The position numbers were made by a program, and so were the translations under genes. Positions 1 to 64,000 of a DNA stretch of 64,000 nucleotides are shown piece by piece. The notes below the pieces were generated by a model. The model was not told where the DNA came from. It ran no database searches and saw only the letters and a program-made list of their open reading frames with translations. The stretch is from Streptomyces ferrugineus (GTDB lineage: Bacteria > Actinomycetota > Actinomycetes > Streptomycetales > Streptomycetaceae), in NCBI RefSeq assembly GCF_015160855.1, contig NZ_CP063373.1, positions 6,076,001 through 6,140,000 on the forward strand, written 5' to 3'. Position 1 is the stretch's first letter. Each line of letters begins with the position of its first letter.

Positions 1-1008
1 GGCCCAGCAGCCGCCGAACTTGCCGATCACGGCCAGGACGACGGCGGCCGCCCCGAACGCCATCACGGACGGGTCGGAGAACACGTCGAACCGGGTGTTG
101 AGGCCGGAGTAGGTGAAGAACATCGGGACGAACACCACCTGGGTCACGGACTGGGTGGTCCGCACCAGCCGTTCGGACACCTCGCCGCGCGGCATGGCCA
201 TCCCCACGCAGAACGCCCCGAACACGGCGTACAGGTCGATGATGTCGGTGAACCAGGCGGCGCAGAACAGCACGGCGACGGTGAACATCAGCCGGGTGTC
301 ATCGCCGAGGCCCGGCCGGTTCACGATCCAGGCCAGCAGGCGGCGTCCCAGCAGGAACAGGACGGCCACGAACAGCAGGGAGCCGCCGGCCGCGGTCAGG
401 ACGGGCCCCGCCTGGCCGGAGGCCACGCTCAGCACCCCGGCGAGCATGATCCAGGCGACGGCGTCGTCGGTGGCCCCGGAAGCGAGGGAGAGGGAGCCGA
501 ACCGGGAGCCGGACAGGCCGCGTTCGGTGATGATGCGGGCCAGCATCGGGAAGGCGGTGATGGCCAGGGAGACACCGACGAACGCCGCCGTCACCCAGAC
601 CGAGACCCCGTCGACGAAGATGTCGACATGGCCGTGGGCCACGAGGGTCAGTCCCATGCCCAGCGCCAGCGGGATCGCCACGCCGGCCGAGGAGACCGCG
701 ACGGCGGTGCCGGCCAGTCCGCGCCCGGCATGCGCCCGGAACTCGTATCCGGCGGCGAACATCAGGGTCACCAGACCGATCTGTCCGGCCACGTACAGCA
801 CCGGCTTCAGCTCCGGCGGGAAGACCTCGGCGGACAGCCCCGGGGCGATCAGTCCGAACAGCGAGGGGCCCAGCAGCACACCGGCGATCATCTCGCCGAC
901 CACGGGCGGCTGGCCGAAGCGGCCCGCCACCAGCACGACCAGACGGCAGGTCAGCAGAATGACGACGACGGCCAGGAAGAAGGCGGGAGCGAGCTCCACG
1001 GGAGTCAT
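1..1008 (-). CDS. Cation:proton antiporter, CPA2 (KefB/NapA) type, partial
   Basis: This integral membrane protein probably exchanges Na+ or K+ for protons. The 336 visible residues contain about ten hydrophobic helices. An adjacent Asp-Asp pair near residues 181-182, in the segment GATDDAVAW, matches the ion-binding DD/ND site of electrogenic CPA2 antiporters. The reading frame runs off the left edge of the window, so the C-terminus is missing. The start is ATG at 1008, with a GAGAGGG ribosome-binding site about eight bases upstream. It lies only 13 bp after the P450-like gene and is probably the fourth gene of that operon. Why an antiporter would be co-transcribed with three redox enzymes is not clear from the sequence; pH or ion homeostasis during the pathway is one guess. 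Confidence 0.85.
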   Translation of the reverse strand, partial: MTPVELAPAFFLAVVVILLTCRLVVLVAGRFGQPPVVGEMIAGVLLGPSLFGLIAPGLSAEVFPPELKPVLYVAGQIGLVTLMFAAGYEFRAHAGRGLAGTAVAVSSAGVAIPLALGMGLTLVAHGHVDIFVDGVSVWVTAAFVGVSLAITAFPMLARIITERGLSGSRFGSLSLASGATDDAVAWIMLAGVLSVASGQAGPVLTAAGGSLLFVAVLFLLGRRLLAWIVNRPGLGDDTRLMFTVAVLFCAAWFTDIIDLYAVFGAFCVGMAMPRGEVSERLVRTTQSVTQVVFVPMFFTYSGLNTRFDVFSDPSVMAFGAAAVVLAVIGKFGGCWA

Positions 1009-1021
1009 GGTCTCGGCCCTC

Positions 1022-2425
1022 TCAACGGCCGGCCGCGACAGAGGTGGTGGAGCCGCCGGAAGAGGCGGCGAAGTAGTTCCGGCACAGCCCCTGGCGCCGG
1101 GCGTCCCACACCATGTAGCTGCCGAGGACGAGCTGCGTGAGGCTGCGCGGGACCGCGGCCCAGCGATCGGCGAGGCGCATCACCGCGAGCCGGGTGCGTC
1201 GGCGGGGCGGGCTCCCGTCCGCCGCGTCGCCGCGCGGGACGAGCAGGCAGGGGCCGCGGCTGGGCAGCGACCGGGTGTGCCGGGCCGTGGAGTCCAGCCG
1301 GAAGCGGCGCAGCGTCTCCTCGGCGGCGACCCGCATGGTGAGGACGGCGAAACCGCGGGCCGGGCAGGGCCGGTTGGCGGTCACCCCGAACGGGATGGAC
1401 GCCGCGGGCCTGGTGTCCGGGGACAGCCACCGGTCCGGGTCGAACCGCTCGCCGCCGGCCGGGCCGGACCCTTGGTATTCGGGGTAGTTGAACAGCAGGA
1501 CCGAGCCGGCCGGGATGGGGTCCCGCCCCGGCCTGGGGATGTCCCCGGAGGTGATCCGGTGGGCGACCCCGAACAGCGGGAAGTGCTGCAGCGTCTCGTT
1601 GATGACCCGGTCCAGGAAGCCCGGGTCCGCCTCGCCGGCCAGCAGGCGGTCCTGCACCGGCCGGTGTGTGGCGAGGGCCAGCAGCAGATGGGCCATCGCC
1701 TCCGACATCTGCACCACGGCGGTGTTGAAGAACGTGCCCTGCAGGTAGTACGCCTGCTCCTGCCGGGAGAGCGAGGACGGCAGCGGCACGGGCGGCGGGT
1801 CGTCCGCCAGCCGGGCCAGCAGGTGCTCCGTGAGCCGGGCCCGCCGGTCCATGTGCCTGAGGCTGGTGCACTTCAGGGCGCTGACCACGTCGTCGGCATT
1901 GCCGGTGATCAGGTCCCGGACGTGGCGCGGGCACGGTTCGCGGAAGACCACCTCGTAGTAGACCTCGGCCCAGACGGGCATCATCAGGTCGCGCAGCCTG
2001 ACCCGGTGCACCTGTGCCCGGTCGGGGATTTCGTCGAGCACCCGCCGGGTGCAGCGGCCGACCAGCTCCGTCCACTGCTCCCGCGACAGCCCGGCCAGGA
2101 TCTGCCGGGTGGTCCTGGCCACGTCGTCGTAGCGGGGGCCGGGCTCCAGGTGCTCCTGGTGCACCTCCGGGCCGGGCGACAGCCAGTACCAGAACAGGTC
2201 GGACAGCGCGGCACCCCGGCTGCGGCCGTTGGCCGCCGGATGCCCGTACACCTCCTTGAACTCCTCGGCGGGCACCTCCCGGCCGGGCGCCTTGACGCCC
2301 TCCTCGCCGCCCACCCAGGCGAAGATGCGCACGCGCAGAGCGATCACGAGCCCGGGCAGCCAGTACGGCAGTCCGGCCACCAGGGGCACGGCCGCGCCGG
2401 CGATCAGCCATCCGGTGGGCGTCAC
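1022..2425 (-). CDS. Cytochrome P450-like haem-thiolate protein, atypical
   Basis: 467 residues from GTG 2425, which overlaps the stop of the upstream oxidase as GTGA. A hydrophobic N-terminus (about residues 5-30) suggests membrane association, which is unusual for an actinobacterial P450. The C-terminal block IPFGVTANRPCPARG carries the expected haem-ligand Cys near residue 354. Two hallmarks are altered. The ExxR motif reads ETLQ near residue 277, so the Arg is missing. The I-helix region (FFNTAVVQMSEAMAHLL) lacks the acid-alcohol pair used for O2 activation. In known families such losses go with peroxide-dependent or rearranging P450s (CYP152, CYP74). I infer that this enzyme may not be a classical monooxygenase. 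No ferredoxin gene is adjacent. The assignment to the superfamily is fairly secure; the substrate is unknown. Confidence 0.75.
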   Translation of the reverse strand: MTPTGWLIAGAAVPLVAGLPYWLPGLVIALRVRIFAWVGGEEGVKAPGREVPAEEFKEVYGHPAANGRSRGAALSDLFWYWLSPGPEVHQEHLEPGPRYDDVARTTRQILAGLSREQWTELVGRCTRRVLDEIPDRAQVHRVRLRDLMMPVWAEVYYEVVFREPCPRHVRDLITGNADDVVSALKCTSLRHMDRRARLTEHLLARLADDPPPVPLPSSLSRQEQAYYLQGTFFNTAVVQMSEAMAHLLLALATHRPVQDRLLAGEADPGFLDRVINETLQHFPLFGVAHRITSGDIPRPGRDPIPAGSVLLFNYPEYQGSGPAGGERFDPDRWLSPDTRPAASIPFGVTANRPCPARGFAVLTMRVAAEETLRRFRLDSTARHTRSLPSRGPCLLVPRGDAADGSPPRRRTRLAVMRLADRWAAVPRSLTQLVLGSYMVWDARRQGLCRNYFAASSGGSTTSVAAGR

Positions 2426-3564
2426 TCGATCACCCCGCCGAACCGGTTGTCCGCCCCCGGAGCCACGGCGGGACCCGGCGTCGGCCCCCAAGTGGGCACG
2501 CGGACCAGCTCGGGCGTCAGGTCGGCGAGCCTGGACGCCCCGCACAGGGCCAGGGTGTCGTCGAGCTCGTCGCGCAGCAGCTCCAGCAGCCGCCGTACGC
2601 CGTCCTCGCCGCCCTCGGCCAGCGCCCACATCACGGGCCGGCCGATGCCCACCGCGGACGCGCCGAGCGCCAGCGCCTTGACCGCGTCGGTGCCGCGCCG
2701 GACGCCGCCGTCCAGGATGACCGGGATGCGGCCCGCCACCGCGGCGACGAACTCGGGCAGCAGCTCCAACGTGGCGGGCACGGTGTCGAGTTGGCGACCG
2801 CCGTGGTTGGACAGCAGCAGCCCGTCGACGCCGTGCCGGACCGCGAGCCTGGCGTCCTCGGGGTGCAGCACGCCCTTGAGCACGATGGGCAGCGAGGTGG
2901 TGCGGCGCAGCCAGTCGATGTGCTGCCAGTTCAGCTCGGGTGACATGGCGATCTGCCGTACGTGCCCGCGCTCGCCGTCGCGCAGGTCCACCAGGTTCTC
3001 GCAGCGCAGTCCGGGCGGCAGGTCGTGGAAGCCGTTGCGCCGGTTGCGCTCGCCCGCGCCCAGCACCGGGGAGTCCACGGTGACCACCAGGGCGCTGCAT
3101 CCGGCGTCGGTGGCCCGCCGTATCAGCGTCTCGGTGATCTCCCGGTCGGGCTGGATGTAGAGCTGGAACCACAGCTGTGCGTCGGCGCCCATCGCGCGGA
3201 CCGCGTCGGCGATGTCACCCACCGCCACCGTGGACGCCATGGACACGATCATGATCGCGCCTGCGGCGGCAGCGGCACGGGCGGTGGCCAACTCCCCTTC
3301 CGGATCGACCAGTTTGTGGAAGGCGGTCGGGGACAACAGGATGGGCATGCTCGCCCGGCTGCCGAGCAGGGCGATGTCCAACTCCCGTACGGCACTCCCC
3401 CGCAGCACCCGCGGCAGCAACTGCAGGCGCCCGAACGCCGCCTCATTGGCCCGTACGGTGATCTCGTCGCGTGCCCCGCCGGCGATGAAGTCGGCGTGGA
3501 CGGGGTCCAGTTTCGCGCGGGCGGCGGTCTCGAAGTCGTGGACGGTCAGCATCATGGCCGTCAC
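2422..3564 (-). CDS. FMN-dependent alpha-hydroxy-acid oxidase/dehydrogenase (LldD family)
   Basis: 380 residues from GTG 3564, overlapping the stop of the upstream flavoprotein as GTGA; an ATG three codons later is an alternative. It is a full-length TIM-barrel of the glycolate oxidase/L-lactate dehydrogenase family, which oxidises 2-hydroxy acids to 2-oxo acids with FMN. The sequence keeps the catalytic His in SNHGGRQLD near residue 254, the substrate Arg three residues later, the FMN-contacting Lys in IVLKGV, and the phosphate-binding block DGGVRRGTD followed by ALGASAVGIGRP. No transmembrane region is seen. Relatives act on lactate, mandelate or glycolate, and some serve in natural-product pathways (for example MftD of the mycofactocin pathway, Hmo). 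No mycofactocin gene is present here, so the substrate is open. Confidence 0.88.
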   Translation of the reverse strand: MTAMMLTVHDFETAARAKLDPVHADFIAGGARDEITVRANEAAFGRLQLLPRVLRGSAVRELDIALLGSRASMPILLSPTAFHKLVDPEGELATARAAAAAGAIMIVSMASTVAVGDIADAVRAMGADAQLWFQLYIQPDREITETLIRRATDAGCSALVVTVDSPVLGAGERNRRNGFHDLPPGLRCENLVDLRDGERGHVRQIAMSPELNWQHIDWLRRTTSLPIVLKGVLHPEDARLAVRHGVDGLLLSNHGGRQLDTVPATLELLPEFVAAVAGRIPVILDGGVRRGTDAVKALALGASAVGIGRPVMWALAEGGEDGVRRLLELLRDELDDTLALCGASRLADLTPELVRVPTWGPTPGPAVAPGADNRFGGVIE

Positions 3565-5156
3565 CGCCGCACGGCGCTCGGCTGGAGGTCCAGCTCGTGG
3601 GCGAAGAACCGGGCGAGCGGGGCGCGATGGACCTCCGGGTGGTCCCACTCGTTCTCCAGGTTCTCGGCCATGTGATGCGTGCCCAGCGGCTCACCGGCCC
3701 GGAAGTGGCGGATCACCGGGTGCAGATAGGCGGCGTCGAAAGCGTCGTCGACCGAGTTCTGGGCGGTGCGGCGCACCGTGATGTCGAAGGGGTCGACCTT
3801 GTCGTGGTCGGGCCCGTACTCCAGGGTGACGGTGAAGTACTCGGCGCCGTCGGTGAGTTGGCTCTCGTGGGCGTACGCGACCGGGACCTCCTCGTGGTAG
3901 CGGGCCGGTTCGCCGGGTGCCGTGACGATCAGGTCCCCGAGGACGCCGAACTGCTGCCAGAGCGCCGAGCTGCGGTTGACCCTGGCCACCACGGCGTCCG
4001 CCAGCGCGGAGGGGGACGTGTCCAGCGGCTCGTGCGGCCAGGGCCGGTCGTGGTGGCGTTCGTCGAGGATGCGGCTCAGGGCGCGTACGGCGTAGCGGAA
4101 GCCGTGGATGAAGCCGCCGGTGGACTTCTTGAAGTCACGCTGCTGCATCAGGGTGCCGGCGAAGTACAGACCGGGCACGTTCACCGACTCGTACGCCGGG
4201 GTGAGGGCGGCGAAGCGGTCGTCGATGACCAGTTCGGGCCGGCAGTCCGGGGCGAAGACCGAGGCGTCGAAGCGGAAGCCGGTGCACACGATGACCCGGT
4301 CGTAGCGCAGTTCCTTCACCACCTCGTCGGCCCTGGAGAAACTGAAGCGGACGCGGTAGCCGGTTCCGTCGGGGTCCTTGTCGATGGCCAGTACGTGGCC
4401 GTCCAGCAGGGCGTTCTGGGACTTGAGCTGGTAGGTGTCGAGGAAGTTGTTGTTGACGGCGCGCAGATGGCCGACGTAGTGGCTGTTCCAGGCCATCCGT
4501 ATGGAGTGCGGCCCGGCCACATGGATCACCGCCGCGGTCTCGACGAGGTTGTCCGCGGTCTCCAGGGCGGAGTTGCCCTTGCCGAGGATCAGGACGCGTT
4601 GGTCGGTGAAGTCCTCGGGGTCCACCGACACGACCGAGTAGTCCTCGGCGGTCTCGATACCGGGAATCTCCGGGGTGTTGGGCCGGGTCAGGCCGGTGGC
4701 CATCACCAGTCGGCGCGCGTGATGCTCCTGCCCGTGCTGATCGGTGACGACGAAGCCGCCGTCGGCGCCGCGCCGGATCCGCTCCGCCCGGGTGTCGTAC
4801 GCGATGTCCAGCTTGAACGCCTCGGCGAAGTCGGCGAGATAGCGCACCAGGTCGTCGGCGTGCGGGAAGTAGCGCTTGCTGTAGCGGGTGAACAGCAGCC
4901 GGTCGTCCGGGGACAGCAGGGAGTTCCAGTCCATTCGGAGGTTCAGCTCGGGATCGTCGGTGCCGTTGTGCACCTTGTTGATGGAGATCAGCTTGCGGTG
5001 GCGGGGGAAGGTACGGAAGAAGGTGCCCGCTGCCGGGCCGCTCTCCAGGATCCGGTATCCGCGGCCGGCCGCCTGGAGTAACTGCCCGAGCTGGAGCCCG
5101 GCGGGGCCGCCGCCGACCACGAGGTAGTCGAGCGGCTCGCTCTGCGTGGAGTCCAT
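3561..5156 (-). CDS. FAD-dependent oxidoreductase, FOXRED2-like
   Basis: 531 residues from ATG 5156, preceded by a strong AGAAGGAGAG ribosome-binding site. An N-terminal FAD-binding Rossmann motif (VVGGGPAGLQLG, about residues 13-24) and a second dinucleotide motif (ILGKGNSALETADN, near residue 190) mark it as a two-dinucleotide flavoprotein. Segments such as FPRHRKLISINK, NNNFLDTYQLKSQ and KSTGGFIHGFRYAVRA resemble, from memory, the animal FOXRED2/ERFAD proteins more than the usual bacterial flavin monooxygenases. First gene of an apparent operon whose members all overlap by 4 bp. There is no signal peptide, so it is probably cytoplasmic. Its reaction is unknown; N- or S-oxygenation or a thiol redox role are possible. 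Confidence 0.8.
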   Translation of the reverse strand: MDSTQSEPLDYLVVGGGPAGLQLGQLLQAAGRGYRILESGPAAGTFFRTFPRHRKLISINKVHNGTDDPELNLRMDWNSLLSPDDRLLFTRYSKRYFPHADDLVRYLADFAEAFKLDIAYDTRAERIRRGADGGFVVTDQHGQEHHARRLVMATGLTRPNTPEIPGIETAEDYSVVSVDPEDFTDQRVLILGKGNSALETADNLVETAAVIHVAGPHSIRMAWNSHYVGHLRAVNNNFLDTYQLKSQNALLDGHVLAIDKDPDGTGYRVRFSFSRADEVVKELRYDRVIVCTGFRFDASVFAPDCRPELVIDDRFAALTPAYESVNVPGLYFAGTLMQQRDFKKSTGGFIHGFRYAVRALSRILDERHHDRPWPHEPLDTSPSALADAVVARVNRSSALWQQFGVLGDLIVTAPGEPARYHEEVPVAYAHESQLTDGAEYFTVTLEYGPDHDKVDPFDITVRRTAQNSVDDAFDAAYLHPVIRHFRAGEPLGTHHMAENLENEWDHPEVHRAPLARFFAHELDLQPSAVRR

Positions 5157-5636
5157 GGAACTCTCCTTCTGTTCCAGGCGAGGACATGCCTGAAGACGGG
5201 TGGGGGGTGAGACGGGGAGGGCCCGGTACGCAGCCTGAAGTGCGATCCGCGTCGGCGGACGGGGAGGAACAGCGGGCGTCCGAAGATGGACCCGCAGGCC
5301 GGCATCAGCCCACGCGGGTCAGCCGGCCGTGCGGACGGGCCGTGCTTCGCGGCCAGGGTGAGCAGTTCGGGATTCGTTCGCAGGTGCAGCCAGGGATGGT
5401 GCAGTGCGTTCCGGCAGGGGCATGACAGACCCTTCCATCGGATTTCCCGTTGAAATCTCAAGGAGCACGGTAGTAACGGGCGGCGCGCAGGGGCAACCAC
5501 GCCTCGGGGATGACAGGAATTCGACAGGTGGGTCCCGCGAGCGGACGTCACCGAACCGTAAGCACCCCGGCCGACCCCGACTCCGCCCGGCCCCGCTTAC
5601 AGTTCAGCCGACCCCGACGACGAGGAGCTGTCCTCC
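5157..5636. other. 480-bp divergent intergenic region with a possible short coding stretch
   Basis: It separates the FOXRED2-like operon from the thioredoxin-like lipoprotein gene. On the minus strand a 34-codon frame (ATG 5423, stop 5319) follows a GGAAGGG ribosome-binding sequence, but its third positions are not GC-rich. A different minus-strand frame over about 5260-5430 is rich in G/C at third positions (LHLRTNPELLTLAAKHG and onward) but has no ATG or GTG start and runs into the downstream gene out of frame. I could not decide whether either is translated. No clear terminator or riboswitch was recognised. Confidence 0.3.
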
Positions 5637-6215
5637 ATGCACGCCCGCCTGCTGTTCACGGCTGTCGTAGCCACCACCGCGCTCACCCTGTCCGGCTGCG
5701 GCACCCAGGACGACACGTCCTCCGGCGCCGCCGCGGCCACGGACAGTTCCTCCGCCTCCGACTCCTCGACGGCGGCACAGGACGGGGACGGATCCGGAGC
5801 AGCGGCGGTCCCCGAGGCGCTCCGGTTCACCGGCACCACCGTGGACGGCAAGCCCTTCGACGCGGCCACACTGGCGGGTAAGCCCACCGTCCTGTGGTTC
5901 TGGGCTCCGTGGTGCCCCACCTGCAAGGCCCAGGGCCCCGAAACCGCCAGGGTCGCCGACCGGTTCGAGGGCAAGGCGCATGTGATCGGGGTGGCCGGGC
6001 TCGACAAGCCCCAGGCCATGAAGGACTTCGTCACCGACACCAAGGTGGGCGCCTTCCCGAACCTCTCCGACGAAGCCGGGGACATCTGGAAGAAGTTCGA
6101 GATCACCGAGCAGAGCGTCTACGTGATCCTCGACAAGGACGGCAAGACCGTGTTCACCGGCGGCCTCCCGGCCGGCAAGGGACTCGCCGACAAGCTCAGC
6201 CCGCTCGTCGGCTGA
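5637..6215 (+). CDS. Thioredoxin-like (TlpA/redoxin) lipoprotein
   Basis: 192 residues. An N-terminal signal with lipobox LSGC (lipidated Cys about 21) is followed by a Ser/Ala/Asp-rich linker and a thioredoxin-fold domain from about residue 60. The active site reads WAPWCPTC, with Cys near 96 and 99; CPTC resembles extracytoplasmic TlpA/DsbE-type reductases. It is predicted to act on the outer face of the membrane as a disulfide reductase, or as a carrier receiving electrons from the CcdA-like membrane protein encoded 6 bp downstream. The start ATG has a GACGAGGAGC ribosome-binding site. Close relatives are often annotated as SoxW or redoxin proteins; the client protein is not evident. Confidence 0.9.
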   Translation: MHARLLFTAVVATTALTLSGCGTQDDTSSGAAAATDSSSASDSSTAAQDGDGSGAAAVPEALRFTGTTVDGKPFDAATLAGKPTVLWFWAPWCPTCKAQGPETARVADRFEGKAHVIGVAGLDKPQAMKDFVTDTKVGAFPNLSDEAGDIWKKFEITEQSVYVILDKDGKTVFTGGLPAGKGLADKLSPLVG

Positions 6216-6221
6216 ATCCTC

Positions 6222-7061
6222 ATGTCCGATCTACCCCTCGCCCTCGCCCTGACCGCGGGCATGCTCGCCGCCGTCAACCCCTGCGGCTTCGCCCTCCTGC
6301 CCGCCTACCTCTCCCTCCTCGTCCTCGGCGACGACACACCGACCCGCGCGACCGCCGCCACCCGGGCCCTGGTGGCGACCACCGCGATGACCGCCGGATT
6401 CGCCGCCGTGTTCGCCCTGTTCGGCCTCGCCATCACCCCCGTCGCCGGGCAGGTGCAACAGCACCTGCCCTGGTTCACCATCGGCTTCGGGTTCCTTCTG
6501 GCCCTCGCCGGCGGCTGGATCCTGGCCGGCCGCGACCTGCCCAGCCTGCTGCCGAGACTGCGCCGTGCCCCGACCGTCACCCGCTCCCTGCCGTCCATGG
6601 CCCTGTTCGGCGCCGCCTACGCGATCGCCTCCCTCGGCTGCACCATCGCCCCGTTTCTCGCCATCGTCGTCTCGGCCTTCCGCAGCGGATCCACCCTGGA
6701 GGGCATCGCCCTGTTCACGGCGTACGCGGCCGGGATGGGCCTGATCGTCGGCACCGCGGCCCTCTCCGTCGCCCTCACCCGCACCGCCCGCGTCGGCCGG
6801 CTGCGCCGACTCGGCTCCGTCGCCTCCCGCATCGGCGGCGGACTGCTGCTCCTGGTCGGCGCGTATGTCGCCTACTACGGCTGGTACGAGATCCGCGTCC
6901 AGCGCGCGCCGGCCACCCAGGATCCGGTCATCGACACGGCCGGCGCGATTCAGCGCTCCCTCGCCGACGCCCTGGACGCGACCGGCCCCGCCGTCCTCGC
7001 CGTCCTCCTCGCCGCCCTGCTGATCGGGGCCGTGGCAGTCCGCCGCCGACGCTCCCGGTAA
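6222..7061 (+). CDS. CcdA-like thiol:disulfide interchange membrane protein
   Basis: 279 residues with about six transmembrane helices. The conserved NPCGFALLPAY near residues 19-29 and a second Cys in SLGCTIAPF near residue 140 are the redox Cys pair typical of CcdA/DsbD-beta, which moves electrons from cytoplasmic thioredoxin across the membrane. It begins 6 bp after the thioredoxin-like lipoprotein, so the pair should form a two-gene electron relay. No cytochrome c biogenesis gene (ResB/ResC) is adjacent, so the role may be in protein disulfide reduction or metal handling rather than haem attachment. The C-terminus is a short basic tail. Confidence 0.88.
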   Translation: MSDLPLALALTAGMLAAVNPCGFALLPAYLSLLVLGDDTPTRATAATRALVATTAMTAGFAAVFALFGLAITPVAGQVQQHLPWFTIGFGFLLALAGGWILAGRDLPSLLPRLRRAPTVTRSLPSMALFGAAYAIASLGCTIAPFLAIVVSAFRSGSTLEGIALFTAYAAGMGLIVGTAALSVALTRTARVGRLRRLGSVASRIGGGLLLLVGAYVAYYGWYEIRVQRAPATQDPVIDTAGAIQRSLADALDATGPAVLAVLLAALLIGAVAVRRRRSR

Positions 7062-7207
7062 GCGGATTCACGGTGCGGCGCACCTCCACCCCGATCACGG
7101 TGCGTAACGAATCTTGCAAACCGTGACTCACGTACCCAATGCCCGTATTCTCATCAGTGCCAGATTTATCCGATTAGCGCATTGTCGAGAATGCGAGTGA
7201 GCGAAGC

Positions 7208-9982
7208 GTGGTTGGGTCCGGCGGCGAATCGATGCTGACGGGGAGTGCGGCAGGCGGCGCGGGACCCGTCCGCTTTCGTGAGCGGTTCTTGCAGGGTGAG
7301 CCGGTCGAGACGGGTGTGCGGTCCTCGATCCTGGACTCCTGGCGGCGCTCTCGGGACCTGGGCCTGTCGCCGGACCAGTCCGACCTTCCGTTCCGGGCGG
7401 ACTTCGAGCCGGACGGCCCGATCGTCCGTGCCGCCGCGCCGGTGCTCGACCGGTTGCGGTCGAGGTTCGACGGCAGCGAGATGAACATCTCCGTCGCCGA
7501 TGCGAACGGAACGGTTCTCCTGCGCCGTTTCGGCAAGGAGTCGCTGGTCAGGAGTCTCCCCGCGTTCCAGAGCGTCCCGGGGTTCGTGTTCGCCGAGCGT
7601 GTCGCCGGCACCAACGGCATCGGGCTCGCCCTGGCGGAGCGGCAGCTCATCCGGGTCTACGGTGCCGAGCACTTCGCCGAGCGCTCCCAGCGCAGCGCCT
7701 GCCGCGCGCTTCCCCTGCGCGACCTGCTCAGCGGGCGTATCGAGGGTGTCCTGTGCTTCGGCTACCCGCGCGACGTCGAGGACCCGTCCCTGGAAACCGT
7801 GATACGCAGAGCGGCAGCCGTCATCGAACGGCGCCTGCTGCGGCAGAGTTCCGCCCGTGAGCGCGCGCTGCTGCGGGCCTACCTGGACGCCGGGGCCGCA
7901 GCCGCGGCAGACCGGCGCCGCCTGGTCGGAGTGGACGAACTGGCCGCCGAGCTGCACCCGGGGCAGCGGGCGGTCCTCCTGGAGAAGGCGGCCGAGCTGA
8001 TCTCACGCGCCCAGCGGGGCGCCGTCGACGTGCCCCTGTCCGGTGACCGGCGGATCACGCTCGTGAGCCATGCGATGACCGGCGCCGGCGGAGTGGAGGG
8101 CTTCGCCGTCGAGGCCGTGCTCTGCGACCACCCACCGGGCGCGACCCCCGCCATCCCGCACCAGGTCCACGAACCGCTGGACCTCTCCCCCGCGCCCACC
8201 GGCGCCCCCGTCGCCCTGCTCTCCTCGGCCGCCCCCGCCGACACGACGGACGACCACCACGACTCCCCGTCCACCGCGCGCGGGCTCGTACTGGTCGGAG
8301 AGCCACAGGTAGGGGCGTACGCCCTGGCCGCGCGGCGCCGTCTTGAGCTGCTGTCCGAGGCCGGTACCCGCATCGGCACCACCCTGGACGTCCGCCGCAC
8401 CGCCCGGGAACTCGCCGAGATCGCGGTGCCGCGGCTGGCCGACTTCGTCACCGTCGATCTGCCCGAGCCCGTACTGCGGGGCGAGGAGTCCACCGATCCC
8501 CTCCATGACCTGCACCGCACGGTGGTCCACGGCATCCACGACGACCATCCCTTCCACCCGGTCGGCAAGCGGGTCGAGTACGGGCCGGCCACGCCGCAGC
8601 TCCGTTGCCTGACGAGCGGGCGGGCCGTGCTGGAACCGGACCTGAGGGCCGCCTCGGGCCCGCTCGCCCCGGACGCCGACCATTCCGCGCGGCCGCTGAG
8701 CCGGGTCCACTCCCTGATCGCCGTGCCCCTGGTCGCGCGCGGCGTCGTGCTGGGCGTCGCCAGCTTCCACCGCGCCGAGGATCCCGCTCCCTTCGAGGAC
8801 GACGACCGCTCACTGGCCCAGGAGCTCGCCACCCGGGCCGCACTCTCGATCGACAACGCACGGCGCTACACACGCGAACGGACCATGTCCCTGGCCCTGC
8901 AGCACAACCTGCTCCCCCAGTGCCTGCCCGACCAGGACGCCGTCGACGTCGCCCATCGCTACCTGCCCGCCGAATCGGACGTCGGCGGCGACTGGTACGA
9001 CGTCATCCCCCTGTCGGGCACCCGCGTCGGCCTCTTCGTCGGTGACGTCGTCGGCCACGGCATGCTCTCCGCCGCCACCATGGGCCGGCTGCGGACCGCC
9101 GCCCGAAGCTTCGCCGAGCTCGACTTCCCTCCGGACGAGGTCCTCACCCACCTCGACAACCTCGTGGCACGACTGGACCGGGAGGACCCCGCCTCCGACG
9201 GCGCCGGCATCATCGGCGCGACCTGTCTGTACGCCGTCTACGACCCGACCTCGCAGCAGTGCACCATGGCCCGGGCCGGCCATCCCCCACCCGCGCTGGT
9301 CACCCCCGACGGCACGGTGTCGTTCCCGGACCTGCCCGCCGGGCCGCCGCTCGGCCTCGGGGGCCTGCCCTTCGAGGCCGCCGAGATCGCCCTCCCCGAG
9401 GACAGCCGACTGGTCCTCTACACCGACGGGCTGATCGAGGACCGGAACCGAGACGTCGACGAGGTCCTCGACCGGCTGCGCGGTGCCCTGGCCCACCCGG
9501 GGCGCACACCGGAGGAGACCTGCCAGGCGGTCCTGGACACCGTCGCGCCCGCCGGACCCTACGACGACATCGCCCTGCTGGTCGCCCGGACCCACGCCCT
9601 CGACCCGCACCGGATCGCCACCTGGGAACTGCCCGCCGACCCGGCCCGGGTCAGCGACATCCGTGCCGCGGCCATGCGGCAGCTCACCGACTGGGGACTC
9701 GACGAGGCCGCGTTCGCCACGGAACTGATGCTCAGCGAGCTGGTCACCAACGCCATCCGGCACGGCACCGGCCCCATCCAGGTACGGCTGCTGCACGACC
9801 GCACCCTGGTCTGCGAGGTCTCCGACACCAGCGACACGGCGCCCCATATGCGCCGGGCGGCCATCACCGACGAGGGCGGCCGCGGCCTCTTCCTGGTCGC
9901 GCAGCTCTCACAGAGCTGGGGGACGCGCTACACCCCGCAGGGCAAGGTCATCTGGGCCGAATGCGAGCTCCACGGCGGGTGA
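7208..9982 (+). CDS. Multidomain SpoIIE-type phosphatase with GAF sensors and RsbW-like ATPase
   Basis: 924 residues from GTG 7208 (ATG 7232 is an alternative start). The N-terminal 180 residues (SSILDSWRRSRDLGL and a GAF-like fold) resemble the sensory half of AcoR-type activators. A short helical linker follows, then a second GAF domain about 375-550. A SpoIIE/PP2C phosphatase lies at about 575-790, with metal-binding motifs VGGDWYDV and FVGDVVGHG. A GHKL ATPase lies at about 800-920, with the N-box ELVTNAIRHG and a GGRGLFLV G-box. This combines an anti-sigma-antagonist phosphatase and an anti-sigma kinase in one polypeptide, as in partner-switching control of sigma factors. It stands alone; the ligand of the GAF domains is unknown. 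Confidence 0.88.
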   Translation: MVGSGGESMLTGSAAGGAGPVRFRERFLQGEPVETGVRSSILDSWRRSRDLGLSPDQSDLPFRADFEPDGPIVRAAAPVLDRLRSRFDGSEMNISVADANGTVLLRRFGKESLVRSLPAFQSVPGFVFAERVAGTNGIGLALAERQLIRVYGAEHFAERSQRSACRALPLRDLLSGRIEGVLCFGYPRDVEDPSLETVIRRAAAVIERRLLRQSSARERALLRAYLDAGAAAAADRRRLVGVDELAAELHPGQRAVLLEKAAELISRAQRGAVDVPLSGDRRITLVSHAMTGAGGVEGFAVEAVLCDHPPGATPAIPHQVHEPLDLSPAPTGAPVALLSSAAPADTTDDHHDSPSTARGLVLVGEPQVGAYALAARRRLELLSEAGTRIGTTLDVRRTARELAEIAVPRLADFVTVDLPEPVLRGEESTDPLHDLHRTVVHGIHDDHPFHPVGKRVEYGPATPQLRCLTSGRAVLEPDLRAASGPLAPDADHSARPLSRVHSLIAVPLVARGVVLGVASFHRAEDPAPFEDDDRSLAQELATRAALSIDNARRYTRERTMSLALQHNLLPQCLPDQDAVDVAHRYLPAESDVGGDWYDVIPLSGTRVGLFVGDVVGHGMLSAATMGRLRTAARSFAELDFPPDEVLTHLDNLVARLDREDPASDGAGIIGATCLYAVYDPTSQQCTMARAGHPPPALVTPDGTVSFPDLPAGPPLGLGGLPFEAAEIALPEDSRLVLYTDGLIEDRNRDVDEVLDRLRGALAHPGRTPEETCQAVLDTVAPAGPYDDIALLVARTHALDPHRIATWELPADPARVSDIRAAAMRQLTDWGLDEAAFATELMLSELVTNAIRHGTGPIQVRLLHDRTLVCEVSDTSDTAPHMRRAAITDEGGRGLFLVAQLSQSWGTRYTPQGKVIWAECELHGG

Positions 9983-10011
9983 GACGGCCGCTGACCCGTT
10001 GGGGGCATAAG

Positions 10012-10055
10012 GTATCAATCTGATCGATACATCTACATAACCGTCGTTAGTATCG
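10012..10055. promoter_or_regulatory. Repeated GTATC/GATAC half-sites upstream of the sugar ABC operon
   Basis: Within 45 bp there are three copies of the same half-site: GTATC at 10012-10016, CGATAC at 10025-10030 and GTATCG at 10050-10055, the last only 4 bp before the GTG start. The first and second copies, and the second and third, form inverted repeats. This arrangement just before a sugar importer fits an operator for a local repressor, but no regulator gene is adjacent and the protein is unknown. Confidence 0.35.
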
Positions 10056-10058
10056 CTC

Positions 10059-11642
10059 GTGACAGTCGGGAAGAACCCGCCAGGCCGATCACCGGGGATC
10101 GCCGTGCAACCTCTGGTCCGTGTCCGTGGGCTCGCCAAGCGGTTCGGGGGGACCGTCGCGCTGGCCGGGGTCGATCTCGACGTCCACGCCGGCAGCGTCC
10201 TCGCCCTCCTCGGTCCCAACGGAGCCGGAAAGTCCACGCTCATCAAGGTGCTGGCCGGCGTCCACCACGCCGACGCGGGGCAGATCACGGTGGGCGGGCA
10301 CCCGCTCGGGAGCCACGGCGCCTCCCGCGCCATGTCCTTCATCCACCAGGACCTCGGTCTGGTGGAGTGGATGACGGTCGCCGAGAACATCGCCCTCGGC
10401 ACCGGGTATCCGCGCCGCGCCGGACTGATCTCCTGGCGGCGGACCCGGGAGCACTGCACCGAGGCCCTGCGGAGCGTCGCCGGACAGCTCGACCCCGACG
10501 CGCCGATCGCCGGGCTCGCTCCGGCCGAGCGCTCACTGGTCGCCATCGCACGGGCCCTGTCGGCACGGGCCGGGCTCATCGTCCTCGACGAGCCGACGGC
10601 ACGCCTGCCCGCCGCGGACTGCGCCCGGCTCTTCGGCGCCTTGCACGCCCTGCGCGACCGAGGGCACGGCATCCTCTACGTCACCCACCGCCTGGACGAG
10701 GTGTACGAGGTCGCCGACACCTTCGCCGTGCTGCGCGACGGCCACCTGGTCAGCCACGGCCCGCTGACCGGCCACAGCCCGGCACGCCTCGTGCGCGACA
10801 TCACCGGCGAGGAGCCGACCTCCCCCAGACTCCGTCCGGGGGGACCCCCATCTCGCTTCGCTCGCCGCCGCGCCTTGGCCCCCGTCACCGGACCGGCCGT
10901 CCTGGCCCTCGACGGCGTACGGACCGCGGGCGCCGGGCCGGTCGACCTCGAACTCGGGGCCGGGGAGGTCGTGGGACTGGTCGGCCTCACGGGCGCGGGA
11001 CACGCGGAGCTGGGCCGAGCCGTCGCGGGTGCCCGGCCGCTCCGAGCCGGGCGCGCCCTCCTCGGCGGCCGCCCCTACCGCCCTCGTGCGATCGCCGACG
11101 CGGTCGCGCACGGCGTCGCCCTCGTACCCGGCGACCGGCAACTGGAGGGCTGTCTGGCCGAGTTGACGGTACGGGAGAACCTCCTGGCCAACCCGGGCGC
11201 GGGCGGCCCGCCGACGCCGCGCTGGATCGGTCCGCGACGCGAACGCCGCCAGGCCGCCGCCCTGATCGACCGTTTCTCGGTGCGCCCCCGGGACGGCGAG
11301 GCCCCCATCGCCACCCTGTCCGGCGGCAACCAGCAGAAGGTCATGATCGGGCGATGGCTCCGCGTGGGCCTGCGGCTGCTGGTCCTCGAGGAGCCGACGG
11401 CCAGCGTGGACATCGGCGCCAAGGCCGCGATCCACCGGCTGCTGGACGAGGCGCTGGCCGCCGGTCTCGCGGTGCTCCTGGTCTCCACCGACTTCGAGGA
11501 GGTCGCGGACGTCTGCCGGCGTGCCCTGGTCTTCGTCCGCGGGTCGGTGGCGGCGGAGTTGAGCGGCCCGTCCCTCACGGTCGCCGGGCTCACCCGAGCG
11601 GCCTCGACGCTGCCTCCCGCCGAAACAGCGACCGACCGGTGA
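10059..11642 (+). CDS. Sugar ABC transporter ATP-binding protein, RbsA/MglA-like, two ATPase domains
   Basis: 527 residues from GTG 10059. The first ATPase domain has a canonical Walker A (GPNGAGKST, about residue 52), a weak signature (LAPAERSLVAIARAL) and Walker B LIVLDEPTA. The second has a degenerate Walker A (GLTGAGHAE), a good signature (LSGGNQQKVMIGRWL) and Walker B LLVLEEPTA. This asymmetry is normal for ribose/galactose-type importers. It powers uptake through the permease encoded next, whose GTG overlaps its stop as GTGA. The linker between the two domains contains a palindromic GC-rich repeat (10820-10850) read in frame, which is unusual. Confidence 0.92.
   Translation: MTVGKNPPGRSPGIAVQPLVRVRGLAKRFGGTVALAGVDLDVHAGSVLALLGPNGAGKSTLIKVLAGVHHADAGQITVGGHPLGSHGASRAMSFIHQDLGLVEWMTVAENIALGTGYPRRAGLISWRRTREHCTEALRSVAGQLDPDAPIAGLAPAERSLVAIARALSARAGLIVLDEPTARLPAADCARLFGALHALRDRGHGILYVTHRLDEVYEVADTFAVLRDGHLVSHGPLTGHSPARLVRDITGEEPTSPRLRPGGPPSRFARRRALAPVTGPAVLALDGVRTAGAGPVDLELGAGEVVGLVGLTGAGHAELGRAVAGARPLRAGRALLGGRPYRPRAIADAVAHGVALVPGDRQLEGCLAELTVRENLLANPGAGGPPTPRWIGPRRERRQAAALIDRFSVRPRDGEAPIATLSGGNQQKVMIGRWLRVGLRLLVLEEPTASVDIGAKAAIHRLLDEALAAGLAVLLVSTDFEEVADVCRRALVFVRGSVAAELSGPSLTVAGLTRAASTLPPAETATDR
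10820..10850. repeat. Palindromic G/C-run repeat inside the ATPase gene
   Basis: A 31-bp element made of C and G runs (TCCCCC, then GGGGGGA, then CCCCCA) can fold as TCCCCC with GGGGGGA. From memory, very similar palindromes are scattered through Streptomyces genomes, usually between genes. Here it sits in the linker between the two ATPase domains and is translated, so it was tolerated as an in-frame insertion. The following 25 bp (TCTCGCTTCGCTCGCCGCC) may belong to the same element. Confidence 0.6.
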
Positions 11643-12742
11643 CCGCCTCGACCCGGCCACGGCCTCGACGACCGGGCGGGCCGACCCGGCTCGCCCGGCT
11701 GCGCGACTCGGGCGGACATCTCGTCGGCGCCTACGGCCTCCTGGCCCTGACCGCCCTGCTCTTCCTGGTCTTCTCCCTCACCCTGCCGCGTACGTTTCCC
11801 ACCCTGGACACCGTCGACTCGATCCTGTCCACCCAGTCGATCCCGGCGGTGCTCGCGCTCGCCGCCATGGTCCCCATCGTGACCGGCGCCTTCGACCTCT
11901 CCATCGGCTACGGCCTCGGCCTGGCGCACGTCATGGTGCTGCGACTCGTCGTCCATGACGGGTGGCCCTGGCCGCTCGCCTGTCTCGCGGTGATCGTCGG
12001 CGGGTGTGTCGTCGGCGTCCTCAACGGCGTCATCGTCGAGTTCGGCCGGATCGACTCGTTCATCGCCACGCTCGGGACCGGCAGCATGATGTACGCCGTC
12101 ACCGGCTGGATCACCGACGGCGGCCGGATCGTCCCCGGCCCGCAGGGCCTTCCGCCCGCCTTCACCGACCTCTACAACTCCACGTTCCTCGGCCTCCCGG
12201 TCCCCGCCTTCTACGTGCTCGCCGTCGCCGCCGCCCTGTGGCTGGTGCTGGAGCGGCTGCCGCTCGGCCGGTACCTGTACGTCGTCGGTTCGAACCCGCG
12301 CGCCGCCGACCTCCTCGGCATCCCGGTGCGGAAGTACACCGTGTACGCCTTCGCCACGTCGGGGCTGCTCGTCGGCTTCGCCGGAGTGCTGCTCGCGGCC
12401 CAGCAGCAGATCGGCAACCCGAGCGTCGGCCTCGACTACCTGCTGCCCGCCTTCGTCGGCGCGCTCCTCGGCTCCACCGCGATCAAGCCCGGCCGCCCCA
12501 ACGCCCCGGGCACCCTCGTCGCCGTCGCCGTCCTCGCCGTCGGCCTCACCGGCATCGGCCAGATGGGCGCCGAATTCTGGACGGTCCCGTTGTTCCACGG
12601 CGGCACCCTGCTCCTCGCCGTCGGCCTCGCCGGCTACGCCTCGCGCCGCCGGCTGCGCACCGGCGCCACCGCGGCCCGCGACTCGCCCGGCGCGACAGCA
12701 CAGCCGCCGACGCCCCCGCCGCAGGAGGGCGGCACCCCCTGA
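11639..12742 (+). CDS. Sugar ABC transporter permease (RbsC/BPD_transp_2 family)
   Basis: 367 residues from GTG 11639, overlapping the ATPase stop as GTGA. About eight to ten transmembrane helices are visible. Family features include the DLSIGYG segment near residue 85, the EFGRIDSFIATLGT segment and the loop VVGSNPRAADLLGIPV, which resembles the coupling loop of ribose/xylose permeases. N- and C-terminal tails are Pro/Arg-rich and likely cytoplasmic. It forms the membrane channel for the sugar delivered by the lipoprotein encoded 22 bp downstream. Confidence 0.92.
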   Translation: MTASTRPRPRRPGGPTRLARLRDSGGHLVGAYGLLALTALLFLVFSLTLPRTFPTLDTVDSILSTQSIPAVLALAAMVPIVTGAFDLSIGYGLGLAHVMVLRLVVHDGWPWPLACLAVIVGGCVVGVLNGVIVEFGRIDSFIATLGTGSMMYAVTGWITDGGRIVPGPQGLPPAFTDLYNSTFLGLPVPAFYVLAVAAALWLVLERLPLGRYLYVVGSNPRAADLLGIPVRKYTVYAFATSGLLVGFAGVLLAAQQQIGNPSVGLDYLLPAFVGALLGSTAIKPGRPNAPGTLVAVAVLAVGLTGIGQMGAEFWTVPLFHGGTLLLAVGLAGYASRRRLRTGATAARDSPGATAQPPTPPPQEGGTP

Positions 12743-12764
12743 CCCACAGCCGCGAGGAGTTCCC

Positions 12765-13907
12765 GTGCACCGCCATCGCAAGGCCAGATCCGCCGCCGCC
12801 GTCCTGCTGGCCGTGGCCACCGCCGTCGTCGGCTGTGAGCGCGGCTCGTCCAGCGGGCAGCGGGACTCCCCCTCCGGCCCGAGCGGCTGTCCCGCCGCCC
12901 ACGCCGAGGCGCGGGCCGCCGTCAGCCGGGCGGAGCGGTCCGATGTGCCCTGGAACGGACCGACCAGCGGCCCCGGGGCCGTATCCGGCAAGAGCATCGT
13001 GTATGTCGCGCAGACCATGACCAACCCCGGGGTCGCGGGCGCCGCCGCGGGCGTGCGGGCCGCCGCGCGGGTCATCGGCTGGAACGTCCGGGTGATCGAC
13101 GGCGGTGGCACCCCGGCGGGCATCCAGGCGGCCATGAGCGAGGCCGTCGCCCTCAGGCCGGCGGGCATCGTCATCGGCGGCTTCGACCCCAACTCGACCT
13201 CGCGGCAGGTGGCGCGGGCGAACGCGGCCCGCATCCCGCTCATCGGCTGGCACGCGGTCGCCTCGCCGGGCCCCAGCCGGCGCCCCGCGCTCTTCACCAA
13301 CGTCACCACCGACGTCGAGGAGGTGGCCCGGATCAGCGCGCAGTGGGTGATCTCCGAGTCCGACGGCGACGCCGGCGTCGTGATCTTCACGGATGCCTCG
13401 ATCCCCTTCGCCAGGAACAAGTCCGAGCTGATCAGGGACGAACTCGCCACCTGCGCGGGCGTGGAGCTGCTGGCGTACGAGAACATCCCGATCCCGGACG
13501 CGAGCAGCCGTACGCCCCGTGAGGTCGCCTCGCTCCTCTCCCGCTTCCAGAACCGGTGGACCCATTCCGTCGCCATCAACGACCTGTACTTCGCCGATGC
13601 CGCACCGGCCTTCCGCGCGGCCGGCCGGGACGGTTCCGGCCCGCCTCTCAACATCGGCGCCGGAGACGGCGATCCCTCCGCCTTCCAGCGCATCAACAGC
13701 GAGCAGTACCAGGCGGCCACCGTGCCCGAACCGCTGTCCCTGCAGGGCTGGCAGATCGTCGACGAGTTCAACCGCGCCTTCTCCGGGCGGCCCGCGAGCG
13801 GCTATGTGGCGCCGGTCCACATCAGCACGGCCGACAACAGCGAGGGCGCGACGACATGGAACCCGGTGGGCTACCAGGAGGCGTACCGGAAGATCTGGGG
13901 CAGGTGA
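12765..13907 (+). CDS. Sugar-binding lipoprotein of ABC importer (Peripla_BP_4 type)
   Basis: 380 residues from GTG 12765, with a GAGGAG ribosome-binding site. The signal peptide ends in lipobox VVGC (Cys about 25). After a Ser-rich linker, the mature part matches ribose-binding-type periplasmic proteins: VYVAQTMTNPGVAGAAAGVRA, then GWNVRVIDGGGTPAGIQAAM, then PAGIVIGGFDP. It should capture a sugar outside the membrane and deliver it to the permease. The gene order ATPase-permease-binding protein is complete, but no sugar kinase or isomerase accompanies it. The convergent neighbour is a secreted beta-galactosidase-like enzyme, so a galactose-type or modified sugar is a possible substrate. Confidence 0.9.
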   Translation: MHRHRKARSAAAVLLAVATAVVGCERGSSSGQRDSPSGPSGCPAAHAEARAAVSRAERSDVPWNGPTSGPGAVSGKSIVYVAQTMTNPGVAGAAAGVRAAARVIGWNVRVIDGGGTPAGIQAAMSEAVALRPAGIVIGGFDPNSTSRQVARANAARIPLIGWHAVASPGPSRRPALFTNVTTDVEEVARISAQWVISESDGDAGVVIFTDASIPFARNKSELIRDELATCAGVELLAYENIPIPDASSRTPREVASLLSRFQNRWTHSVAINDLYFADAAPAFRAAGRDGSGPPLNIGAGDGDPSAFQRINSEQYQAATVPEPLSLQGWQIVDEFNRAFSGRPASGYVAPVHISTADNSEGATTWNPVGYQEAYRKIWGR

Positions 13908-13924
13908 GGGGCGGGTGCACGCGG

Positions 13925-13953
13925 CGGGGTCCCGGCAGCGCGCCGGGACCCCG
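13925..13953. terminator. Bidirectional hairpin terminator
   Basis: A perfect 12-bp GC-rich stem (13925-13936 with 13942-13953) with a 5-base loop lies between the convergent ends of the binding-protein gene and the GH2 gene. There is no U-tract, as is common in Streptomyces. Confidence 0.75.
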
Positions 13954-13966
13954 TTCGCGTTCGGCG

Positions 13967-17971
<4,005 letters not shown>

Positions 17972-19894
17972 CTAGGATGCCAACCCATGTGAAGCAATGA
18001 CGCTGTCGGTCTTTGTTTGTTCCTGAGGGGCGAGTTGGCCCTCGAACTGCGTCCGGTGCAGCTCGGCGTAGCGTCCCCCGGCCGCCAGCAACTCCTCGTG
18101 GGTGCCGCGTTCGACGATCCGGCCGGCCTCGACCACCAGGATCTGGTCGGCCGCCCGCACGGTGGACAGCCGGTGGGCGATCACGACCGCGGTCCTGCCC
18201 TGAAGCGCCTCGGCGAGCGCCTCCTGCACCGCCGCCTCCGAGGTGTTGTCGAGGTGGGCGGTGGCCTCGTCGAGGATGACGACGCGCTGGCGGGCCAGCA
18301 GCAGCCGGGCGATGGTCATCCGCTGGCGTTCACCGCCGGAGAGCCGGTAGCCGCGCTCGCCGACCACCGTGTCGAGGCCGTCGGGCAGGGACCGTACGAG
18401 AGCGTCGAGGCGGGAGCGGCGCAGGGCGTCCCAGAGTTCGGTGTCGGTGGCCAAGGGGCGGGCCAGCAGCAGGTTGGCGCGGACGGTGTCGTGGAAGAGG
18501 TGCCCGTCCTGGGTGACCATGCCGAGGGTGGAGCGCAGGGACTCGGCGCTCAGGTCGCGGACGTCCAGGCCGCCCACGCGTACGGCGCCCTCGTCGACGT
18601 CGTAGAGACGCGGCAGCAGTTGGGCGATGGTCGACTTGCCGGCGCCGGACGAGCCGACCAGGGCGACGGTCTGCCCGGGTTCCGCGCGGAAGGAGATGCC
18701 GTGCAGCACCTCGGTGCCGCCGCGGGTGTCGAGGGACGCCACCTCCTCCAGGGAGGCGAGGGAGACCTTGTCGGCGGACGGGTAGCCGAAGCGGACGTTC
18801 TCGAACTCCACCGGCACCGGGCCCTCGGGGACCTCCTTCGCGTCCGGCCGCTCCTCGATCAGCGGCTCGAGGTCGAGCACCTCGAAGACCCGCTCGAAGC
18901 TGACCAGGGCGCTCATGACCTCGACACGGGCGCCGGCGAGTGCGGTGAGCGGGGCGTACATGCGGGTCAGCAGCAGCGCCAGGGAGACGACGGCGCCCGG
19001 CTCCAGGGTGCCGCGCAGGGCGAAGAAGCCGCCGAGGCCGTAGACCAGGGCGAGGGCCAGGGCGGAGACCAGGGTGAGCGCGGTGATGAACACCGACTGG
19101 GCGGTGGCGGTCCGTACGCCGATCTGTGCGACCCGCCCGGCCCGGGCCGCGAACTCCTGCGACTCCTCCCGCGGGCGCCCGAAGAGCTTGACCAGCGTGG
19201 CGCCGGGGGCCGAGAAGCGCTCGGTCATACGGGTGCCCATCGAGGCGTTGAGCGCGGCCGCCTCGCGCTGCATCCGCGCCATGCGGTGGCCCATGCGCCG
19301 CGCCGGGATCACGAACACCGGGAGCAGGACGAGGGCGAGCAGGGTGATCTGCCAGGACAGGGTGAGCATGACGGCGAGGGTGAGCAGCAGGGTGACGAGG
19401 TTGCTGACCACTCCGGACAGGGTGTTGCTGAAGGCGCGTTGTGCGCCGATGACGTCGTTGTTGAGACGGGAGACGAGCGCTCCCGTACGAGTACGTGTGA
19501 AGAACGCGACCGGCATGCGCTGCACATGATCGAACACAGCCGTCCGCAGATCGAGGATGAGTCCCTCGCCGAGGGTCGCCGACAGGCGCCTGGCGAGGAT
19601 CCCGAGGACCGCCTCGGCGACCGCGATCAGGGCGATCAGCAGGGCGAGGCGGACGACGGTGCCCTCGTCGCCGCCCGTCACGATCGCGTCGACGACGCTT
19701 CCGGCGAGCACGGGGGTCGCGACGGCGAGCAGCGCGGTCATCACCCCGAGCACGACGAAGAGCGCGATCCGGCGGCGGTGCGGGCGGGCGAACGCGCTGA
19801 TGCGGCGCAGCGTGGCGCGGGCGAACGGGCGGCGCTTCTGCTCGGCGTTCATGACGCTGTGCAGCTGGGTCCAGGCTGTGGTCTCCATGCTCAT
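17972..19894 (-). CDS. ABC exporter half-transporter (MDR/MsbA type), SoxR-box controlled
   Basis: 640 residues from ATG 19894. An N-terminal six-helix ABC membrane domain (about 30-330) is joined to an ATPase domain with Walker A GSSGAGKST, signature LSGGERQR and Walker B VVILDEATA. It probably works as a homodimer pumping drugs or redox-active compounds out of the cell. There is no ribosome-binding site, and the predicted -10 box ends only 7 bases before the ATG, so the message is likely leaderless. The promoter contains a SoxR-type palindrome. In S. coelicolor, SoxR is known to control an ABC transporter gene, which I recall as SCO7008; orthology is plausible but not checked. Confidence 0.9.
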   Translation of the reverse strand: MSMETTAWTQLHSVMNAEQKRRPFARATLRRISAFARPHRRRIALFVVLGVMTALLAVATPVLAGSVVDAIVTGGDEGTVVRLALLIALIAVAEAVLGILARRLSATLGEGLILDLRTAVFDHVQRMPVAFFTRTRTGALVSRLNNDVIGAQRAFSNTLSGVVSNLVTLLLTLAVMLTLSWQITLLALVLLPVFVIPARRMGHRMARMQREAAALNASMGTRMTERFSAPGATLVKLFGRPREESQEFAARAGRVAQIGVRTATAQSVFITALTLVSALALALVYGLGGFFALRGTLEPGAVVSLALLLTRMYAPLTALAGARVEVMSALVSFERVFEVLDLEPLIEERPDAKEVPEGPVPVEFENVRFGYPSADKVSLASLEEVASLDTRGGTEVLHGISFRAEPGQTVALVGSSGAGKSTIAQLLPRLYDVDEGAVRVGGLDVRDLSAESLRSTLGMVTQDGHLFHDTVRANLLLARPLATDTELWDALRRSRLDALVRSLPDGLDTVVGERGYRLSGGERQRMTIARLLLARQRVVILDEATAHLDNTSEAAVQEALAEALQGRTAVVIAHRLSTVRAADQILVVEAGRIVERGTHEELLAAGGRYAELHRTQFEGQLAPQEQTKTDSVIASHGLAS

Positions 19895-19901
19895 GGGAAG
19901 G

Positions 19902-19932
19902 AACGTAGAACCTCAAGCAACATTGAGGTCAA
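19902..19932 (-). promoter_or_regulatory. SoxR/MerR-type promoter of the ABC exporter
   Basis: The palindrome CCTCAAGCAACATTGAGG (19911-19928) matches the SoxR box pattern CCTCAAG...TTGAGG. It lies between a -35 box TTGACC (19927-19932) and a -10 box TACGTT (19902-19907), read on the minus strand, with a 19-bp spacer. Such an over-long spacer is the hallmark of MerR-family promoters, where the activator twists DNA to align the boxes. No soxR-like gene is in the window. Confidence 0.75.
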
Positions 19933-20047
19933 TCCCTGCCCTGTCGGCGGCTTCGCGAAGGCCGACGGCCGTCCGCAGCCGGTCCGTCATGCGCCGTCCG
20001 CGCTGTCGCAACCCGCCGTTGGCGCGGCGCGGAGAACCTCTCCGAGT

Positions 20048-21013
20048 GTGACAGCGGTACGACTCCTCCCGGGACGCCTGCTCCGGCGGCTCCCGCTCCG
20101 CCAGATACTCGTCCTGCTCCCGCTCGTCCTCGTGGTCGTGATCGCGGTGCGGCACCGGGCCGTGCTCATTGAGGGCATCGGGCATCTGGCGACGGCCAAG
20201 TGGCCCTGGCTGCTCGCCGCGGCCGGCGCCACCTGCCTGACGTGGGTGGCGGCCGCGGTGACCCGGCAGGGCGCGGTGGTCGACCGGCTGCCCAGACTGC
20301 GGCTGCTCGTCACGCAGTTCGCGGCGGGCTCGGCCAACCACCTGCTGCCCACCGGGCTGGGCGCGAGCGCCGTCAACCTGCGCTTCATGACGGTGTGCGG
20401 GCTGCCGCTCGCCCGCTCCTCGGCCGCGCTGGCCCTGTATCTGCTGGCGGAGAGCATCGCCCGGGTCGGTCTGCTGGCCGCGCTGCTCATCGCCTTCCCG
20501 CACGCGCTGCGGCTCGGGCCCCTGCTCCCGGAGGGGTCATGGGGCCCGCTGCTGCTGATCGCCGGCGCGGCGGCCGTCGTGGTCGTGGCCGTCTTCGCCG
20601 TCGTACGGCGGCTGCGCACCGCCGTGACGTCGTTCCTGCGCACCGCGCTGGGCGAGGCGCGCTCGGTGCACGCCCGCCCCTCCCGGGCGCTGGCGCTGTG
20701 GGGCGGCTCGCTGGCCTTCCCGGTGCTCCAGGCGTCGGGGCTGGTGCTGGTCGGGCTCGCCCTGGGCCTGGAGGTGCCGCCGGCCCACATGGCGCTCGCG
20801 TATCTGGCGGCGACCGTCGCCGTCGCGGTGGTGCCCACGCCGGGCGGACTCGGCTCGGTGGAGGCGGCGCTGATCGTGGCTCTGGTGGCGGCGGGCGGCC
20901 CGGTGGCGGTGACGACGGCGGTGGTGCTGGCGTACCGGATCATCACGGTGTGGCTGCCGCTGCTGCCGGGGGCGTTGACGCTGGGGGCGCTGGTGCGGTG
21001 GAAGGTCATCTGA
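20048..21013 (+). CDS. YbhN/UPF0104-like (lysylphosphatidylglycerol synthase TM) membrane protein
   Basis: 321 residues from GTG 20048, preceded by GGAGA. About eight transmembrane helices; conserved segments NHLLPTGLGASAVNLR and PTPGGLGSVEAAL match the membrane region of lysyl-phosphatidylglycerol synthases. The aminoacyl-transferase domain of MprF is absent, so it is a stand-alone flippase-like protein whose substrate (a lipid or polyprenol-linked sugar) is unknown. It is divergent from the ABC exporter with 150 bp between the starts. Confidence 0.85.
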   Translation: MTAVRLLPGRLLRRLPLRQILVLLPLVLVVVIAVRHRAVLIEGIGHLATAKWPWLLAAAGATCLTWVAAAVTRQGAVVDRLPRLRLLVTQFAAGSANHLLPTGLGASAVNLRFMTVCGLPLARSSAALALYLLAESIARVGLLAALLIAFPHALRLGPLLPEGSWGPLLLIAGAAAVVVVAVFAVVRRLRTAVTSFLRTALGEARSVHARPSRALALWGGSLAFPVLQASGLVLVGLALGLEVPPAHMALAYLAATVAVAVVPTPGGLGSVEAALIVALVAAGGPVAVTTAVVLAYRIITVWLPLLPGALTLGALVRWKVI

Positions 21014-21087
21014 CCGGGCGGTTCCGGTGGAAGCTCATGTGACCGGCCAGTAACGTACGGGGTCCGCCCACGGAAGGGGACCCCGCC

Positions 21088-21852
21088 ATGCCGGTCCGAG
21101 TCGAGCGCCAGGGTCACGTCACCACCGTCGTCCTCTCCCGCCCCGAGGTCCGCAACGCGGTCGACGGCCCGACCGCCGCCGAACTGGTCGCCGCCTTCCG
21201 GGAGTTCGAGGCCGATGACGAGGCGCGGGTGGCGGTGCTGTGGGGTGCGGGCGGCACGTTCTGCGCGGGCGCCGATCTCAAGGCGCTCGACGGCGAGCGG
21301 GACAACCGGGTCGCCGAGGAGGGCGACGGTCCGATGGGGCCGACGCGGCTGCGGCTGTCGAAGCCGGTGATCGCGGCGGTCGCCGGGCACGCCGTGGCCG
21401 GTGGCCTGGAGCTGGCGCTGTGGTGCGATCTGCGGGTGGCCGAGGAGGACGCCGTCTTCGGCGTGTTCTGCCGCCGCTGGGGCGTACCGCTGATCGACGG
21501 CGGCACGGTACGGCTGCCCCGGCTGATCGGCACGAGTCGCGCGCTGGACATGATCCTGACCGGACGCCCGGTGCCCGCGGCCGAGGCCCATGACATGGGG
21601 CTCGCCAACCGTGTCGTGCCGACCGGGCGGGCCCGCGCCGAGGCGGAGGAGCTGGCCGCGGCGATCGCACGGTTCCCGCAGGCGTGCCTGCGCGCCGACC
21701 GCGCCTCCGTGCTCGAGCAGGACGGGCTGGACGAGCCGGCCGCGATGCGGGGTGAGTTGCGTCACGGCATGGGTGTGCTGGCGGAGAGTCTGGAGGGCGC
21801 GGCCCGCTTCGCCTCGGGTGCGGGGCGGCACGGGTCGTTCACGGACCTGTGA
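21088..21852 (+). CDS. Crotonase/enoyl-CoA hydratase family protein
   Basis: 254 residues from ATG 21088 with AAGGGGA upstream. The crotonase fold is shown by the oxyanion-hole segments GTFCAGADLKAL (about 55-66) and AGHAVAGGLELALWCDLRVA (about 98-117). The usual second catalytic Glu region reads RRWGVPLIDGGTVRLPRLIG, with Asp-Gly-Gly as in a sub-group annotated only as crotonase-like. It acts on CoA thioesters, but hydration, isomerisation or hydrolysis cannot be chosen from the sequence. No fatty-acid or CoA genes adjoin it. Confidence 0.85.
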   Translation: MPVRVERQGHVTTVVLSRPEVRNAVDGPTAAELVAAFREFEADDEARVAVLWGAGGTFCAGADLKALDGERDNRVAEEGDGPMGPTRLRLSKPVIAAVAGHAVAGGLELALWCDLRVAEEDAVFGVFCRRWGVPLIDGGTVRLPRLIGTSRALDMILTGRPVPAAEAHDMGLANRVVPTGRARAEAEELAAAIARFPQACLRADRASVLEQDGLDEPAAMRGELRHGMGVLAESLEGAARFASGAGRHGSFTDL

Positions 21853-22186
21853 CGGGGCCCGGCCGCCGGAGCGCGCGCGGACGTGCGCGGCCCTTGTGCG
21901 TCGCTCACGCATCAAGCGAGCCCCGGAGTGCGGTCGTTCGGGCCTCGAAGGCGGCGCGGGTCCGAGGGAGAATGCCCGAAAGCGACTGATGAGGCCGTCC
22001 GGCCGACGATCCTGGAACGAACACGTGTGCCAGATACGGCAGGATGAGCCTTCGCGCCGGTCTCGGGGGATGGGGTGGCCGGTGCGACGGCACATCGCGG
22101 AATCGAGCAGGTGACAACGTGACGAGACTTCACATCGGGCCGTCGGCGAAGGGATTCGCCGCAGCGCTCCGCCCCGGAGGTGACCG
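21853..22186. other. 334-bp intergenic region before the MscS gene
   Basis: No convincing gene. A 23-codon frame (GTG 22119, stop 22188-22190) overlaps the start of the channel gene as GTGA and could be a translated leader, but the GGAGGTG ribosome-binding site inside it clearly belongs to the channel gene. Short GC-rich hairpins follow the crotonase stop. A CTGATGAG sequence at 21986 recalls a hammerhead ribozyme but lacks the rest of the core. Confidence 0.4.
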
Positions 22187-23281
22187 GTGAACCGGACGCT
22201 CACCATGGACGACCTGGTCATCCCCGGAATCTGGCTGGCAGCCGGCCTGCTCGCGGCCTTCCTGCTGCGGATGCTGCTGCGCTGGCTGGGCAAGCACGCC
22301 GACCGCACCCGCTGGAGTGGCGACGACCTCATCGTGGACGTGCTGCGGACGGTGGTGCCGTGGGCGGCCTTCCTCGGCGGCGCGGCCTCCGCGGGCGCGG
22401 CGCTGCCGCTGACCAGGACGGTCCAGCACAACGTCAACCAGGTCCTGACCGTGGTGCTCATCTTCGTGGTGACGCTGACGGCGGCCCGCGGGATCGCCGG
22501 GCTGATGCGGACGGTCACCCAGTCCCGCCCCGGCGTCGCGGGCTCCGCCACGATCTTCGTCAACATCACCCGGATCCTGATCCTGGCCATCGGCTTCCTG
22601 GTGGTGCTGCAGACGCTGGGCATCTCCATAGCGCCCCTGCTCACCGCCCTGGGCGTCGGCGGTCTCGCGGTCGCGCTCGCCCTTCAGGACACGCTCGCCA
22701 ACCTGTTCGCGGGCATCCACATCCTCGCCTCCAAGACCGTCCAGCCCGGCGACTACATCAAGCTGGCCAGCGGCGAGGAGGGCTATGTCGAGGACATCAA
22801 CTGGCGCCAGACGACCGTGCGCGCACTGTCCAACAACCTGATCGTGATCCCCAACGGGGAGCTCGCGAAGACGAACATGACCAACTTCATGCGTCCCGAG
22901 CAGGAGTTGACGATCCTGGTCCAGGTCGGCGTGGCCTACGACAGCGATCTGGACCATGTCGAGCGGGTGACGAACGAGGTCATCGGCGAGGTCATGACCG
23001 AGGTCGAGGGCGCCGTCCAGGACCACGAGCCGATCATCCGCTTCCACACCTTCGGCGACTCCCGGATCGGCTTCACCGTCATCCTGGGCGTCGGCGAGTT
23101 CAGCGACCAGTACCGGATCAAGCACGAGTTCATCAAGCGTCTGCACCGGCGCTACCGCAAGGAGGGCATCAGCATCCCGGCGCCCACGCGCACGGTGGCG
23201 ATCCAGCAGGGGACGGTCGCGATCCCGCAGCAGCGCATCCCCGAGGAGGCGGACGGAATGGCCCCCGTCCGCCTCGACTGA
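22187..23281 (+). CDS. MscS-family small-conductance mechanosensitive channel
   Basis: 364 residues from GTG 22187 with an ideal GGAGGTGA site. Transmembrane helices occupy about residues 10-170. The pore-lining helix is recognisable as ALGVGGLAVALALQDTLANL. A beta-domain segment (QPGDYIKLASGEEGYVEDINWRQT is split here as QPGDYIKLASGEEG and VEDINWRQT) and an alpha/beta C-terminal domain follow. The channel opens on membrane tension to release solutes under hypo-osmotic shock. Monocistronic by context; convergent with the M1 peptidase gene 15 bp away. Confidence 0.93.
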   Translation: MNRTLTMDDLVIPGIWLAAGLLAAFLLRMLLRWLGKHADRTRWSGDDLIVDVLRTVVPWAAFLGGAASAGAALPLTRTVQHNVNQVLTVVLIFVVTLTAARGIAGLMRTVTQSRPGVAGSATIFVNITRILILAIGFLVVLQTLGISIAPLLTALGVGGLAVALALQDTLANLFAGIHILASKTVQPGDYIKLASGEEGYVEDINWRQTTVRALSNNLIVIPNGELAKTNMTNFMRPEQELTILVQVGVAYDSDLDHVERVTNEVIGEVMTEVEGAVQDHEPIIRFHTFGDSRIGFTVILGVGEFSDQYRIKHEFIKRLHRRYRKEGISIPAPTRTVAIQQGTVAIPQQRIPEEADGMAPVRLD

Positions 23282-23296
23282 CGTACCCGGATACCC

Positions 23297-24856
23297 CTAG
23301 AGGGTGGCCGAGTTGTCGTGGTGGCCGCCCTTGCGGCGGTGCGGCGCGGCGAGGGACGGGTCCACCGGGGTGACCGTCCAGTCCGGGTGCCCCGGCATCC
23401 GCGGCGTCTTCGTGCCGTACAGCCAGTCCCGCAGGAATCCGGACAGATCCTGACCGGTGACCTCCGAGGCGACGGTGATGTAGTCCCGCGTCGACGCCGA
23501 GGAGTCGCGGTGCCGGGCGAGGAAGGCCCGCTCGAGGGCGTTGAAGGCCACCTCGCCGACGAGGTTGCGCAGCGCGTACAGGACCAGGACACCGCCCAGG
23601 TAGCGCTGGGACTCGAACAGGTTCTCCGCGTTCGGCGCCGCGACCGGCCCCCAGTCGTGGCGCCACTGGTCGCCGCGCGCGTAGGTGTCCTTCATACGGG
23701 CCTCCAGGGTGGTCAGGCCCATGGAGTCGGCCCAGCCGCGCTCATAGCGGTAGAGCAGCCCGTAGAAGTCGGCGTGGCCCTCGTTCAGCCACAGGTCGGC
23801 CCAGGTGGCGGGGCTGACGCTGTTGCCGAAGTAGGAGTGGACCAGCTCGTGCATCATGTGCGAACCGATCTTCTTCTCCTCCTGGAGCAGGAAGTTCGGC
23901 TTGTACAGGGTGAGGGTCTGGGTCTCCAGACCGGTGAAGTCGAAGGCCTCCGGGTCGTCGGAGTTGCAGGGCAGCAGTCCGTACGTCTCGAAGGGGTACG
24001 CCCCGAGCCTCGCCTCCAGCCATGCCACGATGCCCGGCGTCAGCGCGAGCGCCGGTTCCAGCGCCTCGGCCCGGGCGGTCGGGACGATGTCCCGCAGCGG
24101 GAGCCCGTGCGGGCCCTGCCGCTCTCTGACCACGTAGTCGCCGACCGTGATCTGCACCAGCTCGGTGGCGATGGGCTCGCGCGAGCGGTACGTGTACGCC
24201 GTACGGCCGCCGTCCAGGTTCTCGGTGCGCACCAGCAGGCCGCTCGCCACGCCCCGCAGGCCGCCGGGGACGGTCAGGCGGAAGGTGAAGTCGGCCTTGT
24301 CGGAGGGGTGGTCGTTGCAGGGGAAGACGGTGTGCGCCGAGTTCGGCTGGGGGCACACCGCGAAGCCGTCCGGCGTGTCGACCCAGGCGGTGTGCGCCAG
24401 GGCACGGCGCGGGTCCGCCGAGTACTCCACGCGGACCGTGACCCAGGACTTCGCCGGGAGGGTGCGGGCGGGCGTGACGCGCAGCTTCTCGTCGACCTGC
24501 TCGTGGGCCGCCCTCCGGCCGCCGACCCGGACGGAACGGATGTCGAGGCCGAGACAGTCGAGGGAGAGCCGGCTCAGGGCCTGGGTGGTGCGGATCCGCA
24601 GGGTCGCGGTGGCGTCGACCAGGTGGGTGGTGGCGTCGTAGGAGAAGTCGAGGTGGTAGGCGGCGACGCGGTAGCCGTCGTTGCCGAGGGCCGGGTAGAC
24701 GGGGTCGCCGAGGGTCTCGGGGCCCGGGGTGCCGGAGGTCCCGGCGGCCGACGTCCCCGTCGTCGGCGTGGCGTGGGCGGAGGGCGCGACGGTCAGGGCC
24801 GCCGCGGTGCCGATCAGGGCGGCCGCGGGGGCCGTCACTCTGCTGCGATATCTCAT
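23297..24856 (-). CDS. Secreted M1-family zinc metallopeptidase
   Basis: 519 residues from ATG 24856. A signal peptide (about 1-30, cleavage near AHA-TP) indicates export. The catalytic motif HELVH near residues 334-338 is followed exactly 18 residues later by Glu in LNEGHADFYG, giving the full HExxH-x18-E zinc site. The exopeptidase motif GxMEN is replaced by GLETQTL, keeping only the Glu. The usual M1 family is about 850 residues; this short form lacks the large C-terminal helical domain. It probably removes N-terminal residues from extracellular peptides, though loss of the canonical motif leaves specificity uncertain. Confidence 0.88.
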   Translation of the reverse strand: MRYRSRVTAPAAALIGTAAALTVAPSAHATPTTGTSAAGTSGTPGPETLGDPVYPALGNDGYRVAAYHLDFSYDATTHLVDATATLRIRTTQALSRLSLDCLGLDIRSVRVGGRRAAHEQVDEKLRVTPARTLPAKSWVTVRVEYSADPRRALAHTAWVDTPDGFAVCPQPNSAHTVFPCNDHPSDKADFTFRLTVPGGLRGVASGLLVRTENLDGGRTAYTYRSREPIATELVQITVGDYVVRERQGPHGLPLRDIVPTARAEALEPALALTPGIVAWLEARLGAYPFETYGLLPCNSDDPEAFDFTGLETQTLTLYKPNFLLQEEKKIGSHMMHELVHSYFGNSVSPATWADLWLNEGHADFYGLLYRYERGWADSMGLTTLEARMKDTYARGDQWRHDWGPVAAPNAENLFESQRYLGGVLVLYALRNLVGEVAFNALERAFLARHRDSSASTRDYITVASEVTGQDLSGFLRDWLYGTKTPRMPGHPDWTVTPVDPSLAAPHRRKGGHHDNSATL

Positions 24857-27308
<2,452 letters not shown>

Positions 27309-27360
27309 CCCGGGCGCCCCTGACAGGGGCCGAGCGGTCCGACAGGTCCGCATGAGCAAC

Positions 27361-27393
27361 CCGCCCCGGCCGTGCCTCGCCCGGCCGGGGCGG
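27361..27393. terminator. Hairpin terminator between icd and the YcaQ-like gene
   Basis: A perfect 12-bp stem (27361-27372 with 27382-27393) with a 9-base loop lies 52 bp after the icd stop and just before the end of the convergent gene, so it can serve both. Confidence 0.75.
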
Positions 27394-27401
27394 AGCCATG
27401 T

Positions 27402-28538
27402 TCACGGCTGCTTCGGCAGCACGAGCTCCAGCTCCAGCCAGCGCGCCAGGTCCTCGATCTCACGGCCGACCTCGGCGCTCACGGTCCGGTCGAACGGCTC
27501 GTCCTGGTGGATCGCGTCGACCCTGAGCTCCCCTTTCCCACGGTCGGCGGTGGCGTCGAGCTTGCCCACCAGCCGGTCGCCGTACAGGATCGGCAGCGCG
27601 AAGTAGCCCCAGCGGCGCTTGGCGGGCGGCTTGTACATCTCCAACTGGTAGTCGAAGCCGAAGAGGTCCGTGGTGCGTCTGCGGTCGTGGATCAGCCGGT
27701 CGAACGGCGACAGCAGGGCGGCCCGTCCGGTGAACGGCTGCCCCAACTGGGCCGGATCGACCCGCCACTTGCCCCGCACGCCCTCGACGACCGCCGGCTC
27801 ACCGGCCTCCCCCACGTCCGCCGGCTCGACCTGGCACTCCGGGCCCCGGGCGCGCGCGATGCCCAGGGCGCGCAGCCGCCGCTCGTCCCGGATGCGCAGC
27901 GCCTCCTGCACGGGGACCGCGGGCGCGTCGGGGTAGACCCGCTCGGCCAGGTCCCACAGCCGGTCGCCACCGCTGCGCCCCGCCACGGCGACCTCGCCGC
28001 GCTGCACCATCAGCTCCAGCAGCTTGGTGACATTGCGGTTGTTGCTCCACCCACTGGACCGCCACGGAAGCTCGCAGGTGTCGGGCAGTTCACGGGAGGG
28101 CAGCGGCCCCGCGGCGGCGAGCCGGACGAGTATGTCCCGGCGGCAGGAGTCGTTGGCGGTCACCCACATGCCGTGGTACTCGCGCCAGGACGACGGCGTC
28201 CCCCGCTGCGGCCACTCGGCCATCTCGGCGCGGTACAGCGCGAGATCCTCACCGGGCCGGATCATCGCCCGCAGCTCCAGCAAGGTCCGGTCCGCCAGCG
28301 CGGCGGTCAGCTCGGCCGGCGCGTACCCCGCGGAGCCGAGCCTGCTCCAGGCCACGAGGTCGGCGTTGGGCGCGACGGCGGCGGTCGGGTCGACCTGGAG
28401 CAGGGTCAGCCGCCGTACGACCTCCAGCAGTCCGTCCGGCCGCCGGGCACCGTCCAGCAGTTGGGCGCGCACGGCGATGCGGCGGGCGTCGGTCCGGGAG
28501 AGCCGGTGGGTGGTCACCTGCTGGTTGCCGATGGTCAT
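27402..28538 (-). CDS. YcaQ/AlkZ-like winged-helix protein (HTH_42), possible DNA glycosylase
   Basis: 378 residues from ATG 28538. The N-terminal part reads LLEVVRRLTLLQVDPTAAV, matching the conserved start of the family that includes E. coli YcaQ and Streptomyces AlkZ, glycosylases that unhook DNA interstrand crosslinks. The C-terminal section (KRRWGYFALPILYGDRLVGK) is the conserved core of the family. AlkZ-type enzymes give self-resistance to DNA-alkylating antibiotics, but no such biosynthetic genes are in this window, and the catalytic residues could not be confirmed by eye. DNA repair is therefore the most likely role rather than antibiotic resistance. Confidence 0.8.
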   Translation of the reverse strand: MTIGNQQVTTHRLSRTDARRIAVRAQLLDGARRPDGLLEVVRRLTLLQVDPTAAVAPNADLVAWSRLGSAGYAPAELTAALADRTLLELRAMIRPGEDLALYRAEMAEWPQRGTPSSWREYHGMWVTANDSCRRDILVRLAAAGPLPSRELPDTCELPWRSSGWSNNRNVTKLLELMVQRGEVAVAGRSGGDRLWDLAERVYPDAPAVPVQEALRIRDERRLRALGIARARGPECQVEPADVGEAGEPAVVEGVRGKWRVDPAQLGQPFTGRAALLSPFDRLIHDRRRTTDLFGFDYQLEMYKPPAKRRWGYFALPILYGDRLVGKLDATADRGKGELRVDAIHQDEPFDRTVSAEVGREIEDLARWLELELVLPKQP

Positions 28539-28583
28539 GTTGTGATGGTGCACCACGCCACTGACAACGCCCCGGGAGCAGCC

Positions 28584-29384
28584 GTGACGCCCTCTGCCGC
28601 GCCGTCGTTCGAACTGCTCCCCGGGGCGGCCCGGTCGCCGGTGATCCTGCATGTGCCGCACTCGGCCCGCGAGATACCGCCCGAGGTGCGCGCGGGCATC
28701 GTGCTGGACGACCGGGCGCTGGAGCGGGAGCTGGACCACATCGTCGACGCGCACACCGCGGAGCTGGCAGTCCGGGCGGCCGGGGAGTCGGAGGTCGTCC
28801 CGTGGCGGTTCGTGAACCGGCTGTCCCGGCTGGTCGTCGACCCGGAGCGGTTCCCGGACGAGCGGGAGGAGATGCTGGCCGTGGGCATGGGCGCCGTCTA
28901 CACACGGACCACGCACCTCACGGAGCTGCGGCCCGCCGGCACCGACCCCGAACCCCTCGTCGAGCGGTACTTCCGGCCGTACGCGAAGGCCATGACCCGG
29001 GCCGTGGCCGACCGGCTGGCCGCCACCGGCCGGGCCGTGATCGTCGACGTGCACTCCTATCCGAGTGCCCGGCTCCCCTACGAGCTGCACGGCGAGGGCC
29101 CGCGGCCACCGGTCTGTCTGGGCACGGACCCCTTCCACACCCCGCCCGAGCTGCTCGCCGCGGCGCGGGAGGCGTTCGCGCCGTGCGGGGAGACGGGGCT
29201 GGACAGTCCGTTCAGCGGGACGTACGTCCCGCTGGAGTTCTACGGCCGTGAGCCGCGCGTCAGTGCCCTGATGATCGAGATCCGGCGGGATCTGTACATG
29301 ACGGAGCCGGGCGGTCCGGCCGGTCCCGGACTCACCCGGCTCGCACGGTCGCTGACGGCACTGGTGAACGCCGCCTCCCGCTGA
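28584..29384 (+). CDS. N-formylglutamate amidohydrolase family protein
   Basis: 266 residues from GTG 28584, which follows GGGAG; an upstream ATG at 28545 lacks a site. Family motifs include LHVPHSAREIPPE near the N-terminus, HIVDAHT, and VIVDVHSYPSARLPY, which supplies metal-binding His/Asp residues. The family hydrolyses N-formylglutamate in histidine breakdown, but no hut gene is adjacent, so the natural substrate may be another N-acyl or gamma-linked compound. Divergent from the YcaQ-like gene with 45 bp between the starts. Confidence 0.85.
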   Translation: MTPSAAPSFELLPGAARSPVILHVPHSAREIPPEVRAGIVLDDRALERELDHIVDAHTAELAVRAAGESEVVPWRFVNRLSRLVVDPERFPDEREEMLAVGMGAVYTRTTHLTELRPAGTDPEPLVERYFRPYAKAMTRAVADRLAATGRAVIVDVHSYPSARLPYELHGEGPRPPVCLGTDPFHTPPELLAAAREAFAPCGETGLDSPFSGTYVPLEFYGREPRVSALMIEIRRDLYMTEPGGPAGPGLTRLARSLTALVNAASR

Positions 29385-29393
29385 CCCGGGGGC

Positions 29394-29882
29394 TCAGGCC
29401 CGCAGCCACTCGGTGACCACGACCTCCCCGCCGGTCCGCAGCCGCAGGGCGAACGGGCCGGTGGGCGGTGCGTCGCTGGTGAAGCGGCCCATGTCGTCGG
29501 CGTCGACCGACATGGCCGTCTGCGGTCCGCCGAGCACCTCGATCCGCGCCTGCTGCGGCGGCAGCACCTGCCCCATCAGACCCTGCGCGGTCACCTCCAC
29601 GTCGACGGTCACCTCGCCCGCGCGGAAGGTCAGCATCCGCGGCACGTCCGTGGCCCCCCTGACCGGAATGGCGTCCACCACCGAGTCGAAGGTCAGCTCG
29701 GCGATGCGGGCGTCGAGGTCGTGCAGGGCGAACGCCTCGACGGCGAGCTGCCTGAGCTGGGGCGGCACGGGGTCGAGGATGGCCGCCGCCTGGCGCAGTT
29801 CCTCCTCCAGCAGTTCGACGTCGAACCCGTCGTCGTCGAAGGGTTCCTCGTCCGTCGCCTCGTCGTGCATGTCGTCGTTCAC
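29394..29882 (-). CDS. Small acidic protein with C-terminal beta-sandwich, partner of the sigma factor
   Basis: 162 residues from GTG 29882, overlapping the sigma-factor stop as GTGA. The N-terminus is very acidic (DDMHDEATDEEPFDDDG). The middle has the helical segment DPVPPQLRQLAVEAFALHD followed by LDARIAELTFDS. The C-terminal 80 residues alternate strands and turns like a carboxypeptidase-regulatory-like beta-sandwich. From memory, proteins of this kind often sit next to sigma factors and CHAT proteins in actinobacteria. No enzymatic motif or transmembrane segment is visible. I infer an adaptor or anti-sigma-like role from the coupling, not from homology to a characterised protein. Confidence 0.7.
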   Translation of the reverse strand: MNDDMHDEATDEEPFDDDGFDVELLEEELRQAAAILDPVPPQLRQLAVEAFALHDLDARIAELTFDSVVDAIPVRGATDVPRMLTFRAGEVTVDVEVTAQGLMGQVLPPQQARIEVLGGPQTAMSVDADDMGRFTSDAPPTGPFALRLRTGGEVVVTEWLRA

Positions 29883-30454
29883 AGCGCTCCCCGTGCGTCG
29901 AGTCGGTCCCGGAGTCGGCGCAGACAGCGCTGGCGCAGCGGCCCGATGCTGCCCACGGCGATGCCCAGTGCGGCGGACACCTCCTGGTAGCTGGGCGGCG
30001 GCGAGGCCATCAGCACCCGCAGCAACTGGCGGCAGCGTTCGCCGAGTTCCTCGAACTCCTGCCACATCCAGCGAATGCGCTCCGACTCGGCGGCGGCCTC
30101 CTCGGAGTCCAGGACCGACTGCTCGGGCGTGCGGTCCTCGCTGACCCGGTCGAGCAGTTGCGGATCGTTCGTGACGGTCAGCCGCCTCAGGCTCTTGAGG
30201 ACCTTCAGGCACTCGTGCCGTGCGGTGCTCGCGAGCCACGAACCGGCCTTCTCGGGTTCGCGGATGCGCCCGAGGTGCTGAGCGAAGCGGAACCAGACGG
30301 TCTGGTACACCTCGTGCGCGTCGGCGTCCCCCAGCCGGTGCGCGCGCACGACGGACCACACCAGCGGGCTCAGCCCTTCCACGAGCGCTTTCCAGGCCGC
30401 CGCGTCCCCGTCGACGGCGGACTGGACCAACGCACCGACATCTGCACGGTCCAC
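29879..30454 (-). CDS. Sigma-70 family RNA polymerase sigma factor (ECF-like)
   Basis: 191 residues from GTG 30454, chosen because GAGGGGTGGG lies at good spacing. An upstream ATG at 30517 overlaps the S8 protease stop as ATGA and would add 21 residues. Region 2 spans about 5-90 (LVWSVVRAHRLGDADAHEV, then VWFRFAQHLGRI). Region 4 lies near the C-terminus (EVSAALGIAVGSIGPLRQR), a helix-turn-helix that binds the -35 element. It probably directs polymerase to a small set of promoters, perhaps of this protease locus. It is followed by the acidic small protein, which could control it. Confidence 0.9.
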   Translation of the reverse strand: MDRADVGALVQSAVDGDAAAWKALVEGLSPLVWSVVRAHRLGDADAHEVYQTVWFRFAQHLGRIREPEKAGSWLASTARHECLKVLKSLRRLTVTNDPQLLDRVSEDRTPEQSVLDSEEAAAESERIRWMWQEFEELGERCRQLLRVLMASPPPSYQEVSAALGIAVGSIGPLRQRCLRRLRDRLDARGAL

Positions 30455-30513
30455 AGTCCCACCCCTCGTGTACGGCAAGTCATCGTACGCCGCGGAGGGG
30501 ATGGTTCCGACCC

Positions 30514-31947
30514 TCATGACCGAGGAGCCGGGGGTGTGACGGCGGCAGGACGCCAGGTGGCGGGGCGGAGCGCCGGAACGTGCGCCCCCCGCACCTCCGC
30601 GTACCCGGAGTGCGCCGCGAGCATCTTGTACCGGGCGACGCGCGGGTCGCTCTCCTGCTGCGCGGTCATGTGGGCGGCGATCAGGCCGGCGACGAGCGGG
30701 GTGGAGAACGAGGTGCCGCTCCAGTGCGCGACCCCCTCGAACATCACCTGGTCCGGCTTGGCGTTGCCGCCCTCCTCGCTCAGCACACCGGTGTGGCGCG
30801 GGGACTGGCAGGTGCAGGCGTAGCCGAAGCCGTAGCGGCAGGCGTCGTAGGTGGAGTGCCGGTAGACGTACGGCACGGGCGCGTCGAAGCCGGTGAGGAC
30901 GCCGGTGAGGCGCTCGCCGGGCGCGTACACCTTCACCCAGGGGCCGTGGTTGCTGAAGCAGGCGCCGAACTCGCCGTCGGTGCGCAGGGCGCCGACCGAC
31001 ACCACGGCGTCCTGGTAGTCGGGCAGGTCGGCGTAGGCGGCGGGCCAGAACGGCGTGGCGCTGCCGTTGTTGCCGGCCGCCGCAACCAGCAGGGTGCGCT
31101 GTTCCCGCAGCTCCCGCATGAAGGCCTCGACGCCGAGCAGGCCGTCGGTGCGGCCGTTGGCGGTGCCGGCGGAGAGGCTGAGGATGTCGGGCCAGCCGCC
31201 GTCGACGGCCTCGAAGAGCTTCTCGCCGAACTCGGACTCGAGGATGGCGCCCGCGTCGGTGAGGCTGTTGCGGACCGTGACGTCGGTGTTGGGCGCGACG
31301 GCGGCGACGAGCCCGGCGATGAACGTGCCGTGGCCGACGTACTCCTGGAGGATGCCCTGGTCGTCGCACTCCCTGAGCTGGGCGTCGCCCTCGGTGTGGG
31401 CCAGCAGCGGGTGGGACCGGTAGTCGTGCATGAGGCCGGTGTCGACGACGAGGACGCCGACGGCGGTGTCCGCGTCGTAAGTGCCCTCGGCCGCCGCGGG
31501 GTTGAGTCCCTCGGCGCGCCGGGCGGGCGCGGGCTCGTCGCCGGGGCAGGAGTTGACGCCGCCCGTGATCCCCACGAGGTGGTTGCGGCTGACCAGCCGC
31601 CGTCCGGCCCGGCCCTCCGTCTCCCGCAGCGCGCGCAGGGCGTGCGCCACGGTGCGGTCGCCGCTGCGGTCGCCCTCGCCGGGGTCGCCGACCTTGATGC
31701 GGGTGATGCCCGAGCGGTTGGTCTGCGGACCCGCGCGGCGCACATTGTCCTGAACCAGGTCGGGCTCGGCGGTGAAGTGCGCCCGTACGGTGTCCTCGAC
31801 GAGGCGAGCGTCGTCACCGTCGCGGACCAGCACATAGCCCTTCTCGTAGATGAACTCGGCCGAGTCGTCCGGTCCCATCGCGAGCGGGACGTCGGGCATG
31901 GAGCGCTGGATCAGCTCGAACTGCTCGTGGAATCGCTGTGGTGCCAT
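30514..31947 (-). CDS. Cytoplasmic S8 (subtilisin-like) serine protease
   Basis: 477 residues from ATG 31947 with AGGGGGAGGA upstream. The catalytic triad is present: Asp in VLVVDTGLM (about 169), His in YVGHGTFIAGL (about 205) and Ser in SGTSFSTPLVAG (about 413). There is no signal peptide and no typical I9 propeptide. Instead, an N-terminal 150-residue region (AEFIYEKGYVLVRDGDDARL) of unknown fold precedes the protease, so it should act inside the cell. A Cys-rich insert, YDACRYGFGYACTC, lies in the catalytic domain. It is the first gene of the S8-sigma-small protein set and is divergent from the CHAT gene, which suggests joint regulation. Confidence 0.92.
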   Translation of the reverse strand: MAPQRFHEQFELIQRSMPDVPLAMGPDDSAEFIYEKGYVLVRDGDDARLVEDTVRAHFTAEPDLVQDNVRRAGPQTNRSGITRIKVGDPGEGDRSGDRTVAHALRALRETEGRAGRRLVSRNHLVGITGGVNSCPGDEPAPARRAEGLNPAAAEGTYDADTAVGVLVVDTGLMHDYRSHPLLAHTEGDAQLRECDDQGILQEYVGHGTFIAGLVAAVAPNTDVTVRNSLTDAGAILESEFGEKLFEAVDGGWPDILSLSAGTANGRTDGLLGVEAFMRELREQRTLLVAAAGNNGSATPFWPAAYADLPDYQDAVVSVGALRTDGEFGACFSNHGPWVKVYAPGERLTGVLTGFDAPVPYVYRHSTYDACRYGFGYACTCQSPRHTGVLSEEGGNAKPDQVMFEGVAHWSGTSFSTPLVAGLIAAHMTAQQESDPRVARYKMLAAHSGYAEVRGAHVPALRPATWRPAAVTPPAPRS

Positions 31948-32056
31948 GGCGTGTCCTCCCCCTGAGGCGACGTTCTTCAGTCAGAGCCGTGGGGCCGGCG
32001 TTTGATACAGCGCCAAACCCGTGTGGCACGGTTCCGAGGCAACTACCATCCGTGGA

Positions 32057-34663
32057 GTGACAGCGGGAAGCGACTCGGTTCTCGAACTGCTGCCGATGGT
32101 GTTCGCCGCCCCGAACGACGCGCTGGCGAGGGCGGAAGGGGTGCTCGACGCCGATCCGTCGCCGTTGCACGCCTCCGTCGCCCATCAGGTGATCGGCATC
32201 TGGCAGCGGGACTGGGGCGACATGCGCATCGCCCTCCATCATCTGCGGCGCGCCCGGGACTTCGCGGCACGCGCGGAGTCGGCCGACCGGGAGGCGGATG
32301 TCCTGGCGGCGCTCGGGGTCGCGTTGGTGCATGCGGGGCGCACTCAGCAGGGGCTCGCCGCGCTGGAGCGCGGGATCGAGCGCGGCAGCGGACACACCCG
32401 CGCCCGGGTGCTGTTCCGCCGGGCCTACGCCCGCTGGGTCCTGGGCCGGCACCGGGAGGCGCTGGAGGACGTACGCCGGGCGATACCCGTGCTGCGGCAG
32501 GTGGACGACGTCATCTGGACGGCGCGGGCGCTGACCCTGCGGGCCACCGTGCATCTGACGCTGGGCGCGGTGGACCGGGCGGACGCCGACTTCACGGCAG
32601 CGGAGGCGCTGTGGGACACCACGGGCCAGGAGCACGACAAGGCCGACGCGGTGGAGAGCCGGGGGCTCGCGGCGTTCCGGTCGGGCGACATCCCGGTGGC
32701 GCTGCGGCTGCTGGACGAGGCCGAGGAGCGGTACGCCAAGCTCGGCACGCCGACGTTCATGCTCAACATCCGCCGCTGCGAGGTGCTGATGGCCGCCGGG
32801 CTGGCCCCGGAGGCGCTGGCCGAGGCGGACGGGGCGATCGCCGTGCTCGACGGCATCGGCGGCCAGTCCACCCGCAAGGCCGAGCTGCTGCTGGCCGCCG
32901 CGCAGGCCGCCCGCCTCGCGGGTGACGCGCACACCGCGATCGCGCGCGCCGACATGGCCGTGCGCCTGTTCGCCGGGCAGCGGCGCAGCTGGTGGGAGAC
33001 GCATGCCCGGCTGGTGCTGATCGAGGCGCGGGTGGCCGCCGGGCGCAGTTCGGGCCGGCTGGTGGCCGACACGGCGGCGGTCGCCGACCGGCTGGCGTCC
33101 TTCGGCGCCCCGGCCGCGCCGGAGGCGTCGCTGCTCGCCGGCCGGATCGCGCTCACCCTGGGCTGGCGGGCCGACGCCGAGCGGCATCTGGGCGTCGCCG
33201 CCCGCAGCCGGCACAGCGGGCCGCCGCTGGCCCGGGTGACGGGCTGGGCGGCGCAGGCGCTGCGGGCGCGGGCGGCCGGTTCGGGGCGGGGCGTCCTGGA
33301 GGCCTGCCGGCGCGGCCTGGACGTGCTCGACGCCCACCGGATGACGCTGGGCGCCTCGGAGCTGCGTGCCCGCGCCACCGCTCAGGGCGCCGAGCTGGCC
33401 GCGCTGGCCCAGCAGGCCAGCCTCGACTCCGGCAGCCCGCGCCGGCTGCTGGTGTGGAGCGAGCGCTGGCGCAACACCGCGCTGTCGACGCCGCCGACCC
33501 GGCCGCCGGCCGATCCGGAGCTGCAGAGCGACCTGACCGCGTTCCGGGAGATCGCGGCGCGCGCCGAGGAGGCGCGCCGGGACGCCCGTCCGATTCCGGC
33601 GCTGGAGCGCGAGCAGCGGCGCCTGGAGCGCGAGATCCGCTCCCGGACGTTGCACCTGCGCGGCGACACGCCCGGCGACGGCCACCGCTTCGACCCGGTC
33701 CGGCTGCTGCGGCGGCTGGGCGACGACACGCGGCTGGTCGAACTCGCCGTGCTGGACGGGCGGGTGCAGGTGCTGCTGTGCGGGCAGGGGCGGGTGCGCC
33801 GGTTCGAGGCCGGGCTGCTGGCCGAGGCGGAGCGGGAGACCGAGCACGTCCAGGCCGGGCTGCGGCGGCTGGCCCACCCGGGCGCGGAGGGGCGGCTGGC
33901 GGTGGTGGAGGCCGCCGGGCGGCGCCTGGAGGAGTTGCTGCTGGGCCCGGCGGCGGCACGGCTGGGCGACGGTCCGGTCGTGGTCGTGCCGCCGGCCCGG
34001 CTGCACCGGGTGCCGTGGGCGCTGCTGCCGGCGCTGCGGGAGCGGGTGCTCAGCGTGTCGCCGTCGGCCAGCGGCTGGCTGCGCGCCCGGGACACCGAGC
34101 CGCCGCCGGGCGGCCGTCAGGTGCTGGTGCGCGGTCCGGGGCTGGCGACGGGCGGCGCGGAGGTGCCGCACCTGGCCGGACGGTACGGCGGTGCCGTCGT
34201 CCTGGAGCACGCCGAGGCGCGGGTGCCGCGCGTGCTGGAGGAGCTGGACGGAGCCGCGCTGGCCCATATCGCCGCGCACGGCACGTTCCGGGCGGACGGC
34301 CCGTTGTTCTCGTCGCTGCGGATGGCCGACGGGCCGCTGATCGTGCACGACTTCGAGCGCCTGGACCGCAGCCCGTACCGGATCATCCTCTCCTGCTGCG
34401 ACACCGCCCGCTTCGCCTCCGTGGGCGCCGACGAACTGCTCGGCCTGGTGACCGCGCTGCTGCCGCTGGGCACGGCGGGCGTGGTGGCGTGCACGGCTCC
34501 CGTCAACGACGCCGCGGTGGTCCCGCTGATGCTCGCGCTCCACAAGGGTCTCGGCGAGGGCCGCTCCCTTGCGGAGTCCCTGCGCGACGCGCGGGCGGCC
34601 CTGCCGGGGGATGCGCTGCATCGGGCCACGGGGTGGGCGTTCTCGGCGTTCGGGGCGGCGTGA
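32057..34663 (+). CDS. TPR-CHAT protein (caspase-HetF-like protease)
   Basis: 868 residues from GTG 32057. Residues 1-430 form repeated helical pairs of the tetratricopeptide kind (for example READVLAALGVALVHAGRTQQ). A charged coil follows, then a C-terminal CHAT domain (about 570-868) with predicted catalytic His in AHIAAHGTF (about 741) and Cys in ILSCCDTARF (about 779-780). CHAT domains are caspase-like peptidases; characterised relatives include TPR-CHAT of type III-E CRISPR and gasdermin-activating proteases. No gasdermin, CRISPR or STAND NTPase is fused here. A TACCAT box ending 7 bases before the GTG suggests a leaderless message. The S8 protease and its sigma factor are divergent neighbours. 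Confidence 0.9.
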   Translation: MTAGSDSVLELLPMVFAAPNDALARAEGVLDADPSPLHASVAHQVIGIWQRDWGDMRIALHHLRRARDFAARAESADREADVLAALGVALVHAGRTQQGLAALERGIERGSGHTRARVLFRRAYARWVLGRHREALEDVRRAIPVLRQVDDVIWTARALTLRATVHLTLGAVDRADADFTAAEALWDTTGQEHDKADAVESRGLAAFRSGDIPVALRLLDEAEERYAKLGTPTFMLNIRRCEVLMAAGLAPEALAEADGAIAVLDGIGGQSTRKAELLLAAAQAARLAGDAHTAIARADMAVRLFAGQRRSWWETHARLVLIEARVAAGRSSGRLVADTAAVADRLASFGAPAAPEASLLAGRIALTLGWRADAERHLGVAARSRHSGPPLARVTGWAAQALRARAAGSGRGVLEACRRGLDVLDAHRMTLGASELRARATAQGAELAALAQQASLDSGSPRRLLVWSERWRNTALSTPPTRPPADPELQSDLTAFREIAARAEEARRDARPIPALEREQRRLEREIRSRTLHLRGDTPGDGHRFDPVRLLRRLGDDTRLVELAVLDGRVQVLLCGQGRVRRFEAGLLAEAERETEHVQAGLRRLAHPGAEGRLAVVEAAGRRLEELLLGPAAARLGDGPVVVVPPARLHRVPWALLPALRERVLSVSPSASGWLRARDTEPPPGGRQVLVRGPGLATGGAEVPHLAGRYGGAVVLEHAEARVPRVLEELDGAALAHIAAHGTFRADGPLFSSLRMADGPLIVHDFERLDRSPYRIILSCCDTARFASVGADELLGLVTALLPLGTAGVVACTAPVNDAAVVPLMLALHKGLGEGRSLAESLRDARAALPGDALHRATGWAFSAFGAA

Positions 34664-34866
34664 CGCCGCGCTGGGCATGAACCGGCGGGTTCTGCCGAGC
34701 GGAAACCGGGACGTGCGCCGGGTCGCAGGCCACGCGGACTCGGCGACGTCCCCGGGGCCGTGGCGGGCGAGGCGCGCGTGTCGCCTCACCCGTCGGCTCG
34801 GCGCCCCCCGACCACGGCGGATCGGCACGCGGATCACACCGGCCGCTCCGGCCCCTCCGGGACGGC

Positions 34867-36717
34867 TCACGCCGACTGCGTGTCCGGCAGTTCCACCAGC
34901 CACGGGAGCGCGCCGCGGTCGCTGGCGCCGAGGCGGGCGTAGGCGCTGTAGAGGTGGTTGCCGACCGTGCGGACGGACAGGGTGAGCTTCTCGGCGATCT
35001 GCCGGTTGCTCAGGCCCTTCGCCGCGAGCGTGACGATCTGCCGTTGACGGACGGTCAGTTCGCCGAGGACCAGTCCGGACAGGGCCGGGGTGCGCGCCCC
35101 CTGGCAGCGGCGGGCCAGGGCGACGGCACGCGTGCGTGAGGTGCGGGCGGCGCGCGGGTCGCGGTGGGCGCGTACGGCCTGGGCGTGCGCCTCCGCCGCG
35201 AAGAGCAGGAAGCCGCGCTCCCGGAGCCGTTCGGCCACCCGGTCGAGGGCCGGGCCGTCGGCGCGGGCGAGGGCGTCGGCGTGCTCGGCGAAGACGCCGG
35301 TCAGGCGGCCCGCGGCAGGCTCGGGGACGCCGAGGCGGACGGCGTCGTAGACGTCATCGCCGACGATCGCCTCGGCCGCCTGGCCGGCCTCGCCGCGGAC
35401 CGCTGCCGGCCGGGTGACCGCCCCACCCCCGTCGGGGCGGCCACCCAGGATCTGGTGCGCGGCGGTCGGGTCGCCCGACTGCACCGCGGCGAGGGCGAGT
35501 TCGCGACGGCAGGACGGGTCGGCGCCGTCGGCCCGCAGCCCCTCCCGCGCCCACGCCGCCGCCTCCCGCAGCTCACCGCGCAGCCGCGCGAACCGGGCGC
35601 GCACGGCCGCGTATCCGGCCGGTACCGGCGCGCCCTCCGCGACCAGCCACTCCCCCACGGGCGTCGGCATCGCCCGTACGTCCGCCCGCTCGATACGACG
35701 GCTCAGCGCGGCCCGCTCGGCGTCGACGGCGGGGCCCCACTCCTCGGGCGTACGGGACAGCCGCCTCGCCCGCAGCCTGCCGGTCGCCGCCCGCAGCACC
35801 GGACCGTGCAGGGGGTGGGCGAGGCGGACGGCGCCCCGGTCGTCGACGTGGACCAGGGCGTCGGCCTCCAGGTGTTCGAGGGCGCGCGGATCGAGCCGGT
35901 CCTGCTCCATGTCCAGCGGCAACGGCTCGGCGAAGGCGAGGCGTTCGAGGATCTCGCGCTGCTCGGGGCAGGGGCGGTCCAGGACGGGTGCGGTGCGCTC
36001 GCGCACGGTCGGTGTCAGCGGCACCGGGCCGCGCCACGCCCATTCGTCGGCGCCCGGGACCCGGCTGAGCAGCCCGCGCTCGCGCACCGCGCCCACCAGG
36101 TCGCGCAGCAGCCTCAGGTCGCCCTGGCACAGGCGGTGCAGCCGGTTGACGGTGAGCGGTTCGAGGCCGGCGCCCGCGGCCTCGGCGGCGAGCAGCAGAG
36201 CCGTCTCCTCGCGGGGCAGCGGCTCCAGGGTGAGGCGGGGCAGGAGTTCGCCGGTCCACAGCCGGGTGATCGCGCCCGGGGCCCGGGCGCCGTCGGCGGT
36301 GACGACCAGGAGACGGGTGCGGCCGTGCACGGCGAGCTGGTGGACCAGGGCGGCCGAGGCGTCGTCGAGCAGATGGGCGTCGTCGACCAGCAGCAGCCGT
36401 ACGCCGGACAGGTGCTGGAACGCGATGTGCAGGGAGGCCGTCTCGGGGACGAGGTGTGCGAACGCGGCGAAGCGGACACGGCGGGTCCCGGGGGTGCCGG
36501 CCACCCGGGCGCAGTCGGTGCCGCGGACGGCCTCGGTGACGAGCCGGGTCTTGCCGCTGCCGGCCGGTCCCGTGATCACGATGCCGTGCCGGCCGGCGCT
36601 CAAGGCGCCCCGGACCAGTTCGAGTTCGTCCTCGCGGCCGGTGAACCGCCACGGCAGTTCCAGGGTCTTCGCGTCGCGTTCGAAAATCGTCACGGCAATA
36701 GGAGCGCCGTGACTCAC
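34867..36717 (-). CDS. LuxR-type transcriptional regulator with ATPase domain
   Basis: 616 residues from GTG 36717 (GTG 36693 possible). The P-loop GPAGSGKT (about residue 50) and a Walker B LLLVDDAH (about 110) show an AAA/STAND-like ATPase. Degenerate helical repeats fill the middle. The C-terminus is a LuxR helix-turn-helix (ELTVRQRQIVTLAAKGLSNR, then QIAEKLTLSVRTVGNHL). It is shorter than the 900-residue LAL/MalT regulators. It is convergent with the CHAT gene and divergent from the metalloprotease gene, only 71 bp away, which makes that gene its likeliest target. Confidence 0.88.
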   Translation of the reverse strand: MSHGAPIAVTIFERDAKTLELPWRFTGREDELELVRGALSAGRHGIVITGPAGSGKTRLVTEAVRGTDCARVAGTPGTRRVRFAAFAHLVPETASLHIAFQHLSGVRLLLVDDAHLLDDASAALVHQLAVHGRTRLLVVTADGARAPGAITRLWTGELLPRLTLEPLPREETALLLAAEAAGAGLEPLTVNRLHRLCQGDLRLLRDLVGAVRERGLLSRVPGADEWAWRGPVPLTPTVRERTAPVLDRPCPEQREILERLAFAEPLPLDMEQDRLDPRALEHLEADALVHVDDRGAVRLAHPLHGPVLRAATGRLRARRLSRTPEEWGPAVDAERAALSRRIERADVRAMPTPVGEWLVAEGAPVPAGYAAVRARFARLRGELREAAAWAREGLRADGADPSCRRELALAAVQSGDPTAAHQILGGRPDGGGAVTRPAAVRGEAGQAAEAIVGDDVYDAVRLGVPEPAAGRLTGVFAEHADALARADGPALDRVAERLRERGFLLFAAEAHAQAVRAHRDPRAARTSRTRAVALARRCQGARTPALSGLVLGELTVRQRQIVTLAAKGLSNRQIAEKLTLSVRTVGNHLYSAYARLGASDRGALPWLVELPDTQSA

Positions 36718-36734
36718 CTCTGATACACGCGTAC

Positions 36735-36753
36735 TTGAGTAGCCCTCGACTCA
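36735..36753. promoter_or_regulatory. Inverted repeat between LuxR and metalloprotease genes
   Basis: TGAGT (36736-36740) and ACTCA (36749-36753), 8 bp apart, form an inverted repeat within the 71-bp divergent promoter. It could be an operator for the LuxR-type regulator. The arms are short, so chance is possible. Confidence 0.3.
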
Positions 36754-36788
36754 GGCGCCCGGCGCGGCCCCACGGCAACCTGTTCGCC

Positions 36789-37874
36789 ATGACCGCTCGC
36801 TACTGCTCCCTCGCGCAGCAGTCGGCGCCCGCCTTCGCACCGGGGCTGGCCGCCGAGCGGCTCAACGCGCTCATCAGCGGGCACCGGATGTGGGTCAACG
36901 GCACGGTGCTGCACTACTACTTCTTCGACCGGGACTCCGACGCGTCCTCGATCCCGGACCCGGAGACCGGCGAGACCCGGCGCGTCGCGTGGGCCGGCAG
37001 CAAGGAGCAGCAGGACGTCGTACGCGAGTGCTTCCAGGAGTGGCAGGGCCTCGGCATCGGGCTGTCGTTCCAGGAGGTGCGGGACCGGTCGGAGGCCGAG
37101 CTGCGGATCGGGTTCCAGCTCGGCGACGGGTCCTGGTCGACGGTGGGCAAGGACTCGCTGCGGATCGGCCTGAACGAGCGCACCATGAACTTCGGCTGGG
37201 ACCTGACGGTGCCCGGCGAGCGCGGGACGGCGCTGCACGAGATCGGGCACGCGCTCGGCATGCTGCACGAGCACCAGAGCCCGTTCGCCGGCATCCACTG
37301 GGACGACGAGGCCGTGTACGCCGATCTGGCGGGCCCGCCGAACTTCTGGAGCCGGGACAAGACGTTCTTCAACATCCTGCGCAAGCTCGATCCGAACGAG
37401 GTCAACGGTTCCGTCTGGGACCCGCACTCGATCATGGAGTATCCCTTCTCGGACGGGCTGATCCTGGAGCCGGAGCAGTTCCGTGCGGGCCTGAACCCGC
37501 CGGGTGTGCTGTCCAGGGCCGACAAGGAGTTCGTCCGCCGCTGGTACCCGCCCACCGAGGCCCCGGGACCGCGTGAGCTGGTGCCCTTCCGCTCGGTGCC
37601 GCTGCGGCTCGGCCCGGCCGAGCAGGCCGACTTCGTCATCGAGCCGCCGGAGACCCGCGAGTACACGCTGGGCACCTTCGGCGACAGCGACACGGTCGTG
37701 GTGATCTTCGAGGAGCGGGACGGCGAGCCCCGCTACCTCACCGCCCAGGACGACGGGGGCACCGCGCACAACGCCACGCTCAAGGCCCGTCTGGTCAAGG
37801 GCCGCCGCTACTTCGTCCGGGTGCGCCTGTACGCCAACTGGGGTTCGGGGGAGACAGCGGTCATGTGCTGGTGA
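36789..37874 (+). CDS. Astacin-like (M12) zinc metalloprotease without signal peptide
   Basis: 361 residues from ATG 36789; no clear ribosome-binding site. The zinc site HEIGHALGMLHEH near residue 150 has the metzincin form HExxHxxGxxH, and the Met-turn appears as HSIMEYPF near residue 218. The preceding region (DVVRECFQEWQGLGIGLSFQE) is typical of the catalytic domain. A C-terminal beta-rich domain of about 110 residues follows. Most bacterial M12A proteases are secreted, but no signal peptide is seen here, so it may act in the cytoplasm or leave by another route. With the S8 and CHAT proteases it makes three unrelated proteases within 8 kb. Confidence 0.87.
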   Translation: MTARYCSLAQQSAPAFAPGLAAERLNALISGHRMWVNGTVLHYYFFDRDSDASSIPDPETGETRRVAWAGSKEQQDVVRECFQEWQGLGIGLSFQEVRDRSEAELRIGFQLGDGSWSTVGKDSLRIGLNERTMNFGWDLTVPGERGTALHEIGHALGMLHEHQSPFAGIHWDDEAVYADLAGPPNFWSRDKTFFNILRKLDPNEVNGSVWDPHSIMEYPFSDGLILEPEQFRAGLNPPGVLSRADKEFVRRWYPPTEAPGPRELVPFRSVPLRLGPAEQADFVIEPPETREYTLGTFGDSDTVVVIFEERDGEPRYLTAQDDGGTAHNATLKARLVKGRRYFVRVRLYANWGSGETAVMCW

Positions 37875-38075
37875 CGGCACGGATCCGCTGCCGCGTACGG
37901 GGATCAGAGTCCGCAGTCCGGCGCCGGGGGAAAGGGCCGGTGCACGCCGCCTTCGGGGGAGGGCGACGTGCACCGGCCGATCCATGTCCCGCCGGACGGG
38001 CGATGCCCCTCACTCCGTACAATTTGGTCCCGAACGACATCGCGTTCCGACGCGCCCGCGGCGAAGGAGTGTGCC

Positions 38076-38648
38076 ATGCCCGGCCAACGATCGATCACCG
38101 CTGCCGAGAAGCTGGCCGAGGCCAAGCTCGGCGGCATCCCGCTGCACCGGGAGCAGATGGCGGTCGTCGCCAACATCTACCGCGCGGCCTCCACGGTCCG
38201 CCAGCACCTGGAGAACTCCGTGCTGCGCGGGGCCGACCTGACCTGGACGGCGTTCGTGGTGCTGTGGGTGGTCTGGGTGTGGGGCGAGTCGGAGACCCGG
38301 CATGTCGCGGAGGAGGCCGGGATCTCCAAGGGGACGCTCACCGGCGTGTCGCGGACGCTGGAGGGGCGGGGCCTGCTGAAGCGGGCCGGGCACCCCGGCG
38401 ACGGCCGGCTGGTGCTGCTCAGCCTCACCGAGGAGGGCGAGGCGCTGATGCGACGGCTGTTCCCGGCGTTCAACGAGGAGGAGGCGTTCGTGGCGGGGCG
38501 GCTGAGCGAGGCGGAGTGCCGCAGCGTCGCGGACGGGCTGCGCCAGGTGGTGCTCCAGGTCGAGGAGCAGGGCGAGGAGCGGCGGCTCGCCCTGCTCGAC
38601 GGTGCCGAGCCGGCGCCTCGGCGCAGCGGGCGGCGGCCGAAGGCCTGA
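38076..38648 (+). CDS. MarR-family transcriptional regulator
   Basis: 190 residues from ATG 38076 with AAGGAG upstream. A winged helix-turn-helix is recognisable (TRHVAEEAGISKGTLTGVSR, then the wing around GHPGDGRLVLLSLTEEG). MarR proteins bind as dimers to palindromes and release DNA on binding small phenolic or oxidised ligands. It is convergent with the amidotransferase gene, 8 bp apart, so its target is not obvious; the upstream 201-bp gap or the catabolic block are candidates. Confidence 0.9.
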   Translation: MPGQRSITAAEKLAEAKLGGIPLHREQMAVVANIYRAASTVRQHLENSVLRGADLTWTAFVVLWVVWVWGESETRHVAEEAGISKGTLTGVSRTLEGRGLLKRAGHPGDGRLVLLSLTEEGEALMRRLFPAFNEEEAFVAGRLSEAECRSVADGLRQVVLQVEEQGEERRLALLDGAEPAPRRSGRRPKA

Positions 38649-38656
38649 GAGCCTGT

Positions 38657-39361
38657 TCAGCGGCGCTCGTGTGCGGCCGCCCGCACCAGGGCGTCGAACA
38701 GTCCCTGCTGGGACTCGTCCCGGTGCGCGGTGTCCTCGGGGTGCCACTGCACGGCCGTGAACCACCCCTTCGCGCCCGGGAGTTCGACCCCCTCCACCGT
38801 TGCGTCGGCGGCGCGCGCGGTGACCGTGAGTCCCTCGCCCAGGCGGTCCACGCGCTGGTGGTGGTAGCAGGACGCCTCCGCCTTCTCGGCGCCGGTGGAC
38901 TGTTCCAGCAAGGTGCCGCGCTCGATCGCCACCGGGTGCACGAGGTGCCGGTGTTCGCGATCGGGGCCGCCCATGTCCTGCTCCAGCGTGCCGCCGAGCG
39001 CGACGTTCACGACCTGCATGCCCCGGCAGATCGCCAGCAGGGGCAGGCCGAGGTCCAGTGCCCGGCGGGCGACCGCGAGATCGAAGGCGTCCTGGAGTTC
39101 GTCCACGTCGTAGACGGCCGCGTGGGTTTCGGTGGCGCCGTAGCGGTGGGGAGCGAGATCGCCGCCGCCGGGGAGCAGGACGCCGTCGAAGCGGACCAGG
39201 CGGGCCGCGACGTCTCCGGCGGCGGGGTGGACGCCCGCCGGTTCGCCGCCCGCTCGCCACACCGCCTCGATCAGGGCGCGGGCGTTGACCTCGGCGGCGT
39301 ACCGGAGGGCCGAGGTGGTGGCGGAGAAGCGGGCGGGGATCGCGATCAGGGGGCGGGTCAC
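38657..39361 (-). CDS. PuuD-like class I glutamine amidotransferase (gamma-glutamyl hydrolase)
   Basis: 234 residues from GTG 39361, overlapping the aldehyde dehydrogenase stop as GTGA. The nucleophile Cys is in LLAICRGMQVVNVALGG (about 113) and the catalytic His in AVQWHPEDTA (about 213). The family hydrolyses gamma-glutamyl amides such as gamma-glutamyl-GABA in polyamine breakdown (PuuD). Together with the aldehyde dehydrogenase and APC permease upstream, and the glutamine-synthetase-like ligase at 49074, it fits a pathway that protects an amine by gamma-glutamylation and later releases the oxidised product. Confidence 0.88.
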   Translation of the reverse strand: MTRPLIAIPARFSATTSALRYAAEVNARALIEAVWRAGGEPAGVHPAAGDVAARLVRFDGVLLPGGGDLAPHRYGATETHAAVYDVDELQDAFDLAVARRALDLGLPLLAICRGMQVVNVALGGTLEQDMGGPDREHRHLVHPVAIERGTLLEQSTGAEKAEASCYHHQRVDRLGEGLTVTARAADATVEGVELPGAKGWFTAVQWHPEDTAHRDESQQGLFDALVRAAAHERR

Positions 39362-40848
39362 AGCTGGATCCAGGTGGTCTTGAGCTCGGTGTACTTCTCC
39401 AGGGCGTGCACGGACTTGTCGCGGCCGTTGCCGGACTGCTTCATGCCGCCGAAGGGGACGGTGAGGTCGCCCTCCTCGTAGCAGTTGACCCAGACCGTGC
39501 CGGCCTTCAGGGCGCGGGAGACGCGGTGGGCGGTGGAGAGGTCGGAGGTCCACAGGCCGGCGGCGAGGCCGTACTCGGTGGCGTTGGCCAGCCGTACCGC
39601 CTCGTCCAGGTCGTCGAAGGCGAGGACGGACAGGACGGGGCCGAAGATCTCCTCGCGGGCCAGCCGCATCCCGGGGTCGACCCGGTCGAAGACGGTCGGC
39701 TCCAGATAGGTGCCGCCGGACTCGGCGAGGGCGCGCTCACCGCCGGTGCGCAGCCGTGCCCCCTCGTCCCGACCGGTGCCGATGTGGCCGAGGACGCGGC
39801 CGAGGTGGGCCTCGCCGACCAGGGCGCCCATCTCGGTGGCCGGGTCGAGGGGGTCGCCGACCCGCAGCTCGCGCGCCCGGCGTACGACGGCCTCGGTGAC
39901 GCGCTCGGCGACGGAGGAGTGCACCAGGAGCCGGGAGGGGGCGGTGCACATCTCGCCCTGGTTGAAGAAGATGCCCCAGGCCGCGGTGGCGGCGGCCCGC
40001 TCCAGGTCGGGGGCGTCGGGCAGGACGAGGTTGGGCGACTTGCCGCCGAGTTCGAGCCAGACCCGCTTGAGGTTGGAGTCTGCGGCGTAGTGCAGGAAGT
40101 GGCGGCCGACGGCGGTGGAGCCGGTGAAGGCCAGGACGTCGACGTCGGGGTGGAGTCCGAGGGCGCGTCCGGCGACGGGGCCGTGGCCGTTCACGACGTT
40201 GAGAGCGCCCGGCGGCAGGCCGGCCTCGGTGGCCAGCCGGCCGAGCAGCAGGGCGGACAGCGGGGAGTTCTCGGACGGCTTCAGTACGACCGTGCAGCCG
40301 GCCGCGAGCGCCGGGGCGACCTTCCAACTCGCCAGCGTCAGGGGGAAGTTCCAGGGCACGACGGCCCCGACGACACCGGCCGGCTCACGGGTGACCAGGG
40401 CGAGGGCGTCGGGGGCGGTGTGCGGGGACTCGTCGGTGAGCTTGTCCGCGAGCTGGCCGTACCAGCGGAACGTGTGGACGGCGGCGCGCAGTTCGATGTC
40501 GTACGCGTCCGTGATCGGTTTGCCCATCTCCAGGCTGACGGTCAGCGCCAGTTCCGCGCGCCGTTCCTCCAGCAGGTCGGCGAGGCGCAGCAGCACCCGG
40601 CCGCGTTCGACGGGCGCGAGGCGTGGCCATGACCCGGCGTCGAAGGCCCGGCGGGCGGCCGCGACGGCGGCGTCCACCTCGGCGGCACCCGCGTCGGCGA
40701 CCTGGGCCAGCGCCTGTCCGTCCCGGGGTGAGACGACCGCGAAGGCCCCTCCCCCGCCCGGCTCGTCGGCGCCGTCGATGTGATGGGCGCCGGACAGTTC
40801 CAGGGACTTGGCTCGACGCAGCCACTCCTCGTGGGAGACGGCGGGCAT
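39358..40848 (-). CDS. NAD(P)-dependent aldehyde dehydrogenase (PuuC-like)
   Basis: 496 residues from ATG 40848, with GGAGGT upstream. The superfamily motifs are complete: VPWNFPLTLASWKVAPALAA, FTGSTAVGR, catalytic Glu in LELGGKSPNLVL, catalytic Cys in NQGEMCTAPSRL and EEIFGPVLSV. It should oxidise an aldehyde to a carboxylic acid. By context the substrate may be a gamma-glutamyl-aminoaldehyde, as for PuuC. The stop overlaps the amidotransferase start, so the two are translationally coupled. Confidence 0.9.
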   Translation of the reverse strand: MPAVSHEEWLRRAKSLELSGAHHIDGADEPGGGGAFAVVSPRDGQALAQVADAGAAEVDAAVAAARRAFDAGSWPRLAPVERGRVLLRLADLLEERRAELALTVSLEMGKPITDAYDIELRAAVHTFRWYGQLADKLTDESPHTAPDALALVTREPAGVVGAVVPWNFPLTLASWKVAPALAAGCTVVLKPSENSPLSALLLGRLATEAGLPPGALNVVNGHGPVAGRALGLHPDVDVLAFTGSTAVGRHFLHYAADSNLKRVWLELGGKSPNLVLPDAPDLERAAATAAWGIFFNQGEMCTAPSRLLVHSSVAERVTEAVVRRARELRVGDPLDPATEMGALVGEAHLGRVLGHIGTGRDEGARLRTGGERALAESGGTYLEPTVFDRVDPGMRLAREEIFGPVLSVLAFDDLDEAVRLANATEYGLAAGLWTSDLSTAHRVSRALKAGTVWVNCYEEGDLTVPFGGMKQSGNGRDKSVHALEKYTELKTTWIQL

Positions 40849-40906
40849 GCGGGACCTCCAGATCAGACTCTTCGATGTCGACGAAATGGCCGCACAGGGA
40901 CGGCCG

Positions 40907-40942
40907 CCGCCATCCGGCCGGGGTTCCGCGACCGGATGGCGG
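40907..40942. terminator. Hairpin between permease and aldehyde dehydrogenase genes
   Basis: A perfect 11-bp stem (40907-40917 with 40932-40942) begins 8 bp after the permease stop. It probably ends or attenuates the permease message before the aldehyde dehydrogenase gene. Confidence 0.6.
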
Positions 40943-40949
40943 GCGGGCC

Positions 40950-42401
40950 CTACGGACGTGCCGAGCGCGTCAGCCGACCCGCGACGACGCCCAGCACCAG
41001 CACGGCCGGGACCGTCAGCTGGAGCCATACGGCGGTGGTGCGGTCGCCGCCGATGAGGGTGGTGAAGTTCTCGACGATCAGCCAGAGGGCACCGGCGATT
41101 CCGACCGCCCCCAGCGCCGGGGCGATCAGCGTGTTCCACGGCCGGGTGTCGAGGCGCTCGCGCCGGAAGAAGGCGACGACCGAGACCGAGGTCAGGAAGT
41201 ACAGGAGCATGATCGACAGTACGGCGATGCCACTCCCCCACGAGAACAGGGTGAGCACCGGATCCTTGCCGGCCAGGGCGAACGGGATCACCAGCAGGAC
41301 GGCGATCGATGTCTGCACGAAGCCCGCGACACCCGGCGAGTGCCGGCGGTTGACCGCCGACAGCCCGCGCGGCAGGAGGCCCTCGCGGCTGAGCGAGAAC
41401 AGGTAGCGGTTGGCCGAGTTGTGGAAGGCGAGGATGCCGGCGAAGAGCGAGGTGGCCAGGAGGACGGGCAGGACGTCGTTGACCCAGGTGCCGAACTCGG
41501 CGGCGATCGGTGCGAAGACGAACGCCGTGGAGTCACCGCCCTCCAGCGCCTGCCCGGCCGCTCCGGCCGCGTTCGAGGCGCCGTAGGAGGAGATCAGCAT
41601 CCAGGAGGCGAAGGCGAAGAAGCCGGTGACGAGGGCGACGGCGAGATAGGTGGCCCGGGGCACCGTCCTGCGGGGCTCGCGCGCCTCCTCGCCGTAGATC
41701 GCGGTGGCCTCGAAGCCGATCATCGACGCCACGGCGAACATCAGGGCCACGCCCGGCGCCCCGTCCAGGGCCGCACCGGGCGAGAAGGTGTCCGCGAAGC
41801 CGAGCCCCTCGGGCCCGCCGCCCTTGGCGAAGGTCACGACCGCGAAGACGCTCAGGATGCTGAACTCGGCCAGCACGAACACGGCCAGCACCTTGGCGCC
41901 CATCTCGATGCCCAGGGCGCCGAGGACCTGCACGATCGCCATGGTGACCAGGGCGCACACCCACCAGGGGACGTCGGCGCCGGTGTGGTGCGCCAGCAGA
42001 CCGCTGACCGTGGCGCCGTACAGGCCGTACATGGCGGCCTGGATCGCGCAGTACGCGAAGAGGGCGATGCCGGCGCTGCCGTTGCCGATGTTCCGGCCGA
42101 GCCCCTTGCCGATGTACCGGTAGAAGGCCCCGGCGTCCACCACATGCCGGCCCATGGCGACGAAGCCGACGGAGAACAGCAGGATGATCACGCCCGCGGC
42201 GAGATACGCGGCCGGGGCGCCGGCCCCGTTCCCGATGGCCACGGCGATGGGGACGGCGCCCGCGACGCCGGTCAGCGGCGCCTGGGCGGAGAGGACGAAG
42301 AAGAGGATGCCCAGCACGCCGAGGGAGTTGGGCTTGAGCTTGCCTGCGGTGGAGGCGTCGGGCGCGGCCTGTCTGTTCGGGACCGCTGTCTGACTGTCCA
42401 C
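40950..42401 (-). CDS. APC-family amino acid/amine permease
   Basis: 483 residues from GTG 42401, behind AGGTGA; GTG 42410 is an alternative. Twelve predicted transmembrane helices. The first begins LGILFFVLSAQAPLTGVAGA and the consensus GFEATAIYGEEAREPRRTVPRA marks the amino acid-polyamine-organocation family. It likely imports the amine or amino acid used by the pathway. An operator-like palindrome shared with the two other catabolic units lies about 30-46 bp upstream. Confidence 0.9.
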   Translation of the reverse strand: MDSQTAVPNRQAAPDASTAGKLKPNSLGVLGILFFVLSAQAPLTGVAGAVPIAVAIGNGAGAPAAYLAAGVIILLFSVGFVAMGRHVVDAGAFYRYIGKGLGRNIGNGSAGIALFAYCAIQAAMYGLYGATVSGLLAHHTGADVPWWVCALVTMAIVQVLGALGIEMGAKVLAVFVLAEFSILSVFAVVTFAKGGGPEGLGFADTFSPGAALDGAPGVALMFAVASMIGFEATAIYGEEAREPRRTVPRATYLAVALVTGFFAFASWMLISSYGASNAAGAAGQALEGGDSTAFVFAPIAAEFGTWVNDVLPVLLATSLFAGILAFHNSANRYLFSLSREGLLPRGLSAVNRRHSPGVAGFVQTSIAVLLVIPFALAGKDPVLTLFSWGSGIAVLSIMLLYFLTSVSVVAFFRRERLDTRPWNTLIAPALGAVGIAGALWLIVENFTTLIGGDRTTAVWLQLTVPAVLVLGVVAGRLTRSARP

Positions 42402-42431
42402 TCGGATCACCTGCCAGGAGAAAGGGGACTT

Positions 42432-42447
42432 CGTTTCAGGCCAAACG
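42432..42447. promoter_or_regulatory. Shared 16-bp operator, copy 1 (APC permease)
   Basis: CGTTTCAGGCCAAACG is an imperfect palindrome with CGTTT/AAACG arms. Its reverse complement agrees at 13 of 16 positions with the site at 48872 and at 13 of 16 with the site at 48980. A related half-site (CCGTTTGG) occurs at 42475-42482. It lies in the leader/promoter of the permease gene and next to the TetR gene, its probable binder. Confidence 0.6.
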
Positions 42448-42571
42448 AGTTGCCTCATGGTGGGCTGGAACTATCCGTTTGGCAAGGGGGGTGCCGAGAA
42501 TTGCCGAGAATTGATACGGCAACGCGAGTGGACCCCGGGCCACAGCTCCCCGGGGTCCTCAAAACCGCAGG

Positions 42572-43216
42572 TCAGCTGGCGTTCTCGGGTGCCTCGTCGC
42601 TGTCGGCCGCCAGCAGCCGCAGCAGGCCCCGCAGCTCCTCGATCGCGGCGTCGGTGGTCTCGGGCTCGCCGAAGACGAGCTGGTGCAGCACCAGCCCGTC
42701 CAGGGCGGCGAACACCAGCCGGGTCAGCGGGCGGCCGGCGGCGTCGGGCAGCATGCGGGACAGCTCGCGCTCGGTGGCGTCGAAGTAGTCGTCGTACAGG
42801 GCTCGGATCTGCGGGAGCAGCTCGGGGCGGCGCCGGGCCTCGAGGAGCAGCTCGTACTGGAAGGCCTGGATGTCCGGGTCGGCCATCACCATGTCGGAGA
42901 CGCCGACCGAGAAGTCGGCGACCTTGCCGGTGCCCGGTTCGAGCGCGCTGGTGTTGAGCGAGGTGCGGATGGCGTGGGCGAGGGCCTCCTCGATCAGCGC
43001 GTCGCGCGACCCGAAGTGGTGCACGACCAGTCCGTGCGTGGTGCCCGCCTCCTGTGCGACCGCCCGGTAGGTGAGCTTGCGCAGCCCGCCCCGCGCCACG
43101 ACCCGCACCGCGGCGTTGAGCAGGGCCTCGCGGCCCTCGCCGTAGTTCATGCGCCGGCGCGGCTTGCGGCCCTCGGAGCCCTGGGGTCCCCCGGCTCCCT
43201 CGTCGGATGCGGTCAT
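42572..43216 (-). CDS. TetR-family transcriptional regulator
   Basis: 214 residues from ATG 43216. The N-terminal DNA-binding region reads GGLRKLTYRAVAQEAGTTHG followed by LVVHHFGSRDALIEEAL, a standard TetR helix-turn-helix. The C-terminal helical part binds an inducer. It lies 62 bp after the FAH gene on the same strand and is probably the last gene of the ferredoxin-to-FAH operon. I infer that it represses the three promoters that share the CGTTTGG-type palindrome. Confidence 0.9.
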   Translation of the reverse strand: MTASDEGAGGPQGSEGRKPRRRMNYGEGREALLNAAVRVVARGGLRKLTYRAVAQEAGTTHGLVVHHFGSRDALIEEALAHAIRTSLNTSALEPGTGKVADFSVGVSDMVMADPDIQAFQYELLLEARRRPELLPQIRALYDDYFDATERELSRMLPDAAGRPLTRLVFAALDGLVLHQLVFGEPETTDAAIEELRGLLRLLAADSDEAPENAS

Positions 43217-43278
43217 GTTCGCGACCTTACCCGCAGCCTCGGACACCGCCGCACGCTCGGCCCCGGCCGTACGCACGG

Positions 43279-44124
43279 TCAGCGCTTGGGCGGGCGGATG
43301 CCGCGGAACTCCCAGTCGCCGCCGAGCGCGGTGGACAGGACCTCCTCGGACTCGGTGGGCTGGGCGCCGACGTCGGCGCGGATCGGGGTGGGGCCGGTGA
43401 CGATGTGGTTGGTGAGCCGGCCGAGGCCCTCCACCTCCACCTCGACGACGTCGCCGGGCTGGACGGGGCGGGAGTTGGCGGGGGTACCGGACAGGAGTAC
43501 GTCACCGGGGTGGAGGGTGATGGTGCGGGCGATGTCGGCGACGAGGTAGTGCATGTCCCACTTCATCTCGTCGGTCGAGCCGTCCTGGACGACCTTTCCG
43601 TTGACATAGGTGCGCAGGCTCTTGCCGTGGAAGTCCCAGTCGGTGACCAGGCCGGGCCCGAGCGGGCAGAGGGTGTCGGAGCCCTTGACGCGGAGCATGG
43701 AGCCGGCGTCGGTGTCCCGGAAGTCGTGCAGCCCGTAGTCGTTGGCGACGGTGTAGCCGGCGATGTACTGGCCCGCCTCGGCCGGGGAGATGTTGCGGGC
43801 GGTCTTGCCGATGACGATGGCGACCTCGCCCTCGTAGTTGAGCCATTTGCAGCCCTCGGGGCGGACGATGGCGCCCCGGTGGGAGTTGAGGGCCGAGGTC
43901 GGCTTGTGGAAGTAGGTCGGGGTGTCGGGCAGGCCGATCCGGAACTCGTCGACCCGGCTGCGGTGGTTGAGGTGGACGGCGATCACCTTGGAGGGCACGA
44001 CCGGCGGCAGGTGCTGAGCGTCGTCGGTCTTGACACGGCGGCCGTCCCCGGCGACGAGTTCGTCGCCGTCGACGGTGACCTGGACGGCGGCGCCGTCGAG
44101 GAGGATGCGGCGGTACTCAGGCAT
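43279..44124 (-). CDS. Fumarylacetoacetate hydrolase (FAH) family protein
   Basis: 281 residues from ATG 44124, overlapping the dioxygenase stop by 8 bp. The FAH fold is shown by KVIAVHLNHRSR, PTYFHKPTSALNSH, the metal-ligand segment NYEGEVAIVIGK, NDYGLHDFRDTD and LLSGTPANSRPV. Relatives (HpaG, MhpD-type, FAH) hydrolyse or decarboxylate/isomerise dicarbonyl products after aromatic ring cleavage. By position it should process the product of the extradiol dioxygenase and semialdehyde dehydrogenase encoded upstream. Confidence 0.9.
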   Translation of the reverse strand: MPEYRRILLDGAAVQVTVDGDELVAGDGRRVKTDDAQHLPPVVPSKVIAVHLNHRSRVDEFRIGLPDTPTYFHKPTSALNSHRGAIVRPEGCKWLNYEGEVAIVIGKTARNISPAEAGQYIAGYTVANDYGLHDFRDTDAGSMLRVKGSDTLCPLGPGLVTDWDFHGKSLRTYVNGKVVQDGSTDEMKWDMHYLVADIARTITLHPGDVLLSGTPANSRPVQPGDVVEVEVEGLGRLTNHIVTGPTPIRADVGAQPTESEEVLSTALGGDWEFRGIRPPKR

Positions 44125-45040
44125 GGGCGGGCTCCTGGTTGGTCGTGGTGGGGGTGGCGGTCCAGCCGCCTTCGGGGCGGTCGAACCAGAGGTGCGCCTG
44201 ACCGGTGCCGACGGAGTTCTCGTACTCGCCGTACTGGCGGGCCCTGGCGACACAGGCCTGCTCGCCGAGGGCGCCGGCCATCATCAGGTAGTGGAAGAAC
44301 TTCGCCTCGGGCTTGACCTTCCAGAACTCGTCCATGGTGTCGAGAACCTTGTCGTGACGGCCCTCCTTGAACCAGGCGATCCGCTCGTGGTCGGCCTCGC
44401 GGGCCTGCGGGGTGAAGATGTGCACCGGGTCGCTGGCCTCGTGGTCACGCAGTTCGCGCAGCGGCCAGAAGGTGTGCGACAGCGCCCCGGAGGCGATGAG
44501 CAGGACCCGGCGTCCCGGGGTGGCGGCGATGCCGTCGGCCAGGGCCCGGCCGAGGCGCAGATGGTCCTCCATGTCCCCGGTCTGGCAGACGCCGATGGTC
44601 ACCCACCGCTTGTCGGGCAGTCCCTCCCCGAGGAACTTCCACAGGTTGATGGTGGCGTAGTAGATCGGCAGGTAGTCGTCGTCGATCGCCGTGATCCAGG
44701 TGCCATGCTTGTCCGCGAACTTCTCTACGTTGCGGGCGAGTTCGGGGTCGCCGGCGAAGTCGTACGGCATCCGGCACATCCCGCGCGGCAGCTCCTCGGA
44801 GGTGAACAGCCCGGCCCGGCGCGCTTGCGCGGTGACGACGAACTCCACGGTGGTGGCCCAGTGGGAGTCGAGGACGACGACGGTGTCGTAGTCGTCGCGC
44901 TCGAAGACGTCCCTGCGCAGCTGTTCCAGACCGGTGACGAGGGTGATCTCCTTGCCCTCGTTGAGCTCCAGCCGGTCGGCCTCGGGCAGCACGATGGTGG
45001 GGACATGGGCCAGCAGCCCGGCCCCGACGATCTCACCCAT
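44117..45040 (-). CDS. Class III extradiol (LigB-type) aromatic ring-cleavage dioxygenase
   Basis: 307 residues from ATG 45040, overlapping the aldehyde dehydrogenase stop by 8 bp. LigB-family features are AGLLAHVPTIVL near the N-terminus (metal His), VVVLDSHWATT, and IASGALSHTFWPLR (catalytic His). It is Fe(II)-dependent and opens a catechol ring next to the diol, giving a hydroxymuconic semialdehyde. Characterised relatives include HpaD/HpcB, which act on 3,4-dihydroxyphenylacetate. Similar proteins are sometimes mis-annotated as catechol 1,2-dioxygenase. The exact catechol is not known. Confidence 0.88.
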   Translation of the reverse strand: MGEIVGAGLLAHVPTIVLPEADRLELNEGKEITLVTGLEQLRRDVFERDDYDTVVVLDSHWATTVEFVVTAQARRAGLFTSEELPRGMCRMPYDFAGDPELARNVEKFADKHGTWITAIDDDYLPIYYATINLWKFLGEGLPDKRWVTIGVCQTGDMEDHLRLGRALADGIAATPGRRVLLIASGALSHTFWPLRELRDHEASDPVHIFTPQAREADHERIAWFKEGRHDKVLDTMDEFWKVKPEAKFFHYLMMAGALGEQACVARARQYGEYENSVGTGQAHLWFDRPEGGWTATPTTTNQEPAHA

Positions 45041-46496
45041 GGTCCTTCCACCCCTTCGGTGCGGTGACGGTGTTCTTCAGGTCGCAGTAGAAGTCGAAGC
45101 TCCAGGTGCCGCCTTCGCGCCCGACGCCGGACTGGCGGGAGCCGCCGAAGGGCGCCTGCAGGTCACGTACGAAGAAGCAGTTGACCCAGACCGTGCCCGC
45201 GACCAGCTGTGCGCTGACGCGTTCGGCGCGCTGGGGGTCGCCGGTGGCGAGGGTGGCGGCCAGCCCGAACCGGGTGTCGTTGGCGAGCCGGATCGCCTCG
45301 TCCTCGTCGGCGAAGGTCTGCAGGGTCAGGACGGGGCCGAAGACCTCCTCCTGCACGATCTCCGAGTCCTGGGCGACGTCGGTGAGCAGCGTCGGCGCGT
45401 AGTACTGGCCGCCGTTGCGATGCCCGCCGATGACCGCGCGCGCTCCCGCGTCGAGCGCCCGCCGCACGAAGCCGTCGATCTTCTCCAGCTGGCGGGGGTG
45501 GATGTTGGGCCCGATGTCGGTGGCCTCGTCCCGGGGGTCGCCCTGTGTGAGCGCGGCCGCCTTCTCGACGAACCGGCGGGTGAACTCCTCGGCGATCGGC
45601 TCCTCGACGAGAAGACGCGTCCCCGCCAGGCACACCTGCCCGGCGTTGTCGTACTGCTCCACGGCCAGATCGACGGCGAGATCGAGATCGGCGTCGGCGA
45701 ACACCAGCAGCGGTGACTTGCCCCCGAGTTCGAGGCTGAGCGGCGTCAGGTTCGCCGAGGCCGACGCCGCGATACGGCGGGCGGTGGGCACCGAGCCGGT
45801 GAAGCTGATCCGGCGTACGTCCGGATGCGAGGTGAGGGCGTCACCGACCTCCGAGCCGTAGCCCTGGACCACGTTCAGCACCCCGGCGGGCAGCCCCGCC
45901 TCGGCGGCGATGTCCGCCAGCAGCGAGGCGGTCAGCGGGGACCACTCGGCGGGCTTGAGGACGACCGTGTCGCCGGCCGCGAGCGCCGGCGCGACCTTCC
46001 AGGTGGCCAGCATCAGCGGCGCGTTCCACGGGGTGATCAGCACACAGGGCCCGGCCGGGTCCCAGCTGACATGGTTGGTGTGGCCGCGCGTCTCGAAGTC
46101 CTCGTGCTCCAGCTTCAGCAACCAGTCGGCGAAGAAGCGGAAGTTGTGGGCGACGCGCGGCATGACGCCCCGGCGGTGGGAACGCAGCAGTGCCCCGTTG
46201 TCAGTGGTCTCGACGATCGCCAGCTCTTCGATCCGCTTGTCGACCCCGTCGGCGATCGCGTGCAGGATGCGGGCGCGTTCCGCGCGGGAGGTGGCCGCCC
46301 AGGCGGGGAACGCGGCCTTCGCGGCGGCCACGGCGGCGGCCGCCTCCGTGGCCGCGCCACGGGAGATGTCGCCGATCGTGCAGCCGTCGATCGGTGAGAC
46401 GTCCGGGAACGTCTGTGCCGAGGCGACGCGCTCGCCGCCGATCCAGTGCCGGGTATCGACGCTCACCCCGGCAACGGTGATGGTGTGTTCGCTCAT
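45033..46496 (-). CDS. Aldehyde dehydrogenase, HpaE-like (hydroxymuconic semialdehyde dehydrogenase)
   Basis: 487 residues from ATG 46496 with AGGAGC upstream. All core motifs are present: TPWNAPLMLATWKVAPALAA, FTGSVPTARR, Glu in LELGGKSPLLVF, Cys in NAGQVCLAGTRL and EEVFGPVLTL. The segment WSFDFYCDLKN at the C-terminus resembles HpaE-type 5-carboxymethyl-2-hydroxymuconic semialdehyde dehydrogenases. It is expected to oxidise the ring-fission aldehyde. It is translationally coupled to the dioxygenase. Confidence 0.9.
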   Translation of the reverse strand: MSEHTITVAGVSVDTRHWIGGERVASAQTFPDVSPIDGCTIGDISRGAATEAAAAVAAAKAAFPAWAATSRAERARILHAIADGVDKRIEELAIVETTDNGALLRSHRRGVMPRVAHNFRFFADWLLKLEHEDFETRGHTNHVSWDPAGPCVLITPWNAPLMLATWKVAPALAAGDTVVLKPAEWSPLTASLLADIAAEAGLPAGVLNVVQGYGSEVGDALTSHPDVRRISFTGSVPTARRIAASASANLTPLSLELGGKSPLLVFADADLDLAVDLAVEQYDNAGQVCLAGTRLLVEEPIAEEFTRRFVEKAAALTQGDPRDEATDIGPNIHPRQLEKIDGFVRRALDAGARAVIGGHRNGGQYYAPTLLTDVAQDSEIVQEEVFGPVLTLQTFADEDEAIRLANDTRFGLAATLATGDPQRAERVSAQLVAGTVWVNCFFVRDLQAPFGGSRQSGVGREGGTWSFDFYCDLKNTVTAPKGWKDHG

Positions 46497-46530
46497 GGTC
46501 TGCTCCTGCGGTCTCACTGGGTGGCGGGGT

Positions 46531-47337
46531 CTACTCGGCGTCGGAGGTGCCGGATTCCAGCAGTCGGCCGCCGTCCCAGACGACGCCGACCTGGCGGTAG
46601 TAGGCGGCGATCGGCTCGCGGACCTCCAGCCGGGCCAGCTCCTCCGTAGGCGCCTCGAACAGCTCCAACTCGGCGTCACCGACCCACGGTTGACCGCCCT
46701 CGAAGGAAGCCGCCCCGGACTCGATCAGCTCGTCGAGCGCAAGCCCCTTCCCCTTCTCGATCGAGGGAAGCCACCGGTGATGGGCCATCGGATGCCCGTT
46801 GACGAACCCGTTCGTCTCCGCCGGCTCCCGCAGCGTGACCACGGCCTGCGCCAACCGCCGGTCCGCTGCGGCCAGCGTCGCCCCGAACCGTGCCCCCGCC
46901 TCGATCCGAGGAGCGGGACCGAACGGATGCGGTCGGGTCTGGTGGATGGACCCGAGCTTCTTGGGATACCCCTGGTGCAGCCCGCGCGCGATGGCGAAGT
47001 CCTTGTCGACCCAGATGTGGACGCACCGCGAATAGGTCCGCCCCCGGTACTTGCACCGGACGACGGCGAAGGCCTCCTTGTACTGGGACAGCACGGGATC
47101 GAGCAGTTCGGCCCCCGACTGAGCGCACGACTGCCAGTCGGCCCAGATCAGCGCCACCGCACCGGGATCCTCGTCGGCCGGTTCCAGCGGCTCGGGCAGC
47201 AGTTCCCGCACGCGCGCCGGATCCGTCCGGTACTCGACGGTCAGCAGGTCACCCGAGTAGCGCCAGGGCGGCGACGGAATCAGCGACGAGGCACCACTCG
47301 CCGTCTTGGGATGGAAGTAACCACGGACTGAGGACAT
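46531..47337 (-). CDS. Acetoacetate decarboxylase family protein
   Basis: 268 residues from ATG 47337. The Schiff-base Lys of the family is expected in the segment GLHQGYPKKLGSIHQTR (about 124-126). Conserved PPWRYSGDLLTVEYRT lies near the N-terminus. Members decarboxylate acetoacetate or carry out aldol/hydratase reactions on 2-oxo acids. In this operon it could act on a 2-oxo or 2-hydroxymuconate intermediate. Its ribosome-binding site lies in a tandem duplication of ATAAGGAAC, which also contains the TAA stop of the upstream reductase gene. Confidence 0.85.
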   Translation of the reverse strand: MSSVRGYFHPKTASGASSLIPSPPWRYSGDLLTVEYRTDPARVRELLPEPLEPADEDPGAVALIWADWQSCAQSGAELLDPVLSQYKEAFAVVRCKYRGRTYSRCVHIWVDKDFAIARGLHQGYPKKLGSIHQTRPHPFGPAPRIEAGARFGATLAAADRRLAQAVVTLREPAETNGFVNGHPMAHHRWLPSIEKGKGLALDELIESGAASFEGGQPWVGDAELELFEAPTEELARLEVREPIAAYYRQVGVVWDGGRLLESGTSDAE

Positions 47338-47356
47338 GACGGGTTCCTTATGTTCC

Positions 47357-48565
47357 TTATGCGGTGAGAGCGGGCTGCTTCAGCAACTGGGCGCGACAGC
47401 GGGCGGCCCCCATGGCGGCGCCGTGTCCACCGAGCGCCACGACGCCGACGAGGCGGCCGTCGACGTGGTAGCCCACCAGGACGTCGCCGGCGGGGTCGCC
47501 GTCCAGGACACGTACGTCGTCGAGGCCGAGCACGGGCGCGCCGAAGGACTGCAACCGGAAGTCGTGCTGGTCGCTCCAGAAGGTGGGCAGGGGCGCGAAG
47601 GGAGCCGGGTCGGGTCGGCCGCCGGCCAGATGCGCGGCCAGGGTGCGCGCCGCGTGCTTGGCGGTGTCGGTCGGGATGGACCAGTGTTCGACGCGGCGGG
47701 ACACACCGTCGTAGCGGGCGTTGGGAAAGCGGGCCACGTCACCGACCGCCACGACCTCGGGGCGGCCGCCGACCCGCAACTGCTCGTCGGTCAGCACTCC
47801 GTCGGTGAGGTCGAGTCCGTTGCCGTCCAGCCATTCGGTGTTGGCGACCGAGCCGACCGACTCGACGACCACGTCGGCCGGCAGCACGGTGCCGTCACTC
47901 AGCACGACGCCGGTGACCCGTTCCTCTCCCTCGAACCCGGCGACCCCGGTGCCGAGTGCGAAGCGCACCCCGCGCTGCTCGTGCCGCCGCAGCAGGGCCC
48001 TGCCGAGCAGGTCTCCGAGCGGCCCGACCATGGGCAGGGGCAGCGGGTCGACGACGGTCACCTCGCGGACACCGAGTCCTACGGCCGTGGCGGCGACCTC
48101 GCAGCCGATGAAACCGGCGCCGACCACGACCACGCGGGCGGCGGGGCGGGTCAGTTCGTCACGCAGTTCCCGTGCGTCGGCGATCGTGCGGACGGTGTGG
48201 CGTCCCGCGAGCGGGCCGGGGCAGCGCAGTCGCCGGGGCCGCATGCCGGTGGCGACGACCAGTCCGTCGTACGGCAGCTCCGAGCCGTCGTCGAGTGCGA
48301 CGGTCCGCTCGGCCAGCCGCGAGGCGACGACTCTCGTGCCCAGCCGCCACTCGACGTCGGCGGTGGCCGCCTTCGGGGTGAAGGCCAGCGATGCGAAGGG
48401 CGCCTTGCCCGCGAGGACCTCCTTGGACAGCGGAGGCCGGTTGTAGGGCATGTGGGGCTCGTCGCCCACGACGGTGATCGCGCCGGTCCAGCCGGCCGCG
48501 CGGAGCTGTTCCGCCGCGCGCAGGCCGCCCATCGAGGCGCCGGCGACGACTACGCGTCCGGTCAC
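47357..48565 (-). CDS. FAD-dependent ferredoxin reductase
   Basis: 402 residues from GTG 48565. FAD-binding motif VVVAGASMGGLRAAEQLR is at the N-terminus and an NAD(P)H motif VVVVGAGFIGCEVAA near residue 147; a C-terminal reductase domain includes FWSDQHDFRLQSFG. This is the putidaredoxin-reductase/BphA4 type that passes electrons from NAD(P)H to a small ferredoxin for P450s or dioxygenases. It begins 5 bp after the ferredoxin gene. Its likely terminal acceptor is the P450 at 50446, encoded divergently. Confidence 0.92.
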   Translation of the reverse strand: MTGRVVVAGASMGGLRAAEQLRAAGWTGAITVVGDEPHMPYNRPPLSKEVLAGKAPFASLAFTPKAATADVEWRLGTRVVASRLAERTVALDDGSELPYDGLVVATGMRPRRLRCPGPLAGRHTVRTIADARELRDELTRPAARVVVVGAGFIGCEVAATAVGLGVREVTVVDPLPLPMVGPLGDLLGRALLRRHEQRGVRFALGTGVAGFEGEERVTGVVLSDGTVLPADVVVESVGSVANTEWLDGNGLDLTDGVLTDEQLRVGGRPEVVAVGDVARFPNARYDGVSRRVEHWSIPTDTAKHAARTLAAHLAGGRPDPAPFAPLPTFWSDQHDFRLQSFGAPVLGLDDVRVLDGDPAGDVLVGYHVDGRLVGVVALGGHGAAMGAARCRAQLLKQPALTA

Positions 48566-48570
48566 GGGGT

Positions 48571-48759
48571 TCAGCCCTCGATCCGGATGGCCTGGAGCGG
48601 GCAGACGTCGGCGGCTTCCTCGACCTCGTCGCGCAGCGTGTCGTCGGGGTCGGAGACGTGGACCAGGTGTCCGTCGTCGTCCATGGAGAAGACGTCGGGG
48701 GCCGCGAAGACGCACTGGCCGTGGTCCTGGCACTTGTTCATGTCGACTACGACCTTCAT
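48571..48759 (-). CDS. [3Fe-4S]-type ferredoxin for P450
   Basis: 62 residues from ATG 48759 with AGGAGGA upstream. Cys residues occur as CQDHGQC near the N-terminus and CPLQAI near the C-terminus. His replaces the second Cys of the usual four, as in actinobacterial P450 ferredoxins with a 3Fe-4S cluster. It carries electrons from the reductase encoded 5 bp downstream. First gene of the seven-gene operon. Confidence 0.92.
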   Translation of the reverse strand: MKVVVDMNKCQDHGQCVFAAPDVFSMDDDGHLVHVSDPDDTLRDEVEEAADVCPLQAIRIEG

Positions 48760-48871
48760 GGCCGGTCCTCCTGGGAGTGAGGGCGTCGGAGCGGTGACGA
48801 AGGGGGTGAAGGGCCCGGCCGGCCTGCGGCCGGGCCCTTGCCAAAGGGACGCGAGAGCCGCACCCCTGACT

Positions 48872-48887
48872 CGTTTGGCTTCAAACA
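48872..48887. promoter_or_regulatory. Shared 16-bp operator, copy 2 (ferredoxin operon)
   Basis: CGTTTGGCTTCAAACA, with GTTTG/CAAAC arms 4 bp apart. It lies about 113 bp upstream of the ferredoxin start. Compared with the copies at 42432 (reverse strand) and 48980, the common pattern is CGTT-pyrimidine-GG, two to three variable bases, then AAAC. Confidence 0.6.
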
Positions 48888-48979
48888 ACATAGGAAGCGG
48901 CGGGACCCTGGTCAATACCTGTCCAGGTGGATAAATTTTTGGGGCCGCCCTCTTGCGGGACCACGAATCCTGTCCATAC

Positions 48980-48995
48980 CGTTCGGACTCAAACG
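48980..48995. promoter_or_regulatory. Shared 16-bp operator, copy 3 (ligase/P450 operon)
   Basis: CGTTCGGACTCAAACG, an imperfect palindrome with CGTT/AACG ends, about 79 bp upstream of the glutamine-synthetase-like gene. It matches the two other copies in spacing and ends. Confidence 0.6.
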
Positions 48996-49073
48996 ACGAA
49001 GTAGCGGCCCCGTGGCGGCCCGTGCACAGGTCGTCGGCACACCCCCTCCCCCATCCGCCCCGAGGAGACATCG

Positions 49074-50429
49074 GTGAGCGATCACGACATCCCAGACATC
49101 CGCCGGCACATGGAGCGGCTCACCGCCGAGGATGTGGACGTGGTCCGGGTGATCTATCCCGACCTCATCGGCACCGACCGCGCCCGCGACGTGCTGGTGG
49201 ACCATCTGCCGTCGGCCTGCGCGCACGGGCTGGCCTTCTGCCGGGCCGTCTACCACACCAGCCCGCAGGGCGACGTGGTCCCCGTCGCGGGCGGCCTGGA
49301 CGCCGGCCTGCCCGACGTGACCGTGCGCCCCGCCCTGTCGACCCTGGCCGTGCTGCCCTGGGAGCCCGGCGTCGCCACCTGTCTCGGCGAGGTCACCGAC
49401 CCGGCGACCGGCGCCCCCGCCCCGGAGTCGCCGCGCGACCTGCTGCGCACGGTGCTCGCGCGCTGCGCGGAGCAGGGCCTGCGTCCGATCGTCGGCCCCG
49501 AGCTGGAGTACTTCCTGCTCGAGCCCGCCCCGGACACCGCCACCGGCTGGCGCCGCTCACCCGAGACAACGGGCGCCGTCTACACGGCCGGGCTGCGCGC
49601 CGATCCCGACAACCATCTGCTGCGCACCCTGCGGCACCTGCGTGACCTGGGCCTCGGCGTCGTCACCGGAAACCACGAGTTCGACGGCGGCCAGTACGAG
49701 ATCAACCTCACCCACTCCGAGGCGCTGGACGCGGCCGACCGCTCCTTCCGCTTCAAGGCCGCGGTCAAGGAGCTGGCCCGCAAGGAGGGCCGGCTCGCCA
49801 CCTTCATGGCCAAGCCGTTCGGGGACGCGGGCGGGTCCGGCTTCCATCTGCACCTGTCGTGCGACGACGCCGACCACCGCAACGCCTTCGACGACCCCGC
49901 GGGCGCTCACGGTCTCTCGGCCACCGCCCGGCACGCGATCGCCGGCATCGTCGCCCACGCTCCCGCCCTCGCCGCGCTGCTCAACCCGACCGTGAACTCG
50001 TACAAACGGTTCGGCCCGGACACCCTCGCGCCCTGGCTGATCGACTGGGGCCTGGACAACCGCAGCGCCATGGTCCGCATCCCGCCCGAGCGCGGCGCGG
50101 GCGCACGCCTGGAGCTGCGCCTCGGCGACGCGAGCGCCAACCCCTATCTGGCCGTCGCCGCCACGCTCGCCGCCGCGCTCCTCGGCATCCGGGCCGGTGA
50201 GGAGCCCCCGCCCCCGCTGGAGGGCTACGGCTACGACACCGCCCGATCGGCGGTGCTGCCCACCGATCTGTCCGCCGCGCTGGACGCGCTGGAGGCGGAC
50301 ACCGACCTGGCCGAGCTGCTCGGCAAGGACTTCACCACCTCCTATCTGACCTACAAGCGCAACGAGGTCGAACGCTTCCAACGGCACGTCACCGACTGGG
50401 AGTTCACCGAGTACGCCTACCACCTGTGA
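49074..50429 (+). CDS. Glutamine synthetase-like gamma-glutamyl ligase
   Basis: 451 residues from GTG 49074 with GAGGAGA upstream. The catalytic domain has GPELEYFLLEP (metal Glu), GQYEINLTHSEALDAAD, GSGFHLHLS, the ATP/glutamate segment NPTVNSYKRFGPDTLAPW and the Arg in NRSAMVRIPP. The N-terminal beta-grasp domain is short. Such GlnA3/GlnA4/PuuA/IpuC/AtdA1-type proteins join glutamate to an organic amine instead of ammonia. With a downstream P450 and the distant PuuD-like hydrolase, it probably activates the amine substrate of the regulon. True glutamine synthetase activity is unlikely but not excluded. Confidence 0.88.
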   Translation: MSDHDIPDIRRHMERLTAEDVDVVRVIYPDLIGTDRARDVLVDHLPSACAHGLAFCRAVYHTSPQGDVVPVAGGLDAGLPDVTVRPALSTLAVLPWEPGVATCLGEVTDPATGAPAPESPRDLLRTVLARCAEQGLRPIVGPELEYFLLEPAPDTATGWRRSPETTGAVYTAGLRADPDNHLLRTLRHLRDLGLGVVTGNHEFDGGQYEINLTHSEALDAADRSFRFKAAVKELARKEGRLATFMAKPFGDAGGSGFHLHLSCDDADHRNAFDDPAGAHGLSATARHAIAGIVAHAPALAALLNPTVNSYKRFGPDTLAPWLIDWGLDNRSAMVRIPPERGAGARLELRLGDASANPYLAVAATLAAALLGIRAGEEPPPPLEGYGYDTARSAVLPTDLSAALDALEADTDLAELLGKDFTTSYLTYKRNEVERFQRHVTDWEFTEYAYHL

Positions 50430-50445
50430 CCTTCTGGAGCCATCG

Positions 50446-51714
50446 ATGACCTCCGCCACCGAGCCGATGCCGCTCGCCGACGTCAACCTCGCCGACCTCG
50501 ACAACTTCACCGACGGTGTGACGCCCTGGCGCATGTTCCACACCCTGCGCCACGAGGACCCGGTGCACTGGCAGCCCGAGGAGGCCCCCAACTCCGGTTT
50601 CTGGGCGGTGACCCGGCACGCCGACATCGCCCGCGTCGACCGCGACCCGGAGACCTTCACCTCGACGAGGTTCGTCAACCTCGAAGAGGTCGACGACGAC
50701 CAGATCAACAAGCGCGCCTCCATCCTGGAGATGGACGGCGTCCGGCACCGCGCCCTGCGCAGCGTCATCCAGCGGCAGTTCGGCGCGAGCGTCATCAACA
50801 GCTACGCCGACTTCCTGCGCGGGCTGACCGCGACGACCCTGGACGCCGCCCTGGCCAAGGGCACCTTCGACTTCGTCGCCGATGTCTCCGCGGACTTCCC
50901 CATCAACGTCCTCGCACGGCTGCTCGACGTGCCGCCGGAGGACAACCAGCAGCTCATCGACTGGGGCAACCGCATCATCGGCAACACCGACCCCGACTAC
51001 GCGGATGTGCTGCTGCACAGCGAGGAGAGCGAGAAGTACCGCGATCTGCCGTTCCGCTCCCCCGCGTCCGTCGAGGTCTTCGAGTACGGACGGGAACTGG
51101 CCCGGCAGCGGCGCGGCGGCGACGGCACGGACCTGATCTCCCGGCTGGTCAACACCATGCCGCGCGACGGCGTGCCGCTCTCCGCACAGGACTTCGACAA
51201 CTACTTCCTGCTCCTCGTGGTGGCCGGCAACGAGACCACCCGGCACACCATCTCCCACTCCATGCTCGCCCTCCTCCAGCACCCCGAGCAGCTCGCCCGC
51301 CTGAAGGACGACCCCTCCCTGATCCCCACGGCGGTCGAGGAGTTCCTGCGCTGGGCCTCCCCCGTCTACCACTTCCGCCGCACGGCCACCCGGGACGTCG
51401 AGCTCGGCGGCAAACAGGTCAAGGAGGGCGACAAGGTCGTCATGTGGTTCGCCTCCGGCAACCGCGACGAGAAGGTCTTCGGCAACCCCTACGACTTCGA
51501 CGTCACCCGCACCGACAACGACCACGTCACCTTCGGCAAGGGCAGCCCGCACCTGTGCCTGGGCAACCTGCTCGCCCGCACCGAGATCCGCATCATGTTC
51601 GAGGAGCTGATCCCGCGCATCGCCGGCATCAGGCTGGCCGGCGACGTCCCCCGCGTGCGCTCCAACTTCGTCAACGGCATCAAGAAACTGCCGGTGGAGG
51701 TCACGCTCGCCTGA
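50446..51714 (+). CDS. Cytochrome P450
   Basis: 422 residues from ATG 50446 behind GGAG, 16 bp after the ligase gene. All hallmarks are intact: the I-helix VVAGNETTRH, ExxR in EEFLRWASPV, and the haem loop FGKGSPHLCLGN with the Cys ligand near residue 369. It is a soluble class I bacterial P450 needing a ferredoxin and reductase, both encoded by the divergent operon. By context it could hydroxylate or dealkylate the gamma-glutamylated amine or an aromatic intermediate. Confidence 0.93.
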   Translation: MTSATEPMPLADVNLADLDNFTDGVTPWRMFHTLRHEDPVHWQPEEAPNSGFWAVTRHADIARVDRDPETFTSTRFVNLEEVDDDQINKRASILEMDGVRHRALRSVIQRQFGASVINSYADFLRGLTATTLDAALAKGTFDFVADVSADFPINVLARLLDVPPEDNQQLIDWGNRIIGNTDPDYADVLLHSEESEKYRDLPFRSPASVEVFEYGRELARQRRGGDGTDLISRLVNTMPRDGVPLSAQDFDNYFLLLVVAGNETTRHTISHSMLALLQHPEQLARLKDDPSLIPTAVEEFLRWASPVYHFRRTATRDVELGGKQVKEGDKVVMWFASGNRDEKVFGNPYDFDVTRTDNDHVTFGKGSPHLCLGNLLARTEIRIMFEELIPRIAGIRLAGDVPRVRSNFVNGIKKLPVEVTLA

Positions 51715-52211
51715 TCGACAGGGCGTGGTGGAAGACGTCGCGCGGATCCCACTTCGCCTTGACGCGCTGGAGGCGGCGGTGATTGTCGCCGAAGTACAGG
51801 GTCTGCCAGGGAGCGCCGGTGTTCCGGGCCGGGTCGGCGAGGTCCGTGTCCGGGTAGTTGATGAACGCGCCGTCGGCCGCCGCGGGGGCGCCGCCGGTGT
51901 CGGCGTACAGGTCCTCGTACAGCTCGCGCAGCCAGCCGATGTGCCGGGCGTCGTCCTCGGGGTCCTCCCAGCCGTTGACGTAGAACATCTTGATGCTCGC
52001 GTCGCGGTGGGGTGTCGCGGTCGCGTCCGGGGCCACGGTGTTGACCTTGCCGCCGTGGGTGTAGAGGCTCACGCCGCCGCCCGGGTGGTCGTGGTCGGTG
52101 CGGGTCAGGCCGGTCCGGGTGGGGCGGGCAGGATGTCCCGTGCCCGTCCTGGGCCGCCGTCGTGGCGATCAGGCCGCCGCGCAGCATGTTCCTTCGACTT
52201 AATGCGCTCAT
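51701..52211 (-). pseudogene. Remnant of a Tat-exported FAD-linked (berberine-bridge type) oxidase
   Basis: A good start (ATG 52211, GAGGAGA site) encodes a Tat signal (SRRNMLRGGLIATTAA) and then runs into a frame that makes no sense. In another frame, from about 52090 to 51701, the C-terminal end of an FAD-linked oxidase is clear: HPGGGVSLYTHGGKVN, KMFYVNGWED, FINYPDTDLAD, WQTLYFGDNHRRLQRVK and KWDPRDVFHHALS. The FAD-binding core of some 350 residues is missing. A large internal deletion with frameshift explains this. Confidence 0.8.
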
Positions 52212-52370
52212 TGTGTCTCCTCGCCTCGCTCGCGTCAGTCACGAAGCTAGGTCGCCGGGACGCCGAGGGCAGTCGTCCCAGCCCCCCCGGTCGCGGTGGT
52301 GCCGGCACCCGTGTCGACGCCCGCGGAAATTCGGGTGCCGCGGCAGGGGGGCAGGCAGTACGGTCCCGGC

Positions 52371-53111
52371 GTGACCGATGACGACGGCTACTTCGGAGAG
52401 AACATCGCGGCCGGCTACGACGATGAGGAGTCGGACGTGTTCCGCCCCGACGTGGTGGGCCGGACGGTCGACCTGCTGGCCGAACTCGCCGGCGACGGCG
52501 CGGCGCTCGAACTCGGCATCGGCACCGGCCGTATCGCGCTGCCGCTGGCCGACCGGGGCGTGCCCGTGCACGGCATCGACATGTCCCGGGCGATGGTGGA
52601 CCGGCTGCGCGCCAAACCCGGCGGCGACGCCGTCGGGGTGACGATCGGGGACTTCGCGACGACCCGGGTGGCGGGCGAGTTCACGCTCGCCTACCTGGTC
52701 TTCAACACGATCAACAATCTGACGACCCAGGACGCCCAGGTCGACTGCTTCCGCAACGCCGCCGACCATCTGCGGCCCGGCGGCCGCTTCGTGGTCGAGG
52801 TCGGCGTACCCGATCTGCGACGGCTGCCTCCCGGGCAGCGCGCCGTACCGTTCCACATCAGCGACACACACTGGGCGTTCGACACCTACGACCCCGCCAC
52901 CCAGGCGATGAGCTCGAACTACGTCACCATCGTCGACGGCCGCGCCGAGCACTCGTCCATCCCGTTCCGGTACGTGTGGCCGTCCGAGCTGGACCTGATG
53001 GCGCGGCTCGCCGGCCTCCGTCTGCGCGACCGCTGGGAGGACTGGACGCGCGAGCCGTTCACCAGCGAGAGCGGCAAGCACGTGTCGGTGTGGGAGAAGC
53101 CTGCCGACTGA
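52371..53111 (+). CDS. Class I SAM-dependent methyltransferase
   Basis: 246 residues from GTG 52371. Motif I ALELGIGTGRIALPLADRG (about 45-63) and the acidic motif II HGIDMSRAMVDRL bind S-adenosylmethionine. The substrate region is not recognisable. There is no ribosome-binding site, and a TACGGT box ends 6 bases before the GTG, so the message may be leaderless. It is convergent with the Rrf2 gene, 3 bp apart. Confidence 0.85.
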   Translation: MTDDDGYFGENIAAGYDDEESDVFRPDVVGRTVDLLAELAGDGAALELGIGTGRIALPLADRGVPVHGIDMSRAMVDRLRAKPGGDAVGVTIGDFATTRVAGEFTLAYLVFNTINNLTTQDAQVDCFRNAADHLRPGGRFVVEVGVPDLRRLPPGQRAVPFHISDTHWAFDTYDPATQAMSSNYVTIVDGRAEHSSIPFRYVWPSELDLMARLAGLRLRDRWEDWTREPFTSESGKHVSVWEKPAD

Positions 53112-53114
53112 GCG

Positions 53115-53573
53115 TCAGGGGTTCGTCCACGCCTCGGGGTCGTTCGCGAGGCCCAGTACGTCGTCGGGGAGCTTGGCCGCGGCCACATCCGCCAAGGTGA
53201 CCTCGCCGAGGATCTTGCGGACGTTGGCGCGTACGGCGATCCACAGCGGCAGCAGGGATTCCGCGGGGCCGCTGTAGGAGAGGTCGGGCGGGCGTACGCC
53301 GCGCACCGAGACCAGGGGGCCGTCCGCGACGCGGATCACGTCGGCGATGGCGATCGAGCCGGCCGGGCGGGCGAGCCGGTAACCGCCCTTGCCACCGCGC
53401 TGGCTGACCACGAGCCCGCCCCGGCGCAGATCACCCAGGATGCCCTCGAGAAACTTGTGCGGGATGCCCTGCGCCTCGGCGATGGCCTCGGCCTTCAGCG
53501 AGGTGTCGTCCCCTGCCGCGGCCAACTCCAAGGTCGCCCGCACCGCATAGTCCGCTCTGGCCGAGATCCGCAT
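53115..53573 (-). CDS. Rrf2-family transcriptional regulator without cysteines
   Basis: 152 residues from ATG 53573. The Rrf2 winged helix is clear: MRISARADYAVRATLELA, AEAQGIPHKFLEGILGDLRR and GGKGGYRLARPAGSIAIADV. The whole protein contains no Cys, so it cannot hold the Fe-S cluster of IscR/NsrR/RirA. Cluster-free relatives such as CymR sense sulfur status. It is divergent from the broken sulfonate-binding gene and the intact sulfonate-type transporter, which are its probable targets. Confidence 0.9.
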   Translation of the reverse strand: MRISARADYAVRATLELAAAGDDTSLKAEAIAEAQGIPHKFLEGILGDLRRGGLVVSQRGGKGGYRLARPAGSIAIADVIRVADGPLVSVRGVRPPDLSYSGPAESLLPLWIAVRANVRKILGEVTLADVAAAKLPDDVLGLANDPEAWTNP

Positions 53574-53660
53574 GCCGGGATTATCCCTCACCCGCGGTCC
53601 ACTATGTGAACAAGCCCTTCGGGTGCGCGCAACCTTCTGCCACTATCCCCATCAACCAGG

Positions 53661-53676
53661 TAGGAAAACTAGGAAA
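53661..53676. promoter_or_regulatory. Direct repeat TAGGAAA upstream of the sulfonate transporter
   Basis: Two copies of TAGGAAA (53661-53667 and 53670-53676), 9 bp apart, lie just before the ribosome-binding site of the decayed binding-protein gene. They could be a binding site for the divergent Rrf2 regulator. Confidence 0.35.
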
Positions 53677-53689
53677 CTGTGAGGTGGCT

Positions 53690-54172
53690 ATGCGCGCCCT
53701 CGTCGTCACAGCGGCGCTCGCCGTGCGCTCAACTCCGGCTCCGTCGACATCGCCTGGATCGGACCCTCGCCCGCGGTCAACGGCTACACCAAGGCCGGTG
53801 GCGACAATCTGCGGATCATCTCCGGTTCGGCGTCGGGCGGCGTGAAGCTGGTCGTGAACCCGGAGAAGATCACTCAACTGGGTCTCCGGGCAGGGCTGGA
53901 AGGTCGACGCGGAGAGCGGCCAGGGCGACTGGCCGGACACCGACACCGGCAAGCCGCTGCCCGCCGATGTCATCGACCCGGCGTGGACGTCGGTCCAGGT
54001 CACCGACGACCCGCTGGCGGCCACGCTGCGCACCGAGGCCGAGCACGCCGTGCAGGCCGGGCTGCTGCAGCAGCCCGACCTCAAGGGCATCTACGACCTG
54101 ACCCCGCTGAACAAGGTCCTCAAGGCCGAGGGCGAACCCGCGGTCGACGACGCCCACCTCGGCGTCGAATAA
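53690..54172 (+). pseudogene. SsuA-like sulfonate-binding protein, broken by internal deletions
   Basis: ATG 53690 with a GAGGTGG site opens a signal-like start (MRALVVTAALA). A frameshift leads to a central piece typical of aliphatic sulfonate/nitrate-binding proteins (LNSGSVDIAWIGPSPAVNGY, then LRIISGSASGGVKLVVNPEK). A second jump leads to an intact C-terminal piece (QGDWPDTDTGKPLPADVIDP, YDLTPLNKVLKAEG). About half of the expected 330 residues is missing. The ATPase and permease downstream are intact, so the transporter has lost its own substrate capture. Confidence 0.85.
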
Positions 54173-54206
54173 GCCCCGTTCCCACAGTTCTCAGGAGGTG
54201 ACGACC

Positions 54207-54995
54207 ATGGCAACCGCCCTCGCCAAGGCCGCGGACACGGACGTGTCCGCCGCGCACGCCGCCCGCATCGACCACGTGTCGAAGTCCTTCACCGGCCCCG
54301 CCGGCAAGCAGCTCGTCCTCGACGACATCACCCTCGACGTCGCACCCGGCGAGTTCGTCACCCTCCTGGGAGCCTCCGGCTGCGGCAAGTCCACCCTGCT
54401 GAACCTGGTGGCCGGCCTCGACCGGCCCAGCACCGGCACCATCACCACCGACGGCCGCCCGGCCCTGATGTTCCAGGAACACGCCCTGTTCCCCTGGCTG
54501 ACCGCCGGCAAGAACATCGAACTCGCCCTCAAACTGCGCGGCATCGCCAAGACCGAACGCCGCGAGCGGGCCGAGGAACTCCTCGAACTGGTCCGCCTCA
54601 AGGGCGCCCACGGCAAGCGGGTGCACGAACTGTCCGGCGGCATGCGCCAGCGCGTGGCCATGGCCCGCGCCCTGGCCCAGGACAGCAAGCTGCTGCTGAT
54701 GGACGAACCCTTCGCCGCACTCGACGCCATCACCCGGGACGTGCTGCACGACGAACTCACCCGCATCTGGCGCGAGACCCAGCTGTCGGTGCTGTTCGTC
54801 ACCCACAACGTCCGCGAAGCCGTCCGCCTGGCCCAGCGCGTGGTGCTGCTGTCCTCCCGGCCCGGCCGGGTGGCCCGCCAGTGGACGGTCGCCATCCCCC
54901 AGCCCCGCCGCATCGAGGACGCCGACGTGGCGGAACTGTCCCGACAGATCACCGAAGAACTGCGTGGGGAGATCCGCCGCCATGGCCAGCACTGA
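54207..54995 (+). CDS. Sulfonate/nitrate-type ABC transporter ATP-binding protein (SsuB-like)
   Basis: 262 residues from ATG 54207 with a perfect AGGAGGTGA site. Walker A GASGCGKST, Q-loop in LMFQEHALFPWL, signature LSGGMRQR and Walker B LLLMDEPFAALD are all intact, as is the switch His in FVTHNV. It energises uptake of aliphatic sulfonates, taurine or nitrate-like anions. It overlaps the permease gene by 14 bp. Its binding protein is a pseudogene. Confidence 0.92.
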   Translation: MATALAKAADTDVSAAHAARIDHVSKSFTGPAGKQLVLDDITLDVAPGEFVTLLGASGCGKSTLLNLVAGLDRPSTGTITTDGRPALMFQEHALFPWLTAGKNIELALKLRGIAKTERRERAEELLELVRLKGAHGKRVHELSGGMRQRVAMARALAQDSKLLLMDEPFAALDAITRDVLHDELTRIWRETQLSVLFVTHNVREAVRLAQRVVLLSSRPGRVARQWTVAIPQPRRIEDADVAELSRQITEELRGEIRRHGQH

Positions 54996-55875
54996 CACCA
55001 CCGCCAAGGACGGCTCCGAGGACCTGGCGGGCGTTGAGGCCGGGCTCGACGCGCTGGACTCCGTACAGGTCGGCCGTACGCCGCTGCGCGAGACCCTGAT
55101 CCGCAAGGTGCTGCCGCCCGTCACGGCCGTCGCCCTGGTCCTGGCGGCCTGGCAGTTGCTGGTGTCGACCGGGGCGGCCGGCGACCCGACCAAGCTGCCC
55201 GCGCCGTCCGACGTGTGGGGCGAACTGCGCGCGTCCTGGCTGCAGGGCACCCTGCACGAATACATCTGGACCTCCGTCTCCCGCGGCCTGCTCGGCTTCC
55301 TGCTCGCCCTGGCCATCGGCACCCCCCTGGGCCTGCTCGTGGCCCGCGTGAAACTCGTACGCGCGGCCATCGGACCGATCCTGTCCGGCCTGCAGTCCCT
55401 GCCCTCGGTCGCCTGGGTACCCCCCGCCGTCATCTGGCTGGGCCTGAACGACCGCATGATGTTCGCCGTGATCCTGCTCGGCGCCGTCCCCTCCATCGCC
55501 AACGGACTGGTCTCCGGCGTCGACCAGGTACCACCCCTGTTCCTGCGCGCCGGCCGCACCCTCGGCGCCACCGGCCTCAAGGGCACCTGGCACATCGTGA
55601 TGCCCGCCGCACTGCCCGGCTACCTGGGCGGCCTGAAACAGGGCTGGGCCTTCTCCTGGCGCTCACTCATGGCAGCCGAGATCATCGCCTCCTCCCCCGA
55701 CCTCGGCGTCGGCCTCGGACAGCTCCTGGAGAACGGCCGCAACACCAGCAGCATGTCCATGGTGTTCTTCGCCATCCTGCTCATCCTGATCGTCGGCATC
55801 GCCATCGACCTGCTGATCTTCAGCCCGCTGGAACGGCGGGTACTGCGCAGCCGCGGTCTGCTGGCAAGGAGCTGA
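54982..55875 (+). CDS. Sulfonate/nitrate-type ABC transporter permease (SsuC-like)
   Basis: 297 residues from ATG 54982. About six transmembrane helices and the binding-protein-dependent coupling loop (EIIASSPDLGVGLGQLLENG, following GYLGGLKQGWAFSWRSLMAA) are intact. A hydrophilic N-terminal tail of about 40 residues precedes the first helix. It forms the channel for the ATPase encoded just upstream. Convergent with glpK. Confidence 0.92.
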   Translation: MASTDTTAKDGSEDLAGVEAGLDALDSVQVGRTPLRETLIRKVLPPVTAVALVLAAWQLLVSTGAAGDPTKLPAPSDVWGELRASWLQGTLHEYIWTSVSRGLLGFLLALAIGTPLGLLVARVKLVRAAIGPILSGLQSLPSVAWVPPAVIWLGLNDRMMFAVILLGAVPSIANGLVSGVDQVPPLFLRAGRTLGATGLKGTWHIVMPAALPGYLGGLKQGWAFSWRSLMAAEIIASSPDLGVGLGQLLENGRNTSSMSMVFFAILLILIVGIAIDLLIFSPLERRVLRSRGLLARS

Positions 55876-55892
55876 ACGGCAACAGGGAACCG

Positions 55893-57407
55893 TCACGGGC
55901 GGCGCGGCGGCCGGATCCACCCCAGGGACCGCTCGACGGCCCGCTTCCAGGACTCGTACTCCCACTCCCGCCGTTCGGGGTCCATGTCCGGCAGCCACTG
56001 GCCGGCCATGTGCCAGTTGCGGCGCAGGACCTGGAGGTCGGGCCAGTAGCCGGCCGCGAGCCCGGCCGCGTAGGCCGCGCCCAGCGACACCGTCTCGTGG
56101 ACGAGGGGCCGTACGACGGGGACGTCCAGGACGTCGGCGAGGATCTGCATGAGCAGATGGTCGGACGTCATGCCACCGTCCACCTTGAGCTGCTTCAGGG
56201 CGAGCGCGGAGTCGGCGTTCATGGCGTCGACGACCTCCCTGGTCTGCCAGCCGGTGGCCTCCAGGACGGCGCGGGCCAGGTGGCCCTTGGTGATGTACGA
56301 GGTGAGTCCGACGATGACGCCGCGTGCGTCGCTGCGCCAGTAGGGGGCGAACAGTCCGGAGAACGCGGGGACGATGTAGCAACCGCCGTTGTCCTCGACG
56401 GTGCGCGCCAGCGTCTCGATCTCGGGGGCGCTGTGGATCAGGCCCAGCCGGTCCCGGAACCACTGCACCAGCGAGCCGGTGACGGCCATCGGGCCTTCCA
56501 GCGCGTAGACGGTGGGCTGGTCCCCGATCTTGTACGCGACGGTGGTGAGCAGCCCGTGCTCGGACCGTACGAGCTCGGTGCCGGTGTTCATGACGAGGAA
56601 GCTGCCGGTGCCGTAGGTGCACTTCGCCTCGCCCGGTGAGAAGCAGGTCTGTCCGAACAGGGCCGCCTGCTGGTCGCCGAGAGCGGCTGTGATGGGCACG
56701 CCGGGGAGCAGGGCGCGGGCTTCGCCGTAGTGCTCTGCGGAGGAACGGATCTCCGGGAGCATCGCGCGGGGCACACCGAAGAAGTCCAGGAGTGCGTCGT
56801 CCCAGGTGAGGGCGCGGATGTCCATGAGCATGGTGCGGCTGGCATTGGTGGCGTCGGTGATGTGCAGGCCGCCTTCGGTGCCGCCGGTGAGGTTCCAGAT
56901 GAGCCAGCTCTCGATGGTGCCGAAGAGGACCTCGCCGTCGCGGGCGCGCTGTTCCAGGCCGTCGACATTGTCGAACAGCCAGCGGATGCGGGGTGCGGAG
57001 AAGTAGGTCGACGGCGGGAGGCAGCAGTGTTCGAGGAAGAACTCGTCTCCCGGGTCCGTCCGCAGTTCCTCGACGAGCGGGGCGGTGCGGGTGTCCTGCC
57101 AGACGATCGCCCGGCCGAGGGGGACGCCCGTGCGCGGGTCCCAGAGCACGGACGTCTCGCGCTGGTTGGCGATCCCGATGGCGGAGATCTGCCCGGCGTC
57201 GATGCCGGCGTTGGAGAGGGCCTCGGGTACGACGCGCTGGAGGTTGCGCCAGATCTCGACGGCGTCGTGCTCGACCCAGCCGGGGCGGGGGAAGTACTGC
57301 TGGTGCTCGCGCTGGGCGACCGCGGCCAGCCGCCCGGCGTGGTCGAACAGGATGCAGCGGGTGGAGGTGGTGCCCTGGTCGATGGACATCACATACCGGT
57401 CAACCAT
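55893..57407 (-). CDS. glpK: Glycerol kinase
   Basis: 504 residues from ATG 57407. The sugar-kinase (FGGY) fold has the N-terminal phosphate loop [13 protein letters not shown], glycerol-binding [10 protein letters not shown] and WQDTRTAP, and C-terminal [15 protein letters not shown]. It phosphorylates glycerol to glycerol-3-phosphate. It follows the IclR-type regulator gene on the same strand with a 42-bp gap. Unlike the classical Streptomyces gyl operon, no glycerol facilitator or dehydrogenase gene is adjacent, so this may be a second glpK copy. Confidence 0.96.
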
Positions 57408-57449
57408 GATCGGCCCTGCCTTCCGATGTGTCGCGGAGGTGCCGGTGAC

Positions 57450-58217
57450 CTACCAGCGGGCCGCGCCCAGGTCTCTGGAGATCGCGCGTGCCGCCTCCCG
57501 CAGCACGGTGATCAGGGCCGGCAGCGGCCGGCCTTCGGTGTCGCAGATCCGCTCGACGGCGCCGGACACCCCGATCGCGCCCACCACGAGGCCCCCCTGC
57601 CCGCGGATCGGCGCGGCGATCCCGGCCTCGCCCATGCTCATCTCCTGCACCTCGGCGCCCCATCCGACCTCCCGTATCTCGCCGAGCGCCCGGTCGAGCT
57701 CCTCGGGGTGGACCAGGGTGTGCCGGGTGTACGCCTCCGGTTCGGCGTCCATCACGGGGTCCAGGGGCGTGACTCCGAACGCCAGCAGGACCTTGCCCAG
57801 TGAGGAGGCGTGCAGCGGCAGCAACGCGCCGACGTCCAGGGTCTGCAGGGTGTCGTCCGGCCGGAAGACATGGTGGATGACGAGCACCTTGCCCTCCAGG
57901 GGCGCGCCCAGGCGGACGGCCTCCCCGCTGCGGGCGGCCAGGGCGTCGGCCCAGTTGATGGAGCGCGAACGCAGTTCATTGACGTCGAGGTAGCTGGTGC
58001 CGAGGTGCAGCAGGGCCGCTCCGAGCTGGTACTTTCCCGTCGCCGGGTCCTGCTCGACGAAGTCCACGTGTTGCAGGGTGCGCAGGATTCCATGAGCGGT
58101 GCCCTTGGCGAGCCCCAGCGACGACGCCACCTCCCCGAGGCCCAGCCGACGGGAGCCGCTGGCGAGCAGGCGCAGGATCGCCGCCGCCCGCTCTATCGAC
58201 TGGACTGGGCCGGCCAT
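57450..58217 (-). CDS. IclR-family regulator, GylR-like
   Basis: 255 residues from ATG 58217. The N-terminal winged helix (VQSIERAAAILRLLASGSRR, then LGEVASSLGLAKGTAHGILR) and the GAF-like effector domain (HASSLGKVLLAFGV, GEAGIAAPIRGQGG) are typical. The length and its place before glpK match GylR, which represses glycerol genes until glycerol-3-phosphate accumulates. An inverted repeat TCGG(TAATG)CCGA at 58260-58272, upstream of the start, is a possible autoregulatory operator. Confidence 0.9.
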   Translation of the reverse strand: MAGPVQSIERAAAILRLLASGSRRLGLGEVASSLGLAKGTAHGILRTLQHVDFVEQDPATGKYQLGAALLHLGTSYLDVNELRSRSINWADALAARSGEAVRLGAPLEGKVLVIHHVFRPDDTLQTLDVGALLPLHASSLGKVLLAFGVTPLDPVMDAEPEAYTRHTLVHPEELDRALGEIREVGWGAEVQEMSMGEAGIAAPIRGQGGLVVGAIGVSGAVERICDTEGRPLPALITVLREAARAISRDLGAARW

Positions 58218-58361
58218 GAAGCGATGGTAGTACCGCTCGCTCCGATTCGGGACTGCTGTTCGGTAATGCCGACCGATGTTCGTTGACTGCTCGCTTTGCC
58301 GCCCTTAGCGTTCTTCGGGTCCGGCCGGCCGCCGGCAGGGCTTCCCCGAGAAGGAGGAAAC

Positions 58362-58880
58362 ATGATCACAGCGCAGCTCGACGCCGCGCCGCGCGGGGAA
58401 GCCGAGCACGTCTTTTCGCTGCCGCACGCCCCGGGAGCGGTCTCGACCGCTCGCCGGCACATCCGCGCGGTCCTCGCCGACTGGAGGCTCGCCGCGGACA
58501 TCGCCGAGGACGTACTGCTCGTCGTCTCGGAACTGCTCACCAACGCGATCGTCCACGCCCTGCCCCCGGCGACGCTGAGGCTCTCACGGAGCCGGGCGGA
58601 CCGGTACGGAGCCGTACGCGTCGAGGTCACCGACATGGGCCCCGCGACGCCACCGGGCCTGCTCACTGCCCCACCGGACCCGGACGAGCACGGCCGCGGC
58701 CTCGACATCGTCACCACCTTGTCGACCCGATGCGGAGTACGCGTGCACTCCGACGGGACCAGCCGCTGGGCGGAACTGCCGTTCGTCGTCCGGGGCGAGG
58801 GTGTCGAGGGCGGCGGTGAAGAGCGCGGCGCACCGGTTCTCGTGGATCAGGATGCCGGGTGCCGGCGTCGTCCTTCCTGA
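58362..58880 (+). CDS. RsbW-like anti-sigma/ATP-binding regulatory protein
   Basis: 172 residues from ATG 58362 with AAGGAGGA upstream. The GHKL ATPase domain has the N-box VVSELLTNAIVHA (about 64) and a G-box-like HGRGLDIVTTLS near residue 110. Such single-domain proteins act as anti-sigma kinases in partner switching. The normal domain ends near WAELPF (about residue 145). The last 27 residues are G/E-rich with poor codon bias and overlap a coding-like stretch on the other strand, so the natural stop may have been lost by a deletion. Confidence 0.8.
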   Translation: MITAQLDAAPRGEAEHVFSLPHAPGAVSTARRHIRAVLADWRLAADIAEDVLLVVSELLTNAIVHALPPATLRLSRSRADRYGAVRVEVTDMGPATPPGLLTAPPDPDEHGRGLDIVTTLSTRCGVRVHSDGTSRWAELPFVVRGEGVEGGGEERGAPVLVDQDAGCRRRPS

Positions 58881-58957
58881 CGAACATCAGGTCCAGGATG
58901 CCCCGGCCTGCTCACCTCGGTACGCCGTTCAGTCGACCATGAACCTGGGCTCCCCGC

Positions 58958-59240
58958 TCACCGGTCACACCGAGGCGGTCGTGTTGCCGGCGGTGCCATC
59001 GGGTGGTTGTCGTGGATCAGGTCCGGGTACCAGCAGCTCGACTCGCCGCCGAGGAAGCCGTACAACGCGTTCCGGCCGGTCATCAGCGAGGCCCTGGTCG
59101 GGGAACACAGTGCCGTGGTGTGGAAGTTGGAGTAGCGCACACCCGTGTCGGCCATCCGCGACATGCTGGGGGGCCGGACCGTCGAGGGCGATCTTGCCCT
59201 TGAAGGATTCGGGCAGGACGAATCTCCTCTCACGTCTTGA
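58958..59240 (-). pseudogene. Remnant of a Cys-type arylsulfatase
   Basis: Three pieces of an arylsulfatase are visible on the minus strand in two frames: FVLPESFKGKIALD from the N-terminus, then TGVRYSNFHTTALCSPTRAS with the CxPxR motif whose Cys becomes formylglycine, then YGFLGGESSCWYPDLIHDNH. The metal-binding N-terminal segment, the region after TGRN and the whole C-terminal two-thirds are missing. Deletions and a frameshift make it non-functional. The matching maturase is also broken (60709-61262). Confidence 0.85.
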
Positions 59241-59266
59241 CGCCTGATGACGCACGACGGGTGACG

Positions 59267-60571
59267 TCAACGCGCGACGATCCGGCGCTGCGCAGCCTGG
59301 GGGACGGGACCGCCCTCGGGCAGTTCCCGGCCCGTGGCCGTGGTCCGCTTGTGCCAGCGGCCGTACCGGTCGGCGAGGGCGACGGCCGAGACGCCGTGCA
59401 ACAGAACACTGAGCCCGACGGTCACCGCCACCACCTGGCCCAGCAGCACCACTCCGCGGACGTGCTCCTCCACGACGATGAGCCCCAGCACGACGGACGC
59501 CAGCCCACGCGGCCCGAACCACCCGATGTACGCCACCGTGGGCGGCCGCAGCCCGCTGCCGGCGAGTGCGAGGGCCACGGGCAGCATCCGTACGACGGTG
59601 AGGCTGAGCGCCGCGTAGCCGACGATCCGCCAGCTCAGGTCGTCCAGCGTCGGCCCGAGCAGGACCGCCCCGAAGACCAGCAGGCCGACCGAGGCCAGGA
59701 GGCCGCCCAGGTTCTCGGCGAAGTCGGCGGGGCGATCGGGGCCGTCCGGGTCCTCCCGCGGGCTGGTGGCGCGGTACCGGCGCAGCGCGTGGCCGAAGGC
59801 GAAGCCGGCGACCCAGGCCGCGATGAAGCCGCTGCCGTCCGACACGTCGGCCGACATGTACGCCGCCATGGCGACGGCCGGGACGAAGAGCTGCGCCCAT
59901 TCCCGGGCGACCCATCCCCGCGCCTGCGCCCAGCACAGCAGCCGGCCGCCGCCGGCCCCGACCAGCAGTCCCAGCGCCGTGCTCAGCACGAGCGCGCGCC
60001 AGAAGACGCCGGCCACCCCCTCCGCCGCGGCGGACGTACCCGGAATGGCGGCCAGGAACAGCACGAAGAACGGCAGCACCATGCCGTCGTTCAGTCCGCT
60101 CTCCACGTTCAGCCCCTGCCGCACCAGCGGCGGGACCCGGGGGCTGGACATGGCCGTCTTGCCGAGGGCCGCGTCCGTCGGCGCGAGGACGGCGCCCACC
60201 AGAGCGAGCTCCCACAGGGTCAGTCCCGGCAGCAGCGGCCACGCCAGCAGCCAGCCGGCCCCGATGCTCAGCGGCAGCCCGATGCCGAGGAGCCGACCCG
60301 GCAGGAAACCGCCGGAGCGCAGGTCCCGTCGGCGCACCGCCATGGCGTCGGTGAACAGCACCAGGGCCAGGGCCGCTTCGAGCAGGGTGAGGACCGGGCC
60401 GATGTCGCGCTCCGGATCGATGAGATCGAAGACGGCGGGGCCCAGGAGCACGCCGCAGCCGACGAACACCATCGCCGACGACACCGGCGTCGACGCCAGC
60501 CGGCGTGAGCACAGCGCGTACGCGCCGAGGACGCCCGCCACCGCCACACCGGTCCAGGCCTCACCGCTCAT
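59267..60571 (-). CDS. Cation:proton antiporter (CPA1, NhaP-like)
   Basis: 434 residues from ATG 60571 with AGGAGG upstream. About twelve transmembrane helices. ALVGAVLAPTDAAL and NVESGLNDGMVLPFF carry the Asp and Asn-Asp residues of the ion site in CPA1 exchangers, and WFGPRGLASVVLGL is a typical late helix. It exchanges Na+ or K+ for protons to control cytoplasmic pH or salt. It lies intact between the broken sulfatase and broken maturase genes. Confidence 0.92.
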   Translation of the reverse strand: MSGEAWTGVAVAGVLGAYALCSRRLASTPVSSAMVFVGCGVLLGPAVFDLIDPERDIGPVLTLLEAALALVLFTDAMAVRRRDLRSGGFLPGRLLGIGLPLSIGAGWLLAWPLLPGLTLWELALVGAVLAPTDAALGKTAMSSPRVPPLVRQGLNVESGLNDGMVLPFFVLFLAAIPGTSAAAEGVAGVFWRALVLSTALGLLVGAGGGRLLCWAQARGWVAREWAQLFVPAVAMAAYMSADVSDGSGFIAAWVAGFAFGHALRRYRATSPREDPDGPDRPADFAENLGGLLASVGLLVFGAVLLGPTLDDLSWRIVGYAALSLTVVRMLPVALALAGSGLRPPTVAYIGWFGPRGLASVVLGLIVVEEHVRGVVLLGQVVAVTVGLSVLLHGVSAVALADRYGRWHKRTTATGRELPEGGPVPQAAQRRIVAR

Positions 60572-60708
60572 GTCCGGGCCTCCTGCACCGTGCGCGGCCG
60601 TGTCCCTCGGCCGGTGCGTCCGCTCCAGGGCACCAGAGCCCCACCGCGGGGACATCACCCGTCATGGGTGATCACCTGCCGCCGACCGCCGGGCGAGGCG
60701 CGCGGTCC

Positions 60709-61262
60709 GGTGCCGGAGGTGGCGGTGGCCTGGCAGGGGGACGAACCGTGGCACGCTCATCGACGCCGAGTGGGCCCGCTTCTTCCGGGACAACGACTTC
60801 CTGGTCGGGCTCCCGGTGCGCGCTGGAACGCCCTGACCACCCTGCACGACGCCAACGCCGGGCACGGACGCGAGGTCTATGCCTTTCTCGGCGACGACTG
60901 CGGCGCCACCCACCTGCCGTTCATCCCGATCGTGGAACGCGCCACCGCGCATGAGCTGCCGCTGGCCGACGACGGCTGGGGCGCCCGCGCCAAGGACCGG
61001 CTGCTGTACCGGCAGCAGGGCGACCGCGTCGCCCCCTCGCTCTGTGTCCACTCGCGGACCTGCGGCAGTGCCCTCGCCGCGGCAGCGGAAGTCCGGCCGA
61101 GCCGGGCCTGAACCACCTGTGCGCCGGCTCCAAGGCGTTCTTCCAGCATGTGGACCGCCCGCCCGATGCGCACGATGGCCGCACTGCTGCGACAGGGCCG
61201 GGCTCCCGCCCTGATCATGTGCGAGTACGCGTCCGCCGGCGCCAGCCGCTCGCGGGGGCGTC
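60709..61262 (+). pseudogene. Remnant of anaerobic sulfatase-maturating enzyme (radical SAM anSME)
   Basis: Pieces of a radical-SAM sulfatase maturase follow each other in three frames: VAWQGDEP (cf. WQGGEP), then GTLIDAEWARFFRDNDFLVG, then NALTTLHDANAGHGREVYAF and LPFIPIVERATAHE, then PSLCVHSRTCGSALA, then GLNHLCAGSKAFFQHVDRP, then MRTMAALLRQGRAPALIM. The N-terminal CxxxCxxC radical-SAM site and most of the SPASM domain are absent. At least three frameshifts and several deletions are needed. It is the partner expected for the sulfatase remnant at 58958-59240. Confidence 0.85.
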
Positions 61263-61274
61263 GACGCCCGGCCC

Positions 61275-62276
61275 TCAGTCGCCGACCGTTCCCACGTCGA
61301 TACGTCGCCCGCGCATCAGGTCCACCACGACCGGGACGCCGTTCGGGACCTGCCCCTCGAGCCGGTCGAGCAGTGGCTGGACCGGCGGGACGTCTCCGGG
61401 CGTGCGGACGTGGATGTACAGCGTCCGGGACGTCGCGTCGACGCTGGTGACGGACGCGTCCGGGGAGTCGGCCAGCCACTGTTGCGCCGCGTCCTTGGCT
61501 CGGCCGGTCCACATGTTGATCAGCAGGGTGAGCGTGGTGTTGGCCGCGAGCGGCACGAACACGACGACGAACAGCAGGGCCATGGCGGCGTAGGCGTGAC
61601 GGGCGGGCCGTCCGGCTGCGTCCTCGGCCCGAGTGCCGTATCCGAGGGCGGCGAAGACCACCATGCCGCCGAAGACCAGGGCGAAGAGGTTGGACACGAA
61701 CAGCACCAGCGCACCCAGTGCGAGCCACCCCTCCAGACTTCCCAGGCAGACTCCGACGACCACCAGCGGCGGGACGAGCGAGATGGCGATCGCGACGCCG
61801 GGCAGCACGGCGGCGACGTCCCGCCGGGCCAGCGCCACCGCGCCGGCGAAGCCGGTGGCCAGCGCGGCGATCAGGTCCAGCAGCCCCGGTGACGTCCGGG
61901 ACGCGATCTGACTGTTGGAGAGCAGGTCGTAGTCGCCGGGCAGCACCAGCGAGAACACCGCCCCGAACGCGATCACCACCAAACAGGCGGCCAGCACGAT
62001 CATGACCGCTCCGTTCCTCCGGCGCTGCACCGAGCCCAGGGCGATGCCCATGATCGGCGTCGACAGCGGCGCGATGATCATCGCGCCGATCACGGTGGCC
62101 GTGGAGTCCGTCAGAACCCCGCCGGCCGCGATCACCGACGACAGCGTCAGCATGGTCCAGAAGGCCGAGCGCTTGGACCTGGTGTCCCCGGACCCCAGAT
62201 CCAGATCCTCCGCCAGCTCGTCGAGCGAGCGGCGCTGGGAGGCCGGCAGGACAAGGGCGCGCACTCCGCGAGGCAT
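61275..62276 (-). CDS. DUF389 membrane protein
   Basis: 333 residues from ATG 62276 with GTAAGGAC upstream. About six transmembrane helices. The family signature is clear in GGVLTDSTATVIGAMIIAPL, STPIMGIALGSVQRR, GVAIAISLVPPLVVVGV and FVSNLFALVFGGM. A soluble C-terminal domain of about 75 residues (TLYIHVRTPGDVPPVQPLLD) follows. The function of DUF389 proteins is unknown; transport is assumed. Single gene by context. Confidence 0.9.
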   Translation of the reverse strand: MPRGVRALVLPASQRRSLDELAEDLDLGSGDTRSKRSAFWTMLTLSSVIAAGGVLTDSTATVIGAMIIAPLSTPIMGIALGSVQRRRNGAVMIVLAACLVVIAFGAVFSLVLPGDYDLLSNSQIASRTSPGLLDLIAALATGFAGAVALARRDVAAVLPGVAIAISLVPPLVVVGVCLGSLEGWLALGALVLFVSNLFALVFGGMVVFAALGYGTRAEDAAGRPARHAYAAMALLFVVVFVPLAANTTLTLLINMWTGRAKDAAQQWLADSPDASVTSVDATSRTLYIHVRTPGDVPPVQPLLDRLEGQVPNGVPVVVDLMRGRRIDVGTVGD

Positions 62277-62371
62277 GTCCTTACGTAAACATGAGCGGCA
62301 CGGCTTCGACGGCCGGGACACGGCGCGTACGAGCGGTCCGGCCCGATCACCTCGAGGCCGGGGTGACACAC

Positions 62372-62412
62372 ACGAAAAGGGCCCTCGCGGACTCTCGCCC
62401 ACGAAGACCCTT
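62372..62412 (-). terminator. Terminator of tRNA-Pro
   Basis: Just beyond the tRNA 3' end, a hairpin formed by 62406-62412 and 62377-62383 (AAGGGTC with GGCCCTT, one wobble) is followed on the minus strand by TTTTCG, a fair intrinsic terminator. Confidence 0.6.
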
Positions 62413-62419
62413 CACACCG

Positions 62420-62493
<74 letters not shown>

Positions 62494-62572
62494 GTGCATA
62501 CCGCGCGGTGAAGCGCGTGATCATGCAGGTCAACCCTACCTCATACGGGCACCGTCCCGGCCGGTCCAACCC

Positions 62573-62601
62573 TTGACTCATAATTGTCGTCACCTACAAT
62601 T
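62573..62601 (+). promoter_or_regulatory. Promoter with overlapping operator before the HSL-type hydrolase
   Basis: A near-consensus promoter has TTGACT (62573-62578) and TACAAT (62595-62600) with a 16-bp spacer. Inside and overlapping the -10 is a perfect inverted repeat AATTGT...ACAATT (62582-62587 and 62596-62601), 8 bp apart. A MarR- or TetR-type repressor bound there would block transcription. No regulator is adjacent. Confidence 0.65.
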
Positions 62602-62663
62602 GTCCAACTCAACAGAATTCCCCGAGTGGGCGGGCCCCAAGGGCCGCGACCGAACGGAGCCAC

Positions 62664-63611
62664 ATGTCCTTCCTGGCCCGACCCGCGGTGGCCACCTTCG
62701 TCGCCAAGGTGATGCAACGCGCGACCGTCATGGCGGACCGTCGCTCCGGCGGCCGGAATTCCGCCGCGGCCTCGCACGCCCGCTTCCCCGAATACCCGCG
62801 CAAGATACGCCGGTTGACGATCCCCACCTCGATCGCGCCCGCCCGGGCGACGGTGTATCTCCCCCAGCACACCGACAGCGACACCGCGCCGCCGGTCCAC
62901 GTCAACTTCCACGGCGGCGGCTATGTCATGACGCTGACCGAGTTGGACGACCCGCTGTGCCGGTTCCTCGCCGCGGAGGCGGGGGTGGTCGTGATCAACG
63001 TGGACTATGTCGTCGCGCCGCAATTCCCCTTCCCCGCGCCGCCCCGACAGGCGTACGAGATCGTCCGGTGGGTCGCGGAGCACGGTGCCGACGAGGGGTG
63101 GGACGGCGAGCGGCTCACCGTGGGTGGGCAGAGTGCCGGCGGCGGGCTCGCGGCGGCCGTCGCGCGGCAGGCGCTCGAAGCGGGCGGACCCTCGATCGCG
63201 CTCCAGGTACTGCACTATCCCCCGCTGGACCTGGCGACGAACGCCCGGGACAAGCGGGCGGCCATCGCCCGTCCGGTGCTGCGGCCCTGGATGGCCGACG
63301 TCTTCGACACGTCGTACGTCCCCGATGTACGGCGGCGCGGTGACCCGCTCGTGTCACCCGCGCACTCCTCGGACACCGCCGATCTGAAGGGCATCGCGCC
63401 GGCGCTGGTGATCGTCGCCGAGCACGACCTGCTGCGGGCCGAGGGCGAGCGGTACGCCGAGCGGCTGCGGGCGGCGGGGGCGCTGGTCGGGCGCCATGAC
63501 GTGGCCGGCGCGGATCACGGGTACGACGGGAGCGATGACGAGAAGGCTCGGGAGAGCTATGCGGTCATCGCCCGGTGCTTGCGGGAGGCCACCGGGACCA
63601 GTCTCACCTGA
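62664..63611 (+). CDS. Alpha/beta hydrolase, hormone-sensitive-lipase (HSL) family
   Basis: 315 residues from ATG 62664 with GGAGCC upstream. The oxyanion motif HGGG is in VNFHGGGYVM (about 92), the nucleophile Ser in GGQSAGGG (about 157), the acid in IVAEHDLLR and the catalytic His in ADHGY. It hydrolyses short-chain esters. An N-terminal cap helix region is present, and no signal peptide is evident. Expression seems to be under a strong, operator-controlled promoter. Confidence 0.9.
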   Translation: MSFLARPAVATFVAKVMQRATVMADRRSGGRNSAAASHARFPEYPRKIRRLTIPTSIAPARATVYLPQHTDSDTAPPVHVNFHGGGYVMTLTELDDPLCRFLAAEAGVVVINVDYVVAPQFPFPAPPRQAYEIVRWVAEHGADEGWDGERLTVGGQSAGGGLAAAVARQALEAGGPSIALQVLHYPPLDLATNARDKRAAIARPVLRPWMADVFDTSYVPDVRRRGDPLVSPAHSSDTADLKGIAPALVIVAEHDLLRAEGERYAERLRAAGALVGRHDVAGADHGYDGSDDEKARESYAVIARCLREATGTSLT

Positions 63612-63697
63612 GTGCCCCGCCTCACCTGAGTGCGCGGTCCGCCGCGCCGGTCGGCGCCTGCGCGTCCCAGTCGTCCGGGCCCACCGCACCTGAGTGC
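63605..63697. repeat. Three copies of CACCTGAGTGC
   Basis: The 11-bp word CACCTGAGTGC occurs at 63605-63615, 63623-63633 and 63687-63697, over the end of the hydrolase gene and of the convergent small membrane protein gene. The first two copies look like an 18-bp tandem duplication. GCACCTGAGTGC is itself nearly palindromic. Confidence 0.5.
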
Positions 63698-63906
63698 ACC
63701 GAGGCGGGCGGTACGGCCGGACGGTGGTCGGTCGAAGGCTCCGTCGGGCCGAAGGCGATGGTGCTTCTGGTGCCTCGGGCCGGGCCGCCGGACACCCCCG
63801 CGGCGAACCCCGCCGTCAGCAGGGCCACCGCCGCGACCACCCACCACGGCAGACCTGCCTTGGCCATGTACCCGACGACGGCCACCACCGCAAGAAATGC
63901 CACCAC
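63622..63906 (-). CDS. Small membrane protein, hypothetical
   Basis: 94 residues from GTG 63906, which follows a GGGGGA site; the frame is open further up to 63966. It has one or two hydrophobic segments near the N-terminus (VVAFLAVVAVVGYMAKAG and WWVVAAVALLTAGFAAGV) and a polar Pro/Gly/Thr-rich tail. No family was recognised. It is convergent with the HSL-type hydrolase gene, 10 bp apart. Confidence 0.55.
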   Translation of the reverse strand: MVAFLAVVAVVGYMAKAGLPWWVVAAVALLTAGFAAGVSGGPARGTRSTIAFGPTEPSTDHRPAVPPASVHSGAVGPDDWDAQAPTGAADRALR

Positions 63907-64000
63907 GTCCCCCGTTCCCCCTTCATCGTCCAACTCACTTGCCCCCGGCATCCCGAAAGCCGCCACGCGTCACAGCGGGCATATGACGCAACAATACGCG

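Follow-up and report, generated by a model that had tools for sequence, protein, structure and literature searches.

The window analysed here, a 64,000-nt stretch of the Streptomyces ferrugineus chromosome, contains a gene set in which a small protein, an ECF-type sigma factor, an S8 (subtilisin-like) protease and a TPR-CHAT protease are linked, and for which a likely output can now be proposed. A promoter-like element, TGTATCA-N16-CTC, is found upstream of the S8-sigma-small operon itself, of absR2 and of a putative small RNA, and this likely output is what is new about the locus. The gene grouping itself is not new, since it is already catalogued as ECF54, a group of actinobacterial ECF sigma factors occurring with subtilase, CHAT and ‘carboxypeptidase’ proteins, just as in the locus described here, and for which proteolytic control has been proposed (PMC8999054). 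In the available part of that review, the group is filed as ‘probably controlled by proteolysis’, with neither promoter nor target given; the account there includes no regulon, no link to absR2 and no small RNA, and assigns no inhibitory role to the small protein. A candidate promoter and three kinds of target can now be added. In our reading the locus would be an ECF54-type switch by which cytoplasmic proteases control a sigma factor, to which we assign a probability of about one half. The candidate promoter, its three kinds of target and the link to an antibiotic repressor would open such a cascade to direct experiments in model Streptomyces.

The gene set and its conservation

All four open reading frames are real, intact and linked, and the coordinates given in the preliminary description are right, as are the ATGA and GTGA junctions it reported. 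The ATGA overlap is between the S8 and sigma genes (30517-30514) and the GTGA overlap between the sigma and small protein genes (29882-29879). The functional unit probably reaches beyond these four genes, as far as absR2 (to 36727; Table 1).

Table 1. Features of the locus, in positions of the window
Feature	Position	Strand	Remarks
Small protein gene	29394..29882	-	162 aa
ECF-type sigma factor gene	29879..30517	-	212 aa; regions 2 and 4; probably group ECF54
S8 (subtilisin-like) protease gene	30514..31947	-	477 aa; triad intact
Promoter-like element TGTATCA-N16-CTC(T), upstream of S8-sigma-small operon	31983..32009	-	conserved; presumed site of sigma factor use
Conserved TACCAT directly 5' of CHAT start	32044..32049	+	conserved; putative function
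TPR-CHAT protease gene	32057..34663	+	868 aa; H741/C781 intact
absR2, LuxR-family regulator, SCO6993 counterpart	34867..36693	-	start re-set to GTG 36693, 34 bases into element
Promoter-like element TGTATCA-N16-CTC(C), upstream of absR2	36701..36727	-	motif match
absR1, SCO6992 counterpart, divergent neighbour	36735..37874	+	family match; TGTATCA-N16-CTC absent upstream in 28 Streptomyces loci

The active sites of both proteases are conserved wherever they can be aligned. In the S8 protease (PF00082, E 5.5e-18) the catalytic residues D169, H206 and S413, together with N293, are intact and all four are kept in 94/94 relatives; along with a predicted inhibitory pro-domain at about residues 36-126, the triad gives the protein the features of a subtilisin zymogen. 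The CHAT protein (PF12770, E 5.8e-25; TPR_12, E 7.6e-12) has its His and Cys intact, as had been claimed, with H741 and C781 present in 93 of 98 relatives and this region missing from the alignment in the other five. For its start, GTG 32057 appears a better choice than 32021, since relatives align from that residue and CACTACCAT just upstream is conserved in Streptomyces; the TACCAT motif at this position could possibly be the -10 box of a housekeeping-type, leaderless CHAT promoter.

The sigma factor (PF04542, E 9e-10; TIGR02937, E 2.8e-20, residues 41-206) consists of regions 2 and 4 with no long regulatory extension and is surrounded by subtilase, CHAT and carboxypeptidase(-regulatory-like) proteins, both features being those of ECF54, to which it probably belongs. 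ECF54 is further marked by the lack of a classical zinc-binding anti-sigma factor. The model of this group in the review comes from Geodermatophilus amargosae (PMC8999054), a genome in which our sigma profile finds a single strong match (216 bits; next 53), at cluster L156. The small protein matched no Pfam or NCBIfam model in family scans. It has a helical N-terminal half, a predicted Ig-like beta-sandwich as its C-terminal half and no cysteine; its earlier designation as acidic fits the N-terminus. Some of its homologues carry the name ‘Carboxypeptidase regulatory-like’.

Loci for the co-occurrence analysis were picked via the small protein alone, after which the partners were scored. Of 63 places found in Streptomyces, 40 besides that of the window were analysed with wide flanks, and 20 of the 21 places found outside the genus were taken (G294:C7 being left out). 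When loci are picked in this way all four genes are present in 40/40 Streptomyces loci, and among 48 named loci the sigma factor accompanies the small protein in 46, S8 in 41 and CHAT in 43. Since the window's own genome has only two CHAT and 16 S8 genes in total, and yet such partners adjoin the small protein in most loci, the linkage of the four families is far above chance, which answers in the affirmative the co-occurrence count on which the preliminary description had staked its proposal. In 96 of 102 pairs the sigma and small genes share a strand, with sigma immediately upstream; at L120, L146, L152, L156 and L162 the place of the small gene is after CHAT, in the same orientation as the latter, and no natural sigma-small fusion was seen in the loci examined. 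The proteases are not always nearby, as is evident from exceptions in the 20-locus phylum sample, where four loci (L056, L057, L058 and L071) have sigma and small genes with no S8 or CHAT in reach, and three (L060, L067 and L072) have the small gene with no adjacent sigma gene.

Within Streptomyces the set occupies one conserved chromosomal place, beside absR2 and absR1. These genes, known from the absR locus of Streptomyces coelicolor (SCO6992/SCO6993; PMC9705864, PMC9628970), lie next to the set both in the window and at most of the Streptomyces loci analysed, and the available text of those two accounts draws no connection to a sigma factor or proteases; ‘SCO6994’ is absent from the text of PMC9628970. 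Conversely, among the 50 of 136 cluster-negative genomes that were checked, AbsR2 was found in one, which also has part of CHAT.

The TGTATCA-N16-CTC element and the putative small RNA

With the second box scored as CTC alone, the element is perfect upstream of the S8-sigma-small operon in 39/40 Streptomyces loci and upstream of absR2 in 29/31, and no site with fewer than two mismatches was found upstream of CHAT (40 loci), absR1 (28) or FGase (36). A search of the 40 Streptomyces loci gave 56 sites, where five shuffled versions averaged 0.4, and each of the 56 precedes S8 (37) or absR2 (19). For other actinobacteria the search gave 26 matches, spread over 22 of 68 loci, where shuffling yields 0.8; L066 and L117 are the same contig and so enter the count twice, and the remaining 46/68 have no exact element. 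At the level of whole Streptomyces genomes, for all of which the counts are complete, a site is present in 63/63 cluster-positive genomes (mean 2.48) and in 73/136 cluster-negative ones (mean 0.89; p 8e-18), the control count also being slightly higher in the former (2.08 vs 1.61, p 0.016). Within the window's own genome the element occurs exactly three times, on a par with the backwards control (2), and only its positions are telling. Sites of promoter-like form, compatible with a dedicated sigma factor as the preliminary description had anticipated, do exist, and we hold it very probable that the element is used by this sigma factor.

The third target, elsewhere on the chromosome, is a putative small RNA rich in repeated ACGGGGGA, with 4 to 16 CGGGG boxes and a covarying hairpin at its end. 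Of 28 strong copies, 27 are in cluster-positive genomes and the 28th comes from an incomplete genome that holds a portion of the cluster; among 16 genomes outside model building, 15 are cluster-positive (p 8e-9). No Rfam family matched at gathering score in six of these loci (the own-genome copy, L207, is not among them), and the family, which is presumably transcribed, is apparently undescribed so far.

A possible protease-to-sigma-factor switch and its alternatives

The proposed switch would operate as follows. The CHAT protein, expressed from a separate promoter, would be the likely sensor protease, its TPRs taking in a presumed signal, and S8 would be synthesised as a zymogen, carrying a pro-domain of the subtilisin type, and then activated. 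The small protein, whose gene immediately follows that of the sigma factor in what would be an anti-sigma position, is proposed to act as a soluble inhibitor or adaptor and would keep the sigma factor inactive until cut by CHAT and/or S8, which protease cuts which protein being conjectural; that it is an inhibitor relieved by proteolysis we consider an even proposition. The freed sigma factor would then read the TGTATCA-N16-CTC promoters, giving positive feedback at its own operon and inducing both absR2 and the small RNA. The preliminary description is thus supported in part, for the co-occurrence of the families, the active sites and the sites fitting a dedicated sigma factor, with its cleavage cascade still a proposal; a role in defence or cell death, which it had brought up, is not supported. 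Of the three refuting conditions it named, two could be addressed from sequence and neither speaks against it.

A rather unlikely alternative is that S8 (or CHAT) degrades the sigma factor directly and so keeps it at a low level, with the small protein as a hand-over adaptor and a signal that blocks the protease. Degradation of the sigma factor by proteases has indeed been proposed for ECF54 (PMC8999054), and as S8 shares the sigma operon, with the element upstream, the arrangement would provide negative feedback; moreover, comparing the profile of the small protein with solved chains revealed no resemblance to known anti-sigma factors, and fold searches gave no significant match. Against this stands the published physiology. 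AbsR2 (SCO6993) is a repressor of antibiotic regulators, the deletion of which raises antibiotic production (PMC9628970), and overexpression of SCO6995 reportedly lowers it (data not shown in the source paper). From descriptions and gene order we infer SCO6995 to be the S8 gene and SCO6996 the sigma gene; if this is so, if the sigma factor raises absR2 and if AbsR2 is the route, then the effect of S8 is that of a protein which raises sigma activity rather than lowering it. The switch would in that case offer an explanation of why an overexpressed cytoplasmic protease lowers antibiotic production. The SCO6995 gene is also reported to be AdpA-dependent, which means that the sigma factor would not be the sole input to S8.

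That same dependence, seen as an effect of AdpA on SCO6995 transcripts, together with the binding of AbsR2 to its own promoter region (PMC9628970), would favour the element being an operator of another regulator, such as AbsR2 or AdpA, instead of a sigma promoter. This we regard as improbable, since the AbsR2 sites given in the available text (-144 to -131 and -54 to -37) differ from TGTATCA, which in a primer printed there begins 16 bases upstream of the ATG annotated for SCO6993 (PMC9628970). Furthermore, the spacing is 16 in 68/68 Streptomyces sites, even though 12-18 was allowed, and a start codon lies at +34 of the element in 12/14 absR2-type sites, which is the geometry of a two-box promoter; and in L075, L140 and L154, loci viewed for the element and not for absR2, it stands 35-41 bases upstream of sigma gene starts.

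Least likely of all, and indeed very improbable, is a phage-defence or cell-death module with CHAT as caspase-like executioner and the sigma factor and S8 as regulators: CHAT proteases serve defence elsewhere, and the EACC2-caspase systems, which likewise combine a caspase-like peptidase, an ECF sigma factor and a TPR protein in one neighbourhood and in whose description, as far as available, S8 is not named, are described as conflict systems (PMC8195603), but when the four locus proteins were scanned with PADLOC, the small protein, the sigma factor and CHAT remained unmatched, and S8 gave no more than a generic subtilase model and weak matches to IetS. The fixed chromosomal place beside absR2/absR1 in Streptomyces also argues against it, as do the positions of the element, upstream of an antibiotic repressor and of a small RNA.

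Returning to the proposed switch, a close parallel in mechanism would be the type III-E CASP or Craspase system, in which the TPR-CHAT protease Csx29 cuts Csx30, an inhibitor of CASP-sigma (PMC10028731). The locus shares with it a TPR-CHAT protease with a His-Cys dyad, an ECF-like sigma factor and a third protein, and differs in its second protease, S8, and in its small protein of 162 aa. By analogy, one may tentatively picture a CRISPR-free counterpart of Csx29-Csx30-CASP-sigma, in which TPR-CHAT and a subtilisin zymogen would free an ECF sigma factor and the output would be an antibiotic repressor and a multi-repeat RNA (a sponge or G-quadruplex); if true, protease signalling would set antibiotic output. 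In comparisons with solved chains, no Csx30 chain is among the matches of the small protein profile up to E 10, and the CHAT profile matches 7x8a/8d9f, which we take to be Csx29, weakly (E 5e-5) and 8rot_B better (E 1.6e-10).

Gene set and its co-occurrence

The preliminary description had placed an S8 protease, a sigma factor and a small protein together with a divergent TPR-CHAT protease. The sequence bears this out for all four genes, with four-base overlaps joining the minus-strand genes for S8, sigma and the small protein (162 residues). The genome is a single contig of 9.96 Mb and has two CHAT and 16 S8 genes. On the CHAT side, the neighbouring genes match NCBIfam AbsR2 and AbsR1, which in S. 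coelicolor are SCO6993 and SCO6992; there, SCO6995 is described as a putative intracellular serine protease and SCO6996 as a sigma factor, such that from gene order and these descriptions we infer them to be the S8 and sigma counterparts. The same gene grouping is given for ECF54, a sigma group catalogued earlier, in its review (PMC8999054). In the species that provides the review's ECF54 model, the sigma profile from this set finds one strong match, located within the cluster there.

The description had also called for a count of co-occurrence. Loci were chosen by the small protein alone, partners being searched for afterwards. Among Streptomyces, 63 of 199 genomes encode the small protein; in the sample from the phylum it is 24 of 296 (five of the 24 being Streptomyces, own genome included). 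All four genes are together in 40 of 40 Streptomyces loci. The 48 named loci have sigma within 1 kb in 46, S8 within 9 kb in 41, CHAT in 43 and neither protease in five; the phylum sample (20 loci, 19 confirmed) has sigma in 16, S8 in 10, CHAT in 11 and neither protease in eight. Contig ends explain some of the missing partners. Where both proteases are present they lie head to head in 39/40 Streptomyces, 37/41 named and 7/10 phylum-sample loci. The small gene directly follows sigma in 96 of 102 pairs; in L120, L146, L152, L156 and L162 the two are convergent, and the small gene comes after CHAT. No S8 was found in L066, which shares one contig with L117, its position being taken by a protein resembling one in L073 (see table).

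Pfam and NCBIfam scans gave no match for the small protein, which lacks cysteine. Its structure model (mean pLDDT 76.0, pTM 0.48) predicts helices at 22–35 and 41–69 and a beta-sandwich at 82–156; Foldseek gave the model no match at E 0.001 or better.

Coordinates of features in the window, own genome and related loci
Feature	Source	Position	Remarks
Longest absR2 ORF	window	34867-36717	begins within the element
Probable true absR2 start	window	36693	GTG
Small-RNA copy	own genome	C1:6465771-6465911	~326 kb beyond the window, between convergent genes; carries TGTATCA-N16-CTCA
Trypsin/NAL1-like protein	L066	10631-12202	own PHYQ-type repeats
Trypsin/NAL1-like protease	L073	10806-12284	element in front

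A promoter-like element

Kept in the S8–CHAT intergenic region of Streptomyces, and reading towards S8, is TGTATCA-N16-CTC, a candidate promoter for the cluster's own sigma factor. When C or T is required after CTC, there are 56 sites in the 40 Streptomyces loci versus 0.4 in shuffles, and 26 sites (22 loci) in the other 68 loci versus 0.8 (five shuffles each). All 56 precede S8 (37) or absR2 (19). With any following base allowed, a perfect element stands before 39 of 40 S8 and 29 of 31 absR2 genes, the remainder having one mismatch, and none below two mismatches stands before CHAT (40 examined), absR1 (28) or FGase (36). Spacing is 16 at 68 of 68 Streptomyces sites, in a search permitting 12–18.

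Position +34 of the element coincides with a start codon at 12 of the 14 sites of absR2 type, which would make the start leaderless. TGTATCA is visible 16 bases before the annotated SCO6993 ATG in a printed deletion primer (PMC9628970), and this annotated start may be misplaced, as with the longest absR2 ORF of the window.

In other actinobacterial loci the element lies 35–41 bases upstream of the sigma start (L075, L140, L154). It also precedes ORFs for S8 or the small protein (L116, L121, L120), a BTAD-type regulator (L162) and, at eight sites in Nocardioides-type loci, a family of 98–144-residue proteins. This conserved protein (MTWNETHxRTRIIREVE...) is divergent from sigma in L153, L154, L157, L158, L159, L161 and L163; the L154 copy has no Pfam match. 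Several sites (such as L057, L061, L072, L141, L145, L148) are not followed by any convincing gene. In L141, L145 and L148 the element is downstream of the small gene and oriented towards it, placed as if driving an antisense transcript.

A putative small RNA and the element across genomes

A third recurrent site has no protein gene behind it; the putative small RNA that follows instead carries CGGGG boxes, numbering 4 to 16 and mostly ACGGGGGA, and ends in a hairpin. A covariance model built from 12 sequences has matches in 80 of 199 genomes, 28 of them above 60 bits. Of these strong matches, 27 are in cluster-positive genomes, those with a detected cluster (p 6e-15), and the 28th is in genome G001; without the 12 training genomes the figure is 15 of 16 (p 8e-9). 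Both sides of the main stem change in 12 of 13 pairs and the overall score is reached by 0 of 500 shuffles, results which the model-fitted alignment favours. An Rfam search with six loci gave no match.

An element site is present in all 63 cluster-positive Streptomyces genomes, which average 2.48 sites; the 136 cluster-negative genomes average 0.89, and 73 of them have a site (p 8e-18). Counts of the backwards control are also slightly higher in cluster-positive genomes (2.08 versus 1.61, p 0.016). The own genome has three exact sites versus two for the control, and the S8 and absR2 sites are two of the three. AbsR2 occurs in one of 50 cluster-negative genomes tested; this is G001, which is 79% complete and has a contig with CHAT residues 387–868 adjoining AbsR2 with the element. 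Part of the element and RNA associations with the cluster may be due to shared descent. In the accessible portions of the literature on the element, ECF54, neighbouring genes and Streptomyces small RNAs, no description of this promoter, regulon or RNA was found; the original ECF classification may contain more.

Proposed regulation and protease variation

By gene position and analogy with Csx30 (PMC10028731), the small protein would inhibit sigma. CHAT, from a separate promoter, would act as sensor, the small protein would be cut by S8 or CHAT, and sigma would then increase expression of its own operon, absR2 and the small RNA. Such a scheme fits the reports that SCO6993 deletion gives more antibiotics (PMC9628970) and that SCO6995 expression inhibits them (PMC2936110, as 'data not shown'). 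According to the former paper, SCO6993 protein binds the promoters of actII-ORF4 and redD; according to the latter, SCO6995 requires AdpA, a second input to it. The main rival is that sigma itself is degraded by proteolysis, as suggested for ECF54.

Tandem hexapeptide arrays lie between the S8 pro-domain and catalytic domain in L063, L064, L068, L069, L073, L075 and L129, that is, in six of the 10 S8 loci of the phylum sample and one named locus, and in 0 of 40 Streptomyces loci. The unit differs by lineage (NPGYQG, NPAYQG, NPAYQA, GGTPYP, GGHPFW, SNPFTR, NPVYLG), and some units are separated by silent changes alone, which suggests selection on the peptide.
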